Below are positions 1-29,694 of a stretch of DNA of 29,694 nt, in pieces. This DNA comes from a virus. The notes beneath the pieces were generated by a model. The model was given only the letters and a program-made list of their open reading frames with translations, did no database searches and had not been told where the DNA came from. Made by a program: the position numbers and the translations under genes. The stretch is taken from positions 1 to 29,694 of IMG/VR virus record IMGVR_UViG_3300042868_001588; one strand, written 5' to 3'. Position 1 is the stretch's first letter. The number at the start of each line of letters is the position of its first letter.

Positions 1-313
1 AGCCTATATTATTTTTGAAAAGAATGTAGTTATTCCTTTGCGCGAAATGGTAGAAGAAGTCTTTACAGAATTGCTTTTAATCTGCAAACAAAAAGCGGAA
101 TTTACTATTAAGAATTTCCAAATAATTAATGAAACTATTGTAGAAGTAGAAGGCGACGCTAGTAAAACACAAGACGCGCTTAATGCAATGAGTCCACTAG
201 TCGCGACAAAGGTACTTAACACAATGACAACTAACGAAGTTCGCGCCCTTGCAAGTTTAGCACCTATAGAAGGTGGCGACGTAGTACCAAGTTCAACACC
301 AACAACTATTTAA
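1..313 (+). CDS. Portal protein, C-terminal part (cut by window edge)
   Basis: The reading frame is open to the left edge (base 1 is the third base of a codon) and ends at 311-313. The visible protein starts AYIIFEKNVVIPLREMVEEV and runs about 103 residues. It reads as the C-terminal clip/stem helix region of a phage portal, the 12-subunit ring through which DNA enters the capsid. The N-terminal 326 residues of a portal lie at the right end of the window (28717-29694) and stop just before this point, so the two pieces are inferred to be one gene of roughly 430-440 codons. Joining the ends directly would break the frame, so some bases are missing between them. A TTG at 38 could serve as a start for a short ORF, but the open upstream frame argues against it. 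Confidence 0.8.
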   Translation, partial: AYIIFEKNVVIPLREMVEEVFTELLLICKQKAEFTIKNFQIINETIVEVEGDASKTQDALNAMSPLVATKVLNTMTTNEVRALASLAPIEGGDVVPSSTPTTI

Positions 314-314
314 T

Positions 315-872
315 ATGCTATACTTTATAACAGAAACATATTTAAAGACGAACACGCCTATTACGGCAAACGTAGACGTAACAGACGTAACGCCGTACAT
401 TAAAACGCAAGCGGATTTAAGAGTACAACCGATTCTAGGTAGTGTCTTTTATAACTACTTACTAGACGCGTACAATACGCAAACTTTAAACCCAGACGAA
501 GAAACGCTAGTAGGTTTTATTCAACCCGTAGTAGCGTGGCGTTCTGCAGAAGACGCAGTTTTCGGACTATCTTACCAGCTTAAAAACAAAGGTCTTCAAA
601 CTCAAAACGGCGACTTTTCAAATAGTGTAAGTCGTACAGAAGTAGTTTTTGGAATGGAACACTTCGCACAAAAGGCGTCTTTCTTTGAAGCTAGATTAAT
701 TAAATACCTACTAGCTAATAAAAACTTATTTCCAGAGTTCACTAGTCAAGAAAACCGCGACACGGATTTACGCCCACAAATAGAAATGTGCGATTGTGTA
801 GGAACTTGTTACGGACGTTGTGGTCAGCGCTACAATGACAACGGATATAATAACGCTATAATGGTATTTTAA
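315..872 (+). CDS. Head-tail connector / head completion protein (DUF6712-like)
   Basis: A 185-residue protein one base after the portal stop. The N-terminal half has the pattern of small all-helical adaptor proteins that dock under the portal (I see a TPYIKTQADLRVQPILGSVFYNYLL stretch around residues 26-50 in pieces: polar helix, then I-L-G-x-x-F-Y). It resembles the DUF6712 family common in Bacteroidota phages; I make this assignment from memory of the pattern. The C-terminus is odd: four cysteines (159, 161, 165, 169) lie within eleven residues, which looks metal-binding or disulfide-forming and is not usual for a connector. The stop overlaps the holin start by one base (TAATG), so translation is probably coupled. 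Confidence 0.6.
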   Translation: MLYFITETYLKTNTPITANVDVTDVTPYIKTQADLRVQPILGSVFYNYLLDAYNTQTLNPDEETLVGFIQPVVAWRSAEDAVFGLSYQLKNKGLQTQNGDFSNSVSRTEVVFGMEHFAQKASFFEARLIKYLLANKNLFPEFTSQENRDTDLRPQIEMCDCVGTCYGRCGQRYNDNGYNNAIMVF

Positions 873-1297
873 TGAAGTCTAAGCTATCTATTTTTCTATT
901 GTCGGCGTTCGCTATTCTTTCGCCTATTAAGCCGCTTATTTTAGTTGCTGTTTTAGCTATTATTTTGGACACGTGTTTTGGTATCTGGCGTAGCGTTAAA
1001 AAGTCTGGCTGGTCTTCTATTCGTTCTAGACGTTTAAGCCACACCATAAGTAAGTCTTTGCTTTATTCGGGCGCTATTGTGTTCATTTTCTTAATGGAAA
1101 AGTACGTAGTTGCCGACATTCTAGGTCATTTTATTGCTATTGACTTAGTATTAACTAAAGCCTTTACGTTCTTTTGTGTCATTACAGAAGTGAAAAGCAT
1201 TAACGAAAGCTACTTTAGTGTAACTGGCGTAAATGTTTGGGACAAGTTTATAAATTTTGTTAAACGATCTAAAGAAAATTTCGACGAACTAAGATGA
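872..1297 (+). CDS. Holin (phage holin family 4-like)
   Basis: A 141-residue membrane protein with hydrophobic segments at about residues 5-35, 60-80 and 84-105. It carries the holin-4 style sequence LDTCFGIWRS followed by a basic, polar loop (KKSGWSSIRSRR). Holins oligomerise in the inner membrane and set lysis time by making lesions that release or activate the endolysin. The context supports this: its start overlaps the connector gene and its end overlaps the amidase gene by four bases (ATGA), and a spanin candidate follows. The basic C-terminal tail (KRSKENFDELR) is probably cytoplasmic. I am fairly sure it is the holin; the exact family is from pattern memory. Confidence 0.75.
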   Translation: MKSKLSIFLLSAFAILSPIKPLILVAVLAIILDTCFGIWRSVKKSGWSSIRSRRLSHTISKSLLYSGAIVFIFLMEKYVVADILGHFIAIDLVLTKAFTFFCVITEVKSINESYFSVTGVNVWDKFINFVKRSKENFDELR

Positions 1298-1944
1298 AAA
1301 AACTAGACATTCAAGCTATTAAACAAGTACGTTTAAAAGACAATCAGTATTTTGCTGAAAGTTCACCTAAGACGCAGATTTATTTACACCACACGGCGGG
1401 AAATGGAAATGCAGAAGGGGTTAGTAGATACTGGAATGGTAACGACAGCAGAATAGCTACGGCTTTTATCATTGGTGAAAACGGAACTATAGTACAATGT
1501 TTTTCGTCTAAGCATTGGGCGTGGCATTTAGGAATAGACCAAGAAGACTTTGCACGTAATGGCGCTAAGTATTCAAACCTAAATAAACTATCTGTAGGTA
1601 TTGAAGTCTGCAACTGGGGTTACCTTAAAAAGAAAGGCGACAAGTTCTACAACTATGCTGGTGGTGTAGTTAATCCGTCTTACGTTACCGAACTAGAAAC
1701 ACCTTACAAAGGTTATAAGTATTGGTATAAATACAGCGACGCACAAATAGAGTCTTTACGTCAATTAGTTGAATACCTTTGCGAAACCTACGACATTCCT
1801 AAAGACTACAGAAGCGAAATCTGGGCTATTGACAAAGAAGCATTCAAAGGGACTAAAGGAATTTTTACACACAATTCCGTTAGAAAAGATAAGTCGGACA
1901 TGTACCCAGACCCCCGCGTTATTAAAATGCTCGAAAACCTATAA
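1294..1944 (+). CDS. Endolysin: N-acetylmuramoyl-L-alanine amidase (Amidase_2 type)
   Basis: A 216-residue protein with the zinc amidase fold of the T7 lysozyme/PGRP type, which cuts the bond between N-acetylmuramic acid and L-alanine in peptidoglycan. Visible motifs: YLHHTAG (His32, His33; first zinc ligand), AWHLG around residue 75, SVGIEVCNWG around residue 100, and a C-terminal THNSVRKDKSDMYPD with the second His and an Asp in the place where T7 lysozyme has Cys. There is no signal peptide or cell-wall binding domain, so export depends on the upstream holin. It overlaps the holin gene by four bases and is followed three bases later by the spanin candidate. Confidence 0.93.
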   Translation: MKKLDIQAIKQVRLKDNQYFAESSPKTQIYLHHTAGNGNAEGVSRYWNGNDSRIATAFIIGENGTIVQCFSSKHWAWHLGIDQEDFARNGAKYSNLNKLSVGIEVCNWGYLKKKGDKFYNYAGGVVNPSYVTELETPYKGYKYWYKYSDAQIESLRQLVEYLCETYDIPKDYRSEIWAIDKEAFKGTKGIFTHNSVRKDKSDMYPDPRVIKMLENL

Positions 1945-1947
1945 CAG

Positions 1948-2400
1948 ATGAAAGTTTCGATAATTATTCTGTCGCTAATTTCTACTATATTTGCGACAAG
2001 TTGCAACGTGAACTATCATTTACGCAAGGCAATTAAAAAAGGCTATAGCTGCGACGTGGATAGCGACACAATTACCATTTCATCTATTGACTCGATTCCG
2101 TACGTTTTAAGAGACTCTATTTTCTGGGAAAAGGTAATAGTCCAAAAAGATACAATAGTTCGTTATAAGCGTTCCTACGTGCCTAAAACGCGGTTTGAGA
2201 CTAAGATTGAATATAAATACAAAACAAAAGTCCTAAAATCGGACGTTGAAAAGATAAAATATAAAAATAAATACATAACAAAGACGAAAATTAACTGGCT
2301 TTTTGTTATAATTGCATTCGTTATAGGATTCCTTACGAGGTTATCTTTTAGCGAAACCTTTAGAAGTAGGTTAAAACTTCTACCTAAACTTTTCAAATGA
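1948..2400 (+). CDS. Candidate unimolecular spanin (lipoprotein with C-terminal TM)
   Basis: A 150-residue protein with a lipoprotein-type signal peptide (MKVSIIILSLISTIFATSC, acylated Cys19) and a second hydrophobic segment near the C-terminus (about residues 115-131, INWLFVIIAFVIGFLTRL) followed by a basic tail. An outer-membrane lipid anchor at one end and an inner-membrane span at the other is the topology of a u-spanin, as in phage T1 gp11, which fuses the two membranes in the last lysis step. The middle (residues 55-110) is rich in alternating polar/aliphatic residues (KDTIVRYKRSYV, TKIEYKYKTKV) and predicts extended strands. It sits directly after holin and endolysin. No homolog search could be done; topology and position are the evidence. 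Confidence 0.7.
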   Translation: MKVSIIILSLISTIFATSCNVNYHLRKAIKKGYSCDVDSDTITISSIDSIPYVLRDSIFWEKVIVQKDTIVRYKRSYVPKTRFETKIEYKYKTKVLKSDVEKIKYKNKYITKTKINWLFVIIAFVIGFLTRLSFSETFRSRLKLLPKLFK

Positions 2401-3491
2401 ATAAAAACAAAGGCGGGCGTCCAGTAGTAAGCAAAGGCGTTCCACGTGTGCGATTAAGTCCGCAAGAATTCGACCTAATTAAGCAATATCGGGCTATTAA
2501 GGACAAGTCTAACGAAATGGGACTTAACGAAAACGATGTTAAGCACGGCTGGATAAAAACAAAAGACGCTAGTTTATTCTTTGCTAACCCAAGTTTTAAC
2601 GCTGGTAAAGAACTTGACCTAGACTTTCATAAGCTACTAGAAAACGCGCCTAAAATAAACACGGAAAAAGTAAAGAAAAAAGAGTATAGCGGTGAATTTG
2701 ACAAGTTAGTATTTACAGATGTTCATATAGGTATGGACGCTAGCGACAAAGGTCGTAGTTTATACCCGTCTGAATGGAACGAAGACATACTATTTACGCG
2801 TTTGTCTAAAATGATAGACTACACACTAGCTAAACAGAACAGCAACGTACTTTATATATTAGATTTAGGCGACTATTTAGACGGCTTTAACGGACAAACT
2901 ACACGTGGCGGTCATTCGTTACCACAAAACATGAGTAACCAAAAAGCGTTTGACGTTGGTTTTCTATTTAAGACTTTATTAATTACCCAGCTTTCGCCGT
3001 TCTACGACAAAATCTACGTTAGAAATATTTGTAACGACAATCACAGCGGGGACTTTTCCTACTTTGTTAACCAGTTCTTTAAAACGTATGTCGAACGGGA
3101 TTTAAAAAACGTCTTAGTAACTAACCAGACTTTGTTTATTGATCATGAAATAATAGGAAATAAATGTTTTGTAACGACACACGGAAAAGATACGCATAAC
3201 ATGAAGTTCGGTTTTAAACCTAAGATTGACCCTAACCAAATCAATAGAATACTAGGGTATCTAAACACAAACCAACTATTAAACAAAGGCTACGAAATTA
3301 TTTTCGAAAAAGGTGATAGTCATTTATACTTATTCGATTCGTCTAGTAGTGACGTGTTTAAGTATTACAATTACCCAGCATTTAGCCCGTCTTCTAACTG
3401 GGTGGCTATGAATTACCAGCTAGGTAAAAGCGGATTTATACATTTTAACTACGATTTAGAACAAAAGAGTATAAACGAATTCTTTTTTTAG
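2397..3491 (+). CDS. Calcineurin-like metallophosphoesterase
   Basis: A 364-residue protein. From about residue 103 it shows the ordered metal-binding motifs of the calcineurin-like phosphoesterase fold: FTDVHIG (Asp108, His110), LGDYLDG (Asp159), NDNH near residue 209, THGKD near residue 260 and GDSHLY near residue 305. These bind two metal ions and hydrolyse phosphomono- or diesters; the substrate is not predictable. The N-terminal 100 residues start with a basic GGRPVVSKG stretch and may bind nucleic acid. The gene overlaps the spanin candidate by four bases (ATGA), so it is the last gene of the portal-lysis transcript and ends just before a terminator. Its place after a lysis cassette is unusual. 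Confidence 0.85.
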   Translation: MNKNKGGRPVVSKGVPRVRLSPQEFDLIKQYRAIKDKSNEMGLNENDVKHGWIKTKDASLFFANPSFNAGKELDLDFHKLLENAPKINTEKVKKKEYSGEFDKLVFTDVHIGMDASDKGRSLYPSEWNEDILFTRLSKMIDYTLAKQNSNVLYILDLGDYLDGFNGQTTRGGHSLPQNMSNQKAFDVGFLFKTLLITQLSPFYDKIYVRNICNDNHSGDFSYFVNQFFKTYVERDLKNVLVTNQTLFIDHEIIGNKCFVTTHGKDTHNMKFGFKPKIDPNQINRILGYLNTNQLLNKGYEIIFEKGDSHLYLFDSSSSDVFKYYNYPAFSPSSNWVAMNYQLGKSGFIHFNYDLEQKSINEFFF

Positions 3492-3528
3492 TGTATATTT
3501 GAACTTTCATAATAGGTTTTAAAGAATT

Positions 3529-3562
3529 AGGGTTAGCAGTTGAAAGCGTTAACCCTTTTTTT
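3529..3562 (+). terminator. Intrinsic terminator after the portal-lysis operon
   Basis: AGGGTTA (3529-3535) pairs with TAACCCT (3550-3556), a 7-bp stem with a 14-base loop, followed by seven T. It lies 38 bases after the phosphoesterase stop and separates the late transcript from the early region. Confidence 0.85.
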
Positions 3563-3636
3563 ATGTCCTAAAATCCCAGTAAAATAAAGGAAATCAAAAA
3601 TAAATGTAAAAAACTTTAAAAAAAATGTTTAAAAAG

Positions 3637-3667
3637 TTTGGTAGTTCGGATTTAGTATTTATATTTG
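3637..3667 (+). promoter_or_regulatory. Bacteroidota-type early promoter
   Basis: TTTG at 3637-3640 and TATATTTG at 3660-3667 are separated by 19 bases, matching the Bacteroidota -33/-7 consensus (TTTG and TAnnTTTG). Transcription should start about five bases after 3667 and drive the string of small genes from 3706. The sequence from 3563 to 3636 is A-rich and holds no gene. Confidence 0.85.
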
Positions 3668-3675
3668 CATATAAT
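3658..3675. promoter_or_regulatory. Candidate operator palindrome on the first early promoter
   Basis: TTTATAT (3658-3664), four bases, then ATATAAT (3669-3675): a 6-bp perfect inverted repeat that covers the -7 element. The same half-sites with the same 4-base spacing occur at the second early promoter (9633-9650). A protein bound here would block polymerase. The candidate binder in this window is the small HTH-like protein at 11915-12115; this link is inference. Confidence 0.45.
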
Positions 3676-3705
3676 TAATTCACAAACACACAAAAAAAAC
3701 AAGTT

Positions 3706-3873
3706 ATGAAAACGAAAAAAGAAATGAACGAAATTATTTTAAAAGAGTTAAACGACTTATGGAATGAGTACGAACAATTTAACGAAGTATTAGGCGCAGA
3801 CCACGAAGCTACGCAAAGAGCTGCGACACGTTGGGCGTCAATTAATGAACTAGTAATAAAATTAGGACTATGA
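3706..3873 (+). CDS. Small helical early protein, unknown function
   Basis: A 55-residue charged protein (starts MKTKKEMNEIILKELNDLW), probably two helices: about residues 4-27 and 34-53. It is the first gene behind the early promoter at 3637-3667, so it is likely expressed immediately after infection. The start is preceded by AAGTTATG and its stop overlaps the next start by four bases (ATGA). I do not recognise a family. Length, coding-like codon use and tight coupling support it being real. Confidence 0.65.
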   Translation: MKTKKEMNEIILKELNDLWNEYEQFNEVLGADHEATQRAATRWASINELVIKLGL

Positions 3874-4067
3874 AAAATATAAACTTACAAGAATCATTTG
3901 GCGACATCTGCGCGGGTGTAGTTATTTTAATCGTAATTAGTTTGGCTGTAATTAGACCTTATGGCGCTGAAAACACGAACGAAGTAAAACAAGAAGTAAC
4001 AGAAAAAGCCGTTAAGCAAAGCAAAGTTTTAGAAAAGTACGGCGAATTAATAACTAAAAACTGGTAA
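3870..4067 (+). CDS. Small single-span membrane protein
   Basis: A 65-residue protein with one hydrophobic segment at about residues 14-30 (CAGVVILIVISLAVIRP) followed by a charged helical tail (NTNEVKQEVTEKAVKQSKVLEKYG). The tail would lie on one side of the inner membrane and could form a coiled coil. Early position suggests a host-interaction role, such as altering the membrane or excluding other phages, but nothing in the sequence shows which. It overlaps the preceding gene by four bases. Confidence 0.65.
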   Translation: MKNINLQESFGDICAGVVILIVISLAVIRPYGAENTNEVKQEVTEKAVKQSKVLEKYGELITKNW

Positions 4068-4069
4068 CA

Positions 4070-4432
4070 ATGTTTGATATTTTAGAATGTGAACTAGACG
4101 TATATACGTTAAATTTATCCTATAGCTATAATGAATTTATTTACGACGTTGTATGTGAATTTGATTGGTTAGACAAAGAATATAACGGGTCTATGTTAGA
4201 CTTTAGTTTAAAACCAATTAAAGGAACGTATTTTAGTGGCGAAGTAGGTAACGACGAAGAAGGCGAAATAGAAATAACGCCAGCTTATTCTGAATGGCTT
4301 TTAGAAATGGTAAGAGAATACAGAAAAAAACACATTTATTTTATGTGCGAAGAAGAAGAAAACGAACTAAGAAAATTAGATTTAAATTTAGAAGACGACA
4401 ACCCTCAAAACTGGCACTACTATGGTATTTAG
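4070..4432 (+). CDS. Acidic early protein, unknown function
   Basis: A 120-residue protein, strongly acidic, with an N-terminal strand-like region (residues 1-60) and a C-terminal helical, Glu-rich part (MCEEEENELRKLDLNLEDDN, residues 92-111). Aromatic residues are common in the first half (YTLNLSYSYNEFIYDV). The acidity could mean DNA mimicry or binding to a basic host protein, as with several phage anti-restriction proteins, but this is only a possibility. It lies two bases after the preceding gene and overlaps a short ORF at its 3' end by 11 bases. Confidence 0.65.
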   Translation: MFDILECELDVYTLNLSYSYNEFIYDVVCEFDWLDKEYNGSMLDFSLKPIKGTYFSGEVGNDEEGEIEITPAYSEWLLEMVREYRKKHIYFMCEEEENELRKLDLNLEDDNPQNWHYYGI

Positions 4433-4550
4433 ACTACAACGTATGGTAAGGTTCTGGACGACCAAAACCACCCATGAACACGTAAGAGGTTCTTTTAACG
4501 AAGAACTTTATAAAAGAATTTGTGAAATTAAATTTACTCAGAACTTATGA
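4422..4550 (+). CDS. Short basic protein, unknown
   Basis: A 42-residue ORF (starts MVFRLQRMVRFWTTK) that fills the gap between its neighbours. It overlaps the upstream gene by 11 bases and the downstream start by four (ATGA). It is basic and aromatic and has no recognisable motif. The close packing on both sides is the main argument that it is translated. Confidence 0.5.
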   Translation: MVFRLQRMVRFWTTKTTHEHVRGSFNEELYKRICEIKFTQNL

Positions 4551-4813
4551 CATCAAAAGAAAAAGCGAAAGAATTAGTAGATAAAATGTTATATTGTTAT
4601 CAAGGTCATATTGATGAATATATAGCCAAACAATGTGCATTAATTGCAGTTAATGAAATTCAAAACGTTATTGCTTTCCAAAAAACAACTTTAAGTATTA
4701 CAGCATATAGAACAATCGAAGATTTTAATCATGATATTCGTTATAATGAGTATTTAAGACGTGAAATAATATTTTATTTTGATTTTGTTAAAGAAGAAAT
4801 AGAAAAGTTATGA
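4547..4813 (+). CDS. Small helical phage protein, paralog of the gene at 11063
   Basis: An 88-residue protein of a type that recurs in Bacteroidota phages: TSKEKAKELVDKM at the start, AKQCALIAVNEI in the middle (residues 27-38) and KEEIEKL at the end. The protein at 11063-11344 has the same three blocks, so the two are paralogs. Function is unknown. Codon use differs from most of the genome (GAT, AAT and ATT rather than GAC, AAC and ATA), which suggests more recent arrival. It overlaps both neighbours by four bases. Confidence 0.7.
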   Translation: MTSKEKAKELVDKMLYCYQGHIDEYIAKQCALIAVNEIQNVIAFQKTTLSITAYRTIEDFNHDIRYNEYLRREIIFYFDFVKEEIEKL

Positions 4814-4956
4814 AATATAAACTAGTATACTACAGCGGTTCGAATGTTATTCACAGCTGGACGTTTGACAACAAAGCGTTGTGTAATTGGAAAAAGAAAG
4901 AACTAAGGTCAAGGGGGCTTTGTTTATTAGGTAATTTTAGAATTGAAAAAGCATGA
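4810..4956 (+). CDS. Small basic protein, unknown
   Basis: A 48-residue ORF (starts MKYKLVYYSGSNVIHSWTF) with a strand-like first half and a basic second half (NWKKKELRSRG). It overlaps the upstream stop and the downstream start by four bases each. No family recognised. The ATGA couplings on both sides support translation. Confidence 0.55.
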   Translation: MKYKLVYYSGSNVIHSWTFDNKALCNWKKKELRSRGLCLLGNFRIEKA

Positions 4957-5135
4957 ACGAAAATAAATATTTTTTAATTGAATGTGAATGGAAATTATAT
5001 GAATGCGCTTATGAATTGTGTAAAATTTTTAAAAAACAAGGCTGGTTTTATAGTGTAAACATTACAAAAAACGCAGAAGAATTTGAAGTAAAAGAAGTAA
5101 GTAAAGAAGAATTTTACAATAACATACATTTTTAA
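4953..5135 (+). CDS. Small protein, unknown
   Basis: A 60-residue protein (MNENKYFLIECEWKLYECAYEL...), rich in aromatic and charged residues, with a predicted strand-helix-strand-helix pattern. It has two Cys (11, 18, with a third at 23) on what may be one helix, but no clear metal motif. It overlaps the preceding gene by four bases and is followed one base after its stop by the DnaA-like gene. Lower GC than its downstream neighbour. Confidence 0.6.
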   Translation: MNENKYFLIECEWKLYECAYELCKIFKKQGWFYSVNITKNAEEFEVKEVSKEEFYNNIHF

Positions 5136-5136
5136 G

Positions 5137-5538
5137 ATGAACGACAAAATAATAGAAGTAATCCGTGTTTTTATTGATCGCGACGGATTAAACACACCAA
5201 ACAGAAAGCGCCAACAGATTTACAAAAAGGCGTATTTACAGCACAAGCTAAAGGAATGCGGACTAACTTACAAAGCTATAGCTGAAATGTTCAATATGAC
5301 GCACGCCAGCGCTATTCATAACATTAAGACGCACCATATACTAGTACAATACCACAAAAACGAATACGAAGCATATATATACGAATATCTAGAGGCTTTA
5401 GACGGCTATAAAGTAGAACCAAAAACACGGAATTTAATAGAAGACATTAACAATTGTGCTAATTTATACCAGTTAAATAGAGTTAAACGCTGGATTCGGG
5501 AAAAAAAATATGAAATAGATGCAACTTTAATAGAGTAA
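5137..5538 (+). CDS. DnaA domain IV-like HTH protein
   Basis: A 133-residue protein. Residues 43-68 (LTYKAIAEMFNMTHASAIHNI) match the helix-turn-helix of the DNA-binding C-terminal domain of DnaA, including the H/A-S-A-x-x-H signature of the recognition helix (DnaA has DHSTVxHA). There is no AAA+ ATPase domain, so it cannot act as a full DnaA. It may bind DnaA-box-like sequences at a phage origin or act as a transcription factor. It is the last gene before a structured gene-free stretch and the replication genes, which supports a role in replication start. The C-terminal half (residues 70-133) is helical and charged and not recognised. Confidence 0.6.
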   Translation: MNDKIIEVIRVFIDRDGLNTPNRKRQQIYKKAYLQHKLKECGLTYKAIAEMFNMTHASAIHNIKTHHILVQYHKNEYEAYIYEYLEALDGYKVEPKTRNLIEDINNCANLYQLNRVKRWIREKKYEIDATLIE

Positions 5539-5544
5539 TTACGT

Positions 5545-5552
5545 TATATTTG
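5545..5552 (+). promoter_or_regulatory. -7 promoter element (TATATTTG) for the structured RNA
   Basis: A perfect TAnnTTTG match seven bases after the preceding stop. No TTG is found at the right distance upstream (the sequence there reads GCAACTTTAA), so the -33 part is weak. A start about five bases downstream falls at 5557, the first base of the first hairpin of the RNA described next. The weak -33 leaves room for help from an activator. Confidence 0.5.
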
Positions 5553-5556
5553 TACA

Positions 5557-5648
5557 TGCGTTCATCCGACATTATAAACGCAAAGGTATTATTTAGCCAT
5601 TTTAATGAACAAGAGGTCGGATGCTTGGGATTTAAAGTGGCTTTTTTT
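5557..5648 (+). ncRNA. Candidate structured small RNA or leader with kissing loops
   Basis: The stretch 5539-5668 has no gene. Hairpin 1: TGCGTT (5557-5562) pairs with AACGCA (5577-5582), 6 bp, 14-base loop. Hairpin 2: AGCCATTTTAA (5595-5605) pairs with TTAAAGTGGCT (5632-5642), 11 bp with one G-U, 26-base loop, then a run of seven T. CATCCGAC in loop 1 (5563-5570) is the exact complement of GTCGGATG in loop 2 (5616-5623), giving an 8-bp loop-loop contact. A competing pairing GTTCAT (5560-5565) with ATGAAC (5605-5610) would open both stems. A -7 element sits just upstream. I know no named family with this arrangement. It may be a stand-alone RNA of about 92 nt or a leader controlling the replisome gene at 5669. 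Confidence 0.55.
5595..5648 (+). terminator. Terminator-like hairpin ending the small RNA
   Basis: The 11-bp stem of hairpin 2 is closed by AGCC/GGCT and is followed directly by T5642-T5648. The 26-base loop is long for an intrinsic terminator, so it may work as an attenuator whose fold depends on the loop-loop contact with hairpin 1. It lies 21 bases before the ATG of the replisome organizer. Confidence 0.5.
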
Positions 5649-5668
5649 ATGCTGAAAAATTAAATACA

Positions 5669-6283
5669 ATGAGTAAAGAACTTCCATTCTTTAAGTTTAA
5701 CGCCACCGAGTGGATAACTGGTAATATAAGTTACGAATCATTTGAACTTCAAGGCGCATTTATTAGCGTATGTGCTGAATACTGGAATCGTAATAACCAG
5801 ATGACAATAGAAGAAGCAAAGCTGCGTTTACGTAATGCCGAAATAGTTGATTTATTAATAGCAAAAGGATATTTAAAAACGAAAAAAAATAATTTAGTTA
5901 TTAGATTTTTAGATTTAGAGAAACAAGAAATAACAGCTAAACGTTTGAAACTCAGTGAATCTGGACGCAAGGGTGGCTTAAGCAAGGCTAAAGCGTCGCT
6001 AAAGCAAGGCTCTAGCATTATAGATAAAGATAAAGAAGAAGATACTATAATAGTTCGCAAACAAAAGTTTGGCGATAAATTAAAACCTTTTTTAGAATCT
6101 TATGAAAAGCAAATGATTAGGGAATTTTTTGACTATTGGACTGAACACGGCGACAAAGACAAGAAAATGCGATACGAAAAACAGACTTCGTTTAACATTG
6201 AATTACGCTTAAAGACATGGCTTAAAAATAAAATCGAAAGAAATAAACCTAAATTTAATTTACCCACTACAATTATAGACTAA
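5669..6283 (+). CDS. Replisome organizer / primosome-type replication protein
   Basis: A 204-residue protein. The first 90 residues (ELPFFKFNATEWITGNISYESFELQGAFISVCAEYW) have the winged-helix pattern of phage replication initiator N-terminal domains (DUF1376 / phage_rep_org_N type). A GRKGGLSKAKAS linker follows, and the C-terminus has FFDYWTEHGDKDKKMRYEKQ...RLKTWLKNK, a block shared by many phage replication proteins. Such proteins bind the origin and load the helicase. The next gene, overlapping by one base, is the helicase, so this pair acts like lambda O/P or DnaA/DnaB. The 130-base structured leader suggests RNA-level control of its expression. Confidence 0.75.
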   Translation: MSKELPFFKFNATEWITGNISYESFELQGAFISVCAEYWNRNNQMTIEEAKLRLRNAEIVDLLIAKGYLKTKKNNLVIRFLDLEKQEITAKRLKLSESGRKGGLSKAKASLKQGSSIIDKDKEEDTIIVRKQKFGDKLKPFLESYEKQMIREFFDYWTEHGDKDKKMRYEKQTSFNIELRLKTWLKNKIERNKPKFNLPTTIID

Positions 6284-7272
6284 TGTACAAAAGACTAACA
6301 AACGTAAATAACGAACTTTTCGATATACGCCAACAGAAAGACGTACGCGGAAAGTCAATAGGCTGGGACTGGGATTTATTACCATACACAATAAAAGAAG
6401 GCTGTACTACTTACATAGGTTCTGCGCCAGCTAGTGGAAAAACGGAACTTTGGTTCGAAATTCTTATAAACCTTTCGTGTTTACATAACTGGAATCATGT
6501 AATATTTTCGCCAGAAACTGGGAGTAGTGCTGAAATATTCGCCGAACTATGCTATAAGTATATAGGAAAACCCTACGTACAAGGTCAAAACTCTATGTCG
6601 AACAGCGAACAAGTAATAGCTGAAATGTTTATTAACGAACATTTTATTGTAATTGATCCAATAGATGAAGACCTAACTATTACAAAATTCTACGAACTAG
6701 TAGACGAAATAGAGAAAAAAGAGGGAATGAAAATTCACACCACTACTATTGACCCTTGGAACGAACTAACCGAGGAGTTTATACAAGCTGACCTAGGACG
6801 CGAAGACAAGTATCTTAGTAGGATTTTAGGACAAGTAAGAAAAAACGCGCGTAAAACTGGACGCCATAACTGCGTAATTAACCACGTACGCGACCAACCT
6901 ATGGTAAGTAGTAAAACAATAGCTGGAACCGACATAAGTTATTTTCCTATGCCTAGCGCTAGAGACTTCGCGGGGGGTCAAGTTTGGTTTAGAAAAGGTC
7001 TAAGCGTATTAATACCATGGAGACCACCTTATGGCTTGTTGGATTCAGAGGGTAACGGCGCAGAAAAGAACGAAGTACATTTAAAAGTAGCCAAAAGCAA
7101 ACCTAAAGGCGTATCGAAAAACGGAGTTTATAAGTTATATTTGGACTTAGATAAATACCAGTATTATATGCTAGATTTTAAAGGAAATAGGATTTACGCA
7201 AATAGGGAAAAGAAACAAGCGCCACAGCTTAAAATGACAAATTTAGGACACAAATTAAAATCAATGCAATAA
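6283..7272 (+). CDS. DnaB-like replicative helicase / RecA-fold ATPase
   Basis: A 329-residue RecA-fold ATPase. Walker A is GSAPASGKT (residues 46-54), Walker B is TTTIDPWNE with Asp157, and a HVRDQP block near residue 201 fits the third sensor region of DnaB/KaiC-type ATPases. A DnaB N-terminal domain is absent, so it resembles the shorter helicases of small phages that rely on a partner loader. It unwinds the phage fork 5' to 3' in the usual model. The start codon shares one base with the stop of the replisome organizer (TAATG), and the stop likewise with the next start. Confidence 0.85.
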   Translation: MYKRLTNVNNELFDIRQQKDVRGKSIGWDWDLLPYTIKEGCTTYIGSAPASGKTELWFEILINLSCLHNWNHVIFSPETGSSAEIFAELCYKYIGKPYVQGQNSMSNSEQVIAEMFINEHFIVIDPIDEDLTITKFYELVDEIEKKEGMKIHTTTIDPWNELTEEFIQADLGREDKYLSRILGQVRKNARKTGRHNCVINHVRDQPMVSSKTIAGTDISYFPMPSARDFAGGQVWFRKGLSVLIPWRPPYGLLDSEGNGAEKNEVHLKVAKSKPKGVSKNGVYKLYLDLDKYQYYMLDFKGNRIYANREKKQAPQLKMTNLGHKLKSMQ

Positions 7273-7568
7273 TGGACATAGGACTAAAACTATTACTAGC
7301 AAAGGGTAAAATTCTTTCGATGAAATGGCGAATTAAATTAACCCGCGAAGAACTAGAGGAAAAACGACCAACTGCGAAAGCATTTATAGACGGCGCTAAC
7401 GACGTAGAAACAGACCTAGACGAAGTTTATAACGTAATAGACGACCTAGAACTAGAACTGCGAATACAAGGACGCGAAATAAACCGCTGTTTACAGATTA
7501 ACGGACAGCTAAAACAAAGAATAGAAGAACTAGAACACGAACTTAAATTTAAAAATGTAGACTTATGA
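7272..7568 (+). CDS. Coiled-coil protein, unknown
   Basis: A 98-residue acidic protein. Residues 45-92 form a long heptad-like helix (VIDDLELELRIQGREINRCLQINGQLKQRIEELEHEL, cited in part), so it is likely a coiled-coil dimer. The first 30 residues are basic (KMKWRIKLTREELEEKR region). It is coupled to the helicase by a one-base overlap, which suggests a helper role in replication, but no family is recognised. Confidence 0.65.
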   Translation: MDIGLKLLLAKGKILSMKWRIKLTREELEEKRPTAKAFIDGANDVETDLDEVYNVIDDLELELRIQGREINRCLQINGQLKQRIEELEHELKFKNVDL

Positions 7569-7798
7569 AAATAAAATGTACGTCAAAACGAAAGTTTAAA
7601 AAGTTAATTAAGCAAATGTTACCACGCGTTTTAATGGATTTAAATTTATGTGAAATTTACGTATCTGAATATTATAACTGCGGAATAAAAAAATATAAAG
7701 GAATGCCAATAACATACGTTAACAAAGTTTGGTTTTCAAATAACCCACACTCAATTTATATTACAATGAAGGGAATGTGGAAAGTACCTAATCAATAA
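7565..7798 (+). CDS. Small basic protein, unknown
   Basis: A 77-residue protein with a very basic first 20 residues (MKIKCTSKRKFKKLIKQM) and a strand-rich second half with many Tyr, Trp and Val. It overlaps the coiled-coil gene by four bases. The basic start suggests nucleic acid binding; nothing else can be said from sequence. Confidence 0.6.
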   Translation: MKIKCTSKRKFKKLIKQMLPRVLMDLNLCEIYVSEYYNCGIKKYKGMPITYVNKVWFSNNPHSIYITMKGMWKVPNQ

Positions 7799-7811
7799 AA
7801 ACACGGAAAAA

Positions 7812-8060
7812 ATGACAAAAGAACAAAAACTAGTAGCGCTTTGCGCACTATTACCAGTAGTAGGAGACTGGATAGAAGATCTAAACGACCAGCGAATCTT
7901 TACAAAGCTAGTTAAACAACGTGCTAACATGCTTTTAACTGAAATTAGACGCATAGATAACGACGTTTTAAGTACTGGTGAACAAGAAATATTTAACCAA
8001 CAAGTAAACTTGCAGCGTGCCTTTATTCAATTCGTTTCAAAACAAATAAAACTAGACTAA
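7812..8060 (+). CDS. Small helical protein, unknown
   Basis: An 82-residue protein, helical throughout, starting MTKEQKLVALCALLPVVGDWIEDL. The stretch of residues 6-17 is hydrophobic but short for a membrane span. It starts 13 bases after the preceding stop, behind an A-rich gap (AAAAACACGGAAAAA), and overlaps the next start by one base. Family not recognised. Confidence 0.6.
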   Translation: MTKEQKLVALCALLPVVGDWIEDLNDQRIFTKLVKQRANMLLTEIRRIDNDVLSTGEQEIFNQQVNLQRAFIQFVSKQIKLD

Positions 8061-8623
8061 TGAATTTAGGTAAATTTGACTGCGGTACTGGATTAATAAA
8101 CATTTTGTACCATGATAAAATAAAAGATATTAGCGTAAGAACAAGCACTATAAAAGACATGTTATTAGTTGATAAATTACAAAAAGAAAACAGCTACGCC
8201 GTAGGTTTTATTCAAAAATCAGTTTGGGAAAAATACGTATGGGGTGGTGAACGCAATTTTATTGTATTGATTTGCGAAGCTAATAACGACGCTGTAGGTT
8301 ATGTTTTAATTACGCCAGCTGTAAGTTCGTATAAATACGCTAAAATCCAACAAATAGCCGTAAGAAACGACGCTAGAAGGTTACACTACGGCACAGCTTT
8401 AGTAGAAGTATGTCGAGAATTTTGCGAAATGTTCGGAAGAATAGGCTTTACGTTAAGATGTCGAACCGACCTAGATAGTAACAACTTCTGGAAAAATTTA
8501 GGTTTTGAAAAATACGGAGTCTGGGAAAAAGGTAAAATAAACCACGTAGGATTTAAAGCTAGTCAAGACATTAATTTATGGAAAATTGATTTAAACAGAA
8601 ATATTTTAAAACTAGATTTATGA
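8060..8623 (+). CDS. GNAT-family acetyltransferase
   Basis: A 187-residue protein. IQQIAVRNDARRLHYGTALVEV (cited across residues 97-118) is the acetyl-CoA binding strand and loop of GNAT enzymes. The usual R-x-x-G-x-G is degenerate here: Arg106, His109, Gly111. SNNFWKNLGFEKYG near residues 144-157 is the typical second GNAT block. It transfers an acetyl group to an amine; the substrate is unknown. In an early phage region it may modify a host protein or a small molecule. It overlaps its neighbours by one and four bases. Codon use is somewhat richer in GAT/ATT than the genes around it. Confidence 0.8.
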   Translation: MNLGKFDCGTGLINILYHDKIKDISVRTSTIKDMLLVDKLQKENSYAVGFIQKSVWEKYVWGGERNFIVLICEANNDAVGYVLITPAVSSYKYAKIQQIAVRNDARRLHYGTALVEVCREFCEMFGRIGFTLRCRTDLDSNNFWKNLGFEKYGVWEKGKINHVGFKASQDINLWKIDLNRNILKLDL

Positions 8624-9135
8624 GGTGTAAAAACTGCAAAGAGAAGTTCGAACCTATACGCTTTAATCACAAATTTTGTTTAAAAGACGAATGTATTAAA
8701 GCCTTTGTAGAAGAAGTAAAGACGAACCAATGGAAAACGACTAAAAAACGAATGAAAGAAGACCTAAAAACATTACAAGACTGGCTAAAAGAAGCGCAGA
8801 CAATATTTAACAAGTACATAAGGCTTCGTGATATGGGTCTAGTCTGTATTTCATGCCAGCAACCGCCTAAGAAAAAAAATTGCGGGCATTATTTTTCTAG
8901 TGGGGGACATAGTAACGTTCGTTTTGACGAAGACAATTGTCACCTACAATGTGAACACTGTAATACATATTTAAGCGGTAACCTTCTTAACTATCAAATA
9001 GGAATACAAAAGAGAATCGGGGCGCAAAAGCTACTTGAACTACAAGAACGGGCGCACCTTACGAAAAAATGGACTATAGACGAACTGAAAGAAATAATAA
9101 AAACGTATAAAACAAAAGTAAGATCATTGCAATGA
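8620..9135 (+). CDS. ninG: NinG/Rap-type recombination nuclease
   Basis: A 171-residue protein with all NinG features: an N-terminal zinc finger (Cys3, Cys6, Cys20, Cys25), a helical middle, then YIRLRDMGLVCISCQ (Cys76, Cys79), NCGHYFSSGGHSNVRFDEDN (Cys88, His90) and HLQCEHCNTYLSGN (Cys111, Cys114). Lambda NinG (Rap) is a Holliday-junction nuclease that aids recombination. It sits in one run with a PD-(D/E)xK nuclease, ERF and an exonuclease, so it belongs to the phage recombination set. Overlaps of four bases link it to both neighbours. Confidence 0.93.
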   Translation: MRCKNCKEKFEPIRFNHKFCLKDECIKAFVEEVKTNQWKTTKKRMKEDLKTLQDWLKEAQTIFNKYIRLRDMGLVCISCQQPPKKKNCGHYFSSGGHSNVRFDEDNCHLQCEHCNTYLSGNLLNYQIGIQKRIGAQKLLELQERAHLTKKWTIDELKEIIKTYKTKVRSLQ

Positions 9136-9611
9136 AAAAAATATACATAACACCAGAACAAATAGAAGAAGCTACAGACCTTTATAACTTCAAATGCCTA
9201 AAGAATTCAATAACCAAAGGAGAAAGCCAGATTTACGGCGCTATAGGTGAAGTTTTAGCTATGGAATTTCTAAGGTCTAGAGGCAAAGAGGTTAAATACG
9301 AAGGCGATTATAACTACGACCTAATTAGCAACGGAAAAAAAATAGACGTTAAAACAATAAAAACAGACAAAGAACCAAACGACGACTTTAACGCTAATAT
9401 AAGCGCGTTTAATAGCAGCCAGCAAACTGACTTTTATTTATGGTGCGCTGTGTCCGTAGACATGACTTACGGCTATGTAATAGGCTACCTAGATAAAAAC
9501 GAATTTTATAAAATAGCAGAACTAAAGAAAAAAGGCGAAATAGACTGGGGACAATGGACGTTTAAAAGTGACACGTACACCACGAAAATAAAAAATATAA
9601 TAAAATTTTAA
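9132..9611 (+). CDS. PD-(D/E)xK nuclease-like protein
   Basis: A 159-residue protein with the restriction-endonuclease-type active site: GEVLAMEFL (Glu40) and YDLISNGKKIDVKT with Asp63, Asp72 and Lys74. This Asp-x8-Asp-x-Lys spacing with a preceding helix Glu fits small PD-(D/E)xK enzymes that cut or process DNA. It may resolve recombination intermediates with NinG or degrade host DNA. The stop at 9609-9611 ends the first early operon, and a new promoter begins 19 bases later; I see no clear terminator between them. Confidence 0.75.
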   Translation: MKKIYITPEQIEEATDLYNFKCLKNSITKGESQIYGAIGEVLAMEFLRSRGKEVKYEGDYNYDLISNGKKIDVKTIKTDKEPNDDFNANISAFNSSQQTDFYLWCAVSVDMTYGYVIGYLDKNEFYKIAELKKKGEIDWGQWTFKSDTYTTKIKNIIKF

Positions 9612-9629
9612 CTTTTTTTTGTCGAAGTA

Positions 9630-9659
9630 TTGTTTATATCAAAATATAAAGTATCTTTG
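9630..9659 (+). promoter_or_regulatory. Second early promoter (Bacteroidota type)
   Basis: TTG at 9630-9632 and TATCTTTG at 9652-9659 with a 19-base spacer, the same spacing as the promoter at 3637. It should start near 9664 and drive the recombination genes from 9696 on. Confidence 0.85.
9633..9650. promoter_or_regulatory. Candidate operator palindrome in the second early promoter
   Basis: TTTATAT (9633-9639), CAAA, ATATAAA (9644-9650): a perfect 7-bp inverted repeat with a 4-base gap that fills the spacer between the -33 and -7 elements. The same half-sites and gap occur at 3658-3675. A shared early-gene repressor or activator is the simplest reading. Confidence 0.5.
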
Positions 9660-9695
9660 TTAGGTCAATAAGACGCAACTACTAATTTTAACACT

Positions 9696-9866
9696 ATGAA
9701 AACTTTAAACACAACAACAAAAAATGTTCTTTATGTAGTAAACTATTTACGTGGTAAATGGATAACTAAAACTAATTTTTCATCTTTAGCAGAAGCTGAA
9801 TTTTTTATTTCAAATTTAACTCAACAAAAAAATAGTGCTAAAATTGAAGTATTAACAATTAAATAA
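9696..9866 (+). CDS. Small early protein, unknown
   Basis: A 56-residue protein (starts MKTLNTTTKNVLYVVNYLRGKW) that is first behind the promoter at 9630-9659. The pattern strand, turn, strand, helix (SSLAEAEFFISNL), strand suggests a small compact fold. Codon use is A/T-rich (AAT, TTT, ATT) compared with the ERF gene that follows, which hints at separate origin. Not recognised. Confidence 0.6.
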   Translation: MKTLNTTTKNVLYVVNYLRGKWITKTNFSSLAEAEFFISNLTQQKNSAKIEVLTIK

Positions 9867-9879
9867 AAAAAACCAATTT

Positions 9880-10389
9880 ATGAAAAATCTATTTAAAGCG
9901 CTGGCTAATTTCCAGCAAGAAGTACCAGTAATTCACAAAGCGACACAAGGCTACGGCTATAGCTACGCAGATTTACCGAAAATCTTTGAGGTTATCAATC
10001 CGTTACTAAAAAAACACGGACTAGGATTCACCCAGTTAATTAATGGCACGGATCTAGTTACATGCGTTTTCCATGTAGACAGCGAAGAACAAATAACAAG
10101 CACAACAGCAATCCCGCAAAACGTAGCTTTAAAAGGAATGAATGATTTCCAAGTTATGGGGTCGGCTATTACTTACGTGCGTCGTTACGCTATTAGTTCA
10201 ATGTTAGGACTAGTTACCGACAAAGACACGGACGCAAGCGGCGAACAAGTAAAGAAACTACCTACGATTGACGCTAAACGATTCCAGAAAGCTGTCGAAG
10301 CTATTCAGTCTGGTAATTACACACGCGAAGAACTAGAATCGAAGTTCACTTTAACAGAAGGTCAAACGGATTTACTGAACGCGTTATGA
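9880..10389 (+). CDS. erf: ERF-family single-strand annealing protein
   Basis: A 169-residue protein with clear ERF signatures: GYGYSYADLPKIFEVINPLLKKHGLGFTQ (residues 24-52 in parts), then MGSAITYVRRYAISSMLGLVTDKDTDA. ERF proteins coat single-stranded DNA and anneal complementary strands in phage recombination and circularisation, as in P22. The C-terminal 45 residues form a small helical domain. The next gene, overlapping by four bases, is a YqaJ-type exonuclease, so the two form a Red-like recombination pair. Confidence 0.93.
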   Translation: MKNLFKALANFQQEVPVIHKATQGYGYSYADLPKIFEVINPLLKKHGLGFTQLINGTDLVTCVFHVDSEEQITSTTAIPQNVALKGMNDFQVMGSAITYVRRYAISSMLGLVTDKDTDASGEQVKKLPTIDAKRFQKAVEAIQSGNYTREELESKFTLTEGQTDLLNAL

Positions 10390-11066
10390 ATGCTTTTAAA
10401 ATTAGATGTTCTGCAATAGGTAAGATAATGACAAACCCCCGCACAAAGGGGGAATTGTTAAGCCAGACTGCTAAAACATACATAGAAGAACAAGTAATAG
10501 CGGACAAGTACGGAATTAAAAAGCAATTCTATAGCCGTTACACGGACAAAGGTATACTAGTAGAAGACGACGCTATTAATTTAGTGTCGGACGTTCTAGA
10601 TTTAGGGTTTATTTGGAAAAACGAAGAACATTTTAGCAATGACTGGATGACTGGAACACCCGACGTAAACACGGACAGCGTTTTATTAGATGTAAAATCT
10701 AGCTGGGACGCTACGACATTCCCTTTTTTCGCTACAGAAATTCCTACAAAGGACTATTACTACCAATTGCAAGGATATTTAGAACTTACTGGCAAAACAG
10801 AATCTTTATTGTGCTATTGTTTAGTTAATACACCAGCAGACATGGTAGAAGACGAAGTAAGACGCGCACACTGGAACGCTAACCTACTAGAAGAAAGTAT
10901 AGACCTACGCGACGAAGTACAAAAACGCCATAACTTCGACCACATACCAGACAACCGACGCGTTAAAGTCTTCAAAGTAGAAAAAGACGAACAAGTAATA
11001 GAAGCAATCAAAGAACGCGTGGACTTATGCCGTGAATATTATAACACCTTAATAAATTTCTTATGA
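10386..11066 (+). CDS. YqaJ/lambda-exonuclease-like recombination nuclease
   Basis: A 226-residue PD-(D/E)xK exonuclease. Motifs in order: SAIGKIMTN near residue 9, GILVEDDAI with Glu60, GTPDV with Asp93, LLDVKSSW with Asp102 and Lys104, and YYYQLQGYLELTG with Gln127/Gln129. This is the lambda exonuclease/YqaJ order. It would resect DNA ends 5' to 3' to give single strands for the ERF protein encoded just upstream (four-base overlap). It may also help degrade host DNA. The C-terminal part (residues 155-226) is helical and charged. Confidence 0.9.
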   Translation: MNAFKIRCSAIGKIMTNPRTKGELLSQTAKTYIEEQVIADKYGIKKQFYSRYTDKGILVEDDAINLVSDVLDLGFIWKNEEHFSNDWMTGTPDVNTDSVLLDVKSSWDATTFPFFATEIPTKDYYYQLQGYLELTGKTESLLCYCLVNTPADMVEDEVRRAHWNANLLEESIDLRDEVQKRHNFDHIPDNRRVKVFKVEKDEQVIEAIKERVDLCREYYNTLINFL

Positions 11067-11344
11067 AACCAACAGAAAAAGCAAAAGAGTTATTTAATAG
11101 ATATTATGAAATGGCAGAATCTATTGAATGGACAGACAATGAAACAAAAGTAAAAGCTGAAAAATTTAACGACGAGTTAGGAACTGATGTTTTAAAATAT
11201 TGGAATGAACTAGCAAAAGAAAACGCATTGATTGCAGTTAATGAAATAGTAAAATCAAACCCACATAGTAACCCATTAAATACGCTCGGGTTTTCTACTA
11301 TGGCATATTGGATAGAAGTTGAATACGAAATAAAAAAGTTATGA
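11063..11344 (+). CDS. Small helical phage protein, paralog of the gene at 4547
   Basis: A 93-residue protein with the same blocks as the protein at 4547-4813: TEKAKELFNRYY at the start, AKENALIAVNEI in the middle (residues 51-62) and EYEIKKL at the end. It has extra residues between the first two blocks. Function unknown. Codon use is A/T-rich (GAA, ATT, AAT), unlike the exonuclease before it. It overlaps both neighbours by four bases. Two copies in separate early operons suggest diverged roles or repeated acquisition. Confidence 0.7.
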   Translation: MKPTEKAKELFNRYYEMAESIEWTDNETKVKAEKFNDELGTDVLKYWNELAKENALIAVNEIVKSNPHSNPLNTLGFSTMAYWIEVEYEIKKL

Positions 11345-11556
11345 ACCAACAAATAGAAGACAAAATAGTATTACGCGTTTTAGCGCGTTTTAACGAACGT
11401 TCTCAAGTAGGAATAAACAAGTACAATACAACGTTAGAAAGAACCGACCTAAGTACGTTACAATGGCTTACACACGCGCAAGAAGAAGCTATGGACTTTG
11501 TACTTTACTTGGAACGACTAAAAGACGAATATAAAACTAAACACCAAGAACAATGA
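11341..11556 (+). CDS. MazG-like small all-helical protein (tentative)
   Basis: A 71-residue protein. RSQVGINKYNTTLERTDLSTLQWLTHAQEEAMDFVLYLERL (cited in parts, residues 20-60) matches a small phage family in which G-x-x-K-Y is followed by W-L-x-H-x-x-E-E-x-x-D. The E-E-A-M-D motif (around residues 47-51) is like the metal-binding helix of MazG-type nucleoside triphosphate pyrophosphohydrolases, though only one helix of the pair is evident. It could alter nucleotide pools. It overlaps both neighbours by four bases. Confidence 0.5.
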   Translation: MNQQIEDKIVLRVLARFNERSQVGINKYNTTLERTDLSTLQWLTHAQEEAMDFVLYLERLKDEYKTKHQEQ

Positions 11557-11657
11557 AAGAAAAGAACCTAGCTATTATATTAACGCTTTCGATAGTAGGA
11601 TTAGCGTTATATGGATTTTTTAACCTTGTCGCGTGGTTATGGCGTGGCGTATTTTAG
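11553..11657 (+). CDS. 34-residue single-span membrane protein
   Basis: A very short ORF (starts MKEKNLAIILTLSIVG) whose residues 6-31 form one membrane span ending LVAWLWRGVF. It overlaps the preceding stop by four bases (ATGA), which supports translation. Small phage membrane peptides of this kind can affect host membrane proteins, but no function can be assigned. Confidence 0.5.
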   Translation: MKEKNLAIILTLSIVGLALYGFFNLVAWLWRGVF

Positions 11658-11678
11658 TAACAATTAAATAAATATACA

Positions 11679-11912
11679 ATGGAAAACAAGTTAAACACGG
11701 GTGCAATCTTCAAAAACACGAACAAGAAAGCGGAAAACCACCCAGACTACAAAGGAAAAGTAAACGTAAACGGGAAAGAAATGGAAGTAGCGTTATGGGT
11801 TAAACAAGGAAAGGCTGGATCGTTCTTTTCGGCGTCATTTAGTGAACCTTACGTAGCACCAGCGCAAAGCGAACCAGTAAGCAAAGTAGAAAACGACGAT
11901 TTCCCTTTTTAA
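11679..11912 (+). CDS. Small protein with SSB-type acidic C-terminal tip
   Basis: A 77-residue protein. The first 55 residues (TGAIFKNTNKKAENHPDYKGKVNVNGKEMEVALWVKQGKAG, cited in parts) predict a small beta-rich domain like the DUF736-type proteins found in phages and plasmids. The end reads SKVENDDFPF. Asp-Asp-x-Pro-Phe is the tip used by bacterial SSB to recruit DNA repair and replication partners (E. coli SSB ends DDDIPF). It may be a very small phage SSB or a decoy for host SSB-binding proteins. It lies in the recombination operon, 21 bases after a small membrane peptide. Confidence 0.65.
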   Translation: MENKLNTGAIFKNTNKKAENHPDYKGKVNVNGKEMEVALWVKQGKAGSFFSASFSEPYVAPAQSEPVSKVENDDFPF

Positions 11913-11914
11913 GT

Positions 11915-12115
11915 ATGGAAATAAACGACACCGAACTACGTAAAAAGTTACAAGCATTACTTAGAACACGAACACGGAACCAAATAGTAACAGAAATAAA
12001 AACACGGACTGGCAAATTTCACCAATACCAAATAGACAAGTTCCTAAAAGGTCACGACGTAAGCCTAAGCACAGCTATAAAGCTAGACGAATACGTTTTA
12101 AGAGAATCAATGTAA
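11915..12115 (+). CDS. Small HTH-like protein, possible regulator
   Basis: A 66-residue basic protein, helical throughout. RNQIVTEIKTRTGKFHQYQIDKFLKGHDVSLSTAIKLDEYV (cited in parts, residues 21-61) follows the Cro/CI-type pattern: helix, turn, recognition helix, then F-L-x-G and the S-L-x-T-x-x-K-L-D-x-Y-V helix. The canonical Ala/Gly turn is not clear, so I hold this loosely. It is the last early gene, two bases after the SSB-tip gene and just before a terminator. It could bind the shared palindromes at the two early promoters, giving negative feedback. Confidence 0.5.
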   Translation: MEINDTELRKKLQALLRTRTRNQIVTEIKTRTGKFHQYQIDKFLKGHDVSLSTAIKLDEYVLRESM

Positions 12116-12118
12116 CAC

Positions 12119-12145
12119 GAAGCCAGTTTAACCGCTGGCTTTTTT
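12119..12145 (+). terminator. Intrinsic terminator ending the early region
   Basis: AGCCAG (12121-12126) pairs with CTGGCT (12135-12140), extended by an A-T and a G-T pair, with an 8-base loop and a run of six T. It lies three bases after the last early stop. Confidence 0.9.
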
Positions 12146-12186
12146 ATTGTTAATAACTTTTTTACAGCGTGTTTAGATTTTCATCG

Positions 12187-12194
12187 TAAGTTTG
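12187..12194 (+). promoter_or_regulatory. -7 promoter element ahead of the late region
   Basis: TAAGTTTG matches TAnnTTTG and lies 16 bases before the ATG at 12210. There is no TTG at the usual distance; the nearest T-rich sequence is 12158-12163. It is the only promoter-like site between the early terminator and the first late gene. Confidence 0.45.
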
Positions 12195-12209
12195 ATTAAA
12201 ATTTAACCA

Positions 12210-12461
12210 ATGAATTACATTTATCTAGTAGCTTTTGTCTGGTGGTTTGTCAAGTTCGAACCTTTACAGCTTGCGTTTGACTACATTTTTAGACGTTTGC
12301 CTATTAACCACCTTACAAATATTATTTACGAATCGTTAGGCTGTCCTAAATGCGTAGGGTTTTGGGCTTCGCTGTTTATTACTGGCAACTTTTTTACGGC
12401 TTGCGTCGTTAGTTTGTTATCTTTTACCCTTGACGTATGCTTAGCGAAGCTGGACAGATAG
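12210..12461 (+). CDS. Small membrane protein with CxxC (DUF1360-like)
   Basis: An 83-residue protein with hydrophobic segments at about residues 3-15 and 52-77. Between them is LGCPKCVGFWASLF (Cys45, Cys48), resembling the DUF1360 type of small membrane proteins, in which a Cys-x-x-Cys precedes F-W. Function unknown. It is first after the early terminator. Its 3' end overlaps the next gene by 25 bases in another frame. Assignment to the family is from pattern memory. Confidence 0.6.
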   Translation: MNYIYLVAFVWWFVKFEPLQLAFDYIFRRLPINHLTNIIYESLGCPKCVGFWASLFITGNFFTACVVSLLSFTLDVCLAKLDR

Positions 12462-12643
12462 CAATAGACGCACTACTAGCGGAAATAAACCCCGAAAGAC
12501 TTAGCAAAATGCATCTTAGAAAGTTGCAAGCTATCAAAGTAAAAGAAACGGGCGTCCGTGATAACGAATGTTTTTGCCGTCCAGACAAAAGACAGAAATG
12601 GTTTGCCGAATTTAATACGTGGTATGAAAAAAACGCTAGATAA
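12437..12643 (+). CDS. Small protein with CxC and RQKWFAEF block, unknown
   Basis: A 68-residue protein. The first 40 residues are helical and charged; the end reads NECFCRPDKRQKWFAEFNTWYE with two Cys two apart. The gene overlaps the one before by 25 bases and the sigma-like gene after by 20. Despite the overlaps, its codon use matches its neighbours. Its place next to a sigma factor makes a regulatory partner possible, but this is inference. Confidence 0.6.
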   Translation: MLSEAGQIAIDALLAEINPERLSKMHLRKLQAIKVKETGVRDNECFCRPDKRQKWFAEFNTWYEKNAR

Positions 12644-13178
12644 ATACATAAGCGAACACTACGACGAAGTAAGAAAGTATACAAACCACTTTTTAAAGGC
12701 GTACAATAAGCGTAAAAATATAACCTTGTCAATGCTGAACGCGGACACGTGTATAAATAACGCCTACCTACACGTCTTAACTATTGACACGGACAAAATA
12801 GACACCAATAGCGTAAAGTCCTACCTACTTAACACAATTAAATATCAAATAATCTGGGACACTAGCCTAAGCCACAAACAAGACGATTGTCTAGCGTTGG
12901 AATTTATACCAAAAGACGAACCAGATAACGACGACGTCAAACATAAGATAGGAATAGAAAACAAATATAACGACCAGCTAGCCTATATAGAGATCTATAG
13001 AAATAGTTTAACTTGTCCAGTAGAAAAAAAGGTCTTCGAAAGCTATTACGACAAAGGACACCGCACCGCTAAAAGTCTAGGTAAGTTTTTCGGGATTAGT
13101 AACACGTCGGCTCATTATTTAATACGCGGAATTAAATTAAAAATCCGTGAAATTCAATATAGTTATGAAAACAAATGA
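12624..13178 (+). CDS. Sigma-70-like (ECF-size) transcription factor
   Basis: A 184-residue protein from the ATG at 12624, which gives the natural start MKKTLDKYISEHYDEVRKY; an upstream ATG at 12558 would add residues that only shadow the previous gene. Residues 10-80 follow sigma region 2 (NADTCINNAYLHVL, then NSVKSYLLNTIKYQI). Residues 145-175 (GHRTAKSLGKFFGISNTSAHYLIRGIKLKI, in parts) follow the region 4 helix-turn-helix. The size fits ECF-type factors. Being near the head of the late region, it may redirect host RNA polymerase to late genes. Its 3' end overlaps the next gene by 14 bases. Confidence 0.7.
   Translation: MKKTLDKYISEHYDEVRKYTNHFLKAYNKRKNITLSMLNADTCINNAYLHVLTIDTDKIDTNSVKSYLLNTIKYQIIWDTSLSHKQDDCLALEFIPKDEPDNDDVKHKIGIENKYNDQLAYIEIYRNSLTCPVEKKVFESYYDKGHRTAKSLGKFFGISNTSAHYLIRGIKLKIREIQYSYENK
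13155..13167 (+). promoter_or_regulatory. Late start-codon motif, copy 1 (CAATATAGTTATG)
   Basis: One of six near-identical 13-base sequences that end in the start codon of a late gene; this copy differs in the first base. It lies inside the end of the sigma-like gene and fixes the start of the next gene at 13165 rather than 13147. Confidence 0.6.
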
Positions 13179-13329
13179 AATAACAGCGGCGCTGGCTAGA
13201 GTAGTTCTATTCACTATAGGCGGGGTTATTTGTCTAGGTGGTTACGAAACAGCTTTGCGTATGTTTGGCGTATTAATTATAATTAAAGCCATAGGAAACG
13301 AACTAAAACACGAACAAAATGAAAATTAA
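13165..13329 (+). CDS. Small membrane protein, unknown
   Basis: A 54-residue protein with hydrophobic segments at about residues 9-24 and 31-42 (VVLFTIGGVICLGG and MFGVLIIIKAIG), so probably two short spans or a hairpin. The start at 13165 is chosen because it carries the conserved late start-codon motif. It overlaps the sigma-like gene by 14 bases and the following gene by 11. No family recognised. Confidence 0.6.
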   Translation: MKTNEITAALARVVLFTIGGVICLGGYETALRMFGVLIIIKAIGNELKHEQNEN

Positions 13330-13600
13330 AGACGAATACAAAGGGAAAACTATAGTAACGTACGACAGCGTACTAGGTCAAAGACGCATAGAAGTAGACA
13401 AAATCCACCCAGCGCAGTTTAAATATTACGTGACTATAGGACTAGGCTACATTTTCGAAAAGGAAAACGCTACAATAAGCTATAAAGGCGTAGAAGAAGC
13501 CACCGAAAACACGGAAACAGAACCTATTCAAGAACCAGTAACAAAGAAACCAAATGCCACAACCAATAAAAGGAGAAAAAAAGGAAACGTTCCTAGCTAG
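13319..13600 (+). CDS. Unknown protein with basic C-terminal tail
   Basis: A 93-residue protein. Residues 1-47 (DEYKGKTIVTYDSVLGQRRIEV...FKYYVTIGLGYIF) predict a compact beta domain. The rest is a Thr/Glu/Pro-rich linker and a basic end (NKRRKKGNVPS). It precedes the terminase genes and could be a minor virion or packaging factor; I know similar short proteins from Bacteroidota prophages but no function. It overlaps the next gene by 47 bases, unusually long for this genome. Confidence 0.6.
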   Translation: MKIKDEYKGKTIVTYDSVLGQRRIEVDKIHPAQFKYYVTIGLGYIFEKENATISYKGVEEATENTETEPIQEPVTKKPNATTNKRRKKGNVPS

Positions 13601-13742
13601 ATGCATAGCAGACGAAGAAAGCGTAAACGCATTTCCCGACAAATTCCAACGTTACGCCGTTTGTGTCCATACGTGGGAAACTCATTCACGCGAAGCGCTG
13701 AGTATTTACAAGGAGACCTTTAAAAACACGAAAAAGAAATGA
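13554..13742 (+). CDS. Small phage protein of the MPxPxxGE type
   Basis: A 62-residue protein starting MPQPIKGEKKETFLARCIADEES, with RYAVCVHTWE in the middle. Short proteins with this MP-x-P-x-x-G-E start and a later A-x-C-x-x-x-W block are widespread in phages, often near head or packaging genes, without known function. Here the terminase genes follow closely. It overlaps the gene before by 47 bases and the one after by four. Confidence 0.65.
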   Translation: MPQPIKGEKKETFLARCIADEESVNAFPDKFQRYAVCVHTWETHSREALSIYKETFKNTKKK

Positions 13743-13927
13743 AGTTCTACATTCTAGACTATGGTAAAGACATGATCCACGAAGGTAAGGTAATAACCGA
13801 CTACCTAGAGAAAATGCAATACCACCATATAGCGTATTTAACCAGCGCCGACGGGTTACTATGTTTAGAAGAAGTAGACGAAGACGATTTTTTAAACCAC
13901 TTCAAAAACACGAAACAAAATGTCTAA
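13739..13927 (+). CDS. Small acidic protein, unknown
   Basis: A 62-residue protein (starts MKFYILDYGKDMIHEGKVIT) with an acidic C-terminal half (LEEVDEDDFLNHF). It overlaps the preceding gene by four bases and the small terminase gene by eight. The tight packing suggests co-expression with terminase. No family recognised. Confidence 0.6.
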   Translation: MKFYILDYGKDMIHEGKVITDYLEKMQYHHIAYLTSADGLLCLEEVDEDDFLNHFKNTKQNV

Positions 13928-14351
13928 ACACAAATACATAAAGACACCCGAACTACTCTGGGAAATGTTCGAATCATATAGAGACAAAACAATAAACAAC
14001 CCCCGACTAATTGACAAAGCACTACAAAGCGGTAAGGTAGTACAAGAAGCGTTAAGAGTCCCTCTAACAATGGAGGGTTTCGAGGTTTGGGGCTACGAAC
14101 ACGGCGTAACACTAGACCACTACTTTAAAAATTCAAATGGTGCATACGACGAATATTGCCACATCTGCCAACGTATAAGAAAAGCAATCCGACAAGACCA
14201 AATCGAAGGTGGCATGGTCGGTCAATATAACCCGTCAATTACTCAAAGACTAAACAACCTAACCGAAAAGACGGACGTAACCAGCAACGGCGAAAACATA
14301 AACGAAATTAAAATATCAATCATTCGACCAGACACGAAAGAACTAGAGTAA
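13920..14351 (+). CDS. terS: Terminase small subunit
   Basis: A 143-residue protein of the DNA-packaging gp3-like type. It starts with TPELLWEMFESYRDKT, has VPLTMEGFEVWGYEHGVTLDHYF (in parts, residues 48-70) like the helix-turn-helix of these proteins, and then AYDEYCHICQRIRKAIRQDQIEGGMVGQYNPSITQRLNNL (in parts). The small subunit recognises phage DNA and recruits the large subunit. One small gene separates it from the large subunit gene. Confidence 0.85.
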   Translation: MSKHKYIKTPELLWEMFESYRDKTINNPRLIDKALQSGKVVQEALRVPLTMEGFEVWGYEHGVTLDHYFKNSNGAYDEYCHICQRIRKAIRQDQIEGGMVGQYNPSITQRLNNLTEKTDVTSNGENINEIKISIIRPDTKELE

Positions 14352-14539
14352 TGGAACATATAACACTTAGAGTAACAAGACCAGACATGTCAGTATATGA
14401 AATTACGTTTACTGATGTTAGAATACGAAAAGACGAAACTGGAATATCGGTATACCAAAAAGGATGCAACAATACTTTAGTAGGGTTTTACCCTTTGACG
14501 TGGTCTTTAGAATTGGCAAATTTTGAAACCATTGAATAA
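14351..14539 (+). CDS. Unknown gene inserted between the terminase genes
   Basis: A 62-residue strand-rich protein (starts MEHITLRVTRPDMSVYEITFTDV, ends SLELANFETIE). It shares one base with the small-subunit stop (TAATG) and ends directly before the large-subunit ATG. Codon use is A/T-rich with GAT, ATT and ACT, unlike the flanking terminase genes that prefer GAC and ACG, so it looks like a later insertion (moron). Function unknown. Confidence 0.65.
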   Translation: MEHITLRVTRPDMSVYEITFTDVRIRKDETGISVYQKGCNNTLVGFYPLTWSLELANFETIE

Positions 14540-15691
14540 ATGGAACTAAAGTCTACAATAGTCTTTGAAAGGAATTACGACGCGCTTTACAATAACGAGG
14601 CGCGTTTTATTATTAACGAGGGTGGTAGCCGTTCAAGTAAGACCTATTCACTTTGCCAGCTTATTCTAGTCTATTGCCTACAAAACAAAGGCGTAGTAGT
14701 GTCAATAATTCGTAAGACATTTCCAGCGTTACGCGCTACAGCTATGCGAGACTTTCTAGAGGTTCTTAAAGATTCTGGCATCTACGACAAAGCCAGTCAT
14801 AACATGAGTGAACATATCTACACGTTCCCTAATGGATCTATAGTAGAGTTCTTTAGTGTAGACGACGAACAAAAGATACGAGGGCGTAAACGCCACCTAG
14901 CGTGGTGCAATGAAGCTAACGAACTATTCTACGACGACTTTACGCAACTTAACATGCGTACAGAATCCAAACTAATCTTTGACTACAATCCCAGCGACTC
15001 GAACAGCTGGCTATATGAACTACCAAAAAACGAAAGCATATTAATTAAGTCCACGTACAAGGATAACCCGTTTTTACCAGAAAGCATAAAGATACAAATA
15101 GAAGACCTCAAACGTACAGACGAAGCGCTATACCAGATTTACGCACTAGGTGAAAAAGCCATAAGCAAATCGAACATATATTCGAACTGGACATTCTTAC
15201 CACATAGACCCGCGCGCTTTACTGAATTCATATACGGACTCGATTTTGGGTACAATCACCCCTTAGCTTTGATGCGCATATACTGGCATGAAAAGGACAT
15301 CTTTATAGAACCAGTCATATACGAAAGCTATCTAACCACCGCGAACCTAATCGAAAAGCTAGCCAGTCTGAATATAGAAAAGAACGCGGATATAATAGCC
15401 GACTATGCCCGACCCGAAATAATAGCCGAACTTAATAACGCTGGCTATAACGTGCTGAACGCAAACAAGGCTGTTAAGAAAGGACTAGACGCGGTTAAGT
15501 CGTTCGGGGTTTACGCACAAGAACACGAAGCCCTAAAGAAAGAATACCAGAATTACAAATGGAAAAAGGTAGGGGACACAATCCTAGACGAACCCGTTAA
15601 ACTTTGGGATGACGCTATGGACGCGACACGTTACGCGGTTACTTATATCAAAGAACAATACTACACCGACGACAGCTACTTTGCTTTTTAG
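14540..15691 (+). CDS. terL: Terminase large subunit
   Basis: A 383-residue packaging motor. ATPase: Walker A GGSRSSKT (residues 28-35), Walker B-like LAWCNEANE with Glu125 (Asn124 replaces the usual Asp, as in other terminases with NEA). Coupling motif near DYNPSDSN. Nuclease: GLDFGYNHP (Asp235), IIADYARPE (Asp288) and LWDDAMDATRYA (Asp357/Asp358). The protein is short for a terminase, with little beyond the two domains. It pumps DNA through the portal and cuts it. It starts at the base after the inserted small gene's stop. Confidence 0.95.
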   Translation: MELKSTIVFERNYDALYNNEARFIINEGGSRSSKTYSLCQLILVYCLQNKGVVVSIIRKTFPALRATAMRDFLEVLKDSGIYDKASHNMSEHIYTFPNGSIVEFFSVDDEQKIRGRKRHLAWCNEANELFYDDFTQLNMRTESKLIFDYNPSDSNSWLYELPKNESILIKSTYKDNPFLPESIKIQIEDLKRTDEALYQIYALGEKAISKSNIYSNWTFLPHRPARFTEFIYGLDFGYNHPLALMRIYWHEKDIFIEPVIYESYLTTANLIEKLASLNIEKNADIIADYARPEIIAELNNAGYNVLNANKAVKKGLDAVKSFGVYAQEHEALKKEYQNYKWKKVGDTILDEPVKLWDDAMDATRYAVTYIKEQYYTDDSYFAF

Positions 15692-15712
15692 AACCTAAAC
15701 AAACACGGAAAA

Positions 15713-15725
15713 TAATATAGTTATG
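15713..15725 (+). promoter_or_regulatory. Late start-codon motif, copy 2 (TAATATAGTTATG)
   Basis: Exact copy of the 13-base motif, ending in the ATG at 15723. It follows a 31-base gap after the terminase gene where translation cannot be coupled. Confidence 0.7.
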
Positions 15726-17192
15726 GCACAATCAATAATAGCACAACCGCAGAGAATCATGCCCGCTTACAATCCGATTAGGTTTATAGCGGACAGCACA
15801 AACAAAAATAAAACTGGCTTTAGGTACATTTACCAAATTTACAGCGGCGCTACCTTGTTAGGTACGTTCAAAGTATTACCGACCTATTCGACTGGTTACG
15901 GCGAAATAGACTTATCTAAATTCCTTTCGAGTTACGTAAGCTGGGACTTTGACCCTAGCTTAACTCTAGACAAAGCCGCGCCGAATAGTTATAAGAACTA
16001 CCAAGTAAATATAGGCGAAGAATATTTGTACGAAATTACCTACACGTCTGCGCTAACTAACAGCGGTACGAATACACGAATTAACGTAGCTAACATCTTT
16101 CAAGTAGGCGACCAAATAAACATAACACAAAATGACGGCGGTGTGGCTAATCCATTACTAGAGGGACTACACACAATTATAGCCGTGTCGGGAACTTGGA
16201 TTGACGTTAACGTTCCTTTCAGTTCAATTACGAACGTGAATATAGACGGCGTTATTAACTATGCTAATCAACAAAAAGTAGTGACATACGACATAACCAC
16301 TATTACAAACTTAAGAGTCTTTAACGGGGCGTTTACGTGGGTCGACTGGGTTACGTACAACTATAACGACTACACACTAGACGGCGTTACTAAGCAATGG
16401 CTAACGAACCAGCCAAAGACGGACTTTTATTGTACACTAGGACAAGACCTATTTTTAAACGCCCGCGCTGTAGTAGGTAAAAAGATTTACTTTCAAAATA
16501 ACGACGGCGACACGTACAGCAAAAACTTAGTGAATAACGATTCGATAGTAAGCGTAGCTGTTGGCTGTAACAATTACGGCGCATTAACTCCCATTACTGG
16601 CGTGCTACCAATGTTAAAAGACGATACAACCTATTACGACTTTTGGTACGAAGACGCGGGACAGAAGTCCGTTAAGTATAGAGTAAACGTAGACAGACGC
16701 GTTCAGATTAACGAGTACCATATTTGCTTCTTGGATCGTTTAGGGTCATTCTCTAGCTTTGCATTTCAGCTAAAGAGTTACGAACGCGGCGACGTTACAC
16801 GTGACGAATTTAACAAAGACGTACAAGGCTACGTTAAAGCGGGTGCATGGAATTACAATTACGAGGAGTTCGGATTTAACACGTTTAATATTAACGTGAC
16901 TAAGACGCTAGAGTTAAACACCAACTGGATGACTCAAAACATGTCGGACTATTTCCAAGAACTGATAACGTCACCTCAAACGTTTTTAAAGTTAGTTCAA
17001 TACGTAACGACAGAAGACGGCGAACTAGTCCTAGATGAAGACGGATGTCCTATACACGTAGCAGAAAGCACGGCTTACGTTCCTTGCATCGTACAAAACA
17101 ACAGCTTCGAAGTCTACAAACAACGTAACAAGCACCTAATCAAACAAAGCATTTCAGTTAAACTAGCAAACAACGATAACGTAAATGGTTAA
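15723..17192 (+). CDS. Virion protein, probably tail (489 aa)
   Basis: A 489-residue strand-rich protein. The first 90 residues (PAYNPIRFIADSTNKNKTGFRYIYQIY) and a later block (EYHICFLDRLGSFSSFAFQL, residues 341-360) recur in tail proteins of Bacteroidota phages and prophages. The W/F-x-x-F block resembles the second domain of such tail-tip or distal tail proteins. Its location, after terminase and before the large tail-tip protein and the tape measure, supports a tail role; the Dit-like position is inference. It overlaps the next gene by eight bases. Confidence 0.6.
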   Translation: MAQSIIAQPQRIMPAYNPIRFIADSTNKNKTGFRYIYQIYSGATLLGTFKVLPTYSTGYGEIDLSKFLSSYVSWDFDPSLTLDKAAPNSYKNYQVNIGEEYLYEITYTSALTNSGTNTRINVANIFQVGDQINITQNDGGVANPLLEGLHTIIAVSGTWIDVNVPFSSITNVNIDGVINYANQQKVVTYDITTITNLRVFNGAFTWVDWVTYNYNDYTLDGVTKQWLTNQPKTDFYCTLGQDLFLNARAVVGKKIYFQNNDGDTYSKNLVNNDSIVSVAVGCNNYGALTPITGVLPMLKDDTTYYDFWYEDAGQKSVKYRVNVDRRVQINEYHICFLDRLGSFSSFAFQLKSYERGDVTRDEFNKDVQGYVKAGAWNYNYEEFGFNTFNINVTKTLELNTNWMTQNMSDYFQELITSPQTFLKLVQYVTTEDGELVLDEDGCPIHVAESTAYVPCIVQNNSFEVYKQRNKHLIKQSISVKLANNDNVNG

Positions 17193-19899
17193 TAACGTAA
17201 AAATAGTCCTAGAGACTGGCGTACTAGACGTAAGACAAGACGTACAATTTCCCCTTAACTTTTCAGTAGGTGACATACGCGACATATCAAAGCGTAGCGG
17301 TACGTTTAGTAAGACGATTGTACTAGCTGGAACTGATAACAATAACCAACTATTAAACCACTACTACGATGTTAATATAAGCGCTGGAACGTTTGACATA
17401 ACTAAGTTAACTAAATGTCAAGTCGTACAAAATAACGTAGTCATTTTAGACAATGCCCTTTTGCAGTTGGTGAATGTAAACAAACAGCAGTTGACGGACG
17501 CGCATGAACAAGTTGTTAATTACGAAGTATTAATAAAAGATACGAAAGCCGAACTATTTACAACAATGAATAGTAAGGAACTAAACGACCTAGACTTTTC
17601 AGACCTTGACCATTTCCAAACAAGCGCTGGAATTGTAGCGACGTTTAACAATACGATAGCAGACGGCTATAAATACGTGTTACCTTATTCGACCACGAAC
17701 ACGAATAACTATCACATAAGGAAAATGAAGCCCGCTATCTATGCAAAGACTTATTTTGACCGCATCTTTAGCAACGCTGGATATACATACCAATGGGACG
17801 ACATAGTACAAGCTAGGTTTGATAAGTTATTGATTCCATACAACGGCGACGAAAACGTAATAGACTGGAACGACTTTAAAGTAAAAGCTAATAACTCTTT
17901 TGAGACTACACAAACACAAGGCGCAACTGGTAGCTTTGTCCCTTTTAATACTTTAATAAACGGCTGGACTGAAATACAAGACTACCAAAATATCTTTAAC
18001 CCTACGACGGGTGTATACACCGCACCGACAAACACCGATCCGCTAGCCTCGCAGTCTTACGAATTCAATATAAGCATAACCTACGAAGTTAAGTTTAACA
18101 ATACAAGCGCCAACCCAGTAAGACCTTACAAGCTAGTGAACGGCGCATACCAGCCAGTTAACAAAGTGTTCACGCCTATTTTGCAAGCCCGTAACAATGG
18201 AGTAAACACGGGACAAGCCAACTTAACGCCTATTAACATTAACACTACTATAGCGTCTGGACTTAGCATATTTGGAAGTTATAGTAATGCTGTCACTATG
18301 TCGCCGTCTAGTTACGTTACAACTGGCGACTTGTTAACAATGCGTACGGGAATAAATGCAGTATGGCAATTAGGTTTTGATTACTGGCGGGATTCATCTG
18401 GAACCGCTGCACAAGTAGACGTTAATATAGACATAGTAAGTATTCAAGTAGAAATAGTCCCAAATAGTAACACGGCTGTTATTTCTGGGTTCTTAAACAT
18501 GAACGAATACGTTCCGCAAAAGATTAAACAAGCGGACTTTGTTAAGTCTATTTTTCAAATGTACAACCTATTTGCAGACGTAGACCCAGAACAACCGAAT
18601 AACATTATTTTAAGACACCGCGACGAATACTACGACAACGGCGCGCAGAAAGACTGGACGTATAAACTAGCAAAAGACCGCGAACAAAACCTAGAGTTTT
18701 TGCCAGACGTTACAAACAAACGTTTAATACTAACCTACAAACAAGACGAAGACGAACCGAACCAATTGTACTACCAAAGCACGGATGAAATATACGGGCA
18801 ACAAGAATACATTTTCGATTCGGAATACGTACGCGACGTAGACACAAAGGAACTAATCTTTAGCCCTACGCCAATTACTAAAACTAGTTTCGGGGCTATC
18901 GTTCCAATGATTGACGGACAAGCGCCTAAAACTAACATACGAATACTTTACGACGGCGGCGAACAACCTTGCGGACTATGGAACTTAGTAGCCAGCGGGA
19001 CAACGGGAACTTTTAACATAGCAACTTACCCAGCTATTACCCATTTCGACGATGCGAATACGCCAACGTTTGACATTAATTTCGGAACGTGCGACTTTTA
19101 CTATTACAATCCAGCGACACTTACTAACAATACTTTGTTTAACATGTACTGGCGTCGTACAATCAATCAAATAAACGTCGGCAAAATGCTTACGGCTTAC
19201 TTTAATTTGAATGAAGGCGACATACATAGTTTAAAACTTAACGACAAAATACGCATTGACAACAGCTGGTGGAATATTAACAAGGTTATAGATTATAACG
19301 CGGGTTTAAACCAGTTAACAAAAGTCGAACTAATAAGCGTAGACACTGAAATAGACCTAGCGCCGTTTCAAACTGCAAGCGGTAACCCCGCACCTAGTAC
19401 AACTACCAGCGTAGCTTTAACTTCTGTTATGTCGTCGGCAATGCAAACGAATAACGTAATTCTAGCGGGTGCAAACGTAGCTATTTACGGCACGCGTAAC
19501 ATGGTAGCGCAAAACGTTCGCGGAATGATTATAGGCGACGAAAACACGTTAAACGAAGACGGACTAATAACGCCACGAATAAACGGCGTAGCTACGCAAG
19601 TAAGTGGCTATATTGCTAATCTAACCCAAACGGGAACGAACGCGCCAGAAGCAAACGTTTTCACTGGTCAATTAGTTACATGGACTAGAACGGGGGCTGG
19701 TGAATACTTAGGTACGCCAGAAACGCCTTACGACTTTTCCGCTACTTACGTAATGATTAACAATGTAAACCACGACCACTTAACAAGTGCGTATATAAAC
19801 ACGGACGGCAACGTAGTAGTAGTAACATGTAATACTAGCGGACATGCACACGAAGACGGCATATTAAATAATACAACTCTAGAAATTCGAACCTACTAA
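17185..19899 (+). CDS. Large tail-tip/baseplate protein (904 aa)
   Basis: A 904-residue protein. The N-terminus (VKIVLETGVLDVRQDVQFPLNFSVGDIRDISKRSGTFSKTIVLAGT, in parts, residues 5-49) is a block typical of large tail proteins of Bacteroidota phages, where a short domain precedes a long beta-rich body. Residues 480-720 are rich in charged residues and Asn-Asn-x-Ile; the C-terminus (from about residue 760) is Gly/Thr/Asn-rich with NHDHLTSAYINTDGNVVVVT and resembles fibre-like parts. It probably forms the tail tip with the protein before. Direct catalytic motifs are not evident. Confidence 0.65.
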   Translation: MVNNVKIVLETGVLDVRQDVQFPLNFSVGDIRDISKRSGTFSKTIVLAGTDNNNQLLNHYYDVNISAGTFDITKLTKCQVVQNNVVILDNALLQLVNVNKQQLTDAHEQVVNYEVLIKDTKAELFTTMNSKELNDLDFSDLDHFQTSAGIVATFNNTIADGYKYVLPYSTTNTNNYHIRKMKPAIYAKTYFDRIFSNAGYTYQWDDIVQARFDKLLIPYNGDENVIDWNDFKVKANNSFETTQTQGATGSFVPFNTLINGWTEIQDYQNIFNPTTGVYTAPTNTDPLASQSYEFNISITYEVKFNNTSANPVRPYKLVNGAYQPVNKVFTPILQARNNGVNTGQANLTPININTTIASGLSIFGSYSNAVTMSPSSYVTTGDLLTMRTGINAVWQLGFDYWRDSSGTAAQVDVNIDIVSIQVEIVPNSNTAVISGFLNMNEYVPQKIKQADFVKSIFQMYNLFADVDPEQPNNIILRHRDEYYDNGAQKDWTYKLAKDREQNLEFLPDVTNKRLILTYKQDEDEPNQLYYQSTDEIYGQQEYIFDSEYVRDVDTKELIFSPTPITKTSFGAIVPMIDGQAPKTNIRILYDGGEQPCGLWNLVASGTTGTFNIATYPAITHFDDANTPTFDINFGTCDFYYYNPATLTNNTLFNMYWRRTINQINVGKMLTAYFNLNEGDIHSLKLNDKIRIDNSWWNINKVIDYNAGLNQLTKVELISVDTEIDLAPFQTASGNPAPSTTTSVALTSVMSSAMQTNNVILAGANVAIYGTRNMVAQNVRGMIIGDENTLNEDGLITPRINGVATQVSGYIANLTQTGTNAPEANVFTGQLVTWTRTGAGEYLGTPETPYDFSATYVMINNVNHDHLTSAYINTDGNVVVVTCNTSGHAHEDGILNNTTLEIRTY

Positions 19900-19904
19900 A
19901 AAGG

Positions 19905-19917
19905 TAATATAGTTATG
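19905..19917 (+). promoter_or_regulatory. Late start-codon motif, copy 3 (TAATATAGTTATG)
   Basis: Exact copy ending in the ATG of the tape measure gene at 19915, in a 15-base gap after the tail-tip gene. Confidence 0.7.
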
Positions 19918-22020
19918 AATGAAGTAACGATACCACTAAAGCTAACGGGCGTCGGTTCGATGAAAGCCGAACTACGCGCCTTAAAAGCTGAACTAGCAAA
20001 CGCTACAGACCCCACACAAATGGAAGCACTCGCAATGAAAGCGGGTGAACTATCGGACAAAATAAAAGACGCTAACGACGCGGTTAATGTATTTGCTACT
20101 GGGTCAAAGTTTGAACAAGTAAGCAACGGCTTAGGCGGTATTAAAGATTCATTAATGAGTCTAGACTTTGAAGAAGCTAGTAAGAAGTCGGAGGCATTTT
20201 CGCAGAACTTAGGCAAATTAAGCCAGACAGATATAAGCGGCGCGCTTAAGGGTTTGACGGGAACTGTGAAAAACATGGGGACAGCCTTTGTAAAGTTAGG
20301 GGTTCAAATATTAACAAATCCTTTGTTTCTTATGGTAGCGGTTATTACTGCTATTGTGGTGGCTATTGGTGTGTTCTTAAATAAAATAGGTGTATTAGGT
20401 AAGGTTATAGACACTTTAATGGCGCCTATTAACGCTATTATAGACGGCTTTAAAATGCTTACGGACTGGTTAGGTTTAACAAGTTACGCAGCAGAAGAAA
20501 ACGCGGAAAAAATAAGCAAAGCAAACGAATCTATTATTGAGTCTAGTAAGAAAAGAACCGAATCTTTAGGCGCATCTTACGACTACGAAATAGAAAAGGC
20601 TAAGATTAACGGAAAAGACACTACTAAACTAGAACTAGACAAGTCGAAAGCCCTAACAAATGAAGCGAAATTAAGACGCGACAGACAAGTAAAAGAACTC
20701 AAAGCGTTAAACGCTGTAGCCAGCGACGAAAATAAAGAACAACGTAAGAAACTACGCGACTCTATTAACGCGGAAAACATTACAATACGTCAAGGATCAC
20801 GCGAACGCATGTTAATTTTAATGCGTGAAACCGCAGCTAAACGCGAGGAGTATAGAAAGCAAAGAGAAGCTGCACAGAAAGCCGCAGAAGAAGAAGCAAA
20901 AGCAGCAGCACAAGCCGCAGCAGATGCAGCACGCGAAGCCGCAGCACGTTGGAAAGAAAAGAAAGACGCTATTAAAAAAGCGACAGAAGACATTCAAAAA
21001 GAAATTGCAGCAGCTAACAAGTTACTAACCGACTCAACTAAAACCCAACAACAAGTAGAAGTTGACGACGTAAAAGTTAAATACGAAGCGTTAATAGCAG
21101 AAGCTGTAAAGTACAAACAAGACACAACCGCACTAGAGAAAGCGAAGCAATTAGAAATAGATAAAATTAACAAAGGCTATACAGACGCAGAAATAGAAAA
21201 GCAAAAGAAAATTGACGACGAAAAACTAGCCGACCAGAAAAGACAAGCCGACCAACTCAAAGCGTTTAACGATGCCGAACTATTAAAGTCCGAAGAATTA
21301 GACGAACAAATTTACCAGTCTAAACTTAGCGCACAACAAAAGGAACTAGAAACAAATCAATATCATTTCGACGAACTAAAGGCGCAGTACGAACGCTACG
21401 GAAAAGACACAACCGATTTAATAGCTAAACAAAAAGAAGAAGAAGACAAAATAAACGCTAAGTATGCACTAGCCGAAATAGACAAGGCTAAAGGTATACG
21501 GGATTCAAAGATTCAATTTACCCAAGACATAGCAACTGGAATCGGGGCTATAGGCGAAATGTTTATAAAAGACCAGAAGAAACTAGAGAAATTCAACAAA
21601 GCACAAGCGTTAGTTCAAATCGGAATTGACACGGCTAAGGCTATCAGTTCGTTAGTTGCTATGTCACAATCTAACCCGCTTAACGCGGTTACGGGTGGTA
21701 CGGCTGGTATTGCACAATACGCCAGCGGTATCTTACAAATTATAACCAACGTAGCAAAAGCAAAATCTTTGTTATCTAATCCTAGCGGTTCTGTTTCTGG
21801 CGGTGGCGGCGGTGGTGGTGGCTCTGAGTCATCTACTAGCGTTACGGCTATTTCGCCAGCTACTCAAATGTTCGGACAAGGTAACAACTTAAATACTGCG
21901 GGCGGTCAAGGTTCGGTTAACTCTAATCAAAATATGGTAGTTACTGCTGTCGTTTCTGAAACGGACATAACTAACACACAAAACAAAATAGATAAAATCA
22001 AAAAATCTGCGGAACTATGA
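19915..22020 (+). CDS. Tail tape measure protein
   Basis: A 701-residue protein with tape-measure features: a helical N-terminus, a hydrophobic segment at about residues 134-156 (PLFLMVAVITAIVVAIGVF), then long coiled-coil stretches, including an Ala/Glu/Lys-rich run near residues 315-345. A Gly run (seven in a row near residue 630) and a Ser/Asn-rich C-terminus follow. At about 0.15 nm per residue this predicts a tail near 100 nm. No contractile sheath gene is seen, so the particle should be a siphovirus. Tail chaperone genes, normally just upstream, are missing there. Confidence 0.9.
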   Translation: MNEVTIPLKLTGVGSMKAELRALKAELANATDPTQMEALAMKAGELSDKIKDANDAVNVFATGSKFEQVSNGLGGIKDSLMSLDFEEASKKSEAFSQNLGKLSQTDISGALKGLTGTVKNMGTAFVKLGVQILTNPLFLMVAVITAIVVAIGVFLNKIGVLGKVIDTLMAPINAIIDGFKMLTDWLGLTSYAAEENAEKISKANESIIESSKKRTESLGASYDYEIEKAKINGKDTTKLELDKSKALTNEAKLRRDRQVKELKALNAVASDENKEQRKKLRDSINAENITIRQGSRERMLILMRETAAKREEYRKQREAAQKAAEEEAKAAAQAAADAAREAAARWKEKKDAIKKATEDIQKEIAAANKLLTDSTKTQQQVEVDDVKVKYEALIAEAVKYKQDTTALEKAKQLEIDKINKGYTDAEIEKQKKIDDEKLADQKRQADQLKAFNDAELLKSEELDEQIYQSKLSAQQKELETNQYHFDELKAQYERYGKDTTDLIAKQKEEEDKINAKYALAEIDKAKGIRDSKIQFTQDIATGIGAIGEMFIKDQKKLEKFNKAQALVQIGIDTAKAISSLVAMSQSNPLNAVTGGTAGIAQYASGILQIITNVAKAKSLLSNPSGSVSGGGGGGGGSESSTSVTAISPATQMFGQGNNLNTAGGQGSVNSNQNMVVTAVVSETDITNTQNKIDKIKKSAEL

Positions 22021-22460
22021 CAAGCTATCAAGCACTAATAAACGAAATAACTACATTTTACGACAATCATATTCAAGTAAAAAAGGTAGGTTCGGACTTC
22101 AAAGAGCAAATGTTTAACTTCGCTACTAAAGACGAAAAGTACCCTATTATTTATATCGTCCCAGTAAGCGCTTTGCCTACTGAAAACACGAACGATTTTA
22201 CTTTAGAAATATATTGCTTTGATATAATCCAAAAAGACCGCGCTAATATTAACGTAATACTATCAGATTGCCAGCAAATTCTTTACGATCTATACACGTA
22301 CTTTATTAACTCTAATAACTACGCCTTTGACGTTATAGACATTCCTAGCTTTACGCCTTTAAATAACGATTTACTAGACTATTGCGCGGGCTGGGTTATG
22401 ACTGCGACTTATTCAGTAAACAACTGGACAGACTGCGCCGTACCTTTAAAGGGAAACTAA
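22017..22460 (+). CDS. Tail completion / tail terminator-like protein
   Basis: A 147-residue alpha/beta protein. YPIIYIVPVSALPTEN, then FTLEIYCFDIIQKDRANINVILSDCQQILYDLYTYF (in parts, residues 60-100), and a C-terminal CAGWVMTATYSVNNWTD follow the pattern of small phage tail completion or minor tail proteins that cap the tail tube. It overlaps the tape measure gene by four bases. Function assigned by pattern and position. Confidence 0.55.
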   Translation: MTSYQALINEITTFYDNHIQVKKVGSDFKEQMFNFATKDEKYPIIYIVPVSALPTENTNDFTLEIYCFDIIQKDRANINVILSDCQQILYDLYTYFINSNNYAFDVIDIPSFTPLNNDLLDYCAGWVMTATYSVNNWTDCAVPLKGN

Positions 22461-22474
22461 ACGACTTTTTAAAA

Positions 22475-22487
22475 TAATATAGTTATG
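22475..22487 (+). promoter_or_regulatory. Late start-codon motif, copy 4 (TAATATAGTTATG)
   Basis: Exact copy ending in the ATG at 22485, in a 24-base gap after the preceding stop. Confidence 0.7.
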
Positions 22488-22757
22488 AGCAGTAATTTAA
22501 TAGGAGAATTAGCGGGCAATAACGGAACTTTTGTAGTAAACACTACAGCAGAAGTAACTAAAAACGTAGACGCTATCGTAGCGTTAGAAGACACTATTTT
22601 TACCAGTATTAAAGTAGCTGGAACGGACGCAAAAAGTACATACATACAAGACGCTAGTTTGGCTATTAAGGCTGGAACTATTTTAACGCCTATTAACGAT
22701 TTACAATTTAGTGGCGTAAAATTAACAAGCGGTTCTGTAGTTTTAGTTTTAGGGTAA
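22485..22757 (+). CDS. Small virion-like protein, unknown
   Basis: A 90-residue protein with many Thr, Val, Gly and Asn (starts MSSNLIGELAGNNGTFVVNT, ends SGVKLTSGSVVLVLG). The strand-rich, low-charge composition suits a capsid or fibre decoration protein. It sits between the tail completion gene and the fibre gene and starts with the conserved late motif. No family recognised. Confidence 0.6.
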   Translation: MSSNLIGELAGNNGTFVVNTTAEVTKNVDAIVALEDTIFTSIKVAGTDAKSTYIQDASLAIKAGTILTPINDLQFSGVKLTSGSVVLVLG

Positions 22758-22758
22758 T

Positions 22759-22896
22759 ATGTACGGCTTCGCTATTTCACTTTATAATACAACGCGCTGG
22801 CTTTATAGTCAAGGTTCTAGCTTGTTTGTTTTTAGAATAACCGAAAACACGGACGCACGAATAACAGAAAATAACGACAAATTAATCATTGAATAA
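22759..22896 (+). CDS. 45-residue protein, unknown
   Basis: A short ORF (starts MYGFAISLYNTTRWLYSQG) beginning one base after the previous stop and ending directly before the fibre gene ATG. Strand-rich pattern with FVFRITENTDARITEN. Its exact fit between two genes and matching codon use support it. Confidence 0.55.
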   Translation: MYGFAISLYNTTRWLYSQGSSLFVFRITENTDARITENNDKLIIE

Positions 22897-23799
22897 ATGG
22901 CAAATATTAAAATAAGTCAATTACCAGCGAAAGGCGCTAACTTAGAAGCTACAGATTTAGTAGAAGTTTCTGAGTTTAACGGGTCTGGCTACGTTTCAAA
23001 AAGTATTACTGGTCAAGAAATAATAGACGCGGCTAGTGGTGGGGGCGTAACAGACGTAACAGCTACAGATCCTATTGTTTCTACTGGTGGTTCTACGCCA
23101 GACATATCTATTAGACAATCTGGCGCAGCAGACGACGGCTATTTAAGTAGTGGCGACTGGAACGCTTTTAACAATAAACAAGACGGACTTATAAGTGGTT
23201 TTAACATTAAAACAATTAATGGAATTTCCGTTTTAGGTTCTGGTAATTTGACAATAAGCGGCGGGGGTGGATTGTCGGGAATTCACGCAGTAATAAAGCC
23301 TAAGACTGGTACTGCTATTTTACCAATTGTAAATGGTACTAATACTACAACAATTACTGCAACAAATGGTCGTTTAATTGCATATCCTTTTATTCCAGCA
23401 ACATCATTTACATCAACTGGACTTTCAATTAATATACTTGTTTTAGCAGCTGGCGGATTGGCTCGTGTTTCTATATACGATGATTTAAATGGTTCTCCAA
23501 ATGCGTTATTAGTAGCAAGTGCAAACTTAGATTGTTCTACTGGTGGTCTTAAAACTTTTAGTAATTCCTTTAACTTTGTAGCGGGGACAACTTATTGGTT
23601 ATGTACTCATTTTAATAATGCAACAAATCAAGCAAGCGCTATTACAACCGCTTCAATGCTACCAGTTGCATCAAGTCCAGTTGCGTCAACTTTAGGTTAT
23701 GGATATTATCAAACGGTTGCATTTGCTACAACACCGAATCCATTTACTGGAACCACTTTAAATACTGCTAATTCACCTTTAATTTTTATACAAGTATAA
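22897..23799 (+). CDS. Tail fibre / receptor-binding protein
   Basis: A 300-residue protein. The N-terminal part has blocks typical of Bacteroidota phage fibres: ISQLPAKGANLEATDLVEVSE (in parts, residues 6-25), DGYLSSGDWNAFNNKQ (residues 80-95) and KTINGISVLGSGNLTISGGGG (in parts, residues 105-124). The C-terminal 170 residues form a low-charge, Thr/Ala/Ser-rich beta domain, probably the receptor-binding head. From about 23290 the codon use changes sharply (ACA, GCA and AAT replace ACG, GCG and AAC), so the C-terminal domain was likely swapped in from another phage. Confidence 0.8.
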   Translation: MANIKISQLPAKGANLEATDLVEVSEFNGSGYVSKSITGQEIIDAASGGGVTDVTATDPIVSTGGSTPDISIRQSGAADDGYLSSGDWNAFNNKQDGLISGFNIKTINGISVLGSGNLTISGGGGLSGIHAVIKPKTGTAILPIVNGTNTTTITATNGRLIAYPFIPATSFTSTGLSINILVLAAGGLARVSIYDDLNGSPNALLVASANLDCSTGGLKTFSNSFNFVAGTTYWLCTHFNNATNQASAITTASMLPVASSPVASTLGYGYYQTVAFATTPNPFTGTTLNTANSPLIFIQV

Positions 23800-23801
23800 T
23801 T

Positions 23802-23957
23802 ATGCCACAATTAAGAAACGAAATATACGACGAAAATGGATTGGTTCGAGTTGAATTTATAGAAGTTGACGAACCTACTACAGAAGAACTTATTGCACAA
23901 AAAGAAGCTGAACTGCTAGCAATGTACAATGAACTTAAACAATTAAAAGGCGAATAA
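23802..23957 (+). CDS. 51-residue fibre-associated protein, unknown
   Basis: A short acidic protein (starts MPQLRNEIYDENGLVRVEF) with a strand-like N-terminus and a helical, possibly coiled-coil C-terminus (TEELIAQKEAELLAMYNELKQL). Position right after the fibre gene suggests a fibre assembly chaperone or a second fibre part. The stop shares one base with the next start (TAATG). Confidence 0.6.
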   Translation: MPQLRNEIYDENGLVRVEFIEVDEPTTEELIAQKEAELLAMYNELKQLKGE

Positions 23958-24388
23958 TGGCATACGCTAACAACGGGGTTTTCAATATCAAATATAAGAC
24001 GCGTAATAAAATAGCGCAGACTTTACGCCGTATCATTGCAGATGAAACGCTAATTGACACGGGCGCGCTTTACGACTCCGTAAGGATTAATGCACAGATT
24101 CCCGCACTAGGTGAATTGGAAATACAAATTTTAGCTATGTATTATTTTGGTTACCTAAACAATGGAACCGAAAAAATGGCGGCGTTTGATTTATGCGCTA
24201 AGTTAACAGAAGCCCTACAAAATAATGGAACGACACAAGAAATATTTCAGCAATACACGGAATGGATGGCGCAGCGTTACCCTATCTTACAAGTGGCTAA
24301 CATTTTAGGACAAAAGAATAGTATTATTTATACGTTCGAACCGATAGGCGGCGAGTTCAACTGGGATTTAAAATTTCGGGGTTTCTAA
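23957..24388 (+). CDS. HK97 gp10-like neck/tail completion protein
   Basis: A 143-residue protein. LIDTGALYDSVRINAQI (residues 32-48) is the D-T-G-x-L-x-x-S-V-x-I block of the HK97 gp10-like head-tail joining family. IQILAMYYFGYLNNGTEK (residues 57-74) matches the following strand and Gly-x-x-x-x-G-T turn. Such proteins complete the tail end or neck. It is the last plus-strand gene of the tail block, and its 3' end overlaps a minus-strand gene by 21 bases, a tail-to-tail arrangement. Confidence 0.65.
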   Translation: MAYANNGVFNIKYKTRNKIAQTLRRIIADETLIDTGALYDSVRINAQIPALGELEIQILAMYYFGYLNNGTEKMAAFDLCAKLTEALQNNGTTQEIFQQYTEWMAQRYPILQVANILGQKNSIIYTFEPIGGEFNWDLKFRGF

Positions 24389-25153
24389 ATAACCCATTTC
24401 TTTACGCATTGATAACATATTAAAGACAAATATTAAAGGCAATTTGCCTATTTCTTCTATTTTAGTTAGGTCACCTTCGCAAAGGTCAAATAATAAAGCC
24501 TCCCAGCCCCACTTTTTAGAGCGTTTACCTTGTTCTTTTTGTTCTAGACTAGCTTTATAGTCTTCTATAGAGTCGAAATCTTTAACGTCTAGCTGTTCTT
24601 CGTCGTCTTCGTCGTCTGTTTCATTGAACAAATTTTCGTATTTATTCATAAAGTCTTCGCGGTACTTCATGTAATCCGTTAAAATGCCGTAAACATCTGT
24701 TACATTTAGGTCGTCGAATAGTTCGTAACGATCAAACGGACTAAATATATACGGCTCAAACTCTACATTTTGCCATTTGTCCGCATCTACGCGTCTATAA
24801 AATACACTAGCTATGTGCGAAATGTGGTTTATATAGTCGTTTGTAAGAAAGTATTCAAGGTCTATAAACTCAAACAACGTAAGTTTTTTAAACGGCTGTA
24901 GTATATACGTTTGTTCTTCTAAAACCAGTTCGTGTTTATAGTTCTTTTTTGGTTCAGATTGGTACCATTTAATAGATTCGTACATGGACGTTATTTCATC
25001 TATGCTTAGGTCTTCTAAGTCTTCGCTAGGTACGTCTAATAAAACGGCAAGGCTATCTAACTGAAAAGAAAAATAGCCCGCTGTCTTGTCAATTTGTCGC
25101 AGTTCTTTAAACTGGTAAAGTTTAATTTTGTTCCAACCCGTTGGCAGCTTCAT
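24368..25153 (-). CDS. Minus-strand virion assembly protein, chaperone candidate (261 aa)
   Basis: A 261-residue acidic protein on the opposite strand to all other genes but one. Residues 1-120 (LPTGWNKIKLYQFKELRQI, then AVLLDVPSEDLEDL, then YILQPFKKLTLFEFIDLEYFL) run parallel to the protein encoded just upstream (25122-25676), so the two look like diverged tandem copies. An Asp/Glu-rich linker (NETDDEDDEEQLDV) leads to a C-terminal block WGWEALLFDLCEGDLTKIEEIGKLPLIFVFNMLSM, which is also seen in other phage assembly proteins. The two overlap by 32 bases in different frames, like tail chaperone pairs G/GT. Function inferred only. Confidence 0.5.
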   Translation of the reverse strand: MKLPTGWNKIKLYQFKELRQIDKTAGYFSFQLDSLAVLLDVPSEDLEDLSIDEITSMYESIKWYQSEPKKNYKHELVLEEQTYILQPFKKLTLFEFIDLEYFLTNDYINHISHIASVFYRRVDADKWQNVEFEPYIFSPFDRYELFDDLNVTDVYGILTDYMKYREDFMNKYENLFNETDDEDDEEQLDVKDFDSIEDYKASLEQKEQGKRSKKWGWEALLFDLCEGDLTKIEEIGKLPLIFVFNMLSMRKEMGYLETPKF

Positions 25154-25676
25154 TCGCTTTTTCTACGTGGTTATTAATTGCACTAGCTACAGCCACTAAG
25201 TAAGGCACGGCAACTTCGGCTTTTAATTCTCTAATGAGTTTAGCTTTCTGTTTGATATGCGCGTCGGTATAGTGTTCGGTTTTAGTTAAGTCCGTTCGTT
25301 TAAATAAGACCGCTAGAACTTCTGAAATGTAGCCTTTGTGTTTATTACTTAGAATCTTTTCAATTGTCTTCGTGTCCTTTGCAGTTAGTTTAAAGTCTTC
25401 GTCGTACGCTTGGTATGTAAAGCCGTCAATTTCAAAACGCTTTAATAGTTCTGAACTGGGAACTTTTGCCGTATTGAATTTACTAATGTACTCTTTAAAA
25501 ACTTCAAAGTCCACGTCTTCTATTTCTTCTGGTACACCCATAAATTTAAAGACCTCTAAATGTTTTTCAATTACGTCTAGCTTGTCGTTAGCGTGAATTT
25601 CTGTAATTTCTTCGAACTGCTGAATAGTCATCTCATTCATTTCGTTCGGAATTTCTTTTCCTAATATTTCTACCAT
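25122..25676 (-). CDS. Minus-strand virion assembly protein, chaperone candidate (184 aa)
   Basis: A 184-residue protein from the ATG at 25676 (MVEILGKEIPNEMNEM). An upstream in-frame ATG at 25694 lies inside the -7 promoter element at 25692-25699, so it would not be in the transcript. Blocks: IPNEMNEMTIQQFEEI, FKFMGVPEEIEDV, RFEIDGFTYQAYDEDFKL, ISEVLAVLFKRTD; each has a counterpart in the same order in the protein at 24368-25153. The protein is helical and acidic. The overlap with the second gene allows either coupled re-start or a +1/-2 frameshift. Confidence 0.5.
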   Translation of the reverse strand: MVEILGKEIPNEMNEMTIQQFEEITEIHANDKLDVIEKHLEVFKFMGVPEEIEDVDFEVFKEYISKFNTAKVPSSELLKRFEIDGFTYQAYDEDFKLTAKDTKTIEKILSNKHKGYISEVLAVLFKRTDLTKTEHYTDAHIKQKAKLIRELKAEVAVPYLVAVASAINNHVEKANEAANGLEQN

Positions 25677-25691
25677 GATATAAATTTTGAA

Positions 25692-25699
25692 CAAATATA
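25692..25699 (-). promoter_or_regulatory. -7 promoter element for the minus-strand pair
   Basis: CAAATATA on the plus strand reads TATATTTG on the minus strand. It lies 16 bases before the chosen ATG at 25676. No TTG is found at the standard distance, so the -33 part is weak. It is the only promoter-like site for these two genes and sits in a 42-base divergent gap. Confidence 0.5.
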
Positions 25700-25708
25700 C
25701 ATTTTTTT

Positions 25709-25721
25709 TAATATGGTTATG
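25709..25721 (+). promoter_or_regulatory. Late start-codon motif, copy 5 (TAATATGGTTATG)
   Basis: Copy with one change (A to G). It ends in the ATG at 25719 and so favours that start for the protease gene over the ATG at 25713, which is formed by the changed base. Confidence 0.6.
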
Positions 25722-26708
25722 TTGAAAGACCTACCTATTTACAAAATTACAATTGACCCAGAGTATAGCGACGGCGAAGAATTAGGAATAGAACAAATAG
25801 CGTTTACTGATTCACCAGCAATTAAAGTAAAAGGAATGGCTTTCGCAAATGCTACAAAACGTTTTTTCTCGGACGAACTTAAATATAGAGTAACAGCGCC
25901 CGCAATGATTCCTATGGAAATCTACAGACGCGACGACGAAGCTGGCGACTATTACGTACAATTTGACGAAAACACGATTGAACAAATCTACGTTAAGTTC
26001 ATGAAAGACCTTTCGAATAAGAACGTCTTTAACCTAGAGCATGACCCTAGTCAAGAAGTTCCAGCGTATATTCTCGAAAGCTGGATAGTAGAAAACCCGA
26101 AACAAGACAAAGCATATACAACCTATGGAATAGAAGTTCCAAAAGGTACGTTAATGCTAACGGCACAAGTAACCGACACGGACTACTATAACGAACTAGT
26201 AAAAAACGAAAAACTAGGATTCTCTATTGAAGGTTTTCTAGGAATGAAATTAAGCAAACACTTAAACAAATATACAATGAAATTACCAGACGGAGAACAC
26301 CGCATTGAGGACAAGATTTACGTTGTCAAAGATGGCGAAGTAATCGAAATTAAAGAAGTAGAAAAAGAAGAAGTCGAAATGGCAGACGAAAAAACTACAG
26401 AAGAAGAAGTAGTTAAAGAAGAAGTAGCTTGCGAAGAAGTCGTAGAAGAAAAGAAAGAAGAAGTTAAAGAAGAAGTCAAAGAAGAAATGGCTATTGATCC
26501 AGCAATGGACACCGAAGCTATTTTAGCTATCGTTAAACCAGTTATCGAAGAAAACGTTAACGCGGTTATTGCAATGATTGCAGACTTGAAAAACCAAATG
26601 GAAGAACTTTTGGTTAAAGAAGAAGAAGCAGAAGACATGGAAATGGCTAAAGACGTTAAGATGTCAGCATTCGACAAATTCAAAGCGTTTCGCGCATTCA
26701 ATAAGTAA
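25719..26708 (+). CDS. Prohead protease (XkdF-like) fused to an acidic scaffold
   Basis: A 329-residue protein. Residues 1-175 match XkdF-like prohead proteases: IAFTDSPAIKVKGMAF, PAMIPMEIYRRDDEAGDYYV, FNLEHDPSQ (His108), AYILESWIVENP, PKGTLMLTAQVTD and GFSIEGFL (Ser169 likely nucleophile). Residues 205-265 are a Glu/Lys/Val run, and 265-329 a helical end: the scaffold part, which shapes the capsid and is removed. An internal ATG at 26379 (MADEKTTEE) could give the scaffold alone, as in lambda C/Nu3. The major capsid gene follows after 30 bases. Confidence 0.85.
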   Translation: MLKDLPIYKITIDPEYSDGEELGIEQIAFTDSPAIKVKGMAFANATKRFFSDELKYRVTAPAMIPMEIYRRDDEAGDYYVQFDENTIEQIYVKFMKDLSNKNVFNLEHDPSQEVPAYILESWIVENPKQDKAYTTYGIEVPKGTLMLTAQVTDTDYYNELVKNEKLGFSIEGFLGMKLSKHLNKYTMKLPDGEHRIEDKIYVVKDGEVIEIKEVEKEEVEMADEKTTEEEVVKEEVACEEVVEEKKEEVKEEVKEEMAIDPAMDTEAILAIVKPVIEENVNAVIAMIADLKNQMEELLVKEEEAEDMEMAKDVKMSAFDKFKAFRAFNK

Positions 26709-26738
26709 CAATTTAAAAACAAATAAAAACAAATAACA

Positions 26739-27668
26739 ATGATTAGAAATTTAAAATTTGACCTTGACGTAGATACTAACGCGTTATTGTGTCCAAACCC
26801 AGACGAGTTTTACGGGAAAGCGTATTTAACAGAAGACATCGCAGACAATTACAGAACGTTGCCTGGTATCAAATCTGCTACGAAATTAGCTAACGTTACT
26901 TTCGGTAACTTATTAGCACCTTCAACGTGTAACTTTACAGCGCCTACAGACAACCTAGACGCTATTACTATCGACGTTTGTGCGTTAAGTGCAATGTCTC
27001 AAATCTGTCAATTTGAGCTGGAGCAATCTTTCTTGGCTTTGCAAATGGCTCAAGGTTCTAACGGAGACTTTAGCGTAGCTTCTTTCATGTCTTACTACTG
27101 GAATGAAATGGCTGGACGTATCGGTAACGATTTAGAGTTAATCCGTTGGCAAGGTGACACAGAAAGTTTAGACCCAGTTCTTTCTTTGTGTGATGGTTAC
27201 TTGAAAAAATTGTGTGCAGATGCAGACGTAGTAGGTTTATACGCTGCTGCAATTACAAGCTCTAACGTATTGGCTCAAATGACTGCTGTACTTCAAGCGT
27301 CACCAGCTGCAGTTCAGTCTAAACGTGCTGACCTTCGTTTGTTCGTTTCTTCTGACGTATTCGTTAATTACCAAATTGCTGCGGCTTCTGGTAACACTTT
27401 GACTTACGTTACTGCACCTTTAGCGCCTACGTTCTTAGGAATTAAAATCGTTCTTGCAGAAGGTATGCCAGCTTCAACTATGGTATTAGCTTTGAAAACA
27501 GATCTTATCTACGCATTTGACTCTGATGGAGACTCTAAAGCATTGAAAGCTGTTAATCTTGCTGACTCAGTAGCAGAACCTTACATTCGTACACGTGCTA
27601 ACTTAAAAGCTGGTTTCGCATATACGAACCCTAGCCAGATTGTAGTTTATAACGTTTGTTTCGACTAG
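26739..27668 (+). CDS. Major capsid protein (HK97 fold)
   Basis: A 309-residue protein directly after the protease-scaffold gene and before a strong terminator. The N-terminal arm is followed by a helical segment and by blocks consistent with the HK97 fold (RADLRLFVSSDVFVNYQ; LAPTFLGIKIVLAEGMPASTMVLALKTDLIYAFD, in parts). Codon use is distinct (TCT, GCT, CGT, TTG), as expected for the most highly expressed gene. Seven Cys are unusual for a capsid protein of this size. A short start region (ATTAACAATG-like, A-rich) replaces the late start-codon motif. Confidence 0.85.
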   Translation: MIRNLKFDLDVDTNALLCPNPDEFYGKAYLTEDIADNYRTLPGIKSATKLANVTFGNLLAPSTCNFTAPTDNLDAITIDVCALSAMSQICQFELEQSFLALQMAQGSNGDFSVASFMSYYWNEMAGRIGNDLELIRWQGDTESLDPVLSLCDGYLKKLCADADVVGLYAAAITSSNVLAQMTAVLQASPAAVQSKRADLRLFVSSDVFVNYQIAAASGNTLTYVTAPLAPTFLGIKIVLAEGMPASTMVLALKTDLIYAFDSDGDSKALKAVNLADSVAEPYIRTRANLKAGFAYTNPSQIVVYNVCFD

Positions 27669-27689
27669 TCAATAAACAACTAAAATAAC

Positions 27690-27721
27690 GGGGGTGGGTA
27701 ATGCGCCCGCCCCTTTTTTTT
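27690..27721 (+). terminator. Strong intrinsic terminator after the capsid gene
   Basis: GGGGTGGG (27691-27698) pairs with CCCGCCCC (27706-27713), 8 bp with one G-T, then eight T. It ends or limits the transcript of the capsid gene and could set a high capsid-to-downstream ratio. Confidence 0.93.
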
Positions 27722-27741
27722 AACTTTAAAATATATTTATC

Positions 27742-28257
27742 ATGGCTTGTGCTACTTTACAAGAAATCCTTAAGGGATGCGACCCTAACAGCGGGGGTAT
27801 ATATACGCTATTAATTAACCAACAAGACAACATCGGTAACATCGTAGTAGATGAAACTGGTACTAACTGGGAGGTAACATCTATCCCACACACCGAGCCT
27901 TTCGTGGCTTTGGAGTTCAAACGTAATACTGGTAACTTTACAGAAGAAGGCGCTATTGACTTAGTGAACGGGTCGTCTTATGTTACTCAAACAATTAACT
28001 TAATGTTCCACAGACGCGACCAAGAGAAGTCGAAAGCTATTAAAATCTTAGGCGCTGGACAACAATACTTAACAGCTGTCGTAGGTGACGCTAACGGAAA
28101 GTATTGGTATTTCCCGTTCTTGCAAGTTACTGCATACGGCGAAGGTTCGGGAACTGCTAGAGCAGACGGATCTAAATACTCTTTAGTTCTTACAGCTGAA
28201 AACGAAAGTTTAGCTTACGAAGTAGACCCTACTATTATTGCTGGTCTTACAGTTTAA
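27742..28257 (+). CDS. Major tail tube protein
   Basis: A 171-residue protein starting MACATLQEILKGCDPNSGGIY. VALEFKRNTGNFTEEGAIDLVNGSSYVTQTINLMFHRRDQEKSKAIKIL (in parts, residues 54-102), followed by a strand-rich C-terminus (GKYWYFPFLQVTAYGEGSG), fits siphovirus tail tube proteins, which polymerise into the tail. Terminators on both sides isolate it as a one-gene unit, as expected for a highly expressed structural protein. Codon use is close to that of the capsid gene. Confidence 0.75.
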   Translation: MACATLQEILKGCDPNSGGIYTLLINQQDNIGNIVVDETGTNWEVTSIPHTEPFVALEFKRNTGNFTEEGAIDLVNGSSYVTQTINLMFHRRDQEKSKAIKILGAGQQYLTAVVGDANGKYWYFPFLQVTAYGEGSGTARADGSKYSLVLTAENESLAYEVDPTIIAGLTV

Positions 28258-28293
28258 TTGGTTTTAGTTACATTCTAGAAACGTAACACTTAT

Positions 28294-28329
28294 AACAACC
28301 CTACCTAATCTGGTGGGGTTTGTTGTTTT
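28294..28329 (+). terminator. Intrinsic terminator after the tail tube gene
   Basis: AACCCTACC (28297-28305) pairs with GGTGGGGTT (28312-28320), 9 bp with one U-G, 6-base loop, then TGTTGTTTT. The flanking AAC and GTT extend the stem past a bulge. Confidence 0.75.
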
Positions 28330-28352
28330 ATGAACATTTGCTTTTTAACTTT

Positions 28353-28365
28353 TAATATAGTTATG
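28353..28365 (+). promoter_or_regulatory. Late start-codon motif, copy 6 (TAATATAGTTATG)
   Basis: Exact copy ending in the ATG at 28363, which therefore is preferred over an in-frame ATG at 28330 that lies on the terminator tail. Confidence 0.7.
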
Positions 28366-28713
28366 ATTTACATTGAAAAAGGACAAGTTAATACGTTTGC
28401 TTTGACGCTGTCAGAAGTAACAACGTTAGTAGACCCCTTTTATTTATTCGTTTTTGAAGACGAATTTAACACGGCTGTCGATCCGATTTACTGGATAGGC
28501 GCAGACACGTCTAGTTATCCTTATAGATACAATCTATTCACGCTAGAAGAAGGCGTGGATTTAGATTTATTGAAAGGTCAATACACCTATAAAGTGTTTG
28601 AAAGCCTAACAGACATAGTAATAGACGAAAACACGAATACAGAAGAACTTAATTTAATCGAAGAAGGGCGCATGGTGGTAAGCGGTGTAGCTATTTCTTC
28701 TATATATGAATAA
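28363..28713 (+). CDS. Small virion protein before the portal, unknown
   Basis: A 116-residue protein from the ATG with the late start-codon motif (MIYIEKGQVNTFALTLSEV). PFYLFVFEDEFN, DTSSYPYRYNLF and EEGRMVVSGV form a strand-rich pattern that I know from conserved structural proteins next to portal genes in Bacteroidota phages; its role there is not known to me. Three bases separate it from the portal ATG. Confidence 0.65.
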   Translation: MIYIEKGQVNTFALTLSEVTTLVDPFYLFVFEDEFNTAVDPIYWIGADTSSYPYRYNLFTLEEGVDLDLLKGQYTYKVFESLTDIVIDENTNTEELNLIEEGRMVVSGVAISSIYE

Positions 28714-28716
28714 AAT

Positions 28717-29694
28717 ATGGGAATTTTTGACAGATTTAAACAACAAAAAACAGAAGTAGTAGAAGGCTATCAGTCATTTAGTACGCCTTTCGGTAAGATA
28801 GGCAATGCTAACTTGTCGCTACCTTACGTTAACGGACGTTACCAAGTGTCTGGTTACATTCCATTTGGTCAAGACAACCTATTTCCCGAAACACTTAACC
28901 AGCTTTATTTTACTTCGCCTTTACACGGGGCAATTGTGGACTTTAAAGTTAACGCTACTATAGGCGCTGGCTACCAATTAAAGACGGACAAGTTAACGCC
29001 AGACGAAAAGCTAGATATTTACACGTGGGAAAAGAAAATGAAACTAGCTAAGTCTGTTAGACTAGTGGCTAAACAAATCGTACTACACAACCGCGTTTAT
29101 TTTATGCTACATTTTGACGAAAAGCATAAAGTAAAAAGAGTCGAAAACATTTCGCCAGAAAAGGTTCGTATTAATCGCGCGAAAGATTGTTATTTTTTAT
29201 GTGACGACTGGGCGTCTAGAATTGACGTAATTCCAGTTACTAAATACCACCCGTTAAATACGGACAAATGCCAGCTTTACGCATACGAAATTCCAGCAAT
29301 TGGACAAGACTACTATCCATTGCCACAATATACAAGCGCTTTAAACTTTGCTTTTTTATCTGGCGAACTTAGTTACTTTGCAAAATCGAACATTCAAAAT
29401 AGTATTTTCCCAGCCTTTGCAATGATGTTTCCTAAACGTCCACAAAGCGAAGAAGAAAAGAAAGTCTTAAGAGACACTATAGACAGAATGAAAGGCGCGC
29501 AGAACGCTGGAAAAGGTGTAGCATTTTTCGCAAATAGTCCAGACCAATTACCAAAAATTGAAAGCATTCCGACGAACTCTAACGACAAAATGTTTCAAGA
29601 AGCTAGCGGACTAAACACCGAACAAATCTGTTTTGCGCATACAATCGACCCTATCTTAATGGGTGTGCGTACAACTGGATCACTAGGTAACGGC
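28717..29694 (+). CDS. Portal protein, N-terminal part (cut by window edge)
   Basis: 326 codons open to the right edge. LSLPYVNGRYQVSGYIPFGQDNLFPETLNQLYFTSPLHGAIVDFKVNATIGAGY (in parts, residues 26-87) is a clear phage portal start, and SALNFAFLSGELSYFAKSNIQN, AFAMMFPKRPQSEEEKKVLRDTI and QICFAHTIDPILMGVRTTGSLGNG complete the wing and crown regions. The remainder is at 1-313. Last codon is complete (GGC), while base 1 of the window is a third codon position. Confidence 0.9.
   Translation, partial: MGIFDRFKQQKTEVVEGYQSFSTPFGKIGNANLSLPYVNGRYQVSGYIPFGQDNLFPETLNQLYFTSPLHGAIVDFKVNATIGAGYQLKTDKLTPDEKLDIYTWEKKMKLAKSVRLVAKQIVLHNRVYFMLHFDEKHKVKRVENISPEKVRINRAKDCYFLCDDWASRIDVIPVTKYHPLNTDKCQLYAYEIPAIGQDYYPLPQYTSALNFAFLSGELSYFAKSNIQNSIFPAFAMMFPKRPQSEEEKKVLRDTIDRMKGAQNAGKGVAFFANSPDQLPKIESIPTNSNDKMFQEASGLNTEQICFAHTIDPILMGVRTTGSLGNG

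Follow-up and report, generated by a model that had tools for sequence, protein, structure and literature searches.

Control of replication through leader RNAs is known from plasmids, in the form of the ColIb-P9 repZ pseudoknot and the pT181 attenuator. For plasmids of the I-complex, PMC10724649 describes loop–loop (kissing) pairing by RNAI and ascribes the incompatibility behaviour of close relatives to differences in their loops. Among phages, HK022 carries putL and putR, whose RNAs are described in PMC9378689 as about 70 nt long with two stem-loops, putL lying just downstream of PL; putRNA binds the zinc-binding domain of the RNA polymerase β′ subunit, and distant terminators are read through. 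Attenuator and riboswitch leaders place a promoter-near structured RNA and a terminator before a start codon, and c4 antisense RNA, Flavo-1 and 6S-flavo are among the Rfam families of phages or Bacteroidetes (PMC2864571).

The element considered here belongs to a virus whose host is probably a Flavobacterium-like bacterium. Like the put sites, it is a phage sequence of the 70–90-nt range with two stem-loops behind a promoter motif, and would act in cis; unlike them, it has kissing loops and a built-in terminator (hairpin 2 has the form of one), which the portion of PMC9378689 consulted does not mention for put, and its phages and hosts are different ones. It shares with the plasmid leaders (PMC10724649) a structured leader before a replication gene and loop–loop pairing, the role of the gene being assigned here by weak family matches and annotations; whereas an antisense RNA makes the kissing complex in the plasmids, both loops here lie in one RNA. 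It differs from attenuator and riboswitch leaders in that its terminator hairpin belongs to the kissing fold, and in that no conserved antiterminator helix was found in the covariation scan. Like c4 antisense RNA, Flavo-1 and 6S-flavo (PMC2864571), it is a structured RNA of phages or Bacteroidetes, but in the stretches tried no Rfam family matches it at E ≤ 1. Structured leaders that act in cis, attenuators among them, are an already known kind; what is new is kissing with the terminator's own loop and, in a second type of element (type B), a third loop copy at the start codon.

Layout of the element in the window

The window, that is, the whole 29,694-nt stretch of virus DNA analysed, carries the element between a 133-aa gene (5137–5538) and the 204-aa first gene of a presumed operon (5669–6283); all features lie on the plus strand unless stated otherwise. 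These two genes had been called DnaA-like and replisome organizer in an earlier, sequence-only reading of the window. Neither reaches the Pfam cut-off, the 133-aa protein has no match among solved structures at E ≤ 1, and the 204-aa protein matches PHROGs of unknown function. The second gene (329 aa, 6283–7272) matches the phage DNA primase/helicase family phrog_239 weakly (E 8e-11), and the replication role ascribed to the downstream genes rests on weak family matches and on annotations of cultured phages.

At the 5′ end of the element stands TATATTTG (5545–5552), a putative promoter element of the Bacteroidetes −7 type, whose consensus is TAnnTTTG. Some 24–31 nt 5′ of its last base, overlapping the end of the 133-aa gene, lies GCAACTTT (5521–5528), each letter of which is the commonest at its place (56–87%) among 54 upstream sequences, 49 of them distinct; it sits in the place of an expected −33 box, but is not the canonical TTG. 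On the minus strand, TACCTTTG (the complement of CAAAGGTA at 5581–5588) is also promoter-like, and its letters vary among the aligned relatives.

Four helices are recognized in the window's element by reading and alignment: stem 1, stem 2, P3 and the loop–loop helix K1:K2. Stem 1, apparent both on reading and from covariation, pairs TGCGTT (5557–5562) with AACGCA (5577–5582) and encloses the kissing segment K1, CATCCGAC (5563–5570), together with the remainder of loop 1, ATTATA (5571–5576), which reads NNNATA in all 56 aligned relatives introduced below, the ATA having been part of their selection pattern. The unpaired linker GGTATTATT (5585–5593, from the alignment) likewise served to select these relatives and is constant among them by construction; other relatives have AGAAGTTATT or similar at this place. 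Stem 2, the terminator stem (5595–5605 with 5632–5642, from covariation), comprises 11 pairs, one of them G-U. An internal loop of TGAA (5606–5609) facing GGAT (5628–5631), with GA opposite GA, parts it from the 4-bp helix P3 (CAAG at 5610–5613 with CTTG at 5624–5627, from covariation), which presents the second kissing segment, K2 (GTCGGATG, 5616–5623, the exact reverse complement of CATCCGAC), on a 10-nt loop. Seven T (5642–5648), the presumed site of intrinsic termination, and an A-rich segment (5649–5668), assigned from its spacing to the ATG, lead to the start codon of the 204-aa gene at 5669, 26 nt past stem 2. The sequence-only reading had every coordinate right for stem 1, stem 2, the 8-base loop complement, TATATTTG and the seven T; its two kissing hairpins are upheld by covariation, but its structure was incomplete in that P3 had been missed.

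A covariance model finds a single copy in the window (94.5 bits; next match E = 0.18). Minimum free energy is unremarkable for the window's element (z −1.08; 30 of 200 shuffles equally good) and does not reveal it, the method being blind to loop–loop pairing; a simple terminator scan of the window does not report the T-run hairpin because it allows loops of 3–8 nt only. A sequence-free descriptor (promoter motif, hairpin, loop complement of at least 7 nt and stem before a T-run) picks out a single place in the window and has no hit across 3 Mb of order-3 Markov sequence with 3002 promoter-like sites; it had been loosened after a stricter version missed Flavobacterium phage 11b, and the Markov null was then recomputed.

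Conservation and covariation of the fold

Relatives were collected from IMG/VR with the 204-aa protein as query (72 loci) and with the 133-aa protein (20 loci, several on contigs already found), and from viral contigs with a promoter-plus-linker pattern, which gave at least a further set of loci with many chance matches among them. The 56-set consists of at least 56 distinct type A elements among the matches listed, the window's included, which were picked by primary sequence without regard to pairing and aligned with MAFFT; its rule (a TAnnTTTG-like motif, ATAR, GGWAHTATT and a T-run) makes those places invariant by construction, and L052, L132, L177 and L183 match the covariance model but fail it. 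The 114-set (at least 114 distinct type A elements among the matches listed) used landmarks of the 3′ half only, namely TGA, GA, A and GT at fixed places plus a T-run, and the type B set (26 distinct) used AGTAGYG, CRCGAA, ACC and a T-run, invariance at these places again being by construction. Counts across the 114-set are not independent, since the sequences are related.

The compensating changes to which the sequence-only reading had looked for confirmation are found in both stems and in the loop–loop helix. Across the 56-set, the structure it named plus P3 is paired in 97.5% of 1618 base-pair cells, against 72.4% in shuffles, and slid registers reach at most 46%. Double-sided changes occur in 23 of the 29 pairs and in 420 cells (shuffled mean, 117), a count that 0 of 500 shuffles reach; the sole measure that does not stand out is the number of further pair types (56 against 55.0 in shuffles; 200/500). 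Cells are paired in 89.4% of cases for stem 1, 99.8% for K1:K2, 99.2% for stem 2 and 100% for P3, with double changes in 6/6, 6/8, 7/11 and 4/4 pairs, respectively. RNAalifold, unaided, predicts 20 nested pairs in the same set, 16 of them with double changes, and the GA/GA of the internal loop between stem 2 and P3 is present in 56/56.

The kissing pair behaves in the same manner. K1 is the exact complement of K2 in 55 of the 56 elements, the whole set having 14 distinct K1/K2 combinations; the one exception, L009, with one mismatch and one G-U, looks like a recombinant from its sequence. Across the 114-set, with 21 K2 alleles, an exact K1 lies upstream of K2 in 105 elements, mostly at one distance, and of the remaining nine, by eye, L009 agrees with it in 6 of 8 letters and the other eight in 7; a K1 belonging to another allele turns up in only 5 of 2280 tests. 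When mutual information is scanned with average-product correction over 112 unique rows (effective number 59), each of the ten highest-ranking column pairs belongs to one of the four helices, although for K1:K2 the scan is not independent, K1 having been positioned where it best fits the K2 complement; the MAFFT alignment and the allele test on the 114-set are independent in this respect. Lower ranks of the scan hold helix pairs mixed with shadowed neighbours, and no further helix, whether rival or antiterminator, appears among its 60 top column pairs.

Seven combinations of stem 1 and P3 occur with more than one K2 allele in the 114-set, and therefore both loops have changed while the stems stayed. 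The variety of alleles does not by itself show selection on the loops, because the stems vary as much (22 stem 1 cores, 21 K2 and 19 P3 sequences). The two hairpins and their kissing loops are, on this comparison of sequences, almost certainly real, covariation in relatives being what we regard as the decisive evidence.

Transcription had been proposed to start at or near stem 1, and the motif spacing agrees with this: in 45 of 56 elements, 5 nt separate TTTG from alignment column 8, where stem 1 has its second base. An alternative pairing of 5560–5565 with 5605–5610, which the sequence-only reading saw as a possible switch, is present in the window and is not conserved; 66.1% of its cells are paired in the 56-set, against 60.5% in shuffles, with a double change in 1 of 6 pairs. 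A small coding ORF through the element was also considered and rejected, as an ORF of at least 25 aa runs from the 5′ end in 19 of the 56 elements and is absent in 37; the window's own element falls within an open frame.

Genomic setting, type B elements and cultured phages

Placement was tabulated for 64 elements, 56 of type A and 8 of type B; the latter came from a first type B regular expression with 10 distinct matches, of which L078 and L090, which have no K2, were left out. The distance from stem 2 to the ATG (taken as the first one, 12 nt or more downstream, whose frame stays open for 40 codons or reaches the contig end) is 21–27 nt in 63 of the 64 and 50 nt in the other. Single-linkage clustering at E 1e-4 sorts the first genes into 14 clusters; a member of the 204-aa family comes first after 27 elements and second after 28, and the 133-aa family lies upstream of 52. 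The location before replication genes given by the sequence-only reading holds, while the DnaA-like neighbour is only partly general (52/64; in Cellulophaga phage phi19:1, the element lies about 7 kb from the gene annotated DnaA). In only 2 of the 56 type A elements does a promoter motif lie in the gap from stem 2 to the gene. The 19 loci whose upstream gene is 87.6–96.2% identical to the window's (one over a partial gene) carry six alleles, including one of type B, and the sequences suggest either that the element is exchanged as a block between close phages or that it is fast-changing. At L048, L098, L163 and L185, the first gene past the element belongs to one family that on reading resembles HNH homing endonucleases, and the site may therefore attract insertions.

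Type B elements (26 distinct) have a 6-nt K1 in hairpin 1 and an AGTA/GAA internal-loop motif, which was part of the search pattern and which we take to be of the bulged-G, sarcin-ricin type. Their K1 is the exact complement of K2 in 26/26, with four K2 alleles that all read CTGCNN, and 1 of 78 tests detects the K1 of another allele. A third copy of K1 stands between T-run and start codon in 23 of the 26, 19 of these copies being flanked by at least three complementary pairs; copies of other alleles appear in 0 of 78 tests. As a general feature of type A, a third loop copy was rejected: 110 of 114 elements, the window's included, are without one, and the four that have it (7 nt) all carry K1 CCTTCGAC. 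Two unusual arrangements were also seen. On one contig, L052, the type A element (at 130) is joined by a type B-like one (GGTTACGG/CCGTAACC) at 2697 before another gene. Another, L050, has a third layout at about 991–1190 before a relative of the 204-aa gene, with AACGGTGATG near the promoter and CATCACCGTT in a terminator-like hairpin, detected only at relaxed thresholds.

Cultured phages carry the architecture as well. The type A model scores 48.2 bits (E 3e-8) in phi19:1 and gives a weak match of 24.4 bits (E 0.003) in Flavobacterium phage morran9-1. Applied to morran9-1, Flavobacterium phage 11b and phi19:1 (over 50.0 of its 57.4 kb), the descriptor finds one place in each; it is also positive in the stretches examined of filifjonk9-1, mumin9-1, snusmum9-1, phi18:3 and Olleya phage Harreka_1; it finds none in Leeuwenhoekiella phage Arctus_1 or in the examined stretches of Riemerella phage CRP5, phi13:2, phi19:3 and Nekkels_1. 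These cultured Flavobacterium, Cellulophaga and Olleya phages have the architecture in common, and the sequences are different. By eye, phi10:1 has the phi19:1 element with TATATTTA in place of TATATTTG, and for that reason escapes the descriptor. The LMO9 phages, which share one host (Flavobacterium sp. LMO9), show compensating loops: GTGAGAAG/CTTCTCAC in morran, GTGAGACG/CGTCTCAC in filifjonk, and GTGGAACG/CGTTCCAC in mumin and snusmum. With the morran stretch as query, blastn returns 52 records at E ≤ 0.01, counting GenBank/RefSeq duplicates; 46 are Flavobacterium records and 6 Cellulophaga records, and 30 cover at least 80% of the query; the Cellulophaga matches listed cover only the part 3′ of the element.

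Two side observations concern these genomes. A conserved short hairpin GGT-AATCTTAAA-ACC, slightly varied, lies just 5′ of the start codon of an approximately 70-aa gene in several cultured flavophages (L351, phi19:1, about 959–975; L352, morran9-1, about 970–987; also L364, L367 and L368) and is possibly a second RNA element. In Nekkels_1 (L353, about 545–690), where the descriptor is negative, the loop complements ATTGGAA/TTCCAAT and TCTAAC/GTTAGA are visible by eye before a terminator-like hairpin.

Searches elsewhere bear on distribution and novelty. The sequence-only reading knew no named RNA family of this form, and Rfam 15 agrees, giving no match at gathering score in the window and none at E ≤ 1 among 5 loci and 10 cultured-phage stretches. 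Pattern scanning of genome contigs gave one match, in a Marinifilum genome, with no element visible around it; absence from chromosomes and prophages is thereby weakly shown, because the pattern fits only 38 of the 114 known type A elements. The covariance model found none in 395 Bacteroidota genomes among the best ten candidates per genome in the rows listed; of six virus records used as a positive control, five gave one type A match each and the sixth was a type B record. A blastn search with one type A element gave no match among phages and plasmids, and an exact 27-nt pattern from the window gave none in viral contigs. The literature searched, which covered few subscription papers, holds no recognisable description of the element or its relatives; the main text of PMC7077304, on Baltic Flavobacterium phages, never uses the terms "terminator", "promoter", "secondary structure", "noncoding" or "intergenic". 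By its sequence, the element looks like an RNA family without a description in that literature or in the Rfam stretches tried.

The attenuator reading and its alternatives

We hold with moderate confidence that the element is a cis-acting leader of about 90 nt, made from its own promoter, that acts as an attenuator of the phage replication operon. Transcription would start at or near stem 1 from the putative TATATTTG promoter, and hairpin 1 would form first as the RNA leaves the polymerase. Emerging K2 would then pair with K1, P3 and stem 2 would close next, and most transcripts would stop at the T-run. A phage or host factor reading the compact fold and its unpaired bases would increase read-through and so turn the replication genes on, control being exerted through binding to the fold, or through a stronger or weaker kissing helix, and not through classical two-state refolding. 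In computed folding of the growing transcript, the predicted best fold contains K1:K2 when 68–80 nt are out and stems 1 and 2 at 90 nt, and K1:K2 as a free duplex comes to about −11.8 kcal/mol. For the type B relatives, in which the start codon has a third K1 copy beside it, an effect of K2 on translation as well is conceivable.

The element resembles an attenuator by its anatomy, because a promoter-proximal terminator precedes genes without a visible promoter in the gap: a hairpin stands directly before a T-run (partly owing to selection) between the promoter motif and the first gene. No mutually exclusive antiterminator helix was found, and a factor-dependent attenuator needs none; as there is no conserved competing helix, regulation by factor binding or a polymerase-modifying role would fit better than a classical switch. 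Several points weigh on the other side. T-runs belonged to the selection patterns; short distances from element to ATG are common anyway in compact phage genomes; and the two elements of L052 precede different genes. For the cultured phages, the attenuator reading is weakened because the annotated ATG lies about 45–55 nt past stem 2 in phi19:1, phi18:3, morran9-1 and filifjonk9-1 (by eye), and because the T-run of phi19:1 and phi18:3 has just four T, which makes a weak terminator.

The sequence-only reading had offered a stand-alone small RNA beside the attenuator, and of the two the attenuator fits better. Such an RNA would act in trans on phage or host messages, its terminator just ending the RNA, and the promoter motif of its own, the compact fold and the T-run would suit it; yet the two loops vary jointly through many alleles (21 for K2), which leaves K1 and K2 without a fixed outside target, neither 8-mer occurs elsewhere in the window, to which that search was confined (one occurrence each), and the spacing to the next start codon is fixed in 63 of 64 elements. 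We regard this reading as unlikely. Rather unlikely, in our estimate, is a leader that controls translation or message stability, in which a 5′ kissing fold would protect the message or govern ribosome entry and the T-run would be no real terminator. The constant distance to the ATG speaks for it, as do the third copies before the start codon in type B (23/26, 19 of them flanked) and in the four type A elements of one allele; the other 110 type A elements have no such copy, and a stem closed at its base by G+C pairs and followed by 6–8 T is a usual form of terminator, though T-runs were selected for.

A nascent fold that, as in HK022 put, binds RNA polymerase and carries it past its own and later terminators would account for some 90 nt with two hairpins directly behind a promoter motif. 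We consider it improbable: putRNA is described as V-shaped, its first stem containing a triplex, the main text of that paper (PMC9378689) uses neither "kissing" nor "pseudoknot", and hairpin 2 here itself resembles a terminator, the likeness to put being judged from description, not sequence. Improbable to the same degree is a switch made of RNA only, in which K2, in the terminator hairpin, would serve two identical partners, K1 at the 5′ end and, for type B, a third copy (K3) at the start codon, and released leaders would also pair in trans with new transcripts of the same allele. A DNA-level element, such as an origin or inverted repeats bound by a protein, with an incidental RNA fold, would suit the site at replication genes and the inverted repeats K1 and K2, but from promoter motif to T-run one strand shows covariation of four helices arranged as a pseudoknot, and no GC-skew switch occurs at the site; we judge it very improbable.

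As an attenuator leader, the element may set the level of the replication-gene products. It is a strongly supported RNA element at the start of replication genes, in phages for which no regulatory RNA is described in the literature searched, and a 5′ hairpin that kisses the terminator's loop would be an unusual way of tuning termination. Because some of its carriers are in culture together with their hosts, direct tests can address whether the promoter is used, whether transcripts terminate and whether the loop–loop contact is needed. With matched loop alleles apparently exchanged between close phages, RNA incompatibility becomes a question open to experiment: if the RNA-only switch were true, it would be a self-measured, allele-specific brake on the replication genes, like plasmid copy control, and loop alleles would act as incompatibility groups between near-identical phages.
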